From SAR92 clade bacterium H455 (GTDB lineage: Bacteria > Pseudomonadota > Gammaproteobacteria > Pseudomonadales > Porticoccaceae), in assembly GCA_024802545.1 (NCBI GenBank), contig CP103416.1, forward strand, positions 372,001 through 436,000: a DNA stretch of 64,000 nt, written 5' to 3'. Positions 1-64,000 of this stretch are shown one piece after another. The first letter of the stretch is position 1. Each line of letters begins with the position of its first letter. A program made the position numbers and the translations under genes. Below the pieces are notes generated by a model. That model did no database searches. It saw only the letters and a list, made by a program, of their open reading frames with translations, and had not been told where the DNA came from.

Positions 1-511
1 TGCCAAAGCTCTTCAGCAGCACATCCACCACAGGTGCCAGGCAGTTGGTGGTGCAAGAGGCGGCGGTCACTATGGCTTGGTTTGTGTAGAGGTGGTCGTT
101 GACCCCCATCACTATATTGAGAGTACCGTCTTTTACCGGTGCAGAGACTACTACTTTTTTTACAGATTGATCAAAGTAGGGTGCCAGTGCTTTCTGAGAC
201 TTAAAAGTGCCGGTGCATTCGACCACCATGTCCACGCCGGACCAGTTGGTGTCGGCAATATGTTGGTTCTGGCTGTAGGCTATGGATTGGCCCTCAATCA
301 CTATTCTCGCCTCGCTGCCAGAGCCCTCGCTAGTAATACTCTTGTCCCAGGTGCCGTGTACGGAATCGTATTTCAACAGGTGTGCGGCAGCATGCGCATC
401 GCCGACAACTTCATTGATCTGCACGATTTCGTAATCATCGCGGTGCCATGCGGCGCGCAGTGCCAAACGGCCAATGCGACCAAAACCGTTAATCGCTACT
501 TTTATTGTCAT
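1..511 (-). CDS. Glyceraldehyde-3-phosphate dehydrogenase, ArsJ-associated type (partial)
   Basis: N-terminal 170 residues of a GAPDH whose 3' end lies outside the window. It opens with MTIKVAINGFGRIGRLALR, the Rossmann NAD-binding glycine motif, and carries the catalytic cysteine in AASCTTNCLAP near residue 155. The enzyme oxidises glyceraldehyde 3-phosphate with NAD and phosphate in the cytoplasm. Wording such as LALRAAW, AAHLLKYDSVHG and IVTAASCTTNCLAP resembles, from memory, the GAPDH paralogues linked to ArsJ (which make 1-arseno-3-phosphoglycerate for export) more than the glycolytic enzyme. The arsJ gene would be expected just outside the left edge if this is right. The subtype is an inference; the GAPDH family call is firm. 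Confidence 0.85.
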   Translation of the reverse strand, partial: MTIKVAINGFGRIGRLALRAAWHRDDYEIVQINEVVGDAHAAAHLLKYDSVHGTWDKSITSEGSGSEARIVIEGQSIAYSQNQHIADTNWSGVDMVVECTGTFKSQKALAPYFDQSVKKVVVSAPVKDGTLNIVMGVNDHLYTNQAIVTAASCTTNCLAPVVDVLLKSFG

Positions 512-789
512 AGAGTCTGATATCTCTTTTGTTAAGTGGTCCGTGAAGAGACCAGTCAGGCTAAAGATCGCCTGAATTTTGTCGACACAGCGCACAGTAT
601 TTTGCATCAGCTGGTCAACTGTGAACAGGCAAACATTGAATTTGCCAACCGCTCGTGAGTAATCAACCGCAAATGGGTTTCAAATGCACCTTCTTGTAAT
701 AAAGCAGACAGCGAAGCTGGTAGCGAAAGCTATTAACGCTCTCTGCCTGAATTGGAAGGAACCTATTGGATTGTACAGAGGATTTATGG

Positions 790-957
790 ATGAACGGTTA
801 CAGTTTTACTAGCTTGTTGATGATTACCTGCGGCGCTCTTCTAGGTGTCTCGATTGGCATATTTGCCTACGGCTCAGATTTTTGGACCAGTACTGGAATA
901 GGCTGCGCGCTTGCCGCCTGTGTTGCAGTCAGTGAAATCTCCCCGATGTTTGATTAA
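790..957 (+). CDS. Small hydrophobic protein, function unknown
   Basis: A 55-residue reading frame, MNGYSFTSLL..., with two hydrophobic stretches (about residues 6-23 and 30-48) that could each span the inner membrane. An in-frame TTG lies eight codons upstream, but the ATG at 790 follows a GAGG ribosome-binding sequence at a sensible distance. A rho-independent terminator on the same strand about 75 bases downstream supports a real transcript. No family is recognised. Its neighbours are divergent gap and convergent slyD, so it is monocistronic. Confidence 0.45.
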   Translation: MNGYSFTSLLMITCGALLGVSIGIFAYGSDFWTSTGIGCALAACVAVSEISPMFD

Positions 958-970
958 CTAATTCCCACCC

Positions 971-1002
971 ATCCGCGAAACTCAGCAAACTGAGGTTCGC
1001 GG
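971..1002 (+). other. Near-perfect hairpin after the small gene
   Basis: CCGCGAAACTCAG and CTGAGGTTCGCGG form a 13-bp stem with one mismatch and a four-base loop. There is no T-run, so it is more likely an mRNA 3'-stabilising structure than a terminator; the real terminator follows at 1031. Confidence 0.45.
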
Positions 1003-1030
1003 TGATAGATTTCTCATCTCCTCCCATTTA

Positions 1031-1055
1031 AGCCACCCTTAGGTGGCCTTTTTTT
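1031..1055 (+). terminator. Rho-independent terminator
   Basis: GCCACC-CTTA-GGTGGC stem-loop (1032-1047) followed by a run of seven T. It reads out the plus strand and so would end the small gene at 790-957; slyD converges on it. Confidence 0.8.
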
Positions 1056-1077
1056 AGGATCTCTTTTTTAAGAACTT

Positions 1078-1563
1078 TTAGTGGTTGTGTCCACCTGGGC
1101 CGTGAATATGGCCATGCTCAAGTTCTTCTGCTGTAGCTTCGCGAACATCGGCAATAGTCACATCAAAGTTGAGGTCTTTGCCCGCGAGCGGGTGATTGCC
1201 GTCGACAGTAACAGTCTCGTCAGTAACCAGAGTAACGGTTACTGGAACAGCTCCACCCTGACCGGTCTGAGCTTCAAACTGCATACCCACTTCAATGCTC
1301 TCTACGCCTTGAAAAGAGCTGCGTGGAACTTCTTGAATAAGTTCTTCTTGAACTGGCCCATAACCCTCTTCAGCTGACACTTCGACAACCATCTGATCGC
1401 CCACTGATTTACCTTCCAGGGCTTTTTCTAAACCTGGGATAATATTGCCAGCGCCGTGCAGATAGGCCAACGGATCCTGCCCTGCGGAGCTGTCAATTTC
1501 CTGGCCCTGGTCATCAGTTAGTCGGTAGTGAAAGCTTACTGCGCTGTTTTCTGTAATGGTCAT
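1078..1563 (-). CDS. slyD: FKBP-type peptidyl-prolyl isomerase, SlyD family
   Basis: A 161-residue cytoplasmic prolyl cis-trans isomerase and chaperone. The FKBP core (residues 1-65 and 125-145) contains the family motifs PLAYLHGAGNIIPGLEKAL and GDQMVVEVSAEEGYG. An insert-in-flap region occupies about residues 70-125. The tail is short and His-rich (HGHIHGPGGHNH), the reduced counterpart of the nickel-binding tail of enterobacterial SlyD, so metal binding is plausible but limited. ATG at 1563 follows an AGGA sequence eight bases upstream. It is monocistronic and divergent from phoB. Family assignment is firm; a role in hydrogenase or nickel handling is not indicated by any neighbour. Confidence 0.92.
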   Translation of the reverse strand: MTITENSAVSFHYRLTDDQGQEIDSSAGQDPLAYLHGAGNIIPGLEKALEGKSVGDQMVVEVSAEEGYGPVQEELIQEVPRSSFQGVESIEVGMQFEAQTGQGGAVPVTVTLVTDETVTVDGNHPLAGKDLNFDVTIADVREATAEELEHGHIHGPGGHNH

Positions 1564-1682
1564 TATCGAATCCTAGTAGCGTAAAAAGACGACATTATGC
1601 GCGAACGAATGTTAAATATCGACTCTCGAAATGCTCGGTAAATCTAGGTTGTAAATCCGAAAGATCGGAATACACTTTGAAG

Positions 1683-1700
1683 CTGTCATATTTATGTCAT
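1683..1700 (+). promoter_or_regulatory. Pho box upstream of phoB
   Basis: CTGTCATATTTATGTCAT closely fits the PhoB-binding consensus of two CTGTCAT half-sites at 11-bp period. It lies 50 bases before the chosen phoB ATG, implying autoregulation of phoBR, and argues against translation starting at the ATG at 1699 that overlaps it. Confidence 0.85.
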
Positions 1701-1749
1701 GTTGGGCCCATTAAATGAGACTTTTAAAATGAATGATAAGGTTGAAATA

Positions 1750-2451
1750 ATGCCCAAGCATAGAATTCTCATCGTCGATGATGAGGCGGCCATTCGAGAT
1801 ATGCTGTCCATCGCATTGGATGCTGCTGGCTTCAATGTTTTGGAAGCTAAGGACGCACAGCTGGCTCACGCGAGCATAATCGACAACCAGCCGGACTTGG
1901 TACTGCTCGACTGGATGATGCCGGGCACCACAGGTTTAGAGCTATTGCGCCGTTTAAAGCGCGATGAACTGACGGCAAAAATACCCATTATTATGCTCAC
2001 CGCCAAGGCCGAGGAAAATAGCAAAATTGCCGGTCTGGATGCCGGCGCCGATGACTATATCCCCAAGCCATTTTCACCTCGAGAGTTAATTTCCCGTGTT
2101 AACGCCGTATTGAGGCGCATTGGTCGCGAGGCGCTGCAGGAGCCGATTACTATTGGGGAGCTGATATTTGACCCCTTGGGCCACCGCGTCAGTATTGCCG
2201 GAGAGACTGTTAATTTAGCACCTACAGAGTACCGTCTGCTGCAATTCTTCCTCACTCACCAAGAGCGTGTCTATTCTCGCGGACAGATTCTCGACTATGT
2301 CTGGGGTGGCAATGTCTATCTTGATGAGCGCACCGTAGACGTGCATATTCGCCGTTTACGCAAGGCGATTTCAGTTGCAGGCCATGAAAACTATGTGCAG
2401 ACTGTGCGCGGCGCTGGCTATCGATTCTCAGCCCAACTGAGTAACGCTTAA
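1750..2451 (+). CDS. phoB: Phosphate regulon response regulator PhoB
   Basis: A 233-residue OmpR-family DNA-binding response regulator that activates the Pho regulon when phosphorylated by PhoR. The receiver domain (about 1-120) has the acidic pair D10-D11 in ILIVDDE, phospho-acceptor D54 in LLDWMMPG and conserved K106 in PKPF. The winged-helix domain (about 135-230) ends with the recognition motif VDVHIRRLRKAI. Start: upstream in-frame ATGs at 1699 and 1729 exist, but the protein family begins at MPKHRILIVDDE, the ATG at 1750 is preceded by AAGG, and a Pho box occupies 1683-1700. It sits directly upstream of phoR, and Pho boxes recur before the porin, pstS and the gene at 12993. Confidence 0.95.
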   Translation: MPKHRILIVDDEAAIRDMLSIALDAAGFNVLEAKDAQLAHASIIDNQPDLVLLDWMMPGTTGLELLRRLKRDELTAKIPIIMLTAKAEENSKIAGLDAGADDYIPKPFSPRELISRVNAVLRRIGREALQEPITIGELIFDPLGHRVSIAGETVNLAPTEYRLLQFFLTHQERVYSRGQILDYVWGGNVYLDERTVDVHIRRLRKAISVAGHENYVQTVRGAGYRFSAQLSNA

Positions 2452-2507
2452 AACAGCATTATTCAAACAAACGATCAACATAGGGTGCCGATTCGTTGCG
2501 ACCGGGA

Positions 2508-3776
2508 ATGAACAGAGAGATATGGCGGGTAGTGCTTATCAGCCTGTTTTCGGTGATCTTCGGATTTGGTCTCGGTGCTCCCTTTGAAACTCTTGTTGCC
2601 GGTTTAGTCGCTTACAGTCTTTGGACCTTTCGGGTGATCTCTCAGCTGTTTAGCTGGATCGACAAAGGTATGCGTGGCTTTCCGCCGGACACAGATGGTG
2701 TTTGGGGCGAAATCAGTGACACCCTTAATCGTCAGCGCCGCCGTCATCGCCGCACCCAAGAGCGAATGCGTCGCACGATCAATCGCATTACCCGTTTAAC
2801 CGGGGCCCTAGAGGAGGGCATTGTGGTACTGCGCAGTGACCTCACAATCGACTGGTGGAACAGCTCAGCGGCAGGCTTGCTGGCTCTGCGTTCCAATGAT
2901 CGCGGCACCGCCGTCACCAACCTGATTCGCGGCCCTGAATTCGTCAGCTATATCAGCCAGAAAGAATTCGACGGCTCTCTCAAGCTCTCTTCAATTAACC
3001 CCTCAGATCCAGTGCTGCAGGTATCCGCCTCGTTCTTTGGCGCCGACGAAATTGTTTTAGTGGTCACCGACATAACCCGCATGACCAACTTAGAGCAGCT
3101 GCGCAAAGAATTTGTTGGCAATGTCTCTCACGAATTGCGCACGCCGCTGACTGTCATGCGTGGCTATCTGGAAACCCTGCAGGATATACCCGGCAATAGT
3201 CAGATGGTGGCCAAAGCCTTCAGCCAGATGTCTGATCAAGTGGTGAGAATGGAAGCCTTGGCTAACGACTTGATTCTTATTTCCCGCTTAGAGTCCGACG
3301 ACCATCCACCAAAGGTTGAGGCAGTTAATCTCTATCAGCTGCTGGAAAGTATTGTTGCCGAGGCGGAACTGCTCAGTGAGAGTCAGCACTCGATCTCGTT
3401 AGATTGCGAGGACAACTGCATTATTGACGCGGATGCCGCTGATCTTCGCAGTGTGCTGGGTAATATTGTTTTTAATGCTGTGCGCCACAATCCACAGGGC
3501 GCTGATGTAGCAATAAAAGTCACTCGCTATAAGAGCTATATTAATGTCTCGGTCAAAGACAGTGGTAAAGGTATAGACCCGATGGAAATTCCACGCCTTA
3601 CTGAGCGTTTTTACCGCGGCGACAGTAGCCGCAACTCAGACACTGGCGGCACCGGTTTAGGCTTGGCTATCGTCAAGCACGCCCTGACGCGCTGTGATGG
3701 CAGGCTGACCATTAACAGCCGCCTAGGGCAGGGCGCAGAATTTGTTTGTCGCTTTCCTCTTGTTCCACGAAGCTAG
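2508..3776 (+). CDS. phoR: Phosphate regulon sensor histidine kinase PhoR
   Basis: A 422-residue membrane histidine kinase partnering PhoB. Two short hydrophobic segments near the N-terminus (about residues 5-40) form the membrane anchor, with no large periplasmic sensor, as expected for PhoR, which senses through the Pst/PhoU complex. A PAS-like domain (about 90-190) precedes the HisKA box VGNVSHELRTPL with H208, then an N-box (NAVRHN), G1 (DSGKGID) and G2 (GGTGLGLAIVKH). An in-frame TTG at 2496 is an alternative start; it has the better-spaced AGGG sequence, whereas ATG 2508 has little room for one. It lies 56 bases after phoB and is probably cotranscribed. Confidence 0.94.
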   Translation: MNREIWRVVLISLFSVIFGFGLGAPFETLVAGLVAYSLWTFRVISQLFSWIDKGMRGFPPDTDGVWGEISDTLNRQRRRHRRTQERMRRTINRITRLTGALEEGIVVLRSDLTIDWWNSSAAGLLALRSNDRGTAVTNLIRGPEFVSYISQKEFDGSLKLSSINPSDPVLQVSASFFGADEIVLVVTDITRMTNLEQLRKEFVGNVSHELRTPLTVMRGYLETLQDIPGNSQMVAKAFSQMSDQVVRMEALANDLILISRLESDDHPPKVEAVNLYQLLESIVAEAELLSESQHSISLDCEDNCIIDADAADLRSVLGNIVFNAVRHNPQGADVAIKVTRYKSYINVSVKDSGKGIDPMEIPRLTERFYRGDSSRNSDTGGTGLGLAIVKHALTRCDGRLTINSRLGQGAEFVCRFPLVPRS

Positions 3777-3831
3777 TTCCTAAGGTAGTCTTCAAGGCTA
3801 GGAAGTCCCCCGCGCCAAGTTGCCCCTGAGG

Positions 3832-4893
3832 TTATCCGCTACTCGCCACATTTAAAATCCAGCCAATTAAAAGTACTTGAGGCAGAGTAATCAGTGGCAG
3901 GAAAAGGGCGATTTTCCAAGATTTTGTGACATCTTTCAGCACCATAATTTCAGTGTAATCCGTGGCCACTCCAGCCATTAAAAACGTAAAGCCATTGCCA
4001 GGCGCAGCGGCCCGGGTCAGCAGATCAGCGGCGATCGGCGTTGAGCCTTCAGAGCAGACTTCGATAATCGTGGCCGCAAGCAATGTGAGCATCAGTCCAG
4101 CCACTGTTGGGCCAAAATAATTCTGATAAAAATCCAAGGGCACAGTGGCGCGGATCAGTACCGCGAGAACAATGCCGAACAGCAACCAGCGGAACACCAT
4201 GCGCGAGTCGCGGATACCGTCTATTAACAGACTGCCTAATGCGCGGGGCGAGTATTCTGCAGTTTTTATTAATCCAATAATGCCGGAGCAGAGTGACTGC
4301 TGGTCTGAGGCGCAGGTTTCAAGCTTATGGGGGTTTGGCGGCAGTTTCCCTCCGGCGACCAACCCATCAAAGAGGATTCCCGTTGCCATGCCGATCAACA
4401 TCGATAGGGCAATAAACATCAGCGTCCACTGCCAGCCGATCAAGCTGACCATAATGATTGTGAGGGACAGCGAGTTCCAAGGGCTGGCGATGAGGAAGGC
4501 CATCAGCTGGCCGATACTGGCGCCGCGCTCGTAGAGCTTGGCACCGACCATCAGTATGCCGTGGCTACACAGATCAAGAACAACGCCAGCTAAGGTGGCG
4601 CGGAAAATACCTTTGGTGCTGCCACCCTCACCTAGAGCTGACATCACAAGTTCTCTTGGGATACGTTCGAGCAGGCCGACAAATACAACAGCGGCCACCA
4701 GACCCAACCACATTTTATTCACCAGCTCGAAAATCCCCTCGCTCATAATGCTAAGCCACTCAGGCATATCCACTCTGTCCGCCATCAACCAAAAAAGTAA
4801 GTAACCGATCACTACTGTTATACCCGAGCACCAGAAAAGGTAATCCGGGCGAGGCTTGGCCGCAGGTTTATCTGATGGGCAGCAATCACTCAT
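3832..4893 (-). CDS. SO_0444-type Cu/Zn efflux permease (ArsP/DUF318 family)
   Basis: A 353-residue inner-membrane permease with about eight hydrophobic spans and a Cys-pair N-terminus, MSDCCPSDKP. Conserved segments GVVLDLCSHGILMVGAKLYERG and EVCSEGSTPIAADLL place cysteines inside the membrane region, typical of the DUF318/ArsP permeases; the closest remembered relative is the Shewanella SO_0444 copper/zinc exporter. Start: an ATG at 4941 is in frame, but ATG 4893 follows GGAGAGAA and overlaps the regulator's stop by eight bases, so translational coupling is likely. Its partner upstream is a CueR-numbered regulator with a MerR-type promoter, so copper-induced export is the best inference. 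An arsenical substrate is the main alternative. Confidence 0.82.
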   Translation of the reverse strand: MSDCCPSDKPAAKPRPDYLFWCSGITVVIGYLLFWLMADRVDMPEWLSIMSEGIFELVNKMWLGLVAAVVFVGLLERIPRELVMSALGEGGSTKGIFRATLAGVVLDLCSHGILMVGAKLYERGASIGQLMAFLIASPWNSLSLTIIMVSLIGWQWTLMFIALSMLIGMATGILFDGLVAGGKLPPNPHKLETCASDQQSLCSGIIGLIKTAEYSPRALGSLLIDGIRDSRMVFRWLLFGIVLAVLIRATVPLDFYQNYFGPTVAGLMLTLLAATIIEVCSEGSTPIAADLLTRAAAPGNGFTFLMAGVATDYTEIMVLKDVTKSWKIALFLPLITLPQVLLIGWILNVASSG

Positions 4894-5284
4894 AATTTCT
4901 CTCCGACAGGGAATCAATAATGGCGCATTCAGGTGAGTCATCAGCGGCGCAATGACCGAGTAGATTACTCAGTAGTTCATGCATAGAGGTGAGGTCGGTG
5001 ATTTGCTGCTCTACCTGTTGCTGGCGCTGGATAACCAGTTGATGGACTTCGGCGCTGCGGCGGTTGGGGTCGCGCCAGAGCTGCAGTAGTTGGCGGCATT
5101 CGTTGAGGGTAAAGCCAAACTGGCGGGACTGACGGAGAAATATAAGTTCGGCTACTGCGGTCTTTGAGTAGTCGCGATAACCATTTTCCAATCGCCTTGG
5201 CGCTGGCAGAATCCCCTCCTCTTCGTAGTAGCGAACCGATTTGACCGGGACGCCGCTAAGGTTGGCAAGCTCTCCAATTTTCAT
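4886..5284 (-). CDS. MerR-family copper-responsive regulator, CueR-like
   Basis: A 132-residue MerR-family activator. The winged helix-turn-helix occupies residues 1-70 (MKIGELANLSGVPVKSVRYYEEEG), followed by a dimerisation helix and a metal loop HCAADDSPECAIIDSL. Counting from the ATG at 5284, the ligands are C112 and C120 and residue 77 is Ser, the same numbers that define Cu(I)/Ag(I)/Au(I)-sensing CueR and distinguish it from zinc-sensing ZntR, which has Cys there. A GTG at 5296 is in frame, but GGAG is correctly spaced for ATG 5284. It is first in an operon with the permease and presumably controls its own promoter at 5317-5347. Confidence 0.9.
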   Translation of the reverse strand: MKIGELANLSGVPVKSVRYYEEEGILPAPRRLENGYRDYSKTAVAELIFLRQSRQFGFTLNECRQLLQLWRDPNRRSAEVHQLVIQRQQQVEQQITDLTSMHELLSNLLGHCAADDSPECAIIDSLSERNYE

Positions 5285-5316
5285 ATGCTGCTCCACACTG
5301 ATAGCAAGTGTAGAGA

Positions 5317-5347
5317 ACTATAGACCTTCCAGCGGGTGGAGGGTCAA
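5317..5347 (-). promoter_or_regulatory. MerR/CueR-type promoter with 19-bp spacer
   Basis: On the minus strand, TTGACC (5347-5342) and TATAGT (5322-5317) are separated by exactly 19 bp, the overlong spacer of MerR-activated promoters. The spacer contains ACCCTCC-N7-GGAAGGT, an inverted repeat close to the CueR operator of copA. It lies about 33 bases before the regulator's start. Confidence 0.88.
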
Positions 5348-5427
5348 GGGCGCGGTGGGGCTCTATTTTAAAGGCTATTTATTACAACCAGTTTAGTCCG
5401 CGCAGCGCAGCCTTTTATTACAAGCCT

Positions 5428-5913
5428 TTAGTCCGCACAGCGGAAACTATAGTGCAGATAAAAATCCCCTTCCCGCTGCCGACTAGCTTCAGTCCACTGT
5501 TTTTCGACCGCCCAACCCTGGGCACAGTAATGAGCCATTTCAATATGCAGGCGCTGAATGGCGATAGTTACCGATTCCTCGAACTTTGCGTTGGGTCGCA
5601 GAGAGTAGCTCTGCCGAGCGGCAAAGGATTTTCCTGGGCTGTGATTCATTGAACCTGGCGCGGCGACCGGTCGCTCAGCCATACCCGAGACCGGATCAAC
5701 CGTGCCGTCACCATAGAGCTCTGTGGTTGCAGTGCTAATCGGTTTTTTCGCCCGGGGTTTGGCTTTTGATTGCTGTTCGCAGTCAATAATTCGGTTCATG
5801 AAATCCGGCGAATCGGCGTCATCTGTATCAAAGTCACAGGCGCCGAATGCATTGGAGCACAGCAGTAGGCCGGTGATACAGAGAAGTTTGGCGGTGTTCA
5901 TGGCGATGCTCAT
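5428..5913 (-). CDS. Secreted protein of unknown function
   Basis: 161 residues with a likely Sec signal peptide (cleavage after SNAFG-A, about residue 24; ATG at 5901 is an alternative start). The mature part has four cysteines (CDFDTDD, IIDCEQQ, HYCAQG, FRCAD) that could form two disulfides, a basic/proline linker, and a C-terminal region FYLHYSFRC. No family recognised. It is monocistronic, convergent with nothing and flanked by the copper regulator's promoter and the porin terminator. Periplasmic location is inferred from the signal and cysteines. Confidence 0.65.
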   Translation of the reverse strand: MSIAMNTAKLLCITGLLLCSNAFGACDFDTDDADSPDFMNRIIDCEQQSKAKPRAKKPISTATTELYGDGTVDPVSGMAERPVAAPGSMNHSPGKSFAARQSYSLRPNAKFEESVTIAIQRLHIEMAHYCAQGWAVEKQWTEASRQREGDFYLHYSFRCAD

Positions 5914-5984
5914 TTCGATAGTCTCAATGATGTATTTAAAAGGGCATTTTAGCCTGATTGCTTTGGTTAGCTTTAGTTAAATAT

Positions 5985-6014
5985 AAAAAAGGTGGAGCCC
6001 CGAAGAGATCCACC
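5985..6014 (-). terminator. Terminator of the porin gene
   Basis: GGTGGA / TCCACC stem with flanking A/T runs on both sides; on the minus strand the stem ends in a T-run, 34 bases after the porin stop codon. The flanking runs would let it work in both directions. Confidence 0.8.
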
Positions 6015-6047
6015 TTTTTATTTAGCATTTAGCGTTAATAGCGCTAC

Positions 6048-7016
6048 TTAGAACTTATGTTCCATACCTAGGCCATAGGCAGTGGCGTCTGTATCAGCTT
6101 CGCCAACGGAAGAGTCTGTGTTGTCTGTGTAAAACACATAGAGCTTAGTGCCTTTGGCTAACTTGTAATCAGCACCCAGCGACAGTGAGTCTTCTTTATC
6201 GCCATCGGCATCATCTTCGATTGAGCCATACTGAGCCTTAAGCGTGGTTTTGCTGTCGAGCTTATAGGCGGCGCTGACAAAGAATCCAGACTCGTCCTTG
6301 GTGCCCAGGTTATCTTCGTTCTGCTGGTACATAACGCCAAGCTTCAGTGCGTCAATTTTATACTGAGCAACAATGCGCATCAGGTCTTGGCTATCCACAT
6401 CTTGGTCGCCGGCAACTGCTAAAAAGAGATTGTCTTTGGTGTAGCTGACCGAGTAAGAGATGCCGTCAGTCAGGCCGGTGTCGTCATTGCCATCGCCGTC
6501 AACATCCTCGCCTTCGCCAGGTATCATGGCAACAGTAGTGGCGAAGCCATTGATGTTGGGAGAGGTGTAGGCAACTATATTGGAGACGCGGTTCTCGCCT
6601 TCAAAGGTATTTTTAATGTCACCCTCAAGGTCATTGAATAGATCAATTTTGTTCTGTGCCAGTTTGGTTGGGGTGTCGTGCTTGCCGGCCCATACAGTGC
6701 CAAAGCCGCCTCTAATACCAGCCATAATATTGCGCTGGTTGAAGGTCTGGCCTTTTGTATCGCCGTCATCAATGGCAATCTCGAATTCTGCTTTATAGAC
6801 AGCGTAAAGTCCGTCAGCGATTTCAGTCTTACCTTTAACACCAAGACGCGATGCATTGCTGTTGAGTTTCCATTGGTCAGCCGAGCCATTGTCGGCATTG
6901 ACTACCGAGACATTAACTTTACCGTAAATAGTGCTGTCGATCGGGCCGTCCGCGAAGCCATAGGAGGCCATGCTTAAGGTGGAGGCCACTGCGGCAAAAA
7001 GAAGTACCTTTTTCAT
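6048..7016 (-). CDS. Gram-negative outer-membrane porin, phosphate-regulated
   Basis: A 322-residue general-porin family beta-barrel with signal peptide MKKVLLFAAVASTLSMASYGFA. Family hallmarks are the alternating amphipathic strands, GVKGKTEIADGLYAVYKAEFE, the GRNA-like loop NQRNIMAGIRGGFGTVWAGKHDTP and the C-terminal phenylalanine (GMEHKF). Its loops are unusually acidic (for example GEDVDGDGNDD). The upstream gap carries two tandem Pho boxes on its strand and it is divergent from pstS, so it probably serves as the phosphate-starvation porin, a functional counterpart of PhoE or OprP. Substrate preference cannot be read from sequence, and the acidic loops do not suggest strong anion selectivity. 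Confidence 0.88.
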   Translation of the reverse strand: MKKVLLFAAVASTLSMASYGFADGPIDSTIYGKVNVSVVNADNGSADQWKLNSNASRLGVKGKTEIADGLYAVYKAEFEIAIDDGDTKGQTFNQRNIMAGIRGGFGTVWAGKHDTPTKLAQNKIDLFNDLEGDIKNTFEGENRVSNIVAYTSPNINGFATTVAMIPGEGEDVDGDGNDDTGLTDGISYSVSYTKDNLFLAVAGDQDVDSQDLMRIVAQYKIDALKLGVMYQQNEDNLGTKDESGFFVSAAYKLDSKTTLKAQYGSIEDDADGDKEDSLSLGADYKLAKGTKLYVFYTDNTDSSVGEADTDATAYGLGMEHKF

Positions 7017-7087
7017 ACAAAATCCCCAAAAATTAAATTACTACAAGGTTAATAAGCTAAATAGTCGGTTACATAGTCAGCTGCTTT

Positions 7088-7138
7088 ATGACAGCAGGGT
7101 GACAACTCTATGTCCAAAATATGACATTATTGTGACAG
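7088..7138 (-). promoter_or_regulatory. Two tandem Pho boxes for the porin
   Basis: Read on the minus strand, CTGTCACAATAATGTCAT (7138-7121) and TTGTCACCCTGCTGTCAT (7105-7088) are both Pho-box-like, with starts 33 bp apart (three helical turns). They lie 72-122 bases before the porin start. Confidence 0.75.
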
Positions 7139-7195
7139 TCATAAAAACGCCATAAAAATTACATAATTCGAGCTTGATTCCCTTTTCGGGGGATT

Positions 7196-7217
7196 TTGTC
7201 ATATTTCTGTCACATAA
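7196..7217 (+). promoter_or_regulatory. Pho box of pstS
   Basis: TTGTCATATTTCTGTCACAT: two PhoB half-sites at 11-bp period, followed about 5 bp later by a -10-like CATAGTCT. It would drive pstS and the downstream pst genes. Confidence 0.85.
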
Positions 7218-7291
7218 ATTCCATAGTCTAGCCAGGCAAGCAAAAATTCGTTAATTAGTCGCACAGCCTGTGCCCTATTGTGGAGAGAAAC

Positions 7292-8350
7292 ATGAACCAG
7301 CGTAGCAATCTTTTAGCCCTATTATTGGTAGCAGCATCAGTGACGGCAGCATCCTCTGCTATAGCCCGCGACAGTATTGAAGTGGTGGGCTCTTCAACTG
7401 TTTATCCTTTTTCTACCGTAGTCGCTGAGCGCTACGGCCGAGCCAGCGGCAAGCCGACACCCAAGATTGAATCCACCGGTTCTGGCGGTGGTATGAAACT
7501 GTTTTGTTCCGGTGTTGGTACCAACTACCCTGATATAACAAACTCTTCGCGCCGTATAAAAGCTTCTGAGTTTAAAAAATGTCAGGCCAATGGTGTAAAT
7601 GACGTGATCGAAGTTCACATAGGCTATGACGGCATTGTTATTGCCAACTCAGTAAAAGTTGCGCCTATGGAGCTGACCCGCAAGGATATCTTCTTAGCGC
7701 TGGCGGCCAAGGTGCCGGGCGCTGTTGCTGGAGAGTTGGTCGAGAATCCCTACAAAACCTGGAGCGATGTTAATCCGGCACTGCCGAACACCGCTATCGA
7801 AGTAATGGGCCCACCGCCAACTTCTGGTACTCGCGATGCCTTTGCCGAGCTGGGTCTGGAAGGCGGCTGTAAGAAAATCGATTGGATTGCAGCGCTGAAG
7901 AAAACTGATAAACGCGCCTATAAAGAAATTTGTCATACGATTCGCGAAGACGGTGCCTATATTGAAGCCGGCGAAAATGACAATCTGATCGTGCAAAAGC
8001 TTGAAGCTAACCCAGCTGCATTAGGTGTGTTCGGATTTAGCTTCCTCGACCAAAACGCTGACAAGGTGCAGGGATCCTCGATCGAGTCTGTAGAGCCAAC
8101 CTTTGAGTCTATTGCCGATAAGTCTTATCCGATTTCCCGTCCACTGTACTTCTACGTTAAGAAGGCCCACGTCGGTGTTGTACCTGGTATACAAGGTTAT
8201 CTGAATGAGTTCACCAGCGAAAAAGCGTGGGGTGAAGAAGGGTATCTTGCGGAGAAAGGCATGATTCCACTGCCTATCAAAGAGCGTAGAGCCATGGCTG
8301 AAAATACTCGCAGTTTGGTGCCTATGACAGGCAAAGAAGGATTGAAATAA
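7292..8350 (+). CDS. pstS: Phosphate ABC transporter, periplasmic binding protein PstS
   Basis: A 352-residue phosphate-binding protein. The signal peptide is MNQRSNLLALLLVAASVTAASSAIA, then SIEVVGSSTVYPFSTVVAERY, the N-terminal phosphate-binding loop, and STGSGGGMKLFCSG. It delivers phosphate to the PstCA channel. ATG 7292 has GGAGAGAAA just upstream; the GTG at 7280 would overlap that site. It is longer than enterobacterial PstS and belongs to the clade common in marine proteobacteria, which has several cysteines. It is the first gene of the pst cluster and sits behind a Pho box. Confidence 0.95.
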   Translation: MNQRSNLLALLLVAASVTAASSAIARDSIEVVGSSTVYPFSTVVAERYGRASGKPTPKIESTGSGGGMKLFCSGVGTNYPDITNSSRRIKASEFKKCQANGVNDVIEVHIGYDGIVIANSVKVAPMELTRKDIFLALAAKVPGAVAGELVENPYKTWSDVNPALPNTAIEVMGPPPTSGTRDAFAELGLEGGCKKIDWIAALKKTDKRAYKEICHTIREDGAYIEAGENDNLIVQKLEANPAALGVFGFSFLDQNADKVQGSSIESVEPTFESIADKSYPISRPLYFYVKKAHVGVVPGIQGYLNEFTSEKAWGEEGYLAEKGMIPLPIKERRAMAENTRSLVPMTGKEGLK

Positions 8351-8373
8351 GCCCCATAAGTTGTCACAGTACG

Positions 8374-8403
8374 GCCCGGTCGATTTGACCGGGCTGTTTT
8401 TTT
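8374..8403 (+). terminator. Hairpin terminator between pstS and pstC
   Basis: GCCCGGTC-GATTT-GACCGGGC followed by TGTTTTTTT. It lies between pstS and pstC, so it probably lets pstS mRNA accumulate above the channel and ATPase genes by partial termination or 3' protection. Confidence 0.8.
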
Positions 8404-8427
8404 ATCTGACGAGATTGTGCCAGTAAT

Positions 8428-9816
8428 ATGCAAGCGACAAATATTCTTATACTGATACTCGGTTTGGGCTTTTTCGCCTTTTACCTGGGTCGCGGCCGTT
8501 CACTGGCCCTAGCCAAACCTCTGGGCGGAATCCGCCATATTCACTCCTTGCCGTCTTACTACGGTGCTCATGTCGCCCTCTGGTGTGCACTGCCGTCGCT
8601 GCTGTTGTTGGGCCTGTGGATGATCTTTGATGATCCGCTGATTAATAGTATTGTGCTCAAGTCCCTAGCGACCGGTGGCATGGCAATAGATGCCTCCAGC
8701 GAAAGTTTACTGTTAAATAAAATTACTAATCTTGCTGACGGCGTATTGCCGCGCAAAGGTGAAGAGCCGGCACTGGTTGTGGCTGCGGATCTTATGCTGA
8801 GACTGCAGGAGATTTCGCGCTGGTCCCTGACCGCGCTGATGATGACCCTGACACTGATGGGTTTTGGTTGGAGCTGGTCGCGGATATCCTCTACATTTCG
8901 CGCCCGTCCCCAGGTTGAAAAGGTGATGGAGAAGCTGCTTCTCAGCTGTGCCTGCGTAGCGATTTTCACTACCCTAGGAATTGTTCTTTCAGTCCTTTTC
9001 GAATCCATACAGTTTTTTAGATCAGTGCCCATAGATGATTTTGTCTTCGGCCTTGATTGGAGTCCGCAAACCGCAATTCGCGAAGACCAAGTAGGCTCCT
9101 CAGGCAGCTTTGGTGCCGTACCACTCTTTGTCGGTACCCTATTGATCTCGGCCGTGGCCATGTGTATCGCCGTACCAGTTGGTCTGATGTCGGCAATCTA
9201 TCTTGCGGAATACGCTAGCAAATCCGTGCGCAGTTTTGCCAAGCCGGCACTGGAAGTATTGGCCGGTATCCCAACCGTGGTTTACGGCTTTTTTGCCGCC
9301 CTCACCGTGGCGCCGTTCTTGCGCGATTTGGGTGCTAGTTTTGGCCTTAGCGTCTCTTCCGAAAGTGCCTTAGCCGCAGGCGGTGTGATGGGAGTGATGA
9401 TTATTCCCTTTATCTCATCCCTGGCTGACGATGTGATCACCGCTGTGCCTCAGTCCATGCGTGATGGCTCACTGGCCATGGGTGCAACCAAATCTGAAAC
9501 CGTGCGCAACGTGATTATTCCCGCCGCACTGCCAGGTATTGTCGGCGGTATTATGCTCGCCGTATCCCGCGCTATCGGTGAAACCATGATCGTGGTCATG
9601 GCTGCCGGTATGGCTGCCAAGCTGACCGCCAACCCGCTTGAATCAGTGACCACGGTTACGGTGCAGATCGTGACGTTGCTAACCGGCGATCAGGAATTTG
9701 ATAGTCCGAAAACATTGGCCGCTTTTGCCCTGGGCTTGATGCTGTTTGTGGTCACCTTGATGCTGAATATTTTTGCCCTACAGATTGTTAAGAAATACCG
9801 AGAGCAATATGACTAA
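8428..9816 (+). CDS. pstC: Phosphate ABC transporter permease PstC
   Basis: A 462-residue inner-membrane permease. A roughly 200-residue N-terminal region with three hydrophobic spans precedes the canonical binding-protein-dependent permease domain (about 220-455), which contains the EAA loop SMRDGSLAMGATKSETVRNVIIPAALPGIVGG. The N-terminal extension is typical of the long PstC proteins of marine and related gammaproteobacteria. It pairs with PstA to form the phosphate channel. The Shine-Dalgarno region is weak. Its last bases overlap the pstA start. Confidence 0.94.
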   Translation: MQATNILILILGLGFFAFYLGRGRSLALAKPLGGIRHIHSLPSYYGAHVALWCALPSLLLLGLWMIFDDPLINSIVLKSLATGGMAIDASSESLLLNKITNLADGVLPRKGEEPALVVAADLMLRLQEISRWSLTALMMTLTLMGFGWSWSRISSTFRARPQVEKVMEKLLLSCACVAIFTTLGIVLSVLFESIQFFRSVPIDDFVFGLDWSPQTAIREDQVGSSGSFGAVPLFVGTLLISAVAMCIAVPVGLMSAIYLAEYASKSVRSFAKPALEVLAGIPTVVYGFFAALTVAPFLRDLGASFGLSVSSESALAAGGVMGVMIIPFISSLADDVITAVPQSMRDGSLAMGATKSETVRNVIIPAALPGIVGGIMLAVSRAIGETMIVVMAAGMAAKLTANPLESVTTVTVQIVTLLTGDQEFDSPKTLAAFALGLMLFVVTLMLNIFALQIVKKYREQYD

Positions 9817-11089
9817 GCCAGTAAATAATTTGCAAAAAATCAGAAAGTCCCTCGGCCGACGCAACCGTTCGGAACGGCTCTTCCGTTGGTATGGCCGTCT
9901 CGCCATCTTTATTGGTCTGGCCGCAGTCACTGTATTATTCACCGACATTGTCAGCAAAGGTCACGGCGCTTTCCGCATTGCTTATCTGCAACTGGACGTT
10001 GAATACAACCAGGATCTGATTGGTGTGGATAACCTTACTGACCCAGAGCAGCTTATTTTGGGTAACTGGCAGGCTGTTCCCAAACAGGCGTTGCGTCAGC
10101 AGTTTCCGGATGTGTCTGGGCGCGGTGATAAACGCAAACTCTATGGTCTAGTGAGTAACGGTGCCGGCTTTGATCTCAAGGATCGGTTGCTTGCCAATCC
10201 GTTGTTATTAGGTACCCAGGAAAAGGTCTGGATACTGGCCGACGACGACATAGACACCTATTACAAGTCTTGGCTCGATGGTGAACCTTACGCTGCACGG
10301 CTATCTGACAAGCAGGTGAAGTGGATCGATGAGCTCCATGATCAGGGTAAGATTCGACTGCAATTTAACAGCAACCTATTTACCCGCGGTGACTCGCGAG
10401 AGCCCGAACAGGCAGGTATTCGCGGTGCTGTAATGGGTTCTCTGTTCACTTTGCTGTTGACTCTGATGCTGTCTTTCCCCATTGGCGTAGCTGCGGCAAT
10501 CTACCTTGAAGAGTTCGCCCCGAAAAATGGCTGGACGGATTTTATTGAGGTGAATATTAATAACCTCGCCGCGGTGCCATCGATTATCTTTGGTCTGCTG
10601 GGTTTGGCGATCTTTATTAACTTTTTCCATGTCCCGCGATCTGTACCTATAGTGGGTGGCCTGGTACTGACATTGATGACACTGCCGACCATTATTATCA
10701 CCAGTCGTGCGGCAATTAAGTCGGTGCCGCCGTCGATTCGGGAAGCGGCGCTGGGCATGGGTGCCTCGAAATATCAGATGGTCCTGCACCATGTGCTGCC
10801 GCTGGCCTTACCCGGCATGCTTACCGGCGCGATTATAGGTATGGCTCAGGCTCTAGGTGAGTCGGCGCCGTTGCTAATGATTGGTATGGTCGCCTTTATT
10901 GTTGATATCCCAGGTGGCTTCAGTGATCCGGCAACAGTTCTGCCAGTGCAGATTTTTCTCTGGGCCGACAGTCCAGAGCGCGCCTTTATCGAAAAAACCT
11001 CCGCCGCCATTATGGTGCTGCTGAGCTTTTTAATTGTTATGAATACATCCGCCGTGTGGTTGCGCAAGCGCCTCGAACGTCGCTGGTAG
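9809..11089 (+). CDS. pstA: Phosphate ABC transporter permease PstA
   Basis: A 426-residue partner of PstC. One N-terminal membrane span (about residues 30-50) and a periplasmic domain of about 150 residues precede the permease domain (about 205-420) with EAA loop SIREAALGMGASKYQMVLHHVLPLALPGM. The start is ATG 9809, inside the last codons of pstC (ATGACTAA overlap), so the two permeases are translationally coupled; an upstream in-frame start at 9773 would be deep inside pstC. pstB follows after 12 bases. Confidence 0.94.
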   Translation: MTKPVNNLQKIRKSLGRRNRSERLFRWYGRLAIFIGLAAVTVLFTDIVSKGHGAFRIAYLQLDVEYNQDLIGVDNLTDPEQLILGNWQAVPKQALRQQFPDVSGRGDKRKLYGLVSNGAGFDLKDRLLANPLLLGTQEKVWILADDDIDTYYKSWLDGEPYAARLSDKQVKWIDELHDQGKIRLQFNSNLFTRGDSREPEQAGIRGAVMGSLFTLLLTLMLSFPIGVAAAIYLEEFAPKNGWTDFIEVNINNLAAVPSIIFGLLGLAIFINFFHVPRSVPIVGGLVLTLMTLPTIIITSRAAIKSVPPSIREAALGMGASKYQMVLHHVLPLALPGMLTGAIIGMAQALGESAPLLMIGMVAFIVDIPGGFSDPATVLPVQIFLWADSPERAFIEKTSAAIMVLLSFLIVMNTSAVWLRKRLERRW

Positions 11090-11101
11090 AAAGGAAAAGC
11101 T

Positions 11102-11956
11102 ATGAATGCAATTAACCCTGTGATGGGCGCCAAGGCTGAAGTAAAACAAAATCTCGAAGTGGCCGATAATCAGGTCACTGTGGGCAGCTGTTTTACTGAA
11201 GCGCCGAAGATGACCATGCGCAATGTCAACGTTTTCTACGATGACAAACAGGCGATTCACAACGTTAGTGTGGATATAGCCAAGAACGAAGTGATTGCTA
11301 TGATCGGCCCATCGGGCTGCGGCAAGTCGACCTTCCTGCGCTCGCTAAATCGTATGAACGACACGGTTGAAAGCTGCCGCGTCGAAGGAGAGATTTGCAT
11401 GGACGGTGAAAACCTCTATGCCCCTAAGCTGGATGTGGTTGAGTTGCGCGCCCGAGTTGGAATGGTTTTTCAAAAGCCCAATCCCTTCCCCAAGTCGATC
11501 TATGACAATGTCGCCTACGGCCCAAAGATTCACGGCTTGGCCGATACTAGAGTGGACCTCGACGAGATCGTGGAAAACAGTCTGCGCAAGGCAAGCCTCT
11601 GGGAAGAAGTGAAAGAGCGTCTACATCAGTCGGGCACCGGTTTATCCGGCGGTCAGCAGCAGCGACTCTGTATTGCTAGAGCCATTGCCGTGAGCCCCGA
11701 AGTAATTCTGATGGATGAGCCCTGCTCAGCATTGGATCCCATTGCCACGGCAAAAATTGAAGAGCTGATCGAAGAGCTGAGCCAGAACTTTACCATTGCT
11801 ATAGTGACTCACTCGATGCAGCAGGCTGCTCGTGTTTCCCATCGCACCGCCTATTTTCACCTTGGCCGGCTGATCGAAGTGAATCCCACTGAGCAGGTAT
11901 TTACCATGCCCGAGCACGAGCTCACCGAAGCCTATATCACCGGTCGCTTTGGCTGA
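11102..11956 (+). CDS. pstB: Phosphate ABC transporter ATPase PstB
   Basis: A 284-residue cytoplasmic ATPase powering PstSCA. Walker A is GPSGCGKST, the Q-loop lies in [23 protein letters not shown], the ABC signature is LSGGQQQR, Walker B is VILMDEP and the H-loop is in IVTHSMQQA. The first 35 residues are an unrelated extension before the canonical [14 protein letters not shown] start. ATG 11102 follows AGAAAGGAAAAG. It also takes part in PhoR signalling with PhoU in studied species. Confidence 0.96.
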
Positions 11957-12055
11957 GTTAAAGGCGTAAACATGTTAACTGGCCTAGATCTACACGATCG
12001 GCCCTTTAGTTAGATCAAATAGCTGAGCAGTCAAAGGAGCTAAGCGGAGAGTACT

Positions 12056-12739
12056 ATGGACAAGATGACGTTCGAAAATCATTACATGAAGCAGTTCGAT
12101 GAAGAACTTGAAGAGATTCGTACACGCCTGATGGAAATGGGCGGCAAGGTTGAGCAGCAGCTGCAAAATGCGATTCGCGCCATTGGCGAAGCCGACAGCA
12201 AGCTCGCCGAAGAGGTGATCAAAGAAGAGCAGCTAGTCGATAATATGGAAGTCGATATAGACGAAGCCTGCATTTTAATTATCGCCCGTCGTCAGCCCGC
12301 GGCCAGTGACTTGCGTCTAGTGATGATGGTGACCAAAGCGGTCAATGATCTCGAGCGTATCGGTGACGAAGCAAAAAAGATTGCCAACCACGCGCTTATT
12401 CTTGCGGATGAGAATGGTTCATCAACGGGTTACACCGAAGTCCGTCATCTGGGCCAATCGGTTATGAGCATGCTTAGCAACGCTCTCGACGCCTTCGCTC
12501 GCTTTGATGTGGATGCGGCCATGCTCACCATTGAAGAAGATAAGCAGATCGATCAAGAGTACAAGACTGCTCTGCGCGAACTGGCGACTTATATGATGGA
12601 AGATCCACGCAGTATTAGTCGAGTGATGAATATTCTCTGGGTGGTTCGCTCTCTCGAGCGGATTGGCGATCACGCCAAAAATCTCTGCGAGCAAATTGTC
12701 TTTGTTGTAAAAGGCAAAGATATCCGTCACCAGAAGTAG
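12056..12739 (+). CDS. phoU: Phosphate signalling protein PhoU
   Basis: A 227-residue all-helical protein of two PhoU repeats, each with a metal-binding E/D motif (VNDLERIGDEAKKIANHA near residue 100 and VRSLERIGDHAKNLCEQI near 205). It links the Pst transporter to PhoR and keeps the regulon off in high phosphate. It is the last gene of the cluster, 99 bases after pstB, with its own GGAGAG ribosome-binding sequence, and is followed by a strong terminator. Confidence 0.96.
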   Translation: MDKMTFENHYMKQFDEELEEIRTRLMEMGGKVEQQLQNAIRAIGEADSKLAEEVIKEEQLVDNMEVDIDEACILIIARRQPAASDLRLVMMVTKAVNDLERIGDEAKKIANHALILADENGSSTGYTEVRHLGQSVMSMLSNALDAFARFDVDAAMLTIEEDKQIDQEYKTALRELATYMMEDPRSISRVMNILWVVRSLERIGDHAKNLCEQIVFVVKGKDIRHQK

Positions 12740-12771
12740 GGCGCTCTACATCTCTTTTCAAATAATCATAT

Positions 12772-12806
12772 AGCGGAAGTATCCACTTCCGCTTGATTGT
12801 TTTTTT
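12772..12806 (+). terminator. Terminator of the pst-phoU cluster
   Basis: AGCGGAAGT-ATCC-ACTTCCGCT perfect 9-bp stem, then TGATTGTTTTTTT, 32 bases after phoU. Confidence 0.88.
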
Positions 12807-12891
12807 ACTAATTTTTTAGTCACTTTTCTAAGATTTTTAGGCTCTTCATCCAGATTCTTGATCCAGATTCTTTATCTAGGAAAATAATCCA

Positions 12892-12935
12892 TTGTCATTG
12901 AAGTGTCATTTAATTTTCATTTAACCGTCATCAAG
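12892..12935 (+). promoter_or_regulatory. Four-half-site Pho box array before the lipoprotein/receptor genes
   Basis: Four consecutive 11-mers, TTGTCATTGAA, GTGTCATTTAA, TTTTCATTTAA and CCGTCATCAAG, keep the TCAT core in exact 11-bp phase, 58-101 bases before the ATG at 12993. This is the PhoB half-site spacing, so the pair of genes downstream is predicted to be phosphate-starvation induced. Confidence 0.82.
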
Positions 12936-12992
12936 CACTGTTAAATTCTCTCCCGATCTAAATCTTAATACAAAATTTATCGGGAGTTTCCA

Positions 12993-14636
12993 ATGTCTAT
13001 AAACAAACTAATTCTTTCCAGTGCGGTTGCATTCGCTCTCACTGGTTGTGGCGGTGGTGATATTAATATCGCCCCGGCTAACTCTACATCCATTGGCGAC
13101 ACAGTCACCAATGTTACCAACGAAGGCAACACCAACACAGATGTTAGCTGTGCGTCATACACTCTGGCCGGCACCGTCTCTCAGGGATCATTCGACGGCA
13201 CCAACTGCATCTACTCAAAGGGTTTTGTGGATATTGATAATCCACTGACTTTTGACTTAGCCGTACCTAACATTGGCACAGGCGTACACGTATTTGAAGG
13301 TAGTCTGGTTGTAGGGCAAAACTACTCATCAGATGCTGATCTTGCAACTGCTGGACTGTCTGAAGGTGGCGATGGCCCAGTCTTAACTATTGCCGCTGGC
13401 ACAACCTTAGCCTTCCGCAGTGCTGACGACTTTATGGTGGTCAATCGCGGCTCACAGATGCGCGCTAACGGAACTGCCACAGCCCCAATTACCCTTACCT
13501 CGCAGACTGATGCAGTGTTCGGTACTGTAGGCGCGGAAGATGTTGGCGAGTGGGGCGGTCTGGTCATCAACGGCTTCGGTGTGACCAATAAATGTGCTTA
13601 CACTGGTACTTATCCAGCTGTTGCCACAAGCGACTGTCATGTTGCATCTGAAGGTAAAGCAGACGTCGGCGAGAGCCACTATGGCGGCGACAACAATGCC
13701 GATAACTCTGGTGTCTTAAAGTATCTGATCGTCAAGCACACCGGTGCGGAAGTGGCGCCAGGCAACGAGCTCAACGGCATTGCGTTTAATGCGGTCGGCA
13801 ACGGCACGCTGATTGAAAACCTTGAGGTCTACAGTGTCTACGATGACGGCATTGAGTTCTTTGGTGGTGCGGTTGATATTACTAACTACGTTGCTATGTA
13901 TGTGCGTGATGATGCAATAGATATAGACGAAGGCTATCGTGGAACCATCACCAATGCCTTGGTTATTCAGTCAGCGACCGATGGCAACCGCTGTGTTGAA
14001 TCTGATGGCATCGGTAGCTACTCAAGCAAAGATCAAGCAACTATCGATGACTTTATCGCTCGTGGTTTGAACTCTCAGGCAACCATCAAAAATCTCACCT
14101 GCATTATCTCTGCTAACCAAACAGGTACCCACGAAGAAGGCCAGGGCCTGCGTATTCGTGAAGCCCATTTCCCAACCATTCAAAACGCGATTGTGACTGC
14201 CTCCTACGGCGCTGACGAATTGCTCGGCGATACAGACCACAACTGGTGCTTCCGTCTCGATAATGAAGGTCAGCAAGCAGCACAGGATGGAGATCTAGTC
14301 GTAGCCTCTTCAATTCTTGCCTGTCAGGATCTGACCAAAGGCAACAGCCTGCCTAATGGCACTTCGACGGCTGACTGGTTAACCGCCTCTGGCAACCTGC
14401 TCTACCAAACAGCTGAATCTGGCGACGATCCAACTGCCACTAGCAATGCTGATCTGGTTATTCTCAATGGCTTCTACTCAGTTCCTGTAGCCGACATGGT
14501 TGTGGGTACAGAGACCATTCCGACACCTGTTGATTCATCCATTATCGGCGCAGTTTCAGCTGACAACGATTGGACTGCTGGTTGGACTTATGGATTGCAT
14601 GAAGGAAACCGCGCTCAGCCACTCTGGTTTGAGTGA
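12993..14636 (+). CDS. Outer-membrane lipoprotein with predicted beta-helix fold, TonB-receptor partner
   Basis: A 547-residue lipoprotein with lipobox LTGC (Cys19) and a GGG spacer after it. The body has repeated short strands with GTTLAFRSADDFMVVNRGSQMRANGTATAPITLTS, VGEWGGLVING, ADNSGVLKYLIVKHTG and YDDGIEFFGG, the ladder-like pattern of right-handed parallel beta-helix proteins. No catalytic signature is recognised. It lies just upstream of a TonB-dependent receptor with only a hairpin between and shares its Pho-box promoter, so it is probably a surface-exposed binding partner or substrate-processing protein for a phosphorus-containing ligand (inferred). GGGAG precedes ATG 12993. Confidence 0.72.
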   Translation: MSINKLILSSAVAFALTGCGGGDINIAPANSTSIGDTVTNVTNEGNTNTDVSCASYTLAGTVSQGSFDGTNCIYSKGFVDIDNPLTFDLAVPNIGTGVHVFEGSLVVGQNYSSDADLATAGLSEGGDGPVLTIAAGTTLAFRSADDFMVVNRGSQMRANGTATAPITLTSQTDAVFGTVGAEDVGEWGGLVINGFGVTNKCAYTGTYPAVATSDCHVASEGKADVGESHYGGDNNADNSGVLKYLIVKHTGAEVAPGNELNGIAFNAVGNGTLIENLEVYSVYDDGIEFFGGAVDITNYVAMYVRDDAIDIDEGYRGTITNALVIQSATDGNRCVESDGIGSYSSKDQATIDDFIARGLNSQATIKNLTCIISANQTGTHEEGQGLRIREAHFPTIQNAIVTASYGADELLGDTDHNWCFRLDNEGQQAAQDGDLVVASSILACQDLTKGNSLPNGTSTADWLTASGNLLYQTAESGDDPTATSNADLVILNGFYSVPVADMVVGTETIPTPVDSSIIGAVSADNDWTAGWTYGLHEGNRAQPLWFE

Positions 14637-14668
14637 ACGCCATAGTATTAACTGAGTTTCTTCTAAAT

Positions 14669-14697
14669 AAAAGGGTGCCGCGATGCGGTGCCCTTTT
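14669..14697 (+). terminator. Hairpin between lipoprotein and receptor genes
   Basis: AAAAGGGTGCCGC-GAT-GCGGTGCCCTTTT pairs over 13 positions with two G-U pairs and ends in TTTT. It may attenuate or protect the upstream mRNA rather than fully stop transcription. Confidence 0.7.
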
Positions 14698-14738
14698 CAA
14701 CTTAAACGCATTCAATCTCACATGCCATAGGTCCAGAC

Positions 14739-17426
14739 ATGACATATAAAATTAAACTACTCAGCGCACAGATCATATCCGCCAGCCTCTTGGGTATGAG
14801 CGGATCTGTATTTGCGCAGATGAAAAGTATTGCCGATGAGCCAGTGCTCGAAGAGGTGATCACCTTTGCCAAACTGAAAAGCGCCGCCGATGATGTCATC
14901 GTCGAACGCCTTGAAAGCGCTGTGGTCGCCGACATTATTGATGCCGAAACCATTGGCCGTATTGGTGACTCCACTGTGGCATCGGCCCTGCGACGAGTAC
15001 CTGGTGTCACCCTGGTGGATGACAAATACGTGTTTATTCGTGGACTCGGTGAACGCTACTCCAACTCATTGTTAAATGGCGCGGTGATTCCATCGCCCGA
15101 CTTGACTCGAAATGTGATTCCTCTGGATATTTTTCCAACCTCAATTTTGAAATCCATCGCAGTGAAAAAAAGTTACTCCGCAGAAATGCCAGCCGCTTTT
15201 AGTGGCGGCTTAATTGATATTCGCACGCGCAGTATCCCAGACCAGTTTATGTTCACCGTAGAAGTGGGCTCCAAACAAAATATCGATACCCAGGGCGATG
15301 TGCTCTCTTACAGTGGCGGTAGCGATGACAGCTTGGGAACAGACGATGGCACGCGCAGTCTCTCGAGCGAGCTTATGTCCGCGGTCAATATGTATGGCGG
15401 CTCACTGGGCGCGATTAATATACTCAACCGTATCAATCTCGGTGACGGCACCAAAACCCTAGCCGATGCTGAAGCGATCAATCGAAACCTAGCACTGCAC
15501 CTAAATCGCAATGTCGATATCAGCGAGCAGGCTGACGACATAAATGGCAGCATCGAAAGCAACATTGGTAACAATTTTTATTTAGATAACGGTATGGAGC
15601 TGGGCTTTATGCTCGGTGGAGTCTACGGCAGTGAGTGGGCCAATAAAGATTCAATCGATCGCTCATTTGGTGATCCAGAAGATATTTTTGCCGCCAAAAA
15701 AGAGTCGACTTACAGCGTTAATATGACAGGTAATGCAAACTTCGGCTGGCGCTGGTATGACGACCACCGCATCGAGACCACCAGTATCTTTTTGCGTAAT
15801 ACCGATGATAAAGCCTCGATTACCGACAGCCACACTTCCAGCTTTCCTCTCAGCGATGGCCAGGGTTTTCGTCAGTACAAAACGCGCTTTGAAGAGCGCA
15901 ATCTGAGCGTTAATCAAATCCGCGGTTTTCATCGCTTTGGCGGTATTACTCGAGATCTGATCGGCTTCGATAATTTTGAGTGGATGGATGAATTGACCTT
16001 CGATTGGTTCTATTCTGACGCAACATCGCGCACAGATATTCCAAATCAAACCAATATTTTGTTCAAAACCGCCGTTGATTCAACTAGTGCAAAGGTGAGT
16101 GCACAGAACCTCCAGGCCTCAGCCTCGGCAGCTGACTTTCGTTTTACCGATCTCAATGATGATGTCGAGAGCTACGGCTATGACGTCAAGTTGCCACTGA
16201 TGATGTCATTTGGCGATGTAACTTTAACTGGCGGCTATCGCTATTCACAGAAAACCCGCAGCTACGAGCAGTTACAGTTTGGCTTGGGCACAGATGACAC
16301 CGCTGTTGCCCAGAGCGCAATCGGTACCGTCTCGGAGATTTTCAGTGATGCCAATATTATTGATGCAGGCAACGGTTTTAATGTTGCAGTGATCGGCAGC
16401 AATGGTGAAAGCTACCTGGCAGCCCTGACTAATACCTCTGCCTACGGCACCATTGACCTGCTCTACGATGAGACCTGGAGATTGATACTTGGAGCCCGTT
16501 GGGAAGACTACAATCAAGTGGGTATTCCCTGGAATCCTCTGAAATTTGAAGGTTGTCAGATAAGCTGTAACGAAACCTCGCTATTGAATTCCGTGTTTAA
16601 AGAAGATGATTTTTATCCCTCTGTCTCTGTAACTTACATCAAACCCGATTTCTGGGCTGAAGATTTCCAGTTGCGCTTTGGCTACAGTGAAACTCTGGTG
16701 CGTCCAGATCTGCGTGAGATTACCCCCTCAAGTTATCTCGACCCGATCACCGGCGCGCGCGTCAGTGGTAATGCCAATGTGACTCCAGCCACAGTCACCA
16801 ACTATGATCTGCGCGCTGAATGGTTCTTCTCCAATGGGGACAACTTTACCGCGTCGCTGTTCTATAAAGATATTCAAGATCCGATTGAATTCTTTGAGGC
16901 AGCAGCCTTTGAAGAGGCGTTAGCGACAGAAATTGTCAATGCTGAAAGTTCTATCGTTTATGGTTTAGAGCTTGAGGGCTTAAAGGGTTTGGGCTTTATG
17001 GGTGGTCGTTTTGAATCCTTCTTTGTCGCCGGCAATATGACCCTGCTCGACTCCGAGCTCACCGCCGGGGAATTTGCCGATGCGCCGACTAAGTCGACTC
17101 GACCCATGGCTGGAGCGTCTGATTATGCGGTTAACATGCAATTGGGTTATGACTCAGAAGATGGCAAGCACAGTGCCATGTTGATCTATAACGTCTTTGG
17201 TGAGCGACTGTATTTTGCCGGACGCAATGGTTCACCTGATGCCTATGAACAGCCGTTTAACTCTTTGGATGCGACCTATTTTTTCTATCCTACTGAACAG
17301 TTTACGGTGAAGTTTAAGCTTAAAAACCTGCTCGATGAAAAAATTGAGATTACCCAAAATGCGGTGGTCACTCATGAAGAGCAGCCGGGCACGATGGTGG
17401 CACTTGATGTGAAGTGGAGTTTTTAA
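14739..17426 (+). CDS. TonB-dependent outer-membrane receptor
   Basis: An 895-residue receptor. The signal peptide ends near SVFAQ (about residue 27). A TonB-box-like segment EEVITFA (about 38-44) leads into a plug domain (about 60-170) with STVASALRRVPGVTLVDDKYVFIRGLGERYSNSLLNG and GGLIDIRTR, and the rest forms the beta-barrel ending in WSF. It moves a ligand across the outer membrane using TonB/ExbBD energy. The ligand is unknown. The plug resembles the family often paired with a beta-helix lipoprotein, which lies 100 bases upstream, and the Pho boxes at 12892 suggest a phosphorus-rich substrate. Confidence 0.9.
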   Translation: MTYKIKLLSAQIISASLLGMSGSVFAQMKSIADEPVLEEVITFAKLKSAADDVIVERLESAVVADIIDAETIGRIGDSTVASALRRVPGVTLVDDKYVFIRGLGERYSNSLLNGAVIPSPDLTRNVIPLDIFPTSILKSIAVKKSYSAEMPAAFSGGLIDIRTRSIPDQFMFTVEVGSKQNIDTQGDVLSYSGGSDDSLGTDDGTRSLSSELMSAVNMYGGSLGAINILNRINLGDGTKTLADAEAINRNLALHLNRNVDISEQADDINGSIESNIGNNFYLDNGMELGFMLGGVYGSEWANKDSIDRSFGDPEDIFAAKKESTYSVNMTGNANFGWRWYDDHRIETTSIFLRNTDDKASITDSHTSSFPLSDGQGFRQYKTRFEERNLSVNQIRGFHRFGGITRDLIGFDNFEWMDELTFDWFYSDATSRTDIPNQTNILFKTAVDSTSAKVSAQNLQASASAADFRFTDLNDDVESYGYDVKLPLMMSFGDVTLTGGYRYSQKTRSYEQLQFGLGTDDTAVAQSAIGTVSEIFSDANIIDAGNGFNVAVIGSNGESYLAALTNTSAYGTIDLLYDETWRLILGARWEDYNQVGIPWNPLKFEGCQISCNETSLLNSVFKEDDFYPSVSVTYIKPDFWAEDFQLRFGYSETLVRPDLREITPSSYLDPITGARVSGNANVTPATVTNYDLRAEWFFSNGDNFTASLFYKDIQDPIEFFEAAAFEEALATEIVNAESSIVYGLELEGLKGLGFMGGRFESFFVAGNMTLLDSELTAGEFADAPTKSTRPMAGASDYAVNMQLGYDSEDGKHSAMLIYNVFGERLYFAGRNGSPDAYEQPFNSLDATYFFYPTEQFTVKFKLKNLLDEKIEITQNAVVTHEEQPGTMVALDVKWSF

Positions 17427-17460
17427 AACGCCCGCCTAATCAATAAAAACTTTCAACCTA

Positions 17461-17488
17461 AAAAAGGTCCCTTAATCGGGGCCTTTTT
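17461..17488 (+). terminator. Terminator of the receptor gene
   Basis: AAAAAGGTCCC-TTAATC-GGGGCCTTTTT stem with one G-U pair, 35 bases after the receptor stop codon. Confidence 0.85.
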
Positions 17489-17764
17489 ACTGCTCTTTAA
17501 TTGGTTCTTCAATTAGCTTTTTAGCTGGTTTTGTAGTGGAGCTTTCGGCTTCTGCTTGTGATTTATTAGTGGCTTATTCAGCCTATTATTTTTCTTACCG
17601 CTTCGCCTTCACCCTCTCTCTTTCTGCAAGTCGTTCAGCCCTTATCGTCGCAAAAAACGTCTTCGTTATCGCAAGATGAACCGCTAAGTAGTCCTACTAT
17701 GTCAGACTCCATACTTTGATAAAAGATTACTGAAAAAGTAACTTAATAAATAAGAGGGTTTTAC
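17489..17764 (+). other. Intergenic leader of the GH81 gene
   Basis: The 338-base gap between receptor and GH81 genes holds the terminator above and then AT-rich DNA with no reading frame or Pho box that I can support. The last 30 bases contain the AGAGGG ribosome-binding sequence for the GTG start. Confidence 0.5.
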
Positions 17765-20700
17765 GTGCTCTATTCAACAAAATTTGTATCGCTGGCGATT
17801 TTATTAACTTCCCTGACCCTGCAGGCTTGCGGTGGTGGTTCAGGTTCCAGCGCCCCAGTTACACCTCCTGCCACTCCTGATTCTGGAGCTTCGGAGCCCG
17901 ATACCACCAAGCCAGTAATCACCTTAAATGGTGACGCTAGCCTGAGTATTGAGCAGGGCGCGGTATACACTGAAGCTAATGCCACGGCCGTGGATGCGGT
18001 AGATGGCCCAGTAGATGTAGTGATCAGCGGCACTGTTGGAGCAGATGCAGGTGTTTATACCCTTACTTATACCGCAGTGGATGCAGCGGGCAACACTGAG
18101 AGCACAACCCGAACAGTTACGGTCACGGCAGTTGAAGCCGAGCCAGAGCCCACTAGCGATGACACCTTTATACTCAATGATGGTGTTGTCGATGCAATCT
18201 GGGGTGGCGACACACAGTTGTCATTCTTTGACGGCAATCTCGGTTATAGCGACGCTGATGCCAACTGCACGGGCACAAATTGTGACAGCGTTGATTGGGC
18301 CGTGGTGACAGACCCTGATCGCGGCGATGTGTTGCAGGTCAGTTACACAGACAATGCTGGTCATGCCGGCCTGGTAGTGGGACCCACTGCCGCTGTTGAC
18401 CTCAGTGACTATGCCGCAGGAAGTCTCTCCTTCGATATTAAGTTGGTCAATGCCGCCAATGCTTTGGCTGGTGGATTTTTCCTCAAAGTTGAAAGTGGTG
18501 GCGCTAATTCTGGTGAGTTACAGGTTCCAGGCATAGTGGCCAGTAGCGATTGGCAGACAATTGATTTTCCAGTGTCGTCACTGACTGCTAGCGGTGCATT
18601 GAATCTCTCAGCTGTCACTGCGCCAATGGTATTTTTCCCTGCGGCTGCCAACGGGCCTAGTCTGGTTTATCAAATTGATAATGTCCGTTTTAACGGTATT
18701 GCCAGTGGCGCTACGCCACCTACTGGGGGAGGTGGCGGCATTGAAGGGCCCACAGAGTATAGTCTCATCTCCTATGGTGCTGGCACTATAGGGGATACCC
18801 TATACACCTCCAGTCATCGCTGTAAGGATGATTTTGGTTATTGGGTAGAAAACGCGGGCGTCATATCCAACCAGTACGACATTCAGATTCAGGGTTGTAA
18901 TCAGGGCAGCGGAATTCCAACGGGTATAGTGACTAAGCTGTATCCTAATTTGGTTGGTCCTGCTGCTGAAAAACCCACGCAAACGCATAAGTGGTGGGGT
19001 TCTGTGTCATTCCTTGGTGAAATGACTGTAGGCGATGCAGCTGACGCCGCCTATATTACCCCAGATCCGATTATTGCTCGGGTTACCGACAAAGGGGTTC
19101 GCCTTGCGGGTATTCCCTCTGGAAGCAGAATTGATGGAGAGAACAACTTTTACTACCCTATACCAGATCACGCGGCTGAGGTATTCGACGGTATAGCCAT
19201 CGGCAATTCTGACTACGCCAATTTAGAGGCTTATGCCAAGGACCACAGTGCCGGTTCTGTAACAGTTTTGTGGAAAAGTGGTGATACAGAGGTTATGGAG
19301 GCCACCTTTGTACATGGCTCACCTTATGTTTACTTTAAGGCATACAGTGGAAATTTAGAGATCCGCACACTTAGTCCAAATGGCGGTGAAAAAGGTACCT
19401 TTGGAGCTGGCGATAACCAATTAGGTGTCTGGACTAATGTGTCCTCAAATATTAATAATTTCCTCATTGTTGGTGAAGGCGCGACGACTTTTTCGGACAC
19501 CACACAGAAGGTTATTGAGGTTAGCAACAGTGCCAAGGAAATGACCTTAGTGTACCTTCCACATTTATCGGCAGGCACGGCGTCAAGCAGCATGATTAAC
19601 CTGTTTGCCAGTAAAGCGCGCAACACCGTAGCGTCAGTGGATATCGATTATCAAGTCAACGATTCAACCAATGAAGTAACGGTCACCCACAGTTACTTGG
19701 ATGGACAAGGCAATAGTGTAGATACTATTGCTGGCATGCACCCTTTACATTGGAAAAATACCACACAAACCACAACCAACTTTAAGATCAGAAGCGCTCG
19801 CGGCACAGTGAAATTTGCCGAGGTGAATCAATTCAGCTATCAAATACCCTATGTCGGCGTTTTGCCTACTTTCCCGGTTATTGCCGATAGCCTTGATCAG
19901 GTAACCCTTAAAGGGTTGGTCACTGACTTTGTCAGCAAAGGCTCTGGCACCTGGAATTTGTCTAGCGTAGGTGTTGAAGAAACCGATACCTATTGGTCCG
20001 GAAAAAATTATGGCAAGGCCGCTGAACTGGCCGCTATTGCCCGTTCTCTGGAGATGCAGAGTGAAGCCGATCAGTTAATCAACTGGTTGAAGGCGGAACT
20101 TGCAGACTGGTTTACCGCAGAGACCGATGGCACGTTAAATACGACAAAATACTTTGTCTACGATGATGATTGGAATACGTTGCTTGGATTTGATGAGTCC
20201 TTCGGGTCACAGTCACGTTTAGCCGACCATCATTTCCACTATGGTTATTTTGTTCGCGCCGCTGCGGAGATCTGTCGTGTCGATCTAGCCTGGTGTGGTG
20301 ATGATCAGTACGGGCCCATGATCGAGTTGCTTATTCGCGATTATGCAGCGGATAAAGACGACCCATTATTTCCGCATATGCGTAACTTTGATCCCGCCAA
20401 TGGCTTCTCCTGGGCCGATGGCAAAATTAATTTCACGCGCGGAAATAACAATGAGTCCACATCTGAGGCGGCCACTGCCTATGGTGCAATCATTCTCTAT
20501 GGATTAACCACAGGCAACACTGAGTTGACAAAGCGCGGCATGTATCTCCATGCCTCAACTGGCGCTGCCTACTGGGAGTACTGGAATAATATTGATGGCT
20601 ACAACAATGTCAGTGCCGAAGCGGACAACTTCCCCGCCGGGTACAACAGAATCACTACCTCAATCATCTGGGGTGATGGCGCGGTTTTCTCTACTTGGTT

Positions 20701-21190
20701 TAGCGGCGCATTTGCGCACATTTTAGGTATTCAGGGCCTGCCATCCAATCCACTTATATTGCATGTTGGTTTACATGCTGACTACATGAGCGACTATGTG
20801 GCCTTGGGATTAAGTGAGTCTACTAACGATAAACCCTCGGGCTTAATCGATGATCAGTGGCGCGATCTATGGTGGAACCTCTGGGCAATGGTCGATGGAG
20901 ATGCCGCGATTGCTGACTACAACAGTGTTAGCAGCTATGATCCTGAAGCAGGCGAATCCAAAGCACATACCTACCACTGGATTCATACCTTTGCCGCACT
21001 GGGTCAGTTACAGACCGGTACCGGCGACCTGACCTCTGATTACCCTGCGGCACTGGCATTTGATAAAGCAGGTGTTAGAACCTATGTGGTGTATAACTTT
21101 AGCGCACAGGAAAAGGTTGTGAGCTTTAGTGATGGCAAGCAGGTCACGGCTACAGCCAATGGGTTTACTCTGGTAACCGCCAACCTCTGA
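17765..21190 (+). CDS. Lipoprotein GH81 endo-beta-1,3-glucanase (laminarinase) with accessory domains
   Basis: A 1141-residue surface lipoprotein. Lipobox LQAC (Cys22), then a DUF5011-type Ig domain (about 48-127, ITLNGDASLSIEQG...GVYTLTYTAVDAAGN), a carbohydrate-binding-like beta-sandwich (about 135-312) and a GH81 catalytic region (about 330-1110). GH81 marks are DHHFHYGYFVRAAA and the candidate catalytic motif NESTSEA (E897/E901). GH81 enzymes cut beta-1,3-glucans such as algal laminarin. GTG 17765 follows AGAGGG. It is monocistronic with its own terminator and sits next to a TonB receptor, but different promoter features suggest separate control. Marine algal glucan use is the natural inference. 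Confidence 0.88.
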   Translation: MLYSTKFVSLAILLTSLTLQACGGGSGSSAPVTPPATPDSGASEPDTTKPVITLNGDASLSIEQGAVYTEANATAVDAVDGPVDVVISGTVGADAGVYTLTYTAVDAAGNTESTTRTVTVTAVEAEPEPTSDDTFILNDGVVDAIWGGDTQLSFFDGNLGYSDADANCTGTNCDSVDWAVVTDPDRGDVLQVSYTDNAGHAGLVVGPTAAVDLSDYAAGSLSFDIKLVNAANALAGGFFLKVESGGANSGELQVPGIVASSDWQTIDFPVSSLTASGALNLSAVTAPMVFFPAAANGPSLVYQIDNVRFNGIASGATPPTGGGGGIEGPTEYSLISYGAGTIGDTLYTSSHRCKDDFGYWVENAGVISNQYDIQIQGCNQGSGIPTGIVTKLYPNLVGPAAEKPTQTHKWWGSVSFLGEMTVGDAADAAYITPDPIIARVTDKGVRLAGIPSGSRIDGENNFYYPIPDHAAEVFDGIAIGNSDYANLEAYAKDHSAGSVTVLWKSGDTEVMEATFVHGSPYVYFKAYSGNLEIRTLSPNGGEKGTFGAGDNQLGVWTNVSSNINNFLIVGEGATTFSDTTQKVIEVSNSAKEMTLVYLPHLSAGTASSSMINLFASKARNTVASVDIDYQVNDSTNEVTVTHSYLDGQGNSVDTIAGMHPLHWKNTTQTTTNFKIRSARGTVKFAEVNQFSYQIPYVGVLPTFPVIADSLDQVTLKGLVTDFVSKGSGTWNLSSVGVEETDTYWSGKNYGKAAELAAIARSLEMQSEADQLINWLKAELADWFTAETDGTLNTTKYFVYDDDWNTLLGFDESFGSQSRLADHHFHYGYFVRAAAEICRVDLAWCGDDQYGPMIELLIRDYAADKDDPLFPHMRNFDPANGFSWADGKINFTRGNNNESTSEAATAYGAIILYGLTTGNTELTKRGMYLHASTGAAYWEYWNNIDGYNNVSAEADNFPAGYNRITTSIIWGDGAVFSTWFSGAFAHILGIQGLPSNPLILHVGLHADYMSDYVALGLSESTNDKPSGLIDDQWRDLWWNLWAMVDGDAAIADYNSVSSYDPEAGESKAHTYHWIHTFAALGQLQTGTGDLTSDYPAALAFDKAGVRTYVVYNFSAQEKVVSFSDGKQVTATANGFTLVTANL

Positions 21191-21218
21191 TTGCAGTGGA
21201 TTGGAGAACTGTTTAACT

Positions 21219-21246
21219 AAGGCCTTTTAATTAAGGCCTTTTTTTT
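21219..21246 (+). terminator. Terminator of the GH81 gene
   Basis: AAGGCCTT-TTAATT-AAGGCCTT stem followed by TTTTTT, 28 bases after the stop. The GST gene converges on it. Confidence 0.75.
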
Positions 21247-21268
21247 GCCTTTAATTCAAGAGCTTAAT

Positions 21269-21898
21269 TTACGCTTTGGCGCTGGGGCGGGCATTTACCT
21301 GATCGAACCAGCGCTGCAGATTGATACAGTCTTCTGGGATTTTCTTTTTGATCCAGCGGGCGAAACCGATGGTAGTAAATGCGGTGATATCAGCTACCGA
21401 GAAATAGTCGCCAATCACAAATTCACTGTTGGCAAAATGTGCGTCCAAATCATGGAATAAATGGTCCACACGCAACAGTCCTCGCTCTGCCAGGGCGGGA
21501 ATTTGAGCGTAGGAATTGGGCCCGGGCAGAGCGCGGTCGGCGAACGCTGGATTGGCGTTTCTAAAGCCATCGGCCACTGCAACTATGCCATTCATATTCA
21601 GCTGATGGTTGGAAGATTCAACCAGAGCCTTTTCCAGTGGCGTGCGCCCGAGTAAAGGGTTTTCAGGATAGACTTCTTCTATATAGCGACAGATAGCGTG
21701 AACCTGACTGATGCAGGTGCCATCATCGAGCTGTAAAAGAGGCACTTCACCCAGGGGGCTCAACTTCAAAAATGCCTCAGATTTCTGCTCAAGCTTTGCC
21801 AGATCTATCTGAACCGTTTCAATTTCGATATTTTTTTCCGCGAGAAAAATTCTCACTCTGCGAGGATTGGGTGCTGCTGCGTAATCGTAAAGTTTCAT
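21269..21898 (-). CDS. Glutathione S-transferase family protein
   Basis: A 209-residue cytosolic GST. The thioredoxin-like N-terminal domain (1-78) opens MKLYDYAAAPNPRRVRIFLAEK and has the cis-proline segment GEVPLLQLDDGTCISQ with the glutathione gamma-glutamyl-binding S(Q) site; the helical C-terminal domain (90-205) contains FVIGDYFSVADITAFTTIGFA, the N-capping box. The Ser in AAPNPRR needed for theta-like catalysis is replaced by Pro/Asn context, so the reaction is uncertain. It is transcribed toward the GH81 gene, downstream of dxs by 21 bases, and could be the last gene of the dxs operon. Confidence 0.88.
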   Translation of the reverse strand: MKLYDYAAAPNPRRVRIFLAEKNIEIETVQIDLAKLEQKSEAFLKLSPLGEVPLLQLDDGTCISQVHAICRYIEEVYPENPLLGRTPLEKALVESSNHQLNMNGIVAVADGFRNANPAFADRALPGPNSYAQIPALAERGLLRVDHLFHDLDAHFANSEFVIGDYFSVADITAFTTIGFARWIKKKIPEDCINLQRWFDQVNARPSAKA

Positions 21899-21919
21899 CT
21901 TATGAACTCCGAATTATTA

Positions 21920-23863
21920 TTATTTTATTGCCTGAACGGGAAGCGCTATTAGCGCCAGGCGCCTTTCGATAGACGCGAGTATTGCCGCCGAATCTAGGCC
22001 GATACTTTCAAGTTGTTGCGCGTGGCTGCCATGATCGATAAAACGATCAGGTAGGCCCAGATGCAGAACCGGCATAACAATACCCTGTGCGGCGAGAAAC
22101 TCACTGACAGCAGAACCGGCACCGCCAGCAGTACTATTTTCTTCAAGGGTTACCAGCAGCTGATGGCTTGCAGCGAGATCGCGGATCAACTGTTCATCAA
22201 TCGGTTTTACAAAGCGCATATCCGCCACTGAAGCATTCAGTGTCCCGGCCACTTCAAGGCCAGTGGCCAGCAATGTGCCAAAGTTAAGAATGGCCACACC
22301 AGCGCCTTTTCGAGCCATAACACCCTTGCCCAGTGGCAGCGCCGTCATCTGCTCTTCGATAACCGCACCTGGGCCAGTACCGCGAGGATAGCGCACCGCC
22401 GCAGGACCTGAATACATATAACCTGTATACAGTAGCTGTCGGGTCTCATTCTCATCCGAAGGCGCCATAATGATCATATTCGGAATGCAGCGTAGATAGC
22501 TAATGTCATAGGCACCAGCATGGGTTGCGCCATCTTCGCCAACCAAGCCTGCGCGATCGAGAGCAAACAGCACATCAAGATTTTGTATAGCGACATCGTG
22601 AACCAGCTGGTCGTAGGCGCGCTGTAAAAAGGTCGAGTAGATCGCCACCACCGGTTTGGAACCTTCACAGGCCATGCCGGCTGCCAGAGTTACTGCATGC
22701 TGCTCGGCAATCGCCACATCCTCAAAGCGCTCAGGAAAGCGCTCGGCAAATTCGTTCATTCCCGAGCCGTCGCACATAGCCGGAGTAATACCCACCAGGC
22801 GATTGTCTTGCTCAGCCATATCACAGAGCCAGTCACCAAAGACCTTTTGGTACTTTGGTTTAGCTGTGGGCTTGGGTTGAGTATCAACCGCAGGCTCTGT
22901 TGCCGCAGCTTTGAGTGTTTGTTTGGGTTCGATTTTATTAAGTGCGTGATAGCCCACCGGATCATTTTCAGCTTGGGCAAAGCCTTTGCCTTTGTGAGTA
23001 ATAATGTGCAGCAGCACCGCGCCTTTAATTTCTTTCAGTTTGCGTAGCGTCTCAACGAGCAGGGGCAGGTCGTGACCGTCGATAGGGCCAACATAGTAAA
23101 AGCCTAACTCTTCAAAAATCGTCGCCGGTGACACCATACTTTTCATATATTCTTCGGTGCGACGGACAAAATTACTAGCATGCGGCATACCACTGAGGAC
23201 TTTTTTGCCGCCCTCGCGAAACTGCGTATAAATCCGGCTTGACCAGAGTTTAGAGAAATAGGTCGATAGACCGCCAACATTGCGCGAGATCGACATCTGG
23301 TTGTCGTTGAGTACCACGAGCAGATTTTTATCCACATGAGAGGCATGGTTTAGCGCTTCAAAAGCCATACCCGCAGTCATGGCGCCATCCCCCATAATCG
23401 CCACGGCTCGACGTTCTTCACCCAGTTGGGATGAAGCCATAGCCATGCCTAAAGCGGCACTAATCGAAGTGCTTGAGTGACCGACACCAAAGGTATCAAA
23501 CTGACTCTCACTGCGTTTTGGAAAGCCCGACAGCCCGTCTTTCTGACGCATAGTGAGCATTTGCTCGCGACGACCGGTAAGTATTTTGTGGGGATAGGTC
23601 TGGTGACCCACATCCCAGACCAGTCGATCGTCTGGCGTGTTAAAAACATGGTGTAGGGCAATAGTCAGTTCTGTAACCCCAAGCCCAGCACCAAAGTGAC
23701 CTCCGGTCTTGCCCACACAATAGAGAATAAACGCACGCAGCTCATCCGCCAGCGTCTCTAGCTGCACATCATCCATATGACGCAGGTCTGCAGGCGCATT
23801 GACAGTGTCTAGCAGCGGTGTCTGCGGTCGTGTATGGGGGATTTCGTTAAAGGTCTTTGCCAT
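21920..23863 (-). CDS. dxs: 1-deoxy-D-xylulose-5-phosphate synthase
   Basis: A 647-residue thiamine-diphosphate enzyme that condenses pyruvate with glyceraldehyde 3-phosphate, the first step of the MEP isoprenoid pathway. Motifs: [16 protein letters not shown], the ThDP/Mg motif [19 protein letters not shown] (about 155), [13 protein letters not shown], and the transketolase pyrimidine domain with [17 protein letters not shown]. Length matches the family (about 620-650). It follows ispA by 135 bases on the same strand, giving the common xseB-ispA-dxs order. Confidence 0.97.
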
Positions 23864-23998
23864 GCTTTTAAGTCATTAACTGTTATGTAATTAATAGTGA
23901 TTTAGCGATAGCCGCAGATACTACAGCAAATGCTCAATCGGTTCCGCTTTGAGCAATTATTTGTTAACCAATAGCCGCTAACTAGAAGGCTGGGTGGT

Positions 23999-24901
23999 TT
24001 AGTGATTGCGCTTAACAATAAAACTAGCAATTGCTCGCAGCGAGTCTGCTTTCTCACCAAAGCCTTCCAATATCTGCATACTCTGATCAAAGAGCTTCGC
24101 CGCTTCACTGCGCGCCTGCTCAAGCCCCAAGATCGAAGTGTAGGTCGACTTTAGGTTAGTGGCATCAGATCCCTGCTGCTTGCCCAGCTGTTCCGTGGAG
24201 CTCTCCACATCGAGGATATCATCCTGAATCTGGAAGGCCAGGCCTATTGCGCGAGCAAACTCCTTTAGCGCATCGAGCTGCTCTTGGCTTGCCTGACCTG
24301 TGGCCATGGCCCCCATCAAGACGCTGGCTTCAATCAGCGCACCAGTCTTGTGAGCGTGCATAACCTTCAGCGCCTCCAGTTCAAGCACCGAACCGGTGGC
24401 TGCCAGATCAATCGCCTGACCCGCCACCATACCGCCGCAGCCGCCCAGTCGCGAGAGCATTGCAACAAGCTCAATCACAATTGTGGGTGACAGCTCAGAG
24501 AGTTCACAGAGTTGTTGGAAGGCCAGAGATTGCAGACCATCGCCTGCAAGAATGGCAGTGGCTTCATCAAATTGAATATGGCAGGTGGGCTTGCCGCGGC
24601 GCAGGTCATCATCGTCCATTGCCGGCAGATCATCATGGATCAGAGAATAGGCGTGGATCATTTCCAGTGCTGCAGCGACCTTGGCTGTATTCGAGTCACT
24701 GTTTGCAACTGCTTCAGCCGCCGCAAAACACAGCGCCGGACGCAGACGCTTGCCGCCGTTGAATACCGAATAGCGGATCGCCGCAAAAAGCGGCTCAGCA
24801 GGGCCGGTTGCCGGTGGCAATATAGCCTCCAATTGGGCATCAACCTGAGCGCTGTAGTGGCTAATGATGGTTTGGATTTGAGAGCTTTGGCTGGGCGACA
24901 T
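23999..24901 (-). CDS. ispA: Farnesyl diphosphate synthase (geranyltranstransferase)
   Basis: A 300-residue trans-prenyltransferase making farnesyl diphosphate. The first Asp-rich motif is DDLPAMDDDDLRRGK, the second DDILD, with GGKRLRPAL and GLAFQIQDD in the expected places. ATG 24901 starts seven bases after the xseB stop and gives a normal family N-terminus; the TTG at 24943 would overlap xseB and add 14 unmatched residues. It is cotranscribed with xseB and probably dxs, linking prenyl chain synthesis to its precursor supply. Confidence 0.95.
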   Translation of the reverse strand: MSPSQSSQIQTIISHYSAQVDAQLEAILPPATGPAEPLFAAIRYSVFNGGKRLRPALCFAAAEAVANSDSNTAKVAAALEMIHAYSLIHDDLPAMDDDDLRRGKPTCHIQFDEATAILAGDGLQSLAFQQLCELSELSPTIVIELVAMLSRLGGCGGMVAGQAIDLAATGSVLELEALKVMHAHKTGALIEASVLMGAMATGQASQEQLDALKEFARAIGLAFQIQDDILDVESSTEQLGKQQGSDATNLKSTYTSILGLEQARSEAAKLFDQSMQILEGFGEKADSLRAIASFIVKRNH

Positions 24902-24908
24902 GGCGCGA

Positions 24909-25148
24909 CTAGTTATCGCTGGATTCGAAAGGCTGGCTGACAAGCTCGTCCCCTTGACGCGTTAACAGCTCGACCTTCTGCTCAGCAGCTTTTAATGCCT
25001 GCTGACATTCTCGAGCGACTTTGATGCCAGACTCAAAGGATTTTAACGACTCCTCCAAGCTCAACTCACCGCTTTCCAGTGATTCCACCAGTGCCTCAAG
25101 GTTGGCCAGTTGCTTCTCAAAATCGACAGCTTGTTTTTCTTTGGTCAC
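24909..25148 (-). CDS. xseB: Exodeoxyribonuclease VII small subunit
   Basis: 79 residues, two helices with [32 protein letters not shown], the diagnostic XseB segment, and a longer acidic C-terminus. It associates with XseA, which is not in this window, to degrade single-stranded DNA. It heads the xseB-ispA-dxs cluster. Confidence 0.95.
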
Positions 25149-25301
25149 GGTTTTATTCCATTATGAATAGAGTGTAAAAAACATTGTTATAAAGGGTGAA
25201 AAATGGGTCTTTGCATCAATGTCTTCACCCTAACCAACAAGGCCACCGCGGTCAATTCTAAAACCATCTATAGCCGCCCCAGCCTGAAGTTGCAGCGCAA
25301 A

Positions 25302-26648
25302 TTAACCGATAAAGCCCTGAGCAAAGGTCAGTAAAATCAGCACCGGGCAAAACAACTTTACGTAAAGCGGCCAAATCGTCCAAAACAGACTCTGCTCCAC
25401 TTCCGGATTACCCTTTTGAATCTCCGATAAAATACTATTGCGGTGAAAAATCCACCCAGCAAAGATACAGATAAACATACTCAGCAATGGCTGCGCTCGT
25501 TCAGTGGTCAGAGTAATCACAAAGCCAAACAGACTGTCGAAATTCAATGCCACGATGGTACTCAGAGTGAAGATAATCAGCGCCACCAACCAAGTTGCCT
25601 TAGTGCGATTTATCTGCCGCACTTCCACCGCGTAGGACACAGGCACCTCAAGCATCGAGATAGAAGAGGTCACCGCCGCAATCGACATCAACACAAAGAA
25701 GGCCAGCCCGACAAATACACCAGCAGCGCCCATACCCTCAAACAGCGCAGGTAGAACCTGAAAAATCAGATCCGGTCCCGCAATCAGGCTGCCGCTCTCG
25801 GCATAAATAGTCACACCCAAGTGCTGCGCCACAAACATCGCCGGCAACACCAGCAAGCCCGCCAAAAAGGCAATGCCCGTATCGGTCAAGGTCACCAGCG
25901 CACCCACCAGAGGCAGATTCTCATCGCTGCGAATATAAGAACCGTAGATCAGCATAGTGCCAACCCCCAGGCTCATGGAAAAGAACGCCTGACCCATAGC
26001 GCTGACAATTAGCTTCGGGTCGCTCATCTGAGAAAAGTCCGGCACCAGATAATGCTCCAAACCCTGCATCGCGCCCGGTTGCATCAGAACGTAGAGAATA
26101 AGACCTATAAGTAGTGCGAACAGCGACGGCATCAAGCGTTGTGACCACTTCTCAATACCCTGTTCCACACCGGCACTGATCACCAGCGCAGTCAAACCAA
26201 TAAACAGCGCCGCAAAGCCCACATTGCGCGCCAAGCTAAACTCAGTCAGCCAATTGCCCAGCTGCGGCAACCCTATAAGAGCAGTAAGCGGCTCGAGCAT
26301 AAAGGCCAGCATCCACCCAGCGACAATACTGTAAAAGCACAGAATAAGACTGGCAGTGATCATACCGCCCATACCCACCGCCCAACCGGCGCGCTTGGCC
26401 GCGGGAGTCGTCGAGATCGACTGCAGGGCATTCACCATATTCGACTGGGTGTGGCGGCCAATAATTAACTCCGCCATCATCGCCGGATAAGCCAGCAGGA
26501 ACGCCAGAATCATATACATCAGCACAAAGGCCGCGCCACCGTTTTCGGCTGCGTTAGTGGGGAAGCCCCAGATATTGCCTAGCCCAACGGCGGAGCCCGA
26601 AGCGGCTAAGATAAATGCCAGGCGAGAAGAGAATTGACCTCTTTCCAT
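25302..26648 (-). CDS. Neurotransmitter:sodium symporter family transporter
   Basis: A 448-residue inner-membrane transporter with 11-12 hydrophobic spans. The first span, SRLAFILAASGSAVGLGNIWGFPTNAAENGGAAF, is the sodium/substrate-binding signature of LeuT-type proteins. ATG 26648 has GGGAC upstream and gives the standard MERGQFSSRLAF start; ATG 26750 would add 34 basic residues that the family lacks. The substrate, probably an amino acid, is not determinable. It is 153 bases from xseB and divergent from ssrA. Confidence 0.9.
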   Translation of the reverse strand: MERGQFSSRLAFILAASGSAVGLGNIWGFPTNAAENGGAAFVLMYMILAFLLAYPAMMAELIIGRHTQSNMVNALQSISTTPAAKRAGWAVGMGGMITASLILCFYSIVAGWMLAFMLEPLTALIGLPQLGNWLTEFSLARNVGFAALFIGLTALVISAGVEQGIEKWSQRLMPSLFALLIGLILYVLMQPGAMQGLEHYLVPDFSQMSDPKLIVSAMGQAFFSMSLGVGTMLIYGSYIRSDENLPLVGALVTLTDTGIAFLAGLLVLPAMFVAQHLGVTIYAESGSLIAGPDLIFQVLPALFEGMGAAGVFVGLAFFVLMSIAAVTSSISMLEVPVSYAVEVRQINRTKATWLVALIIFTLSTIVALNFDSLFGFVITLTTERAQPLLSMFICIFAGWIFHRNSILSEIQKGNPEVEQSLFWTIWPLYVKLFCPVLILLTFAQGFIG

Positions 26649-26809
26649 TTGCTGTCCCTTTTTTATTTTTAAGCACTTTTTAGATAGTTTGCTTTTGCCC
26701 CGGATTCTAGGCGATTCAGCGTCTAAATTCGATCTAAATAATATATTCATTAGCAGCGCATTTAATCGCCTATGCCCAGCCCATGACTATGCTAAACTTG
26801 CGTTTCACA

Positions 26810-27201
26810 GGGGGCGTTTTGGATTCGACGACGGCTACAAAACCTCCGGTGCATGCCGAGATGGTGACCAATCTCGTTAATCCAAAGTCGCAAACTTATA
26901 GTTGCCAACGACGACAACTACGCACTAGCTGCTTAAACCCCAGTAAGGTGCCGTTTGACTGGAGCCGTGCTTATGCGTCCAGAGTTTCAAACCCTTAGGG
27001 GCGAGAGACGCTCAAATGTCATATCTCATAAGATCGTGAAGAAGCTTGTTCGGGGCGGACTCACTAAACACTTACCGAAATCGTGCGTTGTACGCCCTGT
27101 CAGTCGGGTTTCAGCGTACTAAAACTAAAGACTGAACTAAGCATGTAGAGCCGTAGGCAGCGGGCTGGCGGACGCGGGTTCAATTCCCGCCGCCTCCACC
27201 A
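26810..27201 (+). ncRNA. ssrA: Transfer-messenger RNA (tmRNA)
   Basis: About 392 nt. The 5' end GGGGGCG pairs with CGCCTCC before the terminal ACCA (seven base pairs, one G-U), forming the tRNA-like acceptor, and TTCAATTCCC near 27180 is the T-loop. The tag frame GCCAACGACGACAACTAC... (26904-26936) encodes ANDDNYALAA followed by TAA, a gammaproteobacterial proteolysis tag. It rescues stalled ribosomes with SmpB. Its 3' end is the attachment site of the island that follows, which restores an intact gene. Confidence 0.97.
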
Positions 27202-27205
27202 AATA
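27184..27205 (+). repeat. Left attachment core (attL) within the tmRNA 3' end
   Basis: 22-bp segment spanning the T-arm/acceptor 3' side of ssrA through ACCAAATA, repeated exactly at 54325 and again at 54672, and in shorter form at 54494 and 54871. Confidence 0.88.
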
Positions 27206-27207
27206 GC

Positions 27208-27226
27208 AGCCCCGAAAGGGGCTTTT
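27208..27226 (+). terminator. Terminator after ssrA
   Basis: AGCCCC-GAAA-GGGGCT stem followed by TTTT, seven bases after the tmRNA 3' end. It belongs to the island's left end, so the island supplies the tmRNA's terminator. Confidence 0.75.
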
Positions 27227-27296
27227 AAGTACCATAAAGTGTTGATTTAAATAGGTTTTATAGAGTTTTTAAGGCGCAAAAAGATTCATTGAATAT

Positions 27297-27337
27297 TGTA
27301 ACAATTCACGTTTTATGTAACAATTGATGTAACAAAT
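27297..27337 (+). repeat. Three TGTAACAA repeats, probable integrase arm sites
   Basis: TGTAACAATT at 27297 and 27316 and TGTAACAAAT at 27328, between attL and the integrase. The same octamer occurs twice just inside the right end (54246, 54258) and once at 63693. Arm-type integrase or excisionase binding is inferred from placement. Confidence 0.6.
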
Positions 27338-27364
27338 AAGAGGAGAGCGCTGCCTTTTTGTTAC

Positions 27365-28615
27365 ATGCCAAAAATCACTAGGCCACTTACCAATACAGAA
27401 ATAAACAACGCACGAGGCAAGGCTAAAGAATACAACTTAGCTGATGGCCTCGGTCTTGCGTTGCGTGTTAGACCGGGTGGTGAAAAGTATTGGATATTCA
27501 ATTATCAGCGTCCGATCACCAAGATACGCGCAAATATTAGTCTGGGTATCTACCCTACAGTGTCATTGTCCTCCGCAAGAGTCATTCGCTCTGAATACCG
27601 AGATCTACTAGCCCAGAGTATCGACCCCAAGCATCATCGAAAGGACAATCTGGCTGCCAATCAAGCAGCGGCAGCCAACACACTCGAGAAAGTGGCGGCT
27701 GATTGGTTGTGTGTAAAGAAAAGCAAAGTTAGCAATGACCATGGAGATGATATCTGGCGCTCATTAGCCCTGCATATCTTTCCCTATATGGGACAGGAGC
27801 CAATAAACTCGATTACTGCCCCGGCAGTCATAAGCGTGCTCAAGCCGATAGAAGCAAAAGGGAGCTATGAGACGGTCAAACGTTTATGTCAGCGGCTGAA
27901 CGAGGTCATGGTCTTTGCTGTGAATACTGGAATCATTCTCGGCGCCAATCCTCTATCCGGAATTAAAGACGCCTTTATTGCACCGACTAAAAAGCATTTG
28001 CCCACTTTATTGCCACATCAGCTTGATGATTTGGTTAGGCGAATCTATGGCGCCTCAATTCGTTTAACGACCCGTAATTTAGTGCTGTGGCAGCTACATA
28101 CCATGGTAAGGCCAAGCGAAGCGGCAGCAGCTGAGTGGGGAGAAATTAATCTTGATGCAAAGCTTTGGACCATCCCAGCGTCACGGATGAAAAAGAAGCG
28201 CCAGCATATAGTGCCGCTATCTTCAGAGATGATAGAGATCCTCGAAGAGATGCGAGTCATAAGCAGCCGCAGTCAGTTTATCTTCCCCTCTGAGGTAAAA
28301 GCTCTGGAGAGCATGAATTCTCAAACGGCCAATATGGCTTTAAAGCGAATGGGCTACGAGGGCCAATTGGTCTCGCATGGAATGAGGTCTTTAGCGAGTA
28401 CGATTTTGAATGAACACGGCTTTGCGCCAGACATTGTTGAGTCAGCACTAGCACATACTGACAAAAATACTGTAAGAGCCGCATATAACCGCGCTGAGTA
28501 CGTCGATCGGCGCAGGGATATGATGGACTGGTGGTCTAAACGAGTTAGCCAATCACGCACCACAGACTCAACTGTTGGTGCACTTTCAATTACGGAGCAA
28601 GAGGCTTCGCAGTGA
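27365..28615 (+). CDS. Tyrosine-type site-specific integrase (P4-like)
   Basis: A 416-residue phage-type integrase. The N-terminal arm-binding DUF4102 domain (1-90) contains KEYNLADGLGLALRVRPGGEKYWIFNY, followed by a SAM-like core-binding domain (about 105-200) and a catalytic domain with R249 in TMVRPSEA, H338-x-x-R341 in SHGMRSLAST, H at LAHTDKNTV and nucleophile Y374 in AAYNRAEY. It is expected to recombine the island into ssrA. It lies 163 bases from the attachment core. The ATG has no well-spaced ribosome-binding sequence, though AGGAG occurs further upstream. Confidence 0.95.
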   Translation: MPKITRPLTNTEINNARGKAKEYNLADGLGLALRVRPGGEKYWIFNYQRPITKIRANISLGIYPTVSLSSARVIRSEYRDLLAQSIDPKHHRKDNLAANQAAAANTLEKVAADWLCVKKSKVSNDHGDDIWRSLALHIFPYMGQEPINSITAPAVISVLKPIEAKGSYETVKRLCQRLNEVMVFAVNTGIILGANPLSGIKDAFIAPTKKHLPTLLPHQLDDLVRRIYGASIRLTTRNLVLWQLHTMVRPSEAAAAEWGEINLDAKLWTIPASRMKKKRQHIVPLSSEMIEILEEMRVISSRSQFIFPSEVKALESMNSQTANMALKRMGYEGQLVSHGMRSLASTILNEHGFAPDIVESALAHTDKNTVRAAYNRAEYVDRRRDMMDWWSKRVSQSRTTDSTVGALSITEQEASQ

Positions 28616-28627
28616 TAGGACAATGAC

Positions 28628-28816
28628 ATGGCTTTAAGAATAATGCGGTTAAGTGAAGTAAAAGCGGTAACGGGTCTTTCTAAGACTACGATCTATAGGT
28701 TTGAGAAAGAGGGGCGATTCCCATCGAGGGTCAGTCTGGGGGAACGCAGCGTAGGATGGTTTGAAGATGATGTGGAGGCCTTCTTGCTTGCATTACAGGC
28801 TAGAATAAAAGCCTAG
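28628..28816 (+). CDS. AlpA-family regulator/excisionase
   Basis: A 62-residue MerR-like helix-turn-helix protein, with LSEVKAVTGLSKTTIYRFEKEGRFPSRVSLGERSVGWFEDDVEAFL matching the AlpA family nearly end to end. Such proteins activate or direct excision for P4-type integrases and regulate satellite genes. It starts 12 bases after the integrase stop and is probably cotranscribed. Confidence 0.93.
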   Translation: MALRIMRLSEVKAVTGLSKTTIYRFEKEGRFPSRVSLGERSVGWFEDDVEAFLLALQARIKA

Positions 28817-28827
28817 GAAGATTTACT

Positions 28828-28862
28828 TTTGATGCATCAGACTTATGATCTGATGCATCAAA
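28828..28862 (+). repeat. Perfect 14-bp inverted repeat after alpA
   Basis: TTTGATGCATCAGA and TCTGATGCATCAAA around a 7-base spacer. The arms contain the palindromic ATGCAT. It could end transcription of int-alpA (there is no long T-run) or act as a protein-binding site. Confidence 0.75.
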
Positions 28863-29146
28863 GTACTTACTCAAGTTGCGGGTTCCAGGGAAAGATTTCA
28901 AACGTGTTGTTTGCATCATCTGAAAGTGATGTCATGTGTAAAATAGCCTTATAGCCGAATTCAAACCTTTAAAAAGACATTGTATACCAGCCACCTATTC
29001 CCATATATCCATAAGGGATAAATACAGTAAATTTTTGCTATGGGAATTAACACCACAGGTTAATGAAACGTGACCCTGGCCTTTTCTTCCGGTAGATTAA
29101 TGTCCCTGATACAGAGCCTTTTGCTTTGCAGGGAGACCTATCTGCG
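28863..29146 (+). other. Intergenic region between alpA and the methyltransferase
   Basis: About 285 bases without a supportable gene. It is AT-rich and holds no recognisable regulatory motif other than the GGGAGA ribosome-binding sequence near its right end. Confidence 0.4.
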
Positions 29147-29761
29147 ATGAAACCATCAAACTCGCTTGCCCATGCACCCGCTACACGGCGCAACAGAGAG
29201 CCGATCTTCAATGTCTTGCAGACATACCTTCCCGATCCGGCCAGGGTACTGGAAATAGCTTCAGGAACGGGCGAGCACGCGGTGTATCTGTCCTCAAATC
29301 TCTCACAGGTCGTTCACTGGCAACCCACCGATATAGATCCGACAGCCTTAAGCAGCATCGAAGCCAGGCGACAGAGTGACCACCATCCAAAGCTGTTTCC
29401 AGCCCGACTCCTGGATGTAACCGCTCCCACAGAAATGCCTCAGGGTGACTACAACACCCTGCTGGCGATCAACATGATCCATATTGCGCCCTGGCAAGCC
29501 GCCGAGGGGCTTATGAAATTAGCCCAAAATCTGCTCAGTAACGATGGCGTCCTCTTCCTCTATGGCCCTTTCTGGCAGGCCGATGTCAGCCCTGCCGAGA
29601 GCAACCTGGCATTTGATGCATCACTCCGCCAACGTAACCCGCTCTGGGGTATCCGCCATCTGGATGAGGTCACTCATCTGGCAAAAGAGCAAGGGCTGAT
29701 ACGACAAGCGGTAGTTCCCATGCCAGCTAACAATCTATCGGTGGTATTTCGGAAGGAGTGA
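29147..29761 (+). CDS. DUF938 family SAM-dependent methyltransferase
   Basis: A 204-residue cytosolic Rossmann-fold protein. The SAM-binding motif VLEIASGTGEHAVYLSS sits at about 35-51, followed by the acidic LLDVTAP region and INMIHIAPW, all typical of DUF938. Its substrate is unknown. ATG 29147 follows GGGAGA; TTG 29126 is in frame but overlaps that site. The gene converges with the efflux operon and is more GC-rich than the island's right half. Confidence 0.88.
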   Translation: MKPSNSLAHAPATRRNREPIFNVLQTYLPDPARVLEIASGTGEHAVYLSSNLSQVVHWQPTDIDPTALSSIEARRQSDHHPKLFPARLLDVTAPTEMPQGDYNTLLAINMIHIAPWQAAEGLMKLAQNLLSNDGVLFLYGPFWQADVSPAESNLAFDASLRQRNPLWGIRHLDEVTHLAKEQGLIRQAVVPMPANNLSVVFRKE

Positions 29762-29845
29762 GCAAGTACAGCAGCCGAACTGCTGTACCCGCCAGGCTGG
29801 CAATCCACTCTTTACAGGCTATCAACTCTGCAGATAGTGAACGAC

Positions 29846-32800
29846 TCAATAGTCACTGACTTTCACTTTGAACAACCATGCATAGAGCGCTGGCACAAAT
29901 AGCAAGGTAATCAGCGTACCCACAGCGACACCGCCAATCAGCACATAGGCCAAGGGTCCCCAGAACAGATCCAGAGCCAGCGGAATAAAAGCCAGCACCG
30001 CCGCCAGAGCGGTTAGTACCACCGGACGGGAACGCTGCACCGCCGCCTCAACCACAGCGGCACCCGCCTGCATACCGGAATCGAAGTTATCCTGCACCTG
30101 TTGCGCCAGTATCATGGTGTTGCGCATTAAAATACCACTTAAACCGATCAACCCCAGCAGCGCGGTAAAACCAAACGGCTGGTTAAACAACAGCAGTGCT
30201 GCCACCGCTCCTACCAACCCGAGTGGAGCCGTCGCAATCACCACAAACGTGCCGGTAAATGAGCGCATCTGCAGCATGATGAAAATCAGCATAAGCGCCA
30301 GCATAAGCGGTTGCAGCTTCTGGATGGAGCTATCCGCTTTGCCAGACTGTTCAACCGATCCACCTATATCGATACGATAGCCCGGTGGTAATTCAGCAAG
30401 CAGCGACTGCATGTCAGCCCAGATCGCATGGGTCACGTCAGGTGGCTGGGCTCCTTGTACATCGGCATGTACAGCCAGAAAGGGTTCACGGTTATAGCGT
30501 TTTATCACCGGATCTTCATAGCGGATACTCAACTCGCCCAACTGACTGAGCGCCACCTTGCGCCCATCCGCTGTCTTAAGCTCTAGCGCCTCGGGTAACA
30601 GCCCCCCTTCGCGTGCACTGCGCGCGATCACCTGTACGCTGCGAACATCCTGACGCACATCGGTGACATTAAAACCATTGAGTTGAAACGCCAGTTGCTG
30701 CGCAACCTCGGTCGGCGTCAGTCCCATTAACCGCAGACGGTCAGGGTCCATATCCAGATAGTAGGCGGGTGTACGCTCATCCCATTCCAGGTGCGGCATC
30801 ACGGTATTGGGATGCGCCGCCATCAGATTACGCACCTCGTGAGCGATGGAACGCAAGACTTCAGTATCCGGGCCCAGCACGCGAAAGCTGACAGGCCAGA
30901 TAACCGGCGGTCCAAATAGCAAACGGGTAACGCGTACCCGTGCTTCAGGAAACTCACCTGCCTCCAGGTGACGATTCATCTCCGCCATAATACGATCACG
31001 AGCACCGGCATCATGGCCTATGGCAATGATCTTGGCAAAGGCCGGATCAGGCTGTTCAGGGTTAGCCGAAATAAAGAATCGAGGCGCACCCGCACCGATA
31101 TAGGATGACAGGCTTTTCACTTCGGGCAGCGTTTCCAATATGGCTTCGAGGCGTTTTACCGTGGCTTCTGTCGTGCCGATTGCACTGCCCTGCGGCAGGT
31201 TAATATCGATCAATACCTCTGGACGGTCTGAACCTGGAAAAAACTGCTTTTGTACCAGCGTTGCCATACCCACACCGCTGAGTATCAACAACATCAGTGT
31301 CGACAGCACGACCGTTTTACGATAACGCACACAGGTGTTTACCACGCCTCGCAGATACTGGTAAAAACGTGTTTGATAGATATCTCCAGCCTGATGCTGA
31401 GTATAGGATGGCAGCAGCTTCACTCCCAGATAAGGCGTAAAAGTCACAGCCACCAGCCAGGAAACCAGCAGTGCAAAGGCCAGCACCCAAAAGATATTGC
31501 CGGCATATTCACCCACACCTGACTGGGCAAAGCCGATCGGGACAAAACCCGCTACCGTCACCAGCGTACCAAACAGCATAGGGGCGGCCGTCACACTCCA
31601 GGCATGACTGGCCGCGCGCACCCGCTCCCAGCCCTCTTCCATTTTAACGATCATCATTTCAATGGCGATGATGGCATCATCCACCAGTAACCCCAGGGCG
31701 ATAATCAAGGCACCCAGAGTGATACGATCCAGATTGATCCCGGTAATTTTCATCAACAGGAAGGTCAGGCCGATGGTAACGGGGATGGCAATACCTACCA
31801 CCAGACCCGCACGAAAGCCAATCGCCAGTATGCTGACAGCCATAACGACCAGCACCGCCACCAGAAACTTGATCTGAAACAGATCAACGGCCTGACTGAT
31901 CGCTTCGGTCTGATTGGTCAGCATATGCAAAGACATACCCAGGGGTAACGCGGCCTGTTCAGCATCAATAAAGGCCGTCAGACGCTCACCAAACTCCAGG
32001 CCGTTCTGACCGGCCTGCATCACCACCCCCAACAATATGGCCGCTTCACCATCCGCCCTGATCATATAGGAGGGAGGATCTTCGTAACCTCGCCGTATAT
32101 CTGCCAGATCAGACAGCTTTAACAGATGGTCTCCCACACGTATCGGCAAAGCAGCCAGTTGATCAAGGTCCGCCAGATCAGCATCCACACGCAGGTAGGC
32201 GCGTGGCCCGTCCAGGTCAACAAAGCCAGCTGGCATCATACGATTACTGGCTTCAATCGCGGCAAAAATCTGCTCTGCTGACAACCCCAGGTTATTCAGG
32301 CGGTTCATATCAAAGTCGATAAACACCCGCTCACTGCGCTCGCCCAGTAACAGCGCTTTTTGCAGGCCAGGCACACGCTGTAAACGATCACGGACAGATT
32401 CCGCTTCACGGGTGAGGCTGTGCATCGGCATACCCGGTGCCGTCAGTGAAATCAGCGAGAAATACACATCTGAAAAATCATCATTAACGATCGGACCTAT
32501 GACCCCCGCAGGCAGACTTCCGGCTTCATCCAGCATGCGCTTACGTACCTGATAAAACAGATCAGGCACCCTTTCACTGGGTGAAAAGTCCTCGAACTCT
32601 ATCTGTAAATCGGCCCGACCCGGACGTATCGTGGTTTCAATTTTATACAGGTACTCCACTTCCTGAATGCGTTTCTCCAGACGGTCAACAACCTGATCCT
32701 GTAACTCGGTCGGTGTGGCACCGGGCCAGATAGCCGACACCACCATCACCCGTACAGTGAAGGATGGGTCTTCGGCACGCCCCAAAGATGAAAACGCATA

Positions 32801-32887
32801 GACACCGGCAAAGACAGACAGGAGAAGAAAAAACAGGGTTACCGAGCGTTCACGCACTGCCAGGGCTGACAAATTGGGAAAATTCAT
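29846..32887 (-). CDS. RND-family efflux pump, inner-membrane permease
   Basis: A 1013-residue HAE1-type RND transporter with 12 membrane spans and two large periplasmic loops. It begins MNFPNLSALAVRERSVTLFF and carries the proton-relay aspartates in LIIALGLLVDDAIIAIEMM in TM4, and GFTALLGLIGLSGILMRNTMIL. It exports hydrophobic compounds using the proton gradient with the adaptor encoded just upstream (four-base overlap) and an outer-membrane channel, which is not in the window. A divergent TetR regulator suggests ligand-induced expression. Substrate unknown. Confidence 0.94.
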   Translation of the reverse strand: MNFPNLSALAVRERSVTLFFLLLSVFAGVYAFSSLGRAEDPSFTVRVMVVSAIWPGATPTELQDQVVDRLEKRIQEVEYLYKIETTIRPGRADLQIEFEDFSPSERVPDLFYQVRKRMLDEAGSLPAGVIGPIVNDDFSDVYFSLISLTAPGMPMHSLTREAESVRDRLQRVPGLQKALLLGERSERVFIDFDMNRLNNLGLSAEQIFAAIEASNRMMPAGFVDLDGPRAYLRVDADLADLDQLAALPIRVGDHLLKLSDLADIRRGYEDPPSYMIRADGEAAILLGVVMQAGQNGLEFGERLTAFIDAEQAALPLGMSLHMLTNQTEAISQAVDLFQIKFLVAVLVVMAVSILAIGFRAGLVVGIAIPVTIGLTFLLMKITGINLDRITLGALIIALGLLVDDAIIAIEMMIVKMEEGWERVRAASHAWSVTAAPMLFGTLVTVAGFVPIGFAQSGVGEYAGNIFWVLAFALLVSWLVAVTFTPYLGVKLLPSYTQHQAGDIYQTRFYQYLRGVVNTCVRYRKTVVLSTLMLLILSGVGMATLVQKQFFPGSDRPEVLIDINLPQGSAIGTTEATVKRLEAILETLPEVKSLSSYIGAGAPRFFISANPEQPDPAFAKIIAIGHDAGARDRIMAEMNRHLEAGEFPEARVRVTRLLFGPPVIWPVSFRVLGPDTEVLRSIAHEVRNLMAAHPNTVMPHLEWDERTPAYYLDMDPDRLRLMGLTPTEVAQQLAFQLNGFNVTDVRQDVRSVQVIARSAREGGLLPEALELKTADGRKVALSQLGELSIRYEDPVIKRYNREPFLAVHADVQGAQPPDVTHAIWADMQSLLAELPPGYRIDIGGSVEQSGKADSSIQKLQPLMLALMLIFIMLQMRSFTGTFVVIATAPLGLVGAVAALLLFNQPFGFTALLGLIGLSGILMRNTMILAQQVQDNFDSGMQAGAAVVEAAVQRSRPVVLTALAAVLAFIPLALDLFWGPLAYVLIGGVAVGTLITLLFVPALYAWLFKVKVSDY

Positions 32888-33930
32888 CGCGCCTGCTCCC
32901 TGACCTGCATGCCCGGCGTTAATAAATGCGTGCCCAGCGCAACAATGCGACTACCCTGCGTCAGGGAAGCGCGAATACGGGCATATTCCTGGCTCAGCTC
33001 CAGCACCTCCACAGGCACAGGCTGCACCTGCCCCTCAACTACTTGCCAGACCTGAGCGCCTTGACTGCGTTCATCCAGTGCGCCCAGGGGCACACTAAAG
33101 GTTGTCTCCTGCAGTGGCTGGTCAAGCCTGACCTGTACCACACTGCCCAGACTTAAGGCATCAGAGCGCGACTCAATACGATAACGTGCCCGCCAACTGC
33201 GACTGTCAGGATCAGCCGAGGCTGCCATCTCCCGCAAAGTAATCGCTAATGATTCACCATCAATCAACAGGCTACCAGACGCTGGAGCATCCTCACCTTC
33301 AGGCAGATATACCTCCGCTTCAAGTGAGCTATCGTCAATCAGAGTAGCCAGAGCCTGCCCCATGATGACCACCTGTCCTGGCTCAGCTGTCACGGCATTC
33401 AGTATGCCCGCTTTTTCAGCACGCAGTTCAGCATAATCCACAGCATTACGTGCCTGCTCCAACACAGCATTAGCCGCCTGATGACGACTGATGGCTTCAC
33501 GCAGTGTCAGCTCATAACGCTCCAGGGTTTGGCGGCTGACAAACTGGCCGTATACCAGTGTTTGTTGACGATTCAACTCGCTGCGTGCAATTGCCAATGC
33601 CGCTTCAGTCGTTTTCATGTCAGCTTCAGCCACTCGCACCGAGGCTAACAAATCACGCGGGTCCAACTGGAACAGCAACTGCCCCGCTTCGACCCGCTGA
33701 CCCGCATCAACATAGCGCTCCAGAATACGGCCCGAAACCTGAAAGGCAACGGGTGTTTCATAGCGCCCTTTTACTGTGCCGGATAGCTTCAGAAAAGCAG
33801 AAGAGGCATTACTCACTACCAGAGTTCGAACCCAGGGAGCCGCAGACTGAGGTGCATTGGATGCACCATTATCTGGACTACAGCCCAGCATTAACAGCAC
33901 AATAGCCATAAAGAATAAGGGTCTATGCAT
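32884..33930 (-). CDS. RND efflux periplasmic adaptor subunit (lipoprotein)
   Basis: A 348-residue membrane-fusion protein with lipobox MLGC (about residue 17). The lipoyl half-motifs are YETPVAFQVSGRILERYVDAGQRVEAGQLLFQLDP and AEKAGILNAVTAEPGQVVIMGQ, flanking a coiled-coil hairpin (about 100-160) and a beta-barrel. It couples the RND permease to an outer-membrane channel. Its ATG lies about 24 bases from the divergent TetR-type gene, and its 3' end overlaps the permease gene. Confidence 0.93.
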   Translation of the reverse strand: MHRPLFFMAIVLLMLGCSPDNGASNAPQSAAPWVRTLVVSNASSAFLKLSGTVKGRYETPVAFQVSGRILERYVDAGQRVEAGQLLFQLDPRDLLASVRVAEADMKTTEAALAIARSELNRQQTLVYGQFVSRQTLERYELTLREAISRHQAANAVLEQARNAVDYAELRAEKAGILNAVTAEPGQVVIMGQALATLIDDSSLEAEVYLPEGEDAPASGSLLIDGESLAITLREMAASADPDSRSWRARYRIESRSDALSLGSVVQVRLDQPLQETTFSVPLGALDERSQGAQVWQVVEGQVQPVPVEVLELSQEYARIRASLTQGSRIVALGTHLLTPGMQVREQAR

Positions 33931-33947
33931 GGTAATCGACTCAAAAA

Positions 33948-33986
33948 TACACTATGATTAATGAACGCAATCGTACACTAATTAAA
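33948..33986. promoter_or_regulatory. Direct repeat in the efflux/TetR divergent gap
   Basis: TACACTATGATTA at 33948 and TACACTAATTAAA at 33974 are 26 bp apart in the same orientation. The position in the divergent gap makes them candidate operator half-sites, but no true palindrome is seen. They would overlap the TetR reading frame if it starts at 33954. Confidence 0.4.
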
Positions 33987-34622
33987 ATGGATAAAAAAGT
34001 GCCTTGTAAGTCACGATCGGGACGACCTGTCGATTCCAGCAAAGAAGTCGCTATTCTGGATGCCGCCACAGAACTTCTGTTCACCCAGGGCCCAGCTAAA
34101 TTCTCGATAGAAGCGGTCGCACGTAAAGCGGGCGTTTCAAAAGTAACGGTCTATAACCGCTTTAACGAAAAAAACACACTGATCGAGGCCATCATTCATC
34201 GCCAGTGCGATAGCTTGCTTCAACACCTGGTTATCGAACCTGAGCAGGGCCAAACACCTCGGCAAGCACTGCATGACTTTGCACTAAACCTGGCACATTT
34301 CGTACTCAGCCATGAACACCTCAATTTTCTGCGTTTGCTGGGCAGCCTGCACGAAGTAGACCGGGATCTACTGCACAGCATGTACAACAACAGTGTTCAA
34401 AACGCCTTAGACACCTTGAGCGGCTGGTTAAAAATACAACAAGAGGCAGGACGTATAGAGTGTACTGATACTGAGCATGCCGCCGAGTTGTTTTTGAGCA
34501 TGCTTGCAGGACTGGACATAGTGCGTGCCTTGCATCAACTCCCACCCAGACAACCTGGTGAGGAAATCAACAGGCATGTTGACGCTGTTGTGAAGCAGTG
34601 CTGGAGGCTGTGGCAGAGATGA
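33954..34622 (+). CDS. TetR-family transcriptional regulator
   Basis: A 222-residue regulator (211 from the alternative ATG at 33987). The N-terminal HTH (about 25-75) reads FSIEAVARKAGVSKVTVYNRFNEKNTLIEAI, the TetR recognition helix region; the C-terminal part is the AcrR-type ligand domain (RALHQLPPRQPGEEINRHVDAVVKQ). It is divergent from the RND operon and is its likely repressor. Neither start has a clear ribosome-binding sequence; the direct repeats at 33948-33986 favour the later one. Confidence 0.9.
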   Translation: MINERNRTLIKMDKKVPCKSRSGRPVDSSKEVAILDAATELLFTQGPAKFSIEAVARKAGVSKVTVYNRFNEKNTLIEAIIHRQCDSLLQHLVIEPEQGQTPRQALHDFALNLAHFVLSHEHLNFLRLLGSLHEVDRDLLHSMYNNSVQNALDTLSGWLKIQQEAGRIECTDTEHAAELFLSMLAGLDIVRALHQLPPRQPGEEINRHVDAVVKQCWRLWQR

Positions 34623-34711
34623 AATGTTTCATTTAGTAAAACTGATTACCATTTTGCTTTATTTGCATCTAAAATAAAGATCAAAAGTTAGATCCTGGAG
34701 TGAAAAGCAAG

Positions 34712-35083
34712 ATGACTGCACAACTAAAGCAACGACCAGACCCAGCTGTTGTCCTGTCAAAAGCACTACTTAATGCATCCAAACAGCTGACACTCAAGCA
34801 AGATGAGCTGGGCAAGGTGATTGGTGTGCATAGAACCGCGATAACACGCTTAAAGCAAAACCTGGACCTGAGTCCCGACAGTAAACAAGGTGAACTGGCC
34901 CTGCTGTTGATCAGAGCCGCCCGGGCACTATTTGCACTCACCGGGGGTGACCAGGCCTGGATCAAACATTTCATGCGCTCACAGAACAAGCTTACTGGCG
35001 GTGTTCCTGCTATACAGGTACAAACTGTTCAGGGACTTATGCGTGTGGTGACCTGCCTGGATGCGATACGAGGCAAGGTGTAA
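34712..35083 (+). CDS. Xre/MbcA/ParS-type antitoxin
   Basis: A 123-residue antitoxin. A helix-turn-helix (about 20-55: QLTLKQDELGKVIGVHRTAITRLKQ) is followed by a toxin-binding domain (about 65-120) with FALTGGDQAWIKHFMRSQNKLTGGVPAIQV, the MbcA/ParS signature. It binds its promoter and neutralises the RES toxin encoded next. ATG 34712 fits better than GTG 34700, which lies inside the GGAG ribosome-binding sequence. The toxin's coding homology begins two bases after its stop, implying tight coupling. Confidence 0.92.
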   Translation: MTAQLKQRPDPAVVLSKALLNASKQLTLKQDELGKVIGVHRTAITRLKQNLDLSPDSKQGELALLLIRAARALFALTGGDQAWIKHFMRSQNKLTGGVPAIQVQTVQGLMRVVTCLDAIRGKV

Positions 35084-35085
35084 CC

Positions 35086-35859
35086 ATAATCTGGGCTGAC
35101 TGTAACGGCGAAGCCTGCATCAGACCCATTGAGGGGTTGTTATACCGCCTGGTGGAAAATCAGGAACAAGTCGCCACACTAGGCTATGTGGACACACTCG
35201 AAGAACAGGCGGTGCTTGAAGAGTTACTTGAAACCTCAAAACCCGACTATCCTGATACCTACCCAAACACCCTGCACTACCTGCTCAAAACACCTTTTCG
35301 TTATCCTCCCTTACACTGGGGATCTCGATTTGGCCGTATCCATGAACCTAGCCTGTTCTACGGCGGAAAATCACTTGAAGTAACCCTGGCAGAATCCGCC
35401 TTCTACCGCTTTGTGTTTCTCCGCTCAATGGAAGGAACGGCACCTGCGGCAAAATTGAACACCGAGCATACGCTGTTCACAGTGGGTTATAAGACCGATA
35501 AAGGTATCCAGCTTCAACAGCCACCCTTTAGTGCATTCACGGCAGCATTGCGCCACCGCACTGAGTACTCCCTGACTCAAGCATTAGGCACCAACATGAG
35601 AGAAGCTGGAGTAGAAGCCTTTGAATATCTATCGGCCCGTTCAGCTCGTGATGAGCTGTGCGCAGCCCTCTTTACCCCCATCGCCTTCACTGACCAGGCG
35701 CCGCAATCCAGAGAAAACTGGTTTTGTGAACTAACCCAGGAACAGGTAACCTTTAAAGCAATGGGCTCCCAACAGGTCTTCAGCTTTTGTCTGGAGGAGT
35801 TCTCTGTTAACAGGCTGTTTCCTATGCCAGCCCCATCCGCACCACGGAACCCGGTATGA
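35086..35859 (+). CDS. RES-domain toxin (NAD+-degrading), possible ATA start
   Basis: About 257 residues of RES family homology. It includes LYRLVENQEQVATLGYVDTLEEQ, WGSRFGRIHEPSLFYGG, AESAFYRFVF and YLSARSARDELCAAL, with the Arg/Glu/Ser active-site pattern of NAD-phosphorylase RES toxins. The first ATG/GTG/TTG in frame is TTG 35137, but GAGGGG abuts it with no spacing, and family members extend about 17 residues upstream. The frame stays open to 35086, where ATA stands five bases after AAGGTG and two bases after the antitoxin stop. So either ATA is used as a rare start or an ancestral ATG was lost and the toxin is weakened. Confidence 0.85.
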   Translation: MIWADCNGEACIRPIEGLLYRLVENQEQVATLGYVDTLEEQAVLEELLETSKPDYPDTYPNTLHYLLKTPFRYPPLHWGSRFGRIHEPSLFYGGKSLEVTLAESAFYRFVFLRSMEGTAPAAKLNTEHTLFTVGYKTDKGIQLQQPPFSAFTAALRHRTEYSLTQALGTNMREAGVEAFEYLSARSARDELCAALFTPIAFTDQAPQSRENWFCELTQEQVTFKAMGSQQVFSFCLEEFSVNRLFPMPAPSAPRNPV

Positions 35860-35874
35860 TTAACCCAGCGTCAT

Positions 35875-36117
35875 TTACACATCCATACCAATTAAAGAAT
35901 CAATTCCTTCATCTCTGATGGTCGCCTTAACTTCATCCAGTGCGGCTTCCTCTGTATCGAACTCATCTTCCCAGACTGTCGAAACACCCGATTCATCAAT
36001 CACTTCAAGAATCCAGCCTCCCGTGTCGCCACGGTAAATATCGACCTGAACAGTTTTACCCTCAGCCGTCAGCTCCTGGCTTAAAGCACTCATTTCAACT
36101 TCAAAATCATCTTCCAT
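35875..36117 (-). CDS. Small acidic protein, unknown function
   Basis: 80 residues, strongly acidic (MEDDFEVEMSALSQELTAEG...), with VDIYRGDTGGWILEVIDESG and a DEFDTEEAALDEVKATI helix. It resembles small conserved acidic proteins of unassigned function, and I cannot name a family. ATG 36117 follows AGGTT. It lies just beyond the RES toxin on the opposite strand and upstream of the lysE fragment. Confidence 0.6.
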   Translation of the reverse strand: MEDDFEVEMSALSQELTAEGKTVQVDIYRGDTGGWILEVIDESGVSTVWEDEFDTEEAALDEVKATIRDEGIDSLIGMDV

Positions 36118-36148
36118 CTACAACCTCCAACGTGGGATTTTCAATTCA

Positions 36149-36406
36149 TTAGGCTTTTACCATAAGGTATGTGCCTGCACCAACCATAAAACCGCCAGCG
36201 GTCTTTTTAACAACGCCTGGTGCTCTGCCCTTAGTCCAGGACAGAATCCTGCTGGCGAAATACGCATAACCCAGTTTAACACCACCGACTGCAACGACAG
36301 TCAACACAATAATCGTTGCAATGTCTGACGTGGCGATAGTCGTCAGATCGACAAATGCAGGAAACAAGCTTGCATAGAAAAAAATGGCTTTTACATCACC
36401 GAGAGT
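36149..36406 (-). pseudogene. LysE-family exporter, C-terminal fragment
   Basis: The frame TLGDVKAIFFYASLFPAFVDL...GAGTYLMVKA is the last 85 residues or so of a LysE/RhtB amino-acid exporter, with two membrane spans. It begins exactly at the IS inverted repeat (36408). The N-terminal two thirds is not found on the far side of the IS (38056 onward), so the insertion was accompanied by a deletion. Non-functional. Confidence 0.85.
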
Positions 36407-36407
36407 A

Positions 36408-38055
36408 ATAACTCAAGTTTCGGAGTTCAGTTTAGCTTAAAATCAGTACTCATCACCAATAGATTTGGCTTCTAGCCTCAGCGTGAAGGTATCCATTTGC
36501 ATGACTTGCATAAAGAACTCCTGAACCGTTTTGTCTATTTGGTTCATGATCTCTTGGGCGACGCTGACTCCATATAGCTTGCTGAGCTCATCAAGCGCTC
36601 CCGATATCAGCGCTCTAAAGATAACCCAGAGTCGGCTGGCAAAATCTAAGGTGCACAGACTGTTGATCATGTCGTTACGACTATAACTCAGTCGAGCGGC
36701 ACCTTCCTCGTGTTGAGTCAATAGCAGCAAGCAGAATCGCAGAGCCGTTAAATGGATGGAGGCGATATAAGCACTGTAATGTGTACTCTGCTCTTTAAGG
36801 AACCCAAGCTTTTGTTTCGCTTCCTTAAAGTACACTTCGATTCCCCAGCGTAATGCATAGATTTCGAGTATTCTCTCATCACTGAGGTGAGTGTCGGTGG
36901 ATAAAAACAAGGCCCAATCATGCTTTCCAGCACGCTGTTTTTCTTCGTTAACGCCACGTACAAACAGCAGCTTGACCTTGATCCAGTGATCAGGTGCATC
37001 GAGGGTTTGTGCTAAGTTTAACTCAACGGTGATCGCCTTAGACTGGTATGGCCTGCCCTTAACCTTCTGCCATTGGCCTTTGATGTGATGTTGGTATAGC
37101 TCAGCCGCTGTTGAGAGAACCTTGTCACTACCGGCCACGCGGTAACTCATTTTATTTTTCTTCATACGGACAATGGAGACTAACGATTGCGCTTCCATAA
37201 AGGCCAGCATGGACTTACTGGCAAACCATGAATCGGCTAAAAAATACTGTGCATGAATGCCGGACCGATCGGCTCGCTTAATCATGCCATGGACCATCTC
37301 CGGTTTAGTCATTGACTGCGCATCACGATAACGTTTTGCGGCGATACTGCGACCATCGGCAAAGGCTTTGGTCAGAGGTTGTGATTTAACTCGACTGATA
37401 TAGAGTTCGCTATCTAAAGGGATAAATTGCTTTTCAGTCGCCAGCCCTAGGGTCAGGATTTGCTGCCCCATCACACAACGACCATTGAGGTGATCAAAGT
37501 GGCTAGAGATGCCTGGCATGGTTTTACCGCGCCGTGTTTTAACAGAATCATCAACAACATAGGCGCGTATGGCGCTGTGGTCAGTCAAACTGATGACGGT
37601 CTTCGCTGTTTGAAGGTGCAACTTGCGCCAATCCAGATCTTCCCGATTAAGAAGATCATAAAGGGCATCCTTCTTAGTGATCGAGAAGCTTTGTAACGAC
37701 TCCTTTGAAAACATCGTTAAGCCAGACCCAAAGCAGTAAAAGGTACACTACATCACTGACGGGTGATCCTGAACGCTTTGAAAACCGCGCTTGTTTCAGC
37801 AGTCGATTAAAACCGATGCGCTGCCATGCTTTGCTAAACAGATTATCCACTTGAACATCGTGGCGGCTTAAATACTCAGCGGTGAGCGATGGCAAAACAG
37901 AAGAGGTTGTGTCAGAATTCATACATAGCCTTGGGTGGGTGTTTTGTTTTGTCTAGTTAACTAACATTATACCACGAAAAGGCTATTTTTATTTATATTA
38001 TTCAGTAACTTAAGCTGTATTTTTTGCTGTTTTTGAACCCCGAAACTTGAGTTAT
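36408..38055. mobile_element. IS4-family insertion sequence
   Basis: 1648 bp bounded by perfect 16-bp inverted repeats, ATAACTCAAGTTTCGG at 36408-36423 and its complement at 38040-38055. It carries a minus-strand transposase. No target-site duplication is visible: the flanks are GAGAGTA before and CACAATA after. Confidence 0.92.
36443..37922 (-). pseudogene. IS4-family transposase, split by a frameshift
   Basis: Two overlapping frames encode one protein. The N-terminal 82 residues (MNSDTTSSVLPSL..., 37922-37674) and a 423-residue catalytic part (37714-36443) meet at a four-base run (37708-37711). Removing one base joins them in frame as LNDVSKESLQSFS. The catalytic part has VVDDSVKTRRGK (first Asp), DSWFASK (second Asp) and the YREK signature YALRWGIEVYFKEAK with its Glu. 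Either a programmed +1/-2 shift or, more simply, an inactivating insertion. Transposes by DDE chemistry if functional. Confidence 0.8.
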
Positions 38056-38186
38056 CACAATACATAATGTCTCGAATTCATGCAATTAAGTATGACAATA
38101 GCTCTTTAAATTGATCAAAAAATAACCAATTTATGGTAAGATACAAACTGATTTTTGTGGCAAACCTGACCATGAGGAGAAGTAAA

Positions 38187-38483
38187 ATGATAGAGCGCCA
38201 GAAGCGATTTGCAGCTCATTACGCAGAGACTGGTAACGGTGCAGAAGCCGCTAGAAGGGCAGGCTATTCCGCGGCGGCTGCAAGACAAACTGCTTATAAA
38301 CTTCGCCAAAAAGATAGTATCAAGCAGGCCGTTGAGCGTGAACAGTGGTTCTCGGATCACGATTCGCGGTCCGCTAAACGAAAGGCGACAGATATGCTAA
38401 TTGAGACATTTCATAAAGCGGACAACGCTACCGATATGAGAAAAGCGGTGGATGCCTTATCCAAGCTCCACCGATTAGCATAG
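38187..38483 (+). CDS. Terminase small-subunit-like protein
   Basis: 98 residues; MIERQKRFAAHYAETGNGAEAARRAGYSAAAARQTAYKLRQ is the N-terminal helix-turn-helix of Terminase_2 (TerS), followed by a second helical segment. TerS recognises the pac/cos site in phage packaging. It is shorter than phage TerS (about 150-180) and probably lacks the oligomerisation tail, resembling satellite-encoded forms. ATG 38187 follows GAGGAGAAG. It stands alone opposite a primase gene, with no large subunit nearby. Confidence 0.78.
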   Translation: MIERQKRFAAHYAETGNGAEAARRAGYSAAAARQTAYKLRQKDSIKQAVEREQWFSDHDSRSAKRKATDMLIETFHKADNATDMRKAVDALSKLHRLA

Positions 38484-38507
38484 ATGGCCGGACAGGCCAT
38501 CACTTTT
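38483..38507 (+). terminator. Terminator of the terS-like gene
   Basis: GATGGCC-GGACA-GGCCATC stem followed by ACTTTT at the end of the gene. Confidence 0.65.
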
Positions 38508-38551
38508 ACACTAAATAGAAAAATAAATTAAAGAACACTATTAACAAATTT

Positions 38552-38580
38552 GGGTGGCCGTCATGGCCACCCTGGGTTTT
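38552..38580. terminator. Hairpin between terS-like and primase genes
   Basis: GGGTGGCC-GTCAT-GGCCACCC perfect stem, followed on the plus strand by TGGGTTTT and on the minus strand by AAATTTG. It lies between convergent genes and may serve both. Confidence 0.6.
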
Positions 38581-40675
38581 ACGCTGCATCCCAATCTATT
38601 TCATGGCCAATCTTCTGTTCAAAGTAATTTCTACATGACTCAAGGTCAGAAATCACTAGACAACGACCCCTCTTCTCGTTCGCTACAGTGGTCCGCTTCC
38701 TTTCAATAGGCGCCCATTGCTTAAGGATGGTCACAAACTGGTTACAACTTGCTACCTGACCATACCCATACCGGTCTCCCTTGGCGAATGCTTGATATAT
38801 TTCAAACAGAGTCATTGTAGAGATTAAAGTACCCATTACTGCTATTGGTGAAACATACTTTTCTAAACTCACTTGATTGTCACCCTCAATCAGAATGTCA
38901 TACCACCACTGTGCCACTGACGGGAGACTTAACTGCTTCTGTTCCAGCAGACCTTCTGTTACTGGATAGCGCCTGACATTGAACTGGCTTAAATCGAAGT
39001 TCATCAGAGTATGCATCAACGCTTGGACTCCACCATTGCGCATCTCAGTATTTATGGCGGCAAAATAGCTATGATCTTCAGCCCTTGTCTCATCGATGTT
39101 TAACACACAAAATCGACGCTCTTTTTCTCCAGTTGGTACGGCCCAATCCTCATTGGTCGCGAAAATAAACCGAGCATAGTTATTCACGATAACCGGATCC
39201 TTGAACTTTGCCTCCATCATGCGACGCGTTTCGGTGATGATTCCTTTGAGTTGTGCCGCATCTCTCTTATTACCGCCCCACACTATTTCGTCAGCAAAAA
39301 CCACCAATGCTGAAGACAGATGAGCGTTAAACTTTCCAAGTAAGTGATCCATATGCACAAGATGTTGGAAGTGATCTCCAAAGATTTTGCCAAAGTGCTG
39401 AGCAAAAGTGCCTTTACCTGTACCCTGGTAGCCTCGAAGAACCAATGCTACGCCAGGCAACTCTGTGGGTTTTTGAATAGCATGTGCCATCCAGCCCATA
39501 ACATAGTCATACACGGTTTGATCGCCGGCGCAGATAATCTCTTTGACGTGTCGAAGATATAAATCACATTTCCCTGCGACTGGTTCAACGGATAACCCTT
39601 TGAACAGGTTGTATGACGTACTAGGGCAACGTCCTGAAGGGTCAAATACCAACTTGTCATATCGCCTAGTATCGTCAGACTCAATCCATATTTTTGCAGC
39701 GGCTCTGCGACCAATCTTTAAGTTAGCGTGGCGCAAACAAAAATCTTTAAAGCCCATAAAAGTTGGGGTTTCATCCTCCCTGACGATAACTGTCTTACCA
39801 CCAATCATCACAACAGCATGATGGTCATTGAGTTGTTTCAGTATATGGCGCGACTCGCCGTGTTCAGCTTCATCTTTCGCTTTAATCCTATGGTAGGTCG
39901 ATATTATCTCCTCATCAGGCAGCGGTGGTGTATTAAGTGTATTCCAGTCCATGAGTGCTTGGATAGCTGCAGTATCAGGCTGACAATCATAGATCAGTCC
40001 ACCTGCGAGACTAGTCAGAGCTGTATTGCGTGAACCCTCGGTACAGCCCATTTTCAGTGAATAGCGAGCAGTCACCTCATTTACAGGGGTTAAACTAGAA
40101 ATGGCATTCTTCATGTCCGCAAATGAATACCGATTCACTTGATCAGGACAGTCAATAGTGACCATAAATGGATCGCCTTTCAGGTGATAGAAGCCGGGAA
40201 CTCGCATAATTCGACCTAAGTCACAAACGGCGGGATCGGAATCTAAGATCTGAGCCAGTTTCTGCTGCATCGGTTTGAACTGATCCAGAGGGCAGTCATC
40301 AATTAACCAATAAGCGTGATGCTTGCCTGGACTGGTGTTTACCGAAAAGCTTGGTTTTAGTGGTATACGATCAAGATTGCTCAGTGGCGATGCATCAAAG
40401 TCCGCGAATAATGCACGCACTCGAGTGACATTTGCGCCTTTGATGTCTTTACCATCAGTCTCGTTGACAGTGACAAATATGTCATAACCTGCCTTATTGA
40501 GGGCGTTCAGTTTTTTACGATGGTCTTCGAGGCTGCCGCGGAAAGACGTTATGCCACCAGATCCAATAGCTCGCCAGTCATAATCGCGGTTTGGGGCGTT
40601 GAGTAATGAAAAGAATACAGATGCGTCGTTGCTCTCTGTTAAAACAGAGCCAAAATTTGTTTCTAGATCTTTCAT
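38579..40675 (-). CDS. Phage/satellite primase-helicase
   Basis: A 698-residue replication protein. The RepB-like primase region (about 1-200) has FADFDASP with the catalytic acidic pair, LKPSFSVNTSPGKHHAYWLI and CDLGRIMRVPGFYH. A PriCT-like helical segment follows (about 210-270), then a DUF5906/SF3 helicase with Walker A GYQGTGKGTFAQHFG (about 425), Walker B VVFADE and sensor FATNE. It would start replication of a satellite or phage genome. ATG 40675 follows AGAGAGAG, which can be folded into a stem with TTGCTCT upstream. It faces the terS-like gene; palindromes at 40731-40818 lie in its leader. Confidence 0.9.
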   Translation of the reverse strand: MKDLETNFGSVLTESNDASVFFSLLNAPNRDYDWRAIGSGGITSFRGSLEDHRKKLNALNKAGYDIFVTVNETDGKDIKGANVTRVRALFADFDASPLSNLDRIPLKPSFSVNTSPGKHHAYWLIDDCPLDQFKPMQQKLAQILDSDPAVCDLGRIMRVPGFYHLKGDPFMVTIDCPDQVNRYSFADMKNAISSLTPVNEVTARYSLKMGCTEGSRNTALTSLAGGLIYDCQPDTAAIQALMDWNTLNTPPLPDEEIISTYHRIKAKDEAEHGESRHILKQLNDHHAVVMIGGKTVIVREDETPTFMGFKDFCLRHANLKIGRRAAAKIWIESDDTRRYDKLVFDPSGRCPSTSYNLFKGLSVEPVAGKCDLYLRHVKEIICAGDQTVYDYVMGWMAHAIQKPTELPGVALVLRGYQGTGKGTFAQHFGKIFGDHFQHLVHMDHLLGKFNAHLSSALVVFADEIVWGGNKRDAAQLKGIITETRRMMEAKFKDPVIVNNYARFIFATNEDWAVPTGEKERRFCVLNIDETRAEDHSYFAAINTEMRNGGVQALMHTLMNFDLSQFNVRRYPVTEGLLEQKQLSLPSVAQWWYDILIEGDNQVSLEKYVSPIAVMGTLISTMTLFEIYQAFAKGDRYGYGQVASCNQFVTILKQWAPIERKRTTVANEKRGRCLVISDLESCRNYFEQKIGHEIDWDAA

Positions 40676-40730
40676 GTGTTGCTCTCTCTTTTTACAGAGC
40701 AAACGGCCCCTCTTTACTCAAAAGAAGGAG

Positions 40731-40818
40731 TGAGTCATTGTGACTCAGTTGGGACTAGACGTGATCCGATCTTATCTAGGTGGTGGCTATCGATGTGGGG
40801 GCCGTAGGTAATACCTAC
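40731..40818. promoter_or_regulatory. Two palindromes in the primase upstream region
   Basis: TGAGTC-ATTGT-GACTCA (40731-40747) and GTAGGT-AAT-ACCTAC (40804-40818) are perfect 6-bp inverted repeats 56-143 bases before the primase start, so candidate repressor operators. The rest of 40819-41148 shows no supportable gene. Confidence 0.5.
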
Positions 40819-41148
40819 ACACTAATTTACTTGCCCATCGTTATCTAATATTTAATGGTCTAGCTTGATATTCTGATTCATATTTAGTCGGGGACGGCAA
40901 TAAATTCCTTTTGCTGACTGTGATATAATACCCTATATAGTAGATCGTGCAACCCAGAATCACAAAATGTAGTGTTTTTTTGGTAACAGTAGGGGTTTTT
41001 AGGTTCGAAGCCGATACAAGGTTCCAGGGCTAAATTCGAAAACAAGGTTCCAAATGGATAAAAGGGGGAAGGTGGGCCTTCTCGCCGGGGTGGGGTAGAT
41101 ATATTGAGCGGTAAGTAAATCGCGAAAAATTTTCTGTAAAAATTCAGC

Positions 41149-41364
41149 CTACCTATGACGGTCAAGAGCACCTTGATAAACCACCCGAGTCGCCTCATCC
41201 ATAACGCACATCAATGTCTGCTCAAACGTACTCGTCAACAGTGCTTTTACTGCAATATCAGCGGCTAACGCCATTGGCCACTTATAAACACCGGTTCCCA
41301 TAGAAACAAAGGCAATGCGGTGCAACACCTTATTGATGCAGGAGTATCCTGTAATGCGTGCGTA
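41149..41364 (-). pseudogene. Macrodomain (ADP-ribose hydrolase-like) C-terminal remnant
   Basis: A minus-strand frame of 71 codons contains HRIAFVSMGTGVYKWPMALAADIAVKAL and later VMDEATRVVYQGAL, close to the GxxTGVYxYP loop and C-terminal helix of Appr-1-p-processing macrodomain proteins such as YmdB. It is closed upstream by stops within 10 codons of the homology and has no start or N-terminal half. A decayed gene, probably from an earlier cargo set. The family call is inferred from the loop motif. Confidence 0.6.
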
Positions 41365-41656
41365 TCAGTATCATTCTCAGATGCAGAGGGCATTAAATCT
41401 GTGAAGAAAAAACTAGACTCTATGTATCTGTGTATAATAAGGTCCCTTGAATTCGAGAAAATTAAATTGTTCCCAAAGGTAGGAAAGCGACTTATAGCTG
41501 AGGGCCTAAAAGCCAATCAGGGTATTTCTTGTGCGACCTAACTCATATACTTCCAGCTCATAAGGGTTAGCCCGTCGAACGAAGAAAATTGGAATTGAAG
41601 AAGGGAGATCTTGGATCCAGTATCTTTATTTGAACGAATTGATGGAGGAAAAGTAA

Positions 41657-44600
41657 GTGCATCCATATGCGGAGCTGATTAAAGAAAAGATTTTAAGCCT
41701 GCGTCCCAAACTAATGGACACATCAAGGCGCAATTCATTAATCAATAATACAATGTCCGCCCGAGCAACGTCATTTATCCGCATTGTTGATGAAAAGCCG
41801 CAGAATATTTTTGACAAACTAGTTAATGATGAGGCTAAGCTGGTCTTGTCTGCTCTTCCTTCCTTGGAAGAAGATCCACTGGACGAAAACAATCGTGAAT
41901 TCCAAGAGGCGTTACAGGTGTCTTACGCCGCCGATAATAAATATCGAGAATTTATTGATAATATTGATTCAGATAACGATGAAAACGCCTTTGAAAAGCT
42001 TGCTGAGGCTGACAGAGAATTAAAAGATCGCACTCGAGAATTATTGGGGTATGCCCCGAGGATTACTTCGCCGGAGGCAAAATCCCTCGCCACGCATGCG
42101 AGGAATCATGGCATCGAACCAAGTTTCGAGCTGCCAGCGCAAGACTACCAAGCCCATGATGAAAGGCATGAAGATAACGAATTACAGACTTTAGTATTAA
42201 AAAAACAGCTTGATGCTCGCCTGGCTAGAATTCGCTCACGAGACATTACAATGTCTGAAGAAAGAGGCCTAAAAACGCTTTACTTAACTTTAGGTTTTCT
42301 TGTTTGGAAAGATCCCGCATCTAGTGACCCCCTAGCTCAATTCAAGTCACCGCTAATACTCCTTCCGATTACTCTAGATAGTGAAGCGACATCTCAAGGA
42401 AAGGAGTTTTCAATAAGCTCACGAGATGATCCTATCTTCAATCCAGTTCTAAAACATAAGTTAAGTACTGAACTAGGAATCGAACTATGGGAGCCTGAAA
42501 ATCAGTTTACCGATCTCGATATAGAAAAATATTTTTCATATTTAATGGAAATATTTTCCGACTCGCCTGGATGGAGAGTTTCGAGACAAGCGGTCATAGG
42601 CGTCTATCCTTTCCAAGGAATAGAGTTATACAATGATATCAATCCCGAGGAGTTAGATTTTTCAAAATTTGACATTATTTCGCAGTTATTTTCGCGTACA
42701 AATTCATCGGGGGAGGAGTCTTCTTATCAACAATATACAGAAGAGGATATTGAAACTGACCAGGCTCAATTACTAGTCCCGAAATTAGTAGTTGATGCCG
42801 ATTCATCTCAATTTCTATCGTTGATGAAGGTGGCGTCAGGCCAAAATATCGCTCTCGAAGGCCCTCCTGGTTCGGGAAAAAGTCAAACTATTGTAAATTT
42901 AATTGCTAATGCTATCAGTCAAAACAAGAAGGTCCTTTTTGTCGCCCAAAAAGGCACTGCCCTTGAAGTGGTTCTTTCTCGAATGGCAGCACTCAATCTT
43001 GATTCACTGGTATTACCCTTGATGGGGCGAAAAGGGGATAAGGAAAAGTTTTATGAGGCACTCCAGCTCCGTCTTTCTTTATCGTCGCAGCAGTCAAATA
43101 AAAATATATCATTTGAAGCTATTAAGGATGATATTACAGCTAAGAAAAATAACATATCGAGGTATATAGGAACTCTAAAATCGAATGTTGCAGGAACGTC
43201 TATAACGGTCCATCAGGTTCTTGGCCTTGCTACTGCCAAAAAAGAGAGCTCCCAAAGAAGTAGTGAAAGCTATGCACATCTTTTGCCAGATTTTTCAGTT
43301 TTGGATCGGCACTTAGATATTGGGTTTGTCGAAAGAATATCTACTAAGGTGGAGTCTTGGGGTAGCCAATTATTGGAGGCCAAGCTAGTTGAACTTTCGG
43401 TATGGCCATACTTAAGTGGGGACAACCTTGATCATTTGCTACTTGAAAAAATAGCTAGTCAAGCCAGAGTTTTACAATCTGAGTTAGCTTTGCTCATAAA
43501 TAACGAGTCTCCTGATAACTTTGACTCGCTAACGGCCCTCATGACCAATTCCAGTGATGAGCTGAGTCTAAGTTTGGTTGCAGAATCTTGTAGAAATATT
43601 CCAAATCTGAAAGATTCTTGGCTGATAGTGATTAACGATAAGGACGTCTTTGTTGATTCTCTAAATGAATATTTAAATCTTATGTCAGCGAAGGAAAATC
43701 TCACTGACTCCACCGGGATTTCCTGGGAATTGCTTAGTGACCTCGCCAAACATGGATCAGAGTTCGAGATGTTACTGAATATTTCTGAAAAATCGCAAAT
43801 GGAAAATATCTCCCATGACATCATAGTTGATATTAAAAAGAAAAATATCGAAACTCTAGATAAACTTCAAAATGTAAAATTGTCCGTATCAAAATTCGAA
43901 TCACAAACGGAAGTTGATTCACCAAGCCTACAAGAGATGAAGTTATTATCTGTGTTAGCAGCAGAGTTCCCTATTCTCCGTGACCCAAAGATATCTCATG
44001 AAATAAGTTCTCATGGCATAGATGAATTGATGAATACCGCTATTGAAGCGCGTGATATTTTAGCAACGATTAAGACTAACGTTATATCTATCGATCTGAT
44101 GCCATCACGCCAGCGACTTTTCGAAATGCATGCAATAGTGCGAGATTCAGGGTCTCTAAGCGCATTTTCAGCCCATTTTAGAAAATGTAAAAAAGAATGT
44201 AATGCTATTTTTGGATCTTCTAAATTTATAAAAAGTACTGCCGAATTTTACTTAAGTGAATTATTGGATGCGCAAAAGGCTTGGAATAAAAGATCTATTG
44301 AAGCTATTTTTGGGACTGTCATAGATAAAGATACCAGAAGTAAAGTGATTGAAGTTCAAAAAAGTTTAGCCTTGATCTCGGAAAAGTTGGCGGCTTATAA
44401 AATTTCGATACCGGAATTTTTAAAATTACTGTCACCCACAGTGCTGTCTTTCTTTGACAAACATCAGCTGGTTTTTATCGATGTTGGGTTTAACTGGAGC
44501 TGGGGAGATCTCGATACCCGAATAGCTACGCATGAGGCAATAATCGCAAATACTACTGAGTTATTGGATAGTGAGCTTCTGTCTACTCTTGACAAAGCTG

Positions 44601-47059
44601 AGGTTACTTCTATTGCCGGTGTGAAATCTATTTCATCAACAATTGAAGAGGCAATCACCTTATCCTCAAAGGACGCGAGTATAGAAGGATCGATAAGACA
44701 CCATGCCGATATCGTTTTTGAAGGGACAGAGATTTCACGCAGGTATGTAGATGATCTGCTAATTATTTTAAATTTTTATTCGATGATTGATAGCCGTCTC
44801 ATAGATAACAAAGACACGGCTAAAAACGATAGTGATATGTATCAGAAATTTTACGAATTGTTAAGTCGATTAATCTCAGTCCAAAAAGAAGCTGATATTT
44901 TTTATAGTCATTGTAGTGAATACGGATTCTCTGCTAAACGCCCAGAATCAATATCCGCTATGTATGAGCAAATAAAGTCTACGGTTATTGATAGTGAAGG
45001 GCCGGCCAAATTAATCCGAATTTCCATCATAAAGGATGAAATGGATGAATTGGGTCTACTTCCATTTCTGGAGGCCACTTTAGCAACCAAAAGTTCAGAT
45101 GTTTTAGGCGAAAATATGGAGCTTGCCGTAATCCAAAAGCTATCCGAAAGTGCCTATGGACAGTTTGGTTCCATTATCAGTGAGTTCTCGGGCGCGAGAC
45201 TAGACCAGCTGAGAAGTGAGTTCCAGATGCTAGATCGTCGCCTTATTAATCAAAGCAGTAATGAGGTATTAAGTGGGGCGCTAGCTTCTGCTAGGCCTTC
45301 GTTAGGAGTAAGCAGAGGTAAGAAGTCCGAATATTCGGATTTAGGGTTAATAGAACACCAGTTGGGCCTTAAACGTAAAATGAGTCCTACCAAACTTGTA
45401 AAGCGGTCAATAGGAGCGCTAACGGAGATTCACCCTTGCTGGATGATGGTTCCAACCGCAGTGGCAAGCTTTTTGCCTCGTGAGGAGATATTTGACTTAG
45501 TAGTGATAGATGAAGCGTCACAAATGACTCCTGAGCATTCGATTAGTGCGTTAATGCGAGCTAAGCAAGCCGTGATTGTAGGGGATACAAATCAGCTACC
45601 GCCAACTAACTTCTTTAGGGCGGCTGCAGATGTTGAGGAAGAAGACGGGGACGTAGCGACAATTGAAGAATCAATTCTTGAGTTGGCTAATACTGCATTC
45701 CGGCCAAAACATCGTTTACTTTGGCATTATCGATCTAGGCATGAGTCTTTGATCTCATTCTCAAACTATTATATCTATGACAATGACCTTGTTATATTTC
45801 CGTCGCCCGGTGGTGAGCGAGATAAGATGGGTGTTGATCTTGTAAGAGCCGACGGGGTATATCAAAGCGGAATTAATCCTGTTGAAGCGACTGTAGTAGC
45901 TGATGCCATTGTGGAGTTTATGGAGAACGACAGCCATCGTTCGCTTGGTGTTGTCACTATGAACCAGGCTCAAATGGAGCAGATTGATTCAATGGTCAGG
46001 AGGCATGCAGAAACAAATTTAAAAATCTCTGACTATTTAGAAAAATGGGATATGTTAGACGGCGGCCTACAGCGATTCTTCGTCAAAAACATAGAGAATG
46101 TCCAAGGAGATGAGCGCGATGTCATCTTTATAAGTACAGTCTATGGAAAGGACTCTTTAGGAAAATTTAGGCAAGCATTTGGGCCGATAAATGGTTCGGC
46201 GGGTAAACGTAGATTAAATGTTCTGTTTACCCGTGCTAAGGAAAAGATTACTACATTCACCTCAATACCACTAGATCAGCTTAATCCTGGTGATCACAAT
46301 GAGGGGGCCATACTGCTAAAGCGTTGGCTCGAATACTCTGGAACCGGAGTGGTCGGTGAGAGATTAAGGGATTCAGCACGCTCCATGTTCGGTCCGGATT
46401 CACCGTTCGAAGAACATGTTATCGAGCAAATTGAATCTTTGGGATACGTGGCAGTGCCGCAAGTTGGAGTATCTAACTACTTTATCGATATTGGAGTGAG
46501 ACATCCAAATTATGATCTCGGATATATATGTGGCGTTGAGTGCGATGGAGCCAGTTATCATTCGAGTAAGAGCGCAAGAGACAGAGACGTACTACGCCAA
46601 GAGGTTCTAGAGGGATTAGGCTGGAATTTATATCGTATTTGGTCAACTGACTGGTTTAAAAATTCAAAATTGCAAACCGAGCGTCTCAAAGAATATTTGG
46701 ATAAAAAGCTAGAGGAAAAACTGAAGAATCAAACGCTCACAGTGCGGCCGATAGAAGCAGCCGAATCCAGGGAAGTAAGTGAGGACATTAATGCTGACGC
46801 TAATAGGGATGAGAAGCGATTAGTTACAATTGGCAGTAAAGTAGTCCTCGAATATTCGAGTGGTCCGCGCGCAGGAATGAGGTCAAAGTTTGTGGTTGTT
46901 GATACTAAATCAAGTGCTAGTCATACACCAGGTTATGATCCGTTACCAGTAATGAGCCCGCTAGGCGCAGAGGTTATAGATTCTCAAGAGGGAGATATTG
47001 TTAGCTTTGAGGCTAATGGGGCACTAACAGATGTAGTGATTTTGGAACTATTATCATGA
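41657..47059 (+). CDS. DUF4011-SF1 helicase-nuclease with GreA/B-like C-terminal domain
   Basis: 1800 residues, cytoplasmic. Domain order: DUF4011 N-terminus (1-300, LMDTSRRNSLINN, LYLTLGFLVWKD); helicase motif I GPPGSGKS (402-409); an 840-residue, helix-rich insertion; motif II DEAS (1285-1288); motif III GDTNQLPP (1309); motifs IV-VI ending RRLNVLFTRAK (R1526). A Vsr/MTES_1575-type PD-(D/E)xK nuclease follows (about 1590-1680, GVECDGASYHSSKSARDRD with E1628 and D1630). The last 80 residues (about 1720-1800) resemble the FKBP-like C-terminal domain of GreA/GreB (SPLGAEVIDSQEGDIVSFE). GTG 41657 follows GGAGG. It heads a four-gene operon with membrane-channel partners. The DUF4011-helicase-Vsr core matches the Hhe defence architecture as I recall it; the added partners and GreAB domain do not. 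Confidence 0.9.
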   Translation: MHPYAELIKEKILSLRPKLMDTSRRNSLINNTMSARATSFIRIVDEKPQNIFDKLVNDEAKLVLSALPSLEEDPLDENNREFQEALQVSYAADNKYREFIDNIDSDNDENAFEKLAEADRELKDRTRELLGYAPRITSPEAKSLATHARNHGIEPSFELPAQDYQAHDERHEDNELQTLVLKKQLDARLARIRSRDITMSEERGLKTLYLTLGFLVWKDPASSDPLAQFKSPLILLPITLDSEATSQGKEFSISSRDDPIFNPVLKHKLSTELGIELWEPENQFTDLDIEKYFSYLMEIFSDSPGWRVSRQAVIGVYPFQGIELYNDINPEELDFSKFDIISQLFSRTNSSGEESSYQQYTEEDIETDQAQLLVPKLVVDADSSQFLSLMKVASGQNIALEGPPGSGKSQTIVNLIANAISQNKKVLFVAQKGTALEVVLSRMAALNLDSLVLPLMGRKGDKEKFYEALQLRLSLSSQQSNKNISFEAIKDDITAKKNNISRYIGTLKSNVAGTSITVHQVLGLATAKKESSQRSSESYAHLLPDFSVLDRHLDIGFVERISTKVESWGSQLLEAKLVELSVWPYLSGDNLDHLLLEKIASQARVLQSELALLINNESPDNFDSLTALMTNSSDELSLSLVAESCRNIPNLKDSWLIVINDKDVFVDSLNEYLNLMSAKENLTDSTGISWELLSDLAKHGSEFEMLLNISEKSQMENISHDIIVDIKKKNIETLDKLQNVKLSVSKFESQTEVDSPSLQEMKLLSVLAAEFPILRDPKISHEISSHGIDELMNTAIEARDILATIKTNVISIDLMPSRQRLFEMHAIVRDSGSLSAFSAHFRKCKKECNAIFGSSKFIKSTAEFYLSELLDAQKAWNKRSIEAIFGTVIDKDTRSKVIEVQKSLALISEKLAAYKISIPEFLKLLSPTVLSFFDKHQLVFIDVGFNWSWGDLDTRIATHEAIIANTTELLDSELLSTLDKAEVTSIAGVKSISSTIEEAITLSSKDASIEGSIRHHADIVFEGTEISRRYVDDLLIILNFYSMIDSRLIDNKDTAKNDSDMYQKFYELLSRLISVQKEADIFYSHCSEYGFSAKRPESISAMYEQIKSTVIDSEGPAKLIRISIIKDEMDELGLLPFLEATLATKSSDVLGENMELAVIQKLSESAYGQFGSIISEFSGARLDQLRSEFQMLDRRLINQSSNEVLSGALASARPSLGVSRGKKSEYSDLGLIEHQLGLKRKMSPTKLVKRSIGALTEIHPCWMMVPTAVASFLPREEIFDLVVIDEASQMTPEHSISALMRAKQAVIVGDTNQLPPTNFFRAAADVEEEDGDVATIEESILELANTAFRPKHRLLWHYRSRHESLISFSNYYIYDNDLVIFPSPGGERDKMGVDLVRADGVYQSGINPVEATVVADAIVEFMENDSHRSLGVVTMNQAQMEQIDSMVRRHAETNLKISDYLEKWDMLDGGLQRFFVKNIENVQGDERDVIFISTVYGKDSLGKFRQAFGPINGSAGKRRLNVLFTRAKEKITTFTSIPLDQLNPGDHNEGAILLKRWLEYSGTGVVGERLRDSARSMFGPDSPFEEHVIEQIESLGYVAVPQVGVSNYFIDIGVRHPNYDLGYICGVECDGASYHSSKSARDRDVLRQEVLEGLGWNLYRIWSTDWFKNSKLQTERLKEYLDKKLEEKLKNQTLTVRPIEAAESREVSEDINADANRDEKRLVTIGSKVVLEYSSGPRAGMRSKFVVVDTKSSASHTPGYDPLPVMSPLGAEVIDSQEGDIVSFEANGALTDVVILELLS

Positions 47060-47122
47060 TCACCTTTATCTACACAAAGTGATGGTCAACTTTAAATTGG
47101 TAAGTAAGGGAAAATAGCAATA

Positions 47123-48565
47123 ATGGCAAAAAATAATAGTGGTGGAATTCCAAAGCCAGCAGAGAATGAGTCTAATGTTGAAAACAACAGCACCGAGACC
47201 TACACCCGATGGCTTACAAAACCATTTGGTTCGATGATTGGTGGGAAAGACCCTCTTGACCCCTTGGCTGCGCAGAGCAGTTTAAAGGCAGGATTTTTGG
47301 TGACTTTAGGAATTGGTACCCTATTTATTTTTATTTTTAAGGATACAGGAATTTGGAATATTGCATTTTGTACTGCCGTTATGGGCCTGTATTGGGGCTT
47401 TGCGAGTAGCAGGACTCATACTATTTCGGCGCGTGCTGTTTTTGCTGATAGCTTTTACTACCTGGGCTTCCTTTTTACTTTCATAGCGTTGATATCAACA
47501 ATGATTGGTATTTCTTCAGATGACTTCCGCCCTGAGACTATCGTAGGTCAAATAGGCCCTGCTCTGACTACCACTGTTATCGGTATGGCTGTACGAATCT
47601 ACATCACGCAATTTGATGCGATCACCTCTGAGCCCGAGGTTGAGGTTTTGTCTGGATTAGGACAATTGTCAGGAAACCTTAGCTCTGCGATATCAGAACT
47701 GGACTTGATGGTGAGACAACATGTAAAGACATCTCAAGCTCAGCAAAAGACAAATACCGCTCTTACAGAGAAGGTTTCTGACCAAATCGAGCGCCTTGAT
47801 TTTACGTCTGCAGTGTCTGCATTAAAGGGTTTTGGCGGTGAAATCAACTCTCTCACAACCCAGATTGATCTCCTTTCGAAAGTTACAGGCCAGGCTGAAG
47901 TCGGAGCAGCGAAGATGACTAGTTCAATCTTCAGAGCCACGACTGAGCTAGATAAAGCTACAAATGAGTTTTCCAGGTATCGAGATATTGGGAGTGATTA
48001 TGATCTCGCTGCCCAATCTATTGGTGCTGTTACCGAGGTCGCGGGCCAGGTTGCTAATTCTTTAGAGGCTGTTAACAATAATGGAATTTTTAGTATTATC
48101 GCAGAACTTGACGCAAAAGCTGGCGCTATTAATAAGGAGTTAGAAGCGACAGACCAGCATATAACAAGGCTAAGCGTTGCTGCCGATGAAGCCCAAAACA
48201 AAATTGGTAGTTCCTTGGCTAAGCTAGACGAGTCAACAGGTGCTGTTAAGGGAGTCTCGGAAAAGCTTGCCGACCTAGATGGGCTTACTCAAGATCTGCT
48301 TGACACGAATAATATTATCCGGTCATTACGAACGGAAGTTGAGGGAATAAATACACAAATTAGTCAAGAACTCACAAAAGCGCGCGATGAAATTTCAAAG
48401 ACCTCAGGCATGGCGGCAGATTTGTTAAAGCAAGAAATTACCCCAATCACTAATGCAATTAATAAGATATCTGAAGATTTTGATCCGATTGAGAAGAATC
48501 TGCATAATTTGGATGGCAGGGTTAGGAGGTCGATTAGTGATGTTCTCGACTTTCTAAATAAATAG
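47123..48565 (+). CDS. MotA/TolQ/ExbB-like membrane channel with long coiled-coil tail
   Basis: 480 residues. Four membrane spans (about 55-72, 78-95, 110-130, 141-162) are followed by a 300-residue cytoplasmic coiled coil. Span four, IGPALTTTVIGMAVRIYIT with T149-T151, matches the channel-lining threonine helix of MotA/TolQ/ExbB proton channels. The topology (two spans, then two conserved spans, then a long tail) matches ZorA of the Zorya defence system better than transport ExbB, which has only a short tail. It starts 63 bases after the helicase gene and ends one base before the next. A role as ion-driven motor or membrane-damage sensor is inferred. Confidence 0.75.
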   Translation: MAKNNSGGIPKPAENESNVENNSTETYTRWLTKPFGSMIGGKDPLDPLAAQSSLKAGFLVTLGIGTLFIFIFKDTGIWNIAFCTAVMGLYWGFASSRTHTISARAVFADSFYYLGFLFTFIALISTMIGISSDDFRPETIVGQIGPALTTTVIGMAVRIYITQFDAITSEPEVEVLSGLGQLSGNLSSAISELDLMVRQHVKTSQAQQKTNTALTEKVSDQIERLDFTSAVSALKGFGGEINSLTTQIDLLSKVTGQAEVGAAKMTSSIFRATTELDKATNEFSRYRDIGSDYDLAAQSIGAVTEVAGQVANSLEAVNNNGIFSIIAELDAKAGAINKELEATDQHITRLSVAADEAQNKIGSSLAKLDESTGAVKGVSEKLADLDGLTQDLLDTNNIIRSLRTEVEGINTQISQELTKARDEISKTSGMAADLLKQEITPITNAINKISEDFDPIEKNLHNLDGRVRRSISDVLDFLNK

Positions 48566-48566
48566 G

Positions 48567-49337
48567 ATGAAAAGTCGATCTAATGAGCGCAAAAGCGACT
48601 TACGAAATGCCTCAGTGCTTGAAATCATTGTCGCAATAATAATTGTTTTAGTTATATTGCTACATAGCAACAATATAGATTTTGGCGATCAAATTGATGA
48701 GTTAGTGCAACAGATCGATTCTTTAAGAAAAGAGAATTCCGCGTTGATCAAGGAATTATCGGAGCAAAAATCTCAGAATGCAGAGATGCAGGAGGATATT
48801 ACAGCGTTAAGAGAGAAGATCATTTTTTATGAAAATATGCTCTCTTCGGAAAAAGATGCTGCGGAAATCATCGAAAAACTAGCGGCCGAGAATGCAAGGC
48901 TCGAGGCAATAAAAGATAGTCTGGTTGAAAAAATTGGTATATTAGAATCACAATTAGCAATTGCCATAAAGAAACTTAAAGATGAAGGTAAAAGCGGTAT
49001 CGACAAGCCTTTTTGTAGGTTGCCCGTTTTAGATGATCAGCAGAGACAAAAACACAGGTGGCTCGGTCAAATTAGTTCGGGAGAAGGCGGTATCTATTTT
49101 TCTGTTGACCCTAAGCTTGATAAGACTGAAGCTTTTAAGATTCCTGGTGTACGCATGCTTGTTTTAGGCTCGCCTCTGAATAACCAAGAGTTTATTCGTG
49201 CTGCGAGATTAGCTTTTAGCCACTCAAAGCAGAGAGATCCGGAATGTCGCTACAATGTGCAGATCAAAGTCGGTCCTAATGAACCGGCTAGTTTTATTCT
49301 ATTAATCGAAAAATATTTTTACAAAAGTATTATTTAG
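48567..49337 (+). CDS. MotB/ExbD-like single-span protein with coiled coil
   Basis: 256 residues. A short basic N-terminus leads to one membrane span (about 17-33, VLEIIVAIIIVLVILLH) with an acidic residue, E19, near its cytoplasmic end, the position of the ion-carrying Asp in MotB/ExbD/ZorB. A coiled coil (about 40-140) precedes a C-terminal periplasmic domain (about 150-256, with CRLPVLDD and ECRYNVQIKV) that is not an OmpA-type peptidoglycan-binding fold I recognise. ATG 48567 starts two bases after the preceding stop. Predicted to form the 5:2-type stator with the upstream protein. Confidence 0.65.
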   Translation: MKSRSNERKSDLRNASVLEIIVAIIIVLVILLHSNNIDFGDQIDELVQQIDSLRKENSALIKELSEQKSQNAEMQEDITALREKIIFYENMLSSEKDAAEIIEKLAAENARLEAIKDSLVEKIGILESQLAIAIKKLKDEGKSGIDKPFCRLPVLDDQQRQKHRWLGQISSGEGGIYFSVDPKLDKTEAFKIPGVRMLVLGSPLNNQEFIRAARLAFSHSKQRDPECRYNVQIKVGPNEPASFILLIEKYFYKSII

Positions 49338-49340
49338 AAT

Positions 49341-49850
49341 ATGAAAAATAATGCCACTATTGCCGATTATGAACTTTCAAGAAAGCTATTAGATTTCCAG
49401 TTTCGATTGATTGAAAAAAGGTATGGTCGGCTAGCAGTCCAATTTGCTAAGACTTTTGTGCGAGGTGAATTAAATAAAGAGCGACTAGTTTGGATTGAAG
49501 TCTTTTTTATAATACTTTATAAGACTGAAAAGACTTTTGTTTTCTGCAATTTACTCTACGACAAGTTTCGAAACAGATTTCCTATATTATTTGACAATTT
49601 ATTAGTGTACGAGGTTTGTCTTCTTATAGCTCGTGGCGTTCTGCTTTTGATTCTCATAATATTAGGTGCGGCGCTATTTTCATTCGAGTTAAGGAACTTA
49701 GTACCAGGACTCTTAGTGACGTTGTTGCATTTTTTTGGATGGGTTTACAAATATAGGCGACGGCCTGCTAAATGTGCATATTTGTTGATTGGTCAATGTA
49801 TTTCGGTTCCCCTATTTGCGGTATATTTTGGTTGGACGGCCTTTTTATGA
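49341..49850 (+). CDS. Small membrane protein, operon partner of the helicase system
   Basis: 169 residues. The N-terminal 60 are soluble and basic (KRYGRLAVQFAKTFVRGELNKERLVW), then about three membrane spans (about 88-113, 119-136, 144-165). No family recognised. It begins three bases after the preceding stop, so it is part of the same operon. The AT-rich third-codon use matches the three genes before it. Could be an assembly or immunity partner; nothing in the sequence decides. Confidence 0.65.
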   Translation: MKNNATIADYELSRKLLDFQFRLIEKRYGRLAVQFAKTFVRGELNKERLVWIEVFFIILYKTEKTFVFCNLLYDKFRNRFPILFDNLLVYEVCLLIARGVLLLILIILGAALFSFELRNLVPGLLVTLLHFFGWVYKYRRRPAKCAYLLIGQCISVPLFAVYFGWTAFL

Positions 49851-49948
49851 CGGATTCAATGTACTACACCATGAGGCGGTGATTTTAGTAACATAAGAAG
49901 TAACACAGAAAGATAAACTATATAAACATATCATTACTAATCAATAGC
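49851..49948. other. Gap between convergent operons
   Basis: 98 bases between the end of the helicase operon and the HD-domain gene. No strong terminator hairpin is seen. Confidence 0.4.
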
Positions 49949-50359
49949 TTAAATGCTGAGTACAGTTTCCGCCACCGGAAAATCAAGTCTATCGCTATCC
50001 CAGCACGCAGCTAGAGTGAGGTTGTTACCAGCTTTTCCGGAGGGAAATGCATGGGTATGACCTGACACCGCGGTTATAAGAACCTTAAATTGCTGTTCAT
50101 CCAGGTCAAATAGTCTAATGTGAGCGTTTGCGTATGCTGCCGCTCTTGGGCCGTGCATTGGGTCGCGGCCATCATTAAAGCGGCAGCAGTCATGATGAAG
50201 GTAGGCAAAATACTCTATTACTTTAAGGTCTGTTCCATTTGTCTCACCTACCATCAATGCATTGTCCATTACCCTAGCCCAATGATTAATTCCATGAATT
50301 GGCGATAACCAAATGTCAGAGTCATTTTTAATTTGTGTTGGCAAGCTGGCGACTGACAT
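49949..50359 (-). CDS. HD-domain phosphohydrolase
   Basis: 136 residues with the metal-binding pattern H (SPIHGINHWARV), HD (YLHHDCCRFNDGRDPMHG) and D (ACWDSDRLD). Such proteins hydrolyse nucleotides or phosphoesters. The ATG at 50359 lies inside the 3' end of the preceding gene (32-base overlap), so they are coupled. It is the last gene of a four-gene minus-strand operon. Its small size suggests a single-domain nucleotidase; the substrate is unknown. Confidence 0.78.
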   Translation of the reverse strand: MSVASLPTQIKNDSDIWLSPIHGINHWARVMDNALMVGETNGTDLKVIEYFAYLHHDCCRFNDGRDPMHGPRAAAYANAHIRLFDLDEQQFKVLITAVSGHTHAFPSGKAGNNLTLAACWDSDRLDFPVAETVLSI

Positions 50360-51254
50360 ATGATGTATCCAATGCTGCCGACTCTGATGTTTTGATATGA
50401 TTGAATAACTCGGGATCCAATACATAGCCCATATTATTTGCTCTCGCTAGGTTTGATTCGATCAATCTAGACTGTATCGTATTAGAGCGCTCTGTGATGT
50501 CTTTTTGAAAGCGTGCTAAGGCGCTTTGAGTCCAAGCTTCGGAATCTTGATCTTCTACGACTTTTATTATGATCCGATAAAGACGGGCAAGTGCAAAGCC
50601 AGCTGAGAACATATTGGAGTGATCAACGATTTGTTGATTTGTAAGTGCTAGGCTTTTCGCAGGAGAAAGATATAGATGGCCTATATATTCATTACACTGT
50701 CGCTGAATCTTTGAAAACCCTGGTGTCATAAGGTCTAATGCTGCTGCTATTCTTTTCTTGAACCCTGCTCTAAGTTCATCAGTTTGGTTGTCACTGTCAA
50801 GAATACCCGTTGCCTGGTATATCAGATAAATCGCCCGATCATACTCTTCTAAAAGATCATCGCCGGGGATCATGTCAGCACGCTCTTTTATAAATGCCAT
50901 TTCTTTTGCTATTTGCTCTTCCTCACCTGGTATTTCTAGTCCAGTCTGCGCATATGTCACTCGCTGACTTGTATTCGCTAGAGCGTTTGCACAGTAGCTC
51001 TTGGTATATTCGAGTTGATGTTGGATAAGGTGCTTAGTAAGACCATTTTGTTTATGTACCTCTTCATTGACGGCATTTAATAAGCTGGCGACTCTCGTAT
51101 CCATCTGAGTAATCTGGTGTTCTAGCGATGTGTCATTGGCCTGCAGTTCACACATTTGGACCACCCTCGTTGCGGTCCAGTATGCAACGTTAAGGCGAGT
51201 GTCCTGTCGGACATAGGATCTAAATTCCGCTTTATTCACTGATTTATACCACAT
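50328..51254 (-). CDS. Unknown 308-residue helical protein
   Basis: Almost entirely helical (NAVNEEVHKQNGLTKHLIQHQLEYTKSYC, DDLLEEYDRAIYLIYQATG), with no signal, membrane span or recognised motif. It lies between an 81-residue protein upstream and the HD protein, which it overlaps. ATG 51254 follows AGAGGA. Probably a soluble effector or binding partner; I do not recognise the family. Confidence 0.65.
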   Translation of the reverse strand: MWYKSVNKAEFRSYVRQDTRLNVAYWTATRVVQMCELQANDTSLEHQITQMDTRVASLLNAVNEEVHKQNGLTKHLIQHQLEYTKSYCANALANTSQRVTYAQTGLEIPGEEEQIAKEMAFIKERADMIPGDDLLEEYDRAIYLIYQATGILDSDNQTDELRAGFKKRIAAALDLMTPGFSKIQRQCNEYIGHLYLSPAKSLALTNQQIVDHSNMFSAGFALARLYRIIIKVVEDQDSEAWTQSALARFQKDITERSNTIQSRLIESNLARANNMGYVLDPELFNHIKTSESAALDTSYVSRQLANTN

Positions 51255-51307
51255 AGCATTCCTCTAGAGTGTAGGTGTTAGTAAAGAGTGTGAATTTCCG
51301 CTTTTGA

Positions 51308-51553
51308 TTATTTCAGCTTGAATCTGTTGGTGCTGGGAGTTTGAAATGATTCAAACTTTTTGCGCGTCAGTTCGAGTTCGTTAGTTAGCGCATCCATAAT
51401 CTGAGAAACTTGATCTTCTGTATATTCATAATTTTTCCGATCGCTGAGATTAGAAATTGATGCTATTGCCTTAATTGCTTTGCCGACGCGTTTTTCAGCG
51501 AGGTATTTAAATCTTCCTGCAGGCGATCTATCTCGTTTTTGTTGCTCGGTCAT
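51308..51553 (-). CDS. Small basic protein, unknown
   Basis: 81 residues, with SPAGRFKYLAEKRVGKAIKAIASISNLSDRKNYEYTEDQV, a charged helical protein that resembles small plasmid- or island-borne DNA-binding or partner proteins. ATG 51553 is preceded by AGGAG nine bases upstream. It sits between the 160-residue and 308-residue genes of the same operon. Function unknown. Confidence 0.6.
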   Translation of the reverse strand: MTEQQKRDRSPAGRFKYLAEKRVGKAIKAIASISNLSDRKNYEYTEDQVSQIMDALTNELELTRKKFESFQTPSTNRFKLK

Positions 51554-51609
51554 CTTTTATTACTCCTCATTGTGATTGTCCCGGGGAATATCATCGGTCT
51601 TGTGAAGAC

Positions 51610-52086
51610 TTATACGGTAAGGCCTTGCACATATTTAATGTCTTGCTCCCAGTGCGATAGTGCCCTCTCATAGCTGACGCGCCCATGAGCTCTTCTTTTT
51701 TTGGCGCCGGAGGCTAAACCTTTGAGTGTCCTTAATAATTTTTCTTTACGACTGATACTGCTAGGGGACCCCCAGCTCTCCGTATAGTCCCTATCAACCA
51801 CCGGAGGCATAGGCGCTTCAAGCAAGTATGTAAGGATTAACTGGCGTTGTTCTGATCTGGTTATTCCGCCATCCCCTACGTGGTAACCAAATGCAGATAG
51901 GGCACCATCGCTAGGCATAACGTCAATATTTTTGCCTGAACAAAGGGCTCTATTACGATTAGCTAACTCTTGATATAGGATTTTTTTTCTAGTTTTGGCT
52001 GCAGCTGTGTCCTGTGCTCGCATAATGTTGTGTAGCATTACCATAAGTTCCTGACTGGACCGATTTTGAAGATTCATATTTGGCAT
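51610..52086 (-). CDS. Unknown 158-residue protein, first gene of minus-strand operon
   Basis: No named domain, but a recurrent island-associated pattern is visible: GYHVGDGGITRSEQRQLILTYLLEAPMPP, ESWGSPSSISRKEKLLRTLKGLASGAKKRR and a final ALSHWEQDIKYV. ATG 52086 is chosen because AGGAG lies nine bases upstream; the GTG at 52092 is too close to it. Basic and probably nucleic-acid associated (inferred). Promoter region with operator-like repeats lies upstream. Confidence 0.55.
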   Translation of the reverse strand: MPNMNLQNRSSQELMVMLHNIMRAQDTAAAKTRKKILYQELANRNRALCSGKNIDVMPSDGALSAFGYHVGDGGITRSEQRQLILTYLLEAPMPPVVDRDYTESWGSPSSISRKEKLLRTLKGLASGAKKRRAHGRVSYERALSHWEQDIKYVQGLTV

Positions 52087-52146
52087 TGTCACTTACTCCT
52101 TAGCTATTTCTCGAATTTTCGTCAAATGAAGGCTGCATTATAGCAC

Positions 52147-52214
52147 ATGTAACTACATTTGTAAAGATGTAGTCATTTTATCGAATATGTAGGTATTTAT
52201 ATCGTATTTGTAGG
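52147..52214. promoter_or_regulatory. ATGTAACTACAT palindrome and repeated GTAG motifs
   Basis: ATGTA-AC-TACAT (52147-52158) is followed by GATGTAG, TATGTAG and TTTGTAG at roughly 20-bp steps. They lie in the divergent gap between the minus-strand operon and the PARG-like gene, so a candidate operator cluster for one or both. Confidence 0.5.
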
Positions 52215-52360
52215 ATCTAGTATGATTTATGCGGAGAGCCTGCTAATACGCAGGTAATAAGCGTTGGCTAGTTGCATGGTATACCTGCTTGGGCCGGCAT
52301 TCGATTTTCTAATCTTTTCATGACTATGGTATTTTAAAGGCCATATCACAGGAGAAATTT

Positions 52361-53344
52361 ATGGATGTTTCTATGCTTTTAGCGACTCACCAGTTTGATG
52401 CTAACGAACTATATGCGCAGTATCCTCTCGTTATCACTGATTTTAATAAATCGATAGTATTCAAGCTGAGTCTAAACGAGCATTACACTGAATCACCTGT
52501 TATTGGGTATACGCGCTGGGCGCAGATGGGGTTGCCTGAGGAGGTTTATAAGACTGACGTTAAATTAGTTAAGCATAGCGGATATTTCTCATATCCCTCT
52601 TCATCTGATCAATGTGTTGAGTGGCACCTAAATTTTGCTCACGAAGATGTATTCAGTTTTTATGGTGGACCTTTATTTGCTCAAGACGAAATGCAGGCAG
52701 CTGAGCACCCCATCCTCGGCTGTCTTCGCGAAGCAATCCTAGATATGGGTATCGACCGCACTACAGTACAAAACGGTCAAGCAACGCCAATTCTTATTAC
52801 TGGTTTGGAACGTCGATGTGAAGTCGCTACAGACCGAAATGCTGAATTAGATCGACCATATGGGTTATATGGTAACGAATTCCAGTTTGCTTCTGAGGAA
52901 GCAATTAGGACCGCCACAACAGTTCTTAGCCCCCCAACGCTGACTAATATCATTGCTATGGAGTCACCGCAGCCAGATTTTGGTCTATATACGAGAGATC
53001 AAATTAGATTCATCCTGGCGTCAGCAATCACTGGGTTCTCTGCTGCAGTAAAGCTTAGTAAAGAAATAAACGAGGATATTGAAGTCTCAATACACACGGG
53101 ATATTGGGGATGTGGTGCATACGGTGGTAACCGTGAGCTTATGCCTATCCTGCAGATCATTGCAGCTTACTGCTCAGAGGTAAGCGTTCTACATTTTCAT
53201 ACAGGTGGGGATGATAGAGGCTTTCTCGCCGCGTTAGAGACTCTCGAAGAAATCATGCCTGAGTGGGAGGAAATAAGCTTAGATGAGTTGATTGAAAGCA
53301 TCCTATCCTTGCGTTACGACTGGGGCATTAGCGACGGTAATTAG
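52361..53344 (+). CDS. Poly(ADP-ribose) glycohydrolase-like macrodomain protein
   Basis: 327 residues. The pattern LFAQDEMQAAEHPILG (A107-Q108-D109-E110) resembles the catalytic GGG-x-QEE loop region of PARG, and TGYWGCGAYGGNRELMPILQIIAAYCSEV (247-257) resembles its second conserved block TGNWGCGAFGGD. Residues 110-112 may supply the catalytic acidic residue, here D/E-E order rather than QEE. The predicted activity is removal of ADP-ribose from proteins or nucleic acids. ATG 52361 follows GGAGAAA. It is divergent from the HD operon. Immunity against an ADP-ribosylating toxin or a phage factor is the inference; other macrodomain types are possible. Confidence 0.65.
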   Translation: MDVSMLLATHQFDANELYAQYPLVITDFNKSIVFKLSLNEHYTESPVIGYTRWAQMGLPEEVYKTDVKLVKHSGYFSYPSSSDQCVEWHLNFAHEDVFSFYGGPLFAQDEMQAAEHPILGCLREAILDMGIDRTTVQNGQATPILITGLERRCEVATDRNAELDRPYGLYGNEFQFASEEAIRTATTVLSPPTLTNIIAMESPQPDFGLYTRDQIRFILASAITGFSAAVKLSKEINEDIEVSIHTGYWGCGAYGGNRELMPILQIIAAYCSEVSVLHFHTGGDDRGFLAALETLEEIMPEWEEISLDELIESILSLRYDWGISDGN

Positions 53345-53397
53345 CTACTTAGGCGCTCACGAACAAGGTTTATATTCAGAGACTTTTGAGGACTATT

Positions 53398-54213
53398 ATG
53401 AAAAGCATCATTATAAGAACCATTGTTCTTGCAGTTATGCTTGTTGTGGTTGGCATCTATGTTAATAGCGGCACTAAGCCTAGAATGAACACCCAATCTC
53501 TTCACGTTCTAACCGATAGTGAGTCTCACGAAACGCTTCGAGTTGCGCTTCTAAGTGATCTCCACGTCAAAAACTCACCTGATGCCATCGCTGATCTAGC
53601 GGAGCTATGGTCAGAGGTGATTGAACAAACTCCCGACATTATATTACTCGGTGGGGACTACATTAACGATGGAGCTTCGAACCAGGACATAGCCTCAATT
53701 GGGCCCGCTATCGCACATATCTTTCGAGCGTCAGGTGATATACCTGTTGTGGCTGTTCTTGGAAATCATGATCACTGGTCTGGAGCTGAATCCTGGACGG
53801 AGTATCTATCTGAAGCTGGAGTGATAGTGCTGGAGAATGAAACGGTTGTGCTAGATGCCGTTGGTACCTGTATACGCGGATTTGGTGACGCCTTTACTGA
53901 TCACTTCGAATATGTAGACTTTCCCACCGCCTGCGACGATCGTCTTAAGATCACTCTAACGCATGACCCCGCCGGAGCATTCAAACCTAAGGTAGAAGGG
54001 CTTGTATTAGCGGGCCATACCCACTGCGGTCAAATATCTATGCCTTTTCTCGGGCCTTTGTACGTGCCTACTCAGGCGCCAAAAGGAGCCCATTGCGGAC
54101 TATACAAAGACGAACAACGACAGGTCTTTGTGAGTTCAGGCATTGGAACTAGCGTTATACCTCAGCGCTTCAATGCTAAAGCCTCTTGGGACCTCATTAC
54201 GATTAATTATTAA
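53398..54213 (+). CDS. Metallophosphoesterase, membrane-anchored
   Basis: 271 residues. An N-terminal membrane anchor (about 5-24), then the metallophosphoesterase motifs LLSDLH, GGDY, LGNHDHWSG, THDP and AGHTHCGQ in order, giving a complete dinuclear metal site of the YkuE/YaeI type. The phosphoesterase domain faces the periplasm if the anchor is a signal anchor. ATG 53398 with AGGA upstream is preferred. It lies 53 bases after the PARG-like gene and immediately inside the island's right end; it may be unrelated cargo. Confidence 0.9.
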   Translation: MKSIIIRTIVLAVMLVVVGIYVNSGTKPRMNTQSLHVLTDSESHETLRVALLSDLHVKNSPDAIADLAELWSEVIEQTPDIILLGGDYINDGASNQDIASIGPAIAHIFRASGDIPVVAVLGNHDHWSGAESWTEYLSEAGVIVLENETVVLDAVGTCIRGFGDAFTDHFEYVDFPTACDDRLKITLTHDPAGAFKPKVEGLVLAGHTHCGQISMPFLGPLYVPTQAPKGAHCGLYKDEQRQVFVSSGIGTSVIPQRFNAKASWDLITINY

Positions 54214-54245
54214 GCGCATTTTCTGCAAACGAAAGTTATATTCAA

Positions 54246-54267
54246 TGTAACAAAGGATGTAACAAGA
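54246..54267 (+). repeat. Two TGTAACAA repeats near the right island end
   Basis: TGTAACAAAG at 54246 and TGTAACAAGA at 54258, matching those before the integrase; probable arm sites for the right half of the attachment site. Confidence 0.55.
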
Positions 54268-54324
54268 GCGGATTTTCAAACGAATTAAACCTATATTAAT
54301 CAGTAGCTTGCAGTATAGGTGCAG

Positions 54325-54346
54325 TTCCCGCCGCCTCCACCAAATA
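54325..54346 (+). repeat. Right attachment core (attR)
   Basis: 22-bp exact copy of the core at 27184-27205, flanked on the left by island DNA and on the right by a terminator stem. Confidence 0.85.
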
Positions 54347-54960
54347 ACAAACCTCAACCCGAAAGGGTTGGGGTTTTTTATTGGCCGTTGCAGAGGGGAT
54401 GAACCTGCGGAGCGGGTTCACAAAAAGTCAGGATTGACGTTTTGGACGCCGAAGGCGGGCGCAAGCCCGAGGGCCATGGACGGCCCGAGTCAATTCCCGC
54501 CGCCTCCACCAAAAAACCAGAAAAGGTCACCCGAAAGGGTGGCCTTTTTTGGTTTCTGGCTGCTACTGGGAATGAAGCCGCGAAGCGGGTTCAGCCGAAC
54601 CACGAAGTGGTGAGACAACGCGGGAGCGCAGCGACGGCGGCCCCGAAGGGGTGAGGACGAAGGACGAATAATTCCCGCCGCCTCCACCAAATAACAAACC
54701 TCAACCCGACAGGGTTGGGGTTTTTTTATTGGCCGATGATTTGAGAATGAACCCGCGCAGCGGGTTCAGCCGAGCCATCGTTTCAATAGAAAGGGTGGCG
54801 AGACAACGCGGGAGCGCAGTGACGGCGGCCCCTTTTATTTGAGAGGGGGGTGAGGACTAAGGGCGAATAATTCCCGCCGCCTCCACCACTAAAAAGGCCA
54901 TCTCTTCTGCCTATTTGTAGATGCCCAGCCCTATGCACGCAAAGGAGGTGCATTTTTTTG
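54325..54960 (+). repeat. Tandem array of ssrA 3'-end copies with terminators and hairpins
   Basis: Four copies of the tmRNA-end core begin at 54325, 54494, 54672 and 54871 (spacing 169, 178, 199 bp). The first three are followed by a terminator hairpin built as stem-GAAA/GACA-stem plus T-run (for example GGTCACCC-GAAA-GGGTGGCC-TTTTTT) and, further on, a GC hairpin (GAACCCGC-GCA-GCGGGTTC or variants). Two of the spacers also share a stretch near GACAACGCGGGAGCGCAG. The last copy is followed by TGCAC...GTGCATTTTTTT near 54946. No protein gene can be supported in 54214-54991; apparent frames are repeat-driven. Confidence 0.85.
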
Positions 54961-54991
54961 GCGGGAGCCTAATTATTAAGTGGCAGAGTAT

Positions 54992-56299
54992 TTATCTCTG
55001 ATTTAACTTTCTGTACAGGGATCGCACACTAATGCCAGCTACCTGAGCTGCTTTTACTTTATCACCATAGGTGGTCATTAGATTCTGCAAATAGGCCAGC
55101 TCAGAAGTTTTTAGATCCACTTTATCCAATTCAATATTTACGTTGGCTTGGAAATCAATATCAAAACATTTGTCAATTATATCCTGATCTATAACCTCAG
55201 CCTCTGCCAGGACTGTGGCGCGGGCCAGAACATTGCGCAATTCGCGAATATTACCTTTGTAGTTCCAGCTGCTCAGGCGCCTCATTGCAGACGGCGTAAG
55301 CTGCCAGGTTTGATCTGGTGAGATGCGATGGATGAGCGACTTGGCGATAGCGGGAATATCGTCGCGCCGCTCGGCCAGAGAAGGCAGATGAATCGGAAAT
55401 ACATTGATACGATAGAATAAATCCTGACGGAAGCTGGCCTGATCTACCATCTCCGCGAGGTTTTTATGTGAGGCGCAGATAAGTCGAAAGTTGCTGTTTT
55501 TAATCTCGGCGCTGCCCACTGGCCTGTAGGTGCCGGTCTCTAACAGTCGCAATAATTTGACTTGCATAGGCATTGGAATATCGGCCACTTCATCTAAAAA
55601 TAATGTGCCGCCGTCAGCCTGCTCTATAAGTCCTGGCTTATTAAATTGTGCGCCTGTAAATGCGCCCTTCACATGGCCGAAAAGTTCACTTTCAAAAAGA
55701 GAGTCTGTAAGTCCAGAGCACTCCAGAGTTACCATGGGATTGCCGCTGCGAGCGCTGGCCATATGAATAGCTCTGGCCGCTAGTTCCTTGCCTGTGCCAG
55801 ACTCCCCTTTAAGCACCACAGATACATCGCTCTGCCCTACGCGGCTAATCACTTCCAGCATCTTTAAAAATGCCGGGCTTCTACCGATCATTTTCTGGTC
55901 GGTGACATTCCCGCTGGCGAGAGGAATAGGCCGCAAAAGCTCAACAAAGAATAACAGTTGTTGCTGGTCGTCAAAGATAGGCAGCATCTCGACATCCACA
56001 TGTTCTTTGCCGTGGGGAGTTTGGTGAATATGCAAAACTCGCTCTTTGCGCTTTGAAAGCAGAGCTGCGCTGAGGGGGCAGGATTCTCCGGCCTGGTCGC
56101 AGGGGACATCATAGCCGTGTGAAACGCTGAAGCAACTGGGCTGCTGGTCCAATTCTAGCGCGCCAAATGCGTCGCGGTATTCAGAATTGTAAGCGAGGAT
56201 TTCATAATTGGCCGAGACCAGTATGGCAGGGCAGTCATAGCCCTCGAGCATGGCGCTTAGATTGCGCTGAGATCCTGAATCAGACTGGATGATATCCAT
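54992..56299 (-). CDS. Sigma54-dependent sulfide-responsive activator (FisR-type)
   Basis: 435 residues. A PAS-like N-terminus (1-125) holds cysteines at 56, 67 and 74; their 11- and 7-residue spacing equals that of the three sensing cysteines of Cupriavidus FisR (53/64/71). The AAA+ domain (about 145-370) has Walker A GESGTGKE, the sigma54-contacting loop GAFTGA, Walker B GGTLFLDE, and an R-finger region; a Fis-type HTH ends it (AAQVAGISVRSLYRKL). It should activate the divergent pdo-sqr operon when it reacts with polysulfide. The upstream palindrome and -24/-12 promoter fit this. Confidence 0.9.
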   Translation of the reverse strand: MDIIQSDSGSQRNLSAMLEGYDCPAILVSANYEILAYNSEYRDAFGALELDQQPSCFSVSHGYDVPCDQAGESCPLSAALLSKRKERVLHIHQTPHGKEHVDVEMLPIFDDQQQLLFFVELLRPIPLASGNVTDQKMIGRSPAFLKMLEVISRVGQSDVSVVLKGESGTGKELAARAIHMASARSGNPMVTLECSGLTDSLFESELFGHVKGAFTGAQFNKPGLIEQADGGTLFLDEVADIPMPMQVKLLRLLETGTYRPVGSAEIKNSNFRLICASHKNLAEMVDQASFRQDLFYRINVFPIHLPSLAERRDDIPAIAKSLIHRISPDQTWQLTPSAMRRLSSWNYKGNIRELRNVLARATVLAEAEVIDQDIIDKCFDIDFQANVNIELDKVDLKTSELAYLQNLMTTYGDKVKAAQVAGISVRSLYRKLNQR

Positions 56300-56305
56300 G
56301 TTTTT

Positions 56306-56338
56306 GCCAAAATTGGTTTACGTTTTGCCAATTTTGGC
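56306..56338. promoter_or_regulatory. Upstream activating palindrome for the sigma54 activator
   Basis: GCCAAAATTGG (56306-56316) and CCAATTTTGGC (56328-56338) are an exact inverted pair about two helical turns apart, starting seven bases from the activator's ATG and about 65 bases from the sigma54 promoter. Probable FisR-type enhancer, also placed to autoregulate. Confidence 0.7.
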
Positions 56339-56402
56339 TATGGATTGCCTCGGGGTCAAGATAAACCTGTCTGAAGCCCAGCAGATCCGCGATAACCGAA
56401 GT

Positions 56403-56418
56403 TGGCACGCTAAGTGCT
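56403..56418 (+). promoter_or_regulatory. Sigma54 (-24/-12) promoter of the sulfide operon
   Basis: TGGCACGCTAAGTGCT: GG and GC are exactly 12 bp apart, differing from the TGGCACG-N4-TTGCA consensus at one -12 base. It lies about 110 bases before the dioxygenase start. Confidence 0.72.
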
Positions 56419-56530
56419 AATAGCTAATAGCTGGGAGCTGTGAGAGTGCCACTTAAACTAACAAGTTAAGCGCAACAGGCCAAGACTATTGCTCAGCACG
56501 ACATGTCAATTGGATATTAATGGAGAGTAC

Positions 56531-57430
56531 GTGGAAAATTTGCAAAGAGCAGTTGATGACAGCTCAGCTGTTGAGGCGGACGTGGCGGTTTTTTTTGATC
56601 AGGACAGCAACACCTTTTCTTATGTGGTCAGAGATCCGCAATCTCAAGCCTGTGCGGTAATCGATTCAGTGCTCGACTTCGACTATCCGTCTGCCAGTAT
56701 CAGCCACAGCAGTGCTGATGCCATTATGAAATATATTCAAGAACGCAGCCTGCAAGTGGAGTGGCATATTGAAACCCATGTCCATGCAGACCATCTGTCC
56801 GCTGGCCCCTATTTGCAAAAGCACTTGGGCGGTAAGTTGGCGATTGGTGAGCATATTGTCACTGTGCAGGAAACCTTTGGCAAAATCTTCAATGAGGGTA
56901 CTGACTTTCAGCGTGATGCCAGCCAGTTTGACCGCCTTTTTAAGGACGGCGAAACCTATGCCATAGGTAACCTAGAGGCTACAGCTCTTCATACGCCGGG
57001 TCATACTCCCGCCTGTATGGTGCATGTTATCGGTAAGTCCGCCTTTGTTGGCGACACTATCTTTATGCCAGACAGTGGGACTGCTCGAGCAGATTTCCCC
57101 GGGGGCAGTGCTCAAGCGCTTTATCAGTCTGCACAGAAAATTTTAAATTTAGCTCCAGATACCAAACTCTATCTGTGCCATGACTATGGTGCCGAGGGCC
57201 GCGAAGTCAACTACCAAACTACAGTCGCCGAACAGCAGCTGCACAATGTGCATCTAGGCAACAACGCTACAGAGGCCCAGTTTGTCGCTCTACGTGAAAA
57301 GCGTGATAGCGGTCTTGGCATTCCTCGACTGATGATTCCAGCTATCCAGGTAAATATGCGTGCTGGCCATTTCCCGCCGGCTCAAGACAATGCGGCAGTC
57401 TATTTAAAAATTCCCATTAATAGTCTGTAA
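56531..57430 (+). CDS. Persulfide dioxygenase (MBL-fold)
   Basis: 299 residues. The metal-binding motif THVHADHLSAG and later HTPGHTPACMVH and GDTIFMPDSGTARADFPGG identify the ETHE1/PDO branch of metallo-beta-lactamases, mononuclear Fe dioxygenases that turn glutathione persulfide into sulfite. GTG 56531 follows GGAGAG with good spacing; upstream TTG 56489 would add 14 poorly matching residues. It lies behind a sigma54 promoter, 30 bases before the SQR gene. Confidence 0.92.
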   Translation: MENLQRAVDDSSAVEADVAVFFDQDSNTFSYVVRDPQSQACAVIDSVLDFDYPSASISHSSADAIMKYIQERSLQVEWHIETHVHADHLSAGPYLQKHLGGKLAIGEHIVTVQETFGKIFNEGTDFQRDASQFDRLFKDGETYAIGNLEATALHTPGHTPACMVHVIGKSAFVGDTIFMPDSGTARADFPGGSAQALYQSAQKILNLAPDTKLYLCHDYGAEGREVNYQTTVAEQQLHNVHLGNNATEAQFVALREKRDSGLGIPRLMIPAIQVNMRAGHFPPAQDNAAVYLKIPINSL

Positions 57431-57460
57431 AAATAACAAAAATAACAAAAGGGACAAACA

Positions 57461-59065
57461 GTGAAAATAATAACAGTCAGTGAGACATTTTCGGTTTCCG
57501 ATCAAATTCGTATTGAAGACATTGCCCAGCTAGCTGAGCAGGGCGTGCAGCTTATTATTTGTAATCGACCGGATGGCGAAGCAGCGGATCAACCCAGTGT
57601 CAATAGTATTGCCGAGGCGGCGGCGGGCAAGAATATAGAGTTGATCCATATGCCCTTTGTTGCAGGTGGGCTCACGGATGATATTGCAGCGCGTTTCCGC
57701 GAGCTGATGGCGAACAATTTGAAAACTCATGCCTATTGCCGCACCGGCAATCGCTCTTTGCAGTTATGGCACAGCATCTCTTCGGAGCAGCTTGAAAAAA
57801 AACTTTCTGCAGTGCAAAACACAGGTCAGGCGACGCAGCATTTCGACGTTGTGGTTATAGGTGCCGGCGCTGGTGGTATAGCCGTATCAGCCAGTCTGCT
57901 AAAGAGAGACAGCAAGCTACGCATTGCATTAGTTGACCCTTCTACTAAGCATTATTATCAGCCCGGATGGACCATGGTCGGTGGCGGTGTGTTTAAGGCT
58001 AAGTCCACTGAGCGCGAAACCACTAAATTAGTAGATAAGCGTGTTAGCTTGCTCCAGCAGGCGGTTACAAAAGTTAAGCCCGATAACAATACTGTGGTTT
58101 TGCACGATGGTGCTCAGGTGCACTATGAGCAGCTTGTGGTCGCTCCTGGATTAACTATTAACTGGGGTGCTATAGAAGGTCTTGAAGAGACGCTGGGCAA
58201 AAATGGCGTAACCTCAAACTATCGCTATGACTTAGCGCCCTACACTTGGGAACTGGTGCAAAAAACCCAGCGTGGCAGAGCAATTTTCACTCAGCCGCCT
58301 ATGCCTATTAAGTGCGCGGGCGCGCCGCAAAAGGCGCTGTATCTTTCCGCCGATCACTGGCTGAAAACCAAGCGCCTAGACAATATCGATATAGACTTTT
58401 GCAATGCCGGCGGCGTGCTGTTTGGTGTTCCTGCCTATGTTGGTGCACTGCAGTCCTATATGGATAAGTACGGCGTTAGCCCGAGCTACAATCACAATCT
58501 GGTCAAAGTTGATGGCGACCAGCGCAAGGCCTGGTTTGATGTTACCGATGCTGAGGGGAATAAATCGCAGCTATGTAAAGACTTCGATATGTTGCATGTC
58601 TGCCCAGTACAGCAGGCCCCTGCATTTATAGCCGACAGTGGTCTGGCCGACCAAGGTGGCTGGTTGGCGGTAGATCCCCATAGTCTTTGTCACACAGAGT
58701 ACGCAAATATCTGGGGCCTTGGCGACGTGATGAATACCACCAACGCTAAGACGATGGCTGCGGTGCGCAAGCAGGTACCAGTGGTGGCGAAAAATATCAT
58801 CTCTGTTCAAGCAGGTCAGGCACCAAGAGCAAAATATGATGGCTACGGCTCATGTCCACTGACTGTAGAGCGCGGCAAGATTGTCTTGGCCGAGTTTTGC
58901 TATGGCGGTCGCGTAGCTCCCAGCTTCCCCAATTGGATCAATGCCGGAACCAAGCCAACTAGATTAGCCTGGTGGCTCAAAAGCCTGGCTCTTCCCTTTG
59001 TCTATTGGCACATGATGCTAAAGGGCCGAGAGTGGATGACCCACTGTCCAGAGGAAAAAACCTAA
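57461..59065 (+). CDS. DUF442-sulfide:quinone oxidoreductase fusion
   Basis: 534 residues. The N-terminal DUF442/BLH phosphatase-like domain (1-115) has AYCRTGNRS with C93 and R98. The SQR domain (about 128-520) begins VVVIGAGAGGIAVSA (134-139, FAD-binding) and contains PIKCAGAPQK (C285) and HVCPVQQAP (C381); the late GLGDVMNTTNAKT segment has Val where human SQOR has its second redox cysteine, so C381 is the candidate partner of C285. Oxidises sulfide at the membrane and passes electrons to quinone. The stop is directly followed by the SulP start. Confidence 0.93.
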   Translation: MKIITVSETFSVSDQIRIEDIAQLAEQGVQLIICNRPDGEAADQPSVNSIAEAAAGKNIELIHMPFVAGGLTDDIAARFRELMANNLKTHAYCRTGNRSLQLWHSISSEQLEKKLSAVQNTGQATQHFDVVVIGAGAGGIAVSASLLKRDSKLRIALVDPSTKHYYQPGWTMVGGGVFKAKSTERETTKLVDKRVSLLQQAVTKVKPDNNTVVLHDGAQVHYEQLVVAPGLTINWGAIEGLEETLGKNGVTSNYRYDLAPYTWELVQKTQRGRAIFTQPPMPIKCAGAPQKALYLSADHWLKTKRLDNIDIDFCNAGGVLFGVPAYVGALQSYMDKYGVSPSYNHNLVKVDGDQRKAWFDVTDAEGNKSQLCKDFDMLHVCPVQQAPAFIADSGLADQGGWLAVDPHSLCHTEYANIWGLGDVMNTTNAKTMAAVRKQVPVVAKNIISVQAGQAPRAKYDGYGSCPLTVERGKIVLAEFCYGGRVAPSFPNWINAGTKPTRLAWWLKSLALPFVYWHMMLKGREWMTHCPEEKT

Positions 59066-60787
59066 ATGGATAAAGCCAGCGACTACCTGCCTGCGTTGAA
59101 GTGGATGCGCAGCTACAGTGGGGATGACCTAAAAGCGGATATGGTCGCCGGACTGGTTGTCACCATGATGTTGATTCCCCAGTCATTGGCCTATGCACTG
59201 TTGGCTGGTGTGCCAGCCGAGGTTGGCCTCTATGCCAGTATCCTGCCGCTAATTGCTTATAGTTTGTTTGGCAGTAGTCGCACATTGTCGGTTGGCCCGG
59301 TCGCTGTCGTGTCATTAATGACTGTGGTCAGCCTCAGCAATATTGTCACCCAAGGCACTGCAGACTATCTGAGCGCCGCCATTGCTCTGGCATTTTTGTC
59401 AGGGTTATTCCTTCTGATTATGGGTCTTTTCAAGTTGGGCTTTGTGGCCAACTTTTTATCTCACACAGTAGTCTCAGGCTTTATTACTGCCTCGGGCATT
59501 ATTATCGCCCTGAGTCAGGTCAGGCATCTGCTGGGTATCTCTGGTGCCGGAGATACCTTGCCGACCATCGCGCTATCCCTGCTTAACAGTAGCGACAGCA
59601 TTCACACATACACCGCAGTGCTCGGGGTTGCGGTACTGGCTTTTCTGGTTTGGGCAAGAACTGCTGTGGTGCCTATCTGTAAGCGTATGGGAGTGACAGA
59701 CAGCAACGCCCAACTTATGGCCAAGTTAGCGCCAGTGTTAGCGGTGATTACCACATTGTTGCTAGCCTGGATGGTTGACCTTGAGCGAGCTGGAGTTGCC
59801 GTTGTTGGCAGTATTCCAAGTGGTCTGCCCAGGCTGGCCTGGCCCCAGCTTTCCTTTGCGCTATTTCAGCAGCTGTGGTTGCCTGCGTTGAGTATCGCCA
59901 TTATTGGCTATGTGGAGTCTGTATCCGTGGGCAAAACTCTGGCGGCAAAACGCCGAGAAAATATAGACCCAAATCAGGAGCTGATAGCTCTGGGGTCTGC
60001 CAATATTGCCTCTGCATTTTCCGCAGGCTTTCCCGTCACCGGAGGCATTTCCAGAACTGTAGTGAACTTTGACGCTGGCGCAAAAACTCAGGCAGCCAGC
60101 ATTTTTGCTGCTGTGGGTATAGCAGTGGCAGCGATGTTTTTGACTCCCGCATTATATTTTCTGCCCAAGGTTACATTGGCAGCCACAATTATTGTTGCCG
60201 TGTTAACCGTTGTCGATTTTTCAATATTGGGAAAAACCCTGCGCTTCTCGGCGAATGATTTTCGTGCCGTGGCTATCACATTAGTAGGGACGCTGCTATT
60301 TGGCGTAGAAGTGGGTGTCCTCTGTGGCGTTATGCTGTCAATTTTACTCTACCTGTATCGCACATCGGTGCCCCATGTGGCTGAAGTGGGCTTGGTGGAG
60401 GGTACCCAGCATTTTCGCAATATTCAGCGTTACCAAGTGACCACAGAGCCATCAGTTCTAAATTTACGTGTCGACGAGAGTCTGTTTTTTGCCAACGCAT
60501 CAGTACTGGAAAATCTTATTTATCAGAAGGTCTACGCGAATGATCTGATCGCTCACGTGGTGCTGATTTGCTCGGCGGTAAATGAGATTGATTACAGTGC
60601 CCATGAGATGCTTGAGCGGGTTAACCAGCGACTTGCAGAGCAGGGTGTAAGTCTTAATCTGTCAGAGGTGAAGGGCCCGGTCATGGATGCGTTGCGTTAT
60701 TCCGGCTTGGCCAAACAGTTGAGCGGAAGTATTTATTTAACCCAGTTTGATGCATTTCAGCATCTAAGGGCCATTTCTAACAAGTAG
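59066..60787 (+). CDS. SulP-family anion transporter
   Basis: 573 residues with 12-14 membrane spans and a C-terminal STAS domain (about 440-560: VLNLRVDESLFFANASVLENLI, INEIDYSAHEMLERVN). Family motifs: GLVVTMMLIPQSLAYALLAGVPAEVGLYASILP and SFSAGFPVTGGISRTVVNFDAGAKTQ. Adjacent to sulfide-oxidising genes, it most likely moves sulfite, sulfate or thiosulfate, direction unknown. Its ATG begins immediately after the SQR stop (TAA|ATG). Confidence 0.93.
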   Translation: MDKASDYLPALKWMRSYSGDDLKADMVAGLVVTMMLIPQSLAYALLAGVPAEVGLYASILPLIAYSLFGSSRTLSVGPVAVVSLMTVVSLSNIVTQGTADYLSAAIALAFLSGLFLLIMGLFKLGFVANFLSHTVVSGFITASGIIIALSQVRHLLGISGAGDTLPTIALSLLNSSDSIHTYTAVLGVAVLAFLVWARTAVVPICKRMGVTDSNAQLMAKLAPVLAVITTLLLAWMVDLERAGVAVVGSIPSGLPRLAWPQLSFALFQQLWLPALSIAIIGYVESVSVGKTLAAKRRENIDPNQELIALGSANIASAFSAGFPVTGGISRTVVNFDAGAKTQAASIFAAVGIAVAAMFLTPALYFLPKVTLAATIIVAVLTVVDFSILGKTLRFSANDFRAVAITLVGTLLFGVEVGVLCGVMLSILLYLYRTSVPHVAEVGLVEGTQHFRNIQRYQVTTEPSVLNLRVDESLFFANASVLENLIYQKVYANDLIAHVVLICSAVNEIDYSAHEMLERVNQRLAEQGVSLNLSEVKGPVMDALRYSGLAKQLSGSIYLTQFDAFQHLRAISNK

Positions 60788-60812
60788 CATTTTTACAGGA
60801 GCTATACAGATA

Positions 60813-62162
60813 ATGGAGTTTGATCCATTTGTTTTATCGCGAATTCAGTTTGCCGCTAACATCAGTTTCCATATCCTTTTCCCAAGCATCACGATTGGAC
60901 TCTGTTGGTTTTTAGTTTATTTTCGAATTCAGTATTTACGCACCAATGACAAGTCGTGGGAATATGCCTATTTTTCCTGGGTGAAAATTTTTGCCTTAAC
61001 CTTCGCTCTGGGGGTGGTTTCCGGGATCACCATGAGTTTTCAGTTTGGTACCAATTGGCCAGGATTTATGGAAAAGGTTGGCAACATTGCCGGTCCGCTG
61101 CTGGGCTATGAGGTGCTGACCGCTTTCTTTATGGAAGCCTCATTTCTGGGCATTATGCTGTTTGGTAAAGACAGGGTGTCTGAGCGAGTTCATTTGATAT
61201 CCACAGTTCTCGTGGCCGTGGGAACAACGTTCTCGGCGTTTTGGATCCTGAGCCTAAACTCCTGGATGCAAACGCCAGCCGGCTATGAAATTCGAGATGG
61301 TATTTTCTACGCCACAGACTGGTGGCAGATTGTATTTAACCCCTCTTTTCCTTATCGCATGACGCATATGCTGTTGGCCAGCCTGTTGACCAGTGCCTTT
61401 ATGATAGCTGGCATCAGTGCCTGGCGAATACTCAGATCAAAAGATGGGCCTAGTACTTGGCTATTGCTGCGTTCCAGTTTGATTGCTGCCGCAGTACTTA
61501 CGCCAACCCAGATCTTGGTCGGTGACCTTCATGGACTCAATAGCCTTGAGCACCAGCCGGCCAAAATTGCTGCAGTAGAAGCTGTTTGGGAAACCGGCAG
61601 CGGTGTGCCATTCACCCTTCTGGGTATGCCTAATGAAGAGACCAAGACTACGGATTATGCAATCAAAATTCCTAAGTTGGCCAGCCTCGTGCTGGTGCAT
61701 GACGCCGAGGGTGAGTTGCCCGGACTTGATCAGTTTGAGGGAGAGCACCCACCGGTGGCTGCGGTTTTTTGGTCATTTAGGGTCATGGTAGGTGTGGGAA
61801 TGCTAATGCTTATTATGAGTTGGTATGGCTGTTGGAAACTATTGCGTAACAGCACATTTAGCAAAATCTATTTAACACTGCTGGCGCCGATGGCATTTTC
61901 AGGATGGGTTGCCGTACTCGCGGGTTGGTATGTTACCGAGATTGGTCGCCAGCCATGGGTAGTCTATGGCTTGCTGCGCAGCAGAGACGTAGTTGCAGAA
62001 CATCCTCCTGAGATTTTACTGGGGACATTGATTGGCTATTTGGCGCTCTATGTGTTTTTGCTCATCTCTTATATAGGCGCGCTGGCTCATCTGTCGTCAA
62101 AACCGCCGCGCTCTGGCGTAGTGATGCATGAATACCATCTTAATAATCAGGGTCGCTCATAG
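60813..62162 (+). CDS. Cytochrome bd-type quinol oxidase subunit I
   Basis: 449 residues. It begins MEFDPFVLSRIQFAANISFHILFPSITIGLCWFLV, has the haem-ligand region FMEASFLGIMLFGKDR and the diagnostic GWYVTEIGRQPWVVYGLLR. The Q-loop is short, as in CioA-type cyanide-insensitive oxidases. It reduces O2 with quinol and does not pump protons across the usual sites. Sulfide-tolerant bd oxidases accept quinol when sulfide blocks haem-copper oxidases, so its position after SQR fits. AGGAG precedes ATG 60813. Confidence 0.94.
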   Translation: MEFDPFVLSRIQFAANISFHILFPSITIGLCWFLVYFRIQYLRTNDKSWEYAYFSWVKIFALTFALGVVSGITMSFQFGTNWPGFMEKVGNIAGPLLGYEVLTAFFMEASFLGIMLFGKDRVSERVHLISTVLVAVGTTFSAFWILSLNSWMQTPAGYEIRDGIFYATDWWQIVFNPSFPYRMTHMLLASLLTSAFMIAGISAWRILRSKDGPSTWLLLRSSLIAAAVLTPTQILVGDLHGLNSLEHQPAKIAAVEAVWETGSGVPFTLLGMPNEETKTTDYAIKIPKLASLVLVHDAEGELPGLDQFEGEHPPVAAVFWSFRVMVGVGMLMLIMSWYGCWKLLRNSTFSKIYLTLLAPMAFSGWVAVLAGWYVTEIGRQPWVVYGLLRSRDVVAEHPPEILLGTLIGYLALYVFLLISYIGALAHLSSKPPRSGVVMHEYHLNNQGRS

Positions 62163-62171
62163 GGAGGTACC

Positions 62172-63164
62172 ATGGAACAGTTTTTACCTATAGCTTTTAT
62201 GTTGGTCATGGGTCTGGCGCTACTAATTTATGTGATTCTGGATGGCTATGACCTCGGCGTGGGTATGTTATTACCCTTCGCGGATGATCAGCAAAAAGAT
62301 CTGATGATTGCCTCTATTGGGCCATTTTGGGATGCCAATGAAACCTGGATAGTGCTGGGTGTTGGTGTGTTACTCATCGCCTTTCCTGCGGCTCATGGAG
62401 TAATACTTACCTCCATGTATATCCCCATCACTATTATGCTGCTGGGTTTGATTTTGCGTGGTGTGGCCTTTGATTTTAGGGTCAAAGCTGGGGATGCTAG
62501 GAAGGAACGCTGGAATAAAATTTTCTTTGCCGGTTCAGTTATTGCCTCTGTGTCCCAAGGTTGGATGCTGGGTTCCTATATCACCGGACTTCAGGACAAC
62601 CTGACCAGCATTTTATTCTCTGCGCTGATATCAGTCACCTTGCCCTCACTCTATGTACTGCTAGGTGCTGCATGGTTGATGATGAAAACTGAAGACGAAC
62701 TGTTTAACAAGGCGCTGCGATGGGCAAGGCTAGCCATAGTGCCCATGGGGCTGGGGTTGCTGTTAGTGTCTATAGCGACTCCGATAGTCAGCTCCAGTAT
62801 CGCAGAAAAGTGGTTTACCATGCCCAATGCGCTAGGCCTGCTGCCTATTCCGCTTAGCTGCATACTGATTTATGGCGGCTTGCTGTGGGTCTTGCGCAGG
62901 CCGGATATATTGAACAGAGGCTACGCCTGGACGCTGTTCGCTGGCTTGGTGATTATCTGTCTGATGGCCTCTCTGGGCCTAGCCTATAGTCTGTTTCCCT
63001 ATATTGTTATAGATCGCCTGACAATCTGGGAAGCTGCTGCCGCTACGGAATCTCTCCAAATGATTTTTTATGGCGTGGCGGTAACCTTGCCGGCAATTAT
63101 TGGCTACACAATATTTGTCTACAAAATTTTTCACGGCAAGGCCAGAGAACTATCTTATGAGTAA
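62172..63164 (+). CDS. Cytochrome bd-type quinol oxidase subunit II
   Basis: 330 residues, nine to ten membrane spans, opening MEQFLPIAFMLVMGLALLIYVILDGYDLGVGML with NETWIVLGVGVLLIAFPAAHG and LRGVAFDFRVKA, the CydB/CioB signatures. It partners the subunit I encoded nine bases upstream. GGGAGGT precedes ATG 62172. No small CydX follows. Confidence 0.95.
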   Translation: MEQFLPIAFMLVMGLALLIYVILDGYDLGVGMLLPFADDQQKDLMIASIGPFWDANETWIVLGVGVLLIAFPAAHGVILTSMYIPITIMLLGLILRGVAFDFRVKAGDARKERWNKIFFAGSVIASVSQGWMLGSYITGLQDNLTSILFSALISVTLPSLYVLLGAAWLMMKTEDELFNKALRWARLAIVPMGLGLLLVSIATPIVSSSIAEKWFTMPNALGLLPIPLSCILIYGGLLWVLRRPDILNRGYAWTLFAGLVIICLMASLGLAYSLFPYIVIDRLTIWEAAAATESLQMIFYGVAVTLPAIIGYTIFVYKIFHGKARELSYE

Positions 63165-63279
63165 CGTTTGGTGATGGGCTAGTATGTGAAGTAACAAGGA
63201 TGTCAAAAAAGCTTATTGACTAGCTGACTAATAATCTGTCAATCAATGCTGTTTCACTTAGATCAAGTGACTCGCACGC

Positions 63280-63363
63280 CTAAGAGTAACTGTAATCTTG
63301 GTCAAGAATTAAGCTTGCCGCTTCCCGTTTATAGTCAGGGCTATACGTTCTTCGTTTGTTCAT
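63280..63363 (-). pseudogene. IS3-family OrfA N-terminal remnant
   Basis: MNKRRTYSPDYKREAASLIL is the N-terminal helix of an IS3-type OrfA; the frame ends after 27 residues, with no OrfB or inverted repeats seen nearby. It marks a past transposition at the end of the sulfide operon. The rest of 63165-63692 has no supportable gene. Confidence 0.6.
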
Positions 63364-63692
63364 CATTAAATTAAATCCCCTGAGGGGGATCTCTATAACC
63401 ATGGCTTTAATATAGGTGAGTTGCGTACCTCTTGCGGTGCTATAAGTGGATGCTCGCTTCATGCAGCACAGACCGTAGGCGCTCCCCATAGCCACGATAT
63501 TGCCTCCCTGAAACTCAACTATCTGCGGCAGAACCGCGAACATAACCGTAGCATGATTGCATTAGGTATTTGGATATTGCAGTTTGATCAGAACGAGCTA
63601 AGCATTTAGCCTACCGAGTTAGAGCATAAATTTTGAGCGTCAGTTACTACGGAATCACTGAAGCTAAGCCCAATTAAAGACTACATTTCGGA

Positions 63693-63870
63693 TGTAACAA
63701 AAGCAGATATTTAAAACCATTAACCCTGTATTAATCAGTAGGTTACCATCCAAATGCAGTTCTCGCCGCCACCAATAAAAAACCTCAACTCTAAAGGGTT
63801 ATGGGTTTTTATTGGCATCTAGATCTAAAATGAAGCCGCGGAGCAGGTTCAGCTCTAATCACCTCAATAA
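63693..63870 (+). repeat. Decayed copy of the island right end and ssrA-3' unit
   Basis: TGTAACAAAAG (63693), a GTATTAATCAGTAGG segment (63728) and TTCTCGCCGCC-ACCAATAAA (63760) align in order with 54246-54350. A damaged terminator (CCTCAACTCTAAAGGGTTATGGGTTTTT) and a hairpin-like GAAGCCGCGGAGCAGGTTC follow, as in the tandem array. Mutations have broken the core and stem. Confidence 0.8.
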
Positions 63871-63919
63871 AGCCAAGGCGGAAAGGTAGACAATTCCACT
63901 AAGATAGCGAGGCGGCCTA

Positions 63920-64000
63920 TTATTTTTCCCCGTCTATTTTAAGCCCCATTTTTCCCGCACGCCGCTTCCACTGTCGGCGCGCTTCTTTTTGCATATCGAC
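63920..64000 (-). CDS. C-terminal fragment of an unidentified protein (window edge)
   Basis: The minus-strand frame from the edge ends ...EARRQWKRRAGKMGLKIDGEK and stop TAA, followed by a second stop. Only about 26 codons are visible, basic and probably soluble. Family not recognised; a chance frame cannot be excluded. Confidence 0.35.
   Translation of the reverse strand, partial: VDMQKEARRQWKRRAGKMGLKIDGEK

Follow-up and report, generated by a model that had tools for sequence, protein, structure and literature searches.

A mobile operon of SAR92 clade bacterium H455 that may join a Tol/Exb-type membrane motor to a DUF4011 helicase-nuclease on the principle of Zorya

In the genome of SAR92 clade bacterium H455, a mobile island carries a four-gene operon in which a gene for a large DUF4011 helicase-nuclease is followed by genes for a putative Tol/Exb-type membrane motor. 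We tentatively interpret it as an anti-phage operon that follows the principle of the Zorya systems, with the helicase-nuclease as the effector of the motor, and consider the case for this reading to be just short of evenly balanced. The analyzed DNA, hereafter the window, is a stretch of 64,000 nucleotides (contig CP103416.1, positions 372,001 to 436,000) from a genome of 2.96 Mb that is represented by one contig; coordinates of the operon and the island are those of the window. As the original prediction had stated, the four open reading frames lie on the plus strand within an integrase-bearing island, with gaps of 63 bases between genes 1 and 2, 1 base between genes 2 and 3, and 3 bases between genes 3 and 4. 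Inspection of the gap between gene 1 and the motor genes found no clear promoter or terminator, and a single promoter-like match (9 of 12; 47097-47124) overlaps the end of this gap.

The left attachment site of the island is the tmRNA gene (26810-27201, plus strand), which is located beside a gene for a tyrosine integrase (27365-28615, plus strand). At the right end, the tmRNA 3'-end recurs in four imperfect tandem copies (54317-54888, plus strand; 3 to 5 mismatches in 26 bases). Hairpin-like sequence, judged by eye, follows three of the copies, and the arrangement of these attachment-like repeats is suggestive of repeated integrations at the site. The island also holds a transposase, a primase-type protein, a pair consisting of an Xre/MbcA/ParS antitoxin and a RES-domain toxin (34700-35859) and, at its right end, genes for a PARG-like macrodomain protein and a metallophosphatase (52361-54213). 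Gene 1 was detected only in its own genome among the 50 genomes of the genus searched at E 1e-10, and gene 2 likewise among 56 relatives searched at E 0.001, a pattern that fits local gain. Across the class, 23 of 369 genomes, including that of H455, contain a match to gene 1 at E 1e-20 or better. The phage relatives of gene 1 amount to a partial match in one unannotated record, and tblastn of genes 2 and 3 found no relatives on plasmids.

Gene 1 (41657..47059, plus strand; 1800 aa, GTG start) has the predicted combination of DUF4011, SF1 helicase and nuclease domains, with Pfam scores above the cut-offs for DUF4011 (101 bits), AAA_11 (59 bits), AAA_12 (59 bits) and MTES_1575 (119 bits). By motif position, the protein contains the Walker A sequence GPPGSGKS at 402, with K408, a DEAS motif with D1285 and E1286, and the nuclease residues D1611, E1628 and D1630, all of which we take to be catalytic. 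The end of the protein resembles the C-terminal domain of GreA/GreB at 20.0 bits, below the cut-off of 26.9, and this similarity exceeds the cut-off in 3 of 8 scanned C-termini of gene 1 relatives. The best PADLOC model is PDC-S37, with 918 bits over two separate stretches in a profile search that carries no cut-off or system rule, and the next is Hhe, with 582 bits. The NCBIfam models Hhe (898 bits, cut-off 2000) and ProA (864 bits, cut-off 1500) both remain below their thresholds. Gene 1 is related to Hhe, whose architecture it shares, but it does not reach the NCBIfam equivalog cut-off for Hhe, and PDC-S37 scores better.

Hhe acts as a single gene, and gene 1 is likewise complete by itself, which weakens the motor-effector reading. 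It favors the main rival interpretation, to which we grant a considerable, if minority, probability, namely that the operon consists of independent neighbors in a defense island: a single-gene DUF4011 defense protein similar to Hhe or PDC-S37 and a separate Tol-type motor module made up of genes 2 to 4, with a role of its own. The 63-base gap before gene 2, compared with 1 and 3 bases among genes 2 to 4, is in line with such a division, and the promoter-like match at the end of the gap further weakens the coupling of motor and effector; the common strand, the close spacing and the lack of a clear promoter or terminator in the gap argue for a single unit. In one study (PMC10250203), a DUF4011 gene is listed among the core genes of every Pseudomonas aeruginosa isolate, where it flanks a defense hotspot, so that DUF4011 alone is no proof of a role in defense.

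Sequence profiles and predicted structures support the assignment of genes 2 and 3 to the MotA/TolQ/ExbB superfamily as a putative ion-motor pair. Gene 2 (47123..48565, plus strand; 480 aa) encodes the predicted channel subunit, with a membrane core (residues ~47-163) that contains, by motif position, the anticipated triple threonine (T149-T151), and a tail (~170-480) that is helical from ~170 to 479, with short breaks, in a low-confidence structure prediction. The Pfam MotA_ExbB match is below threshold (18.3 bits, cut-off 22.9). In hhalign, the channel profile reached 91.6% (E 8e-7, 76 columns) with targets of the MotA/TolQ/ExbB type, two of which are MotA_ExbB by Pfam; these targets had been preselected with a profile of the same family, so the comparison is not an independent one. 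A MotA-like membrane core is present in gene 2. Among the matches listed by Foldseek for this protein, most are helical bundles or coiled coils and none is a stator; a match to ZorA appeared on a second look. When solved structures were searched by sequence with the full motor alignment, coiled coils dominated the result, and the ZorA chains 8qyd and 8vvn among them were not accepted as proof.

Gene 3 (48567..49337, plus strand; 256 aa) conforms to the prediction of a single membrane span (14-34) with an acidic residue, E19, and a coiled coil (39-139), followed by a C-terminal domain (~147-256). The membrane acid is Glu, not Asp. The coil of 101 residues would measure ~15 nm if straight, by simple arithmetic, and could carry the C-terminal domain well into the periplasm. 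The folds nearest to this domain are TolR and ExbD, which is suggestive of a TolR/ExbD-like rather than an OmpA-like periplasmic domain; OmpA is absent among the best 25 of the 45 Pfam families listed for gene 3. Two cysteines, C150 and C227, are invariant in 40 alignment rows, and a CR-type C-terminal domain was detected in 43 of 64 partner proteins, in 40 of these at E 1e-11 or better, with seeds accounting for 8 of the 43. The gene 3 alignment retrieved mainly coiled-coil proteins from the solved structures (best E 0.011). Of the MotA/MotB-like motor in the original prediction, what stands is a membrane-motor pair of the MotA/TolQ/ExbB superfamily, but gene 3 looks TolR/ExbD-like, not MotB-like. 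Gene 4 (49341..49850, plus strand; 169 aa) contains hydrophobic stretches and, as expected, encodes a small membrane protein; it has no family match in PADLOC, Pfam or NCBIfam, and compared with the open reading frames of the motor loci it yielded nothing better than E 0.57.

The TolQ/ExbB-type core of gene 2 and the apparently TolR/ExbD-like domain of gene 3 also speak for an envelope machine, engaged in Tol/Ton-like force transmission or in regulating DNA uptake or conjugation at the envelope. Such a machine would simply be carried along by mobile elements, and the helicase would be the sole defense gene. A gene labeled VWA-like adjoins the channel gene in most relatives of the motor (see below), and VWA-domain proteins are named as candidate force transducers of such motors in a survey (PMC12204202). 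On the other hand, no VWA-like or 494-aa gene is recognized in the window operon, and no TolA/TonB force transducer appears among the Pfam and NCBIfam matches listed for its four proteins; with Zorya, TerY/PP2C and nuclease genes near relatives of the motor, we regard the envelope machine as improbable.

The motor pair belongs to an unnamed family. From the 248 motor relatives found in a scan of genome contigs, 80 loci were retained, in addition to one viral contig; together with loci from genome searches, the set comprised 96 loci, or 93 distinct ones after removal of three near-identical copies. The loci span up to 10 kb on each side, and in 21 of 83 the channel gene is flanked on one side by less than 3 kb. 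The channel gene was recovered in all 96 loci by six-frame search, and 78 of the 93 distinct loci contain a VWA-like frame within 400 bases of the channel frame, where VWA-like is a label assigned by eye (Pfam gave no family in L008 and, in L054, a sub-threshold match to DUF3619 alone). The VWA-like gene is often preceded by a conserved membrane gene of ~490 aa, and the resulting cassette (~490-aa membrane protein, VWA-like protein, MotA-like channel, MotB/TolR-like partner) was seen in L049, L051, L053, L054, L055, L063 and others. PADLOC gave no match to the VWA-like gene of L008, which is the same as L063, and only weak matches to the ~490-aa gene there; the scanned members of the motor family itself likewise produced only weak PADLOC matches. 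In two loci (L069, 10073-14917; L102, 1219-6063), the channel subunits are ~1200 aa long and the aligned partner has Gly at the position of the conserved Glu, so that these motors may have an altered ion path or none.

The motor family is recurrently close to nucleases, and this is the main strength of the motor-effector reading and an argument against both independent neighbors and an envelope machine. SNase-type genes were found, by tblastn and six-frame search, in 21 of the 93 distinct loci, and in all 21 the nearest copy lies within 2.8 kb of the channel frame. OmpA exceeds the Pfam cut-off in the partner proteins of four relatives. In the partners of L051 (10136-11902) and L108 (2714-4726), an OmpA domain is followed by a staphylococcal-nuclease (SNase) domain, and in those of L052 (6891-8696, minus strand) and L130 (10861-12609) by a C-terminal nuclease-type domain of GmrSD (GmrSD_C), all above the Pfam cut-offs, with a sub-threshold HNH match in the latter two; these nuclease-fused subunits are presumably periplasmic. 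Some loci contain other genes of interest: L054 has PP2C and TerY genes (255 and 423 bits) 5.5 to 7 kb downstream of the motor, relatives of which occur in L100. In L189 (7527-13159, minus strand), the motor pair is directly beside VWA-like, PP2C-like and kinase-like genes, identified by eye, that resemble the TerY-P triad; only the kinase-like gene had PADLOC matches, and these were weak.

Two SAR116 proteins are the closest relatives of gene 2 (34% identity, clade support 96/94). In both loci, motors of two different types are neighbors: in L103 (3352-9717), the motor is divergent from ZorA, ZorB and ZorC genes (213, 221 and 201 bits in PADLOC), and in L058 (481-4679) from a gene that is ZorA-like by eye. 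The motor is followed in both by a 219-aa gene, which has no Pfam match in L058, where it was scanned, and is absent among the matches listed for gene 4. That these closest relatives adjoin Zorya genes and are without the helicase favors the view of gene 1 and the motor as independent neighbors.

The same view is favored by the search for a second operon, the lack of which is the main weakness of the motor-effector reading. With gene 1 as the tblastn query against all 96 motor loci, a DUF4011 gene was found in 1 of the 93 distinct loci, L049 (sister copy L050). There, a DUF4011 protein of 1861 aa is encoded on the strand of the partner gene and begins 3.1 kb beyond it, with two opposite-strand genes in between, one of them SNase-type; the co-location is a shared neighborhood, not an operon, and pulls both ways between motor-effector coupling and independent neighbors. 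The extended locus (L195, 1843-19966, in G527; sister copy L050/L196) includes the VWA-like/motor cassette, the SNase-type gene and the DUF4011 gene, followed, by eye, by SbcD-like and YhaN-like genes. Conversely, six-frame profile search and tblastn found neither channel nor partner in any of 16 DUF4011 loci (13 from genomes, 3 from plasmids), three of which (L174, L175 and L177) have less than 1.3 kb of contig left beyond the DUF4011 match. SNase was also absent from these 16 loci, but they cover 0.25 Mb of sequence compared with 1.62 Mb for the motor loci. The window operon is thus unique in this sample, in which the scan covered 80 of the 248 relatives, and the original prediction of a conserved new system with this gene set is not borne out by it: for the most part, channel genes are not conserved beside DUF4011 genes.

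What does persist is that no PADLOC model fits the motor genes, and neither this gene set nor the VWA-like/motor/nuclease cassette was recognized in a description among the matches listed from the open-licence full-text literature. By profile, the pair is not ZorAB: there is no ZorA model among the 13 PADLOC matches of gene 2 at E<=1, and ZorB is matched only at E 0.21 (9.1 bits). The motor relatives in L008, L004 and L189 match ZorA models weakly (best 22.9, 18.6 and 21.3 bits, compared with 213 bits for the true ZorA of L103), and the hhalign comparison of the gene 2 profile with two ZorA sequences was not significant (1.3%), which also counts against the motor-effector reading. PADLOC found no ZorC, ZorD, ZorE, ZorF or ZorG match in the four operon proteins or in eight scanned neighboring proteins of the island. 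Membership of the operon in Zorya was rejected on the ZorA/ZorB profiles, the Glu in place of Asp, and the missing effector genes.

In ZorA5B2 motors, ion flow, the cytoplasmic tail and the periplasmic domain are all reported to be needed for defense, and ZorAB II is reported to recruit the nickase ZorE (PMC11890865). By analogy, a motor plus nuclease arrangement in the window could work like Zorya. Genes 2 and 3 would form an inner-membrane ion motor, for which the superfamily assignment is supported and a 5:2 stoichiometry is suggested by the known motors; judging from conservation, E19 of gene 3 would meet a Thr ring (T119, T151) of gene 2. In gene 3, the coil of ~100 residues and the C-terminal domain, both of which we take to be periplasmic, would reach towards peptidoglycan or the outer membrane and may respond to the damage that an entering phage does to the envelope. 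Ion flow would then turn the motor and, as in published Zorya II, the 300-residue cytoplasmic tail of gene 2 would recruit or activate gene 1 near the entry site; given its domains and key residues, gene 1 would unwind and cut the incoming DNA. By its position, gene 4 may be an accessory membrane part.

Zorya is, to our knowledge, the one case in which phage defense makes use of a rotary ion motor. If the proposed mechanism is correct, a Tol/Exb-type motor with another periplasmic domain and another nuclease would imply that the principle originated at least twice, and the way in which such motors perceive damage to the envelope would become testable. A broader conjecture, which we consider rather unlikely as it stands, is that this motor family is widespread and is a general platform for envelope nuclease defense. 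In one branch, its signal would go to SNase or GmrSD_C/HNH nucleases that are encoded next to the partner subunit or fused to it; in the window, the recipient would be a cytoplasmic DUF4011 helicase-nuclease, and the principle of Zorya would have been invented a second time, independently. Even without this operon, the family, with its 248 relatives and its VWA-like (78/93) and SNase-type (21/93) neighbors, is a good target for further study.

Several known systems share parts with the window operon. The Hhe, PDC-S37 and NCBIfam 'ProA' proteins have the same DUF4011, SF1 helicase and nuclease architecture as gene 1, which differs in its sub-threshold NCBIfam scores for Hhe and ProA and in being followed by motor genes that are missing from the 16 other DUF4011 loci examined. 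The motor genes of the unnamed VWA-like cassette are homologous to those of the window, which is without the first two genes of the cassette and carries the helicase-nuclease and gene 4 in their place. TolQR/ExbBD resemble the pair in the channel profile of gene 2 and the nearest fold of gene 3 but differ from it in the 300-residue helical tail of the former, the ~100-residue coil of the latter, and the absence of a recognized TolA/TonB partner in the operon. A 2025 survey of stators describes many non-flagellar motors with added domains of unknown function and places Zorya as a remote relative (PMC12505986). Zorya types I-III, the third of which was defined by the authors of PADLOC (PMC8565338), are described as ZorAB combined with ZorC/ZorD, ZorE, or ZorF/ZorG (PMC11890865, PMC8565338); the window operon has Glu for Asp in the membrane span, a domain that looks TolR/ExbD-like for the OmpA-like one, and a DUF4011 helicase-nuclease as the candidate effector. 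It is not a member of Zorya and at best works like it, with matching parts in the motor core, the tail, the periplasmic reach and the DNA enzyme.
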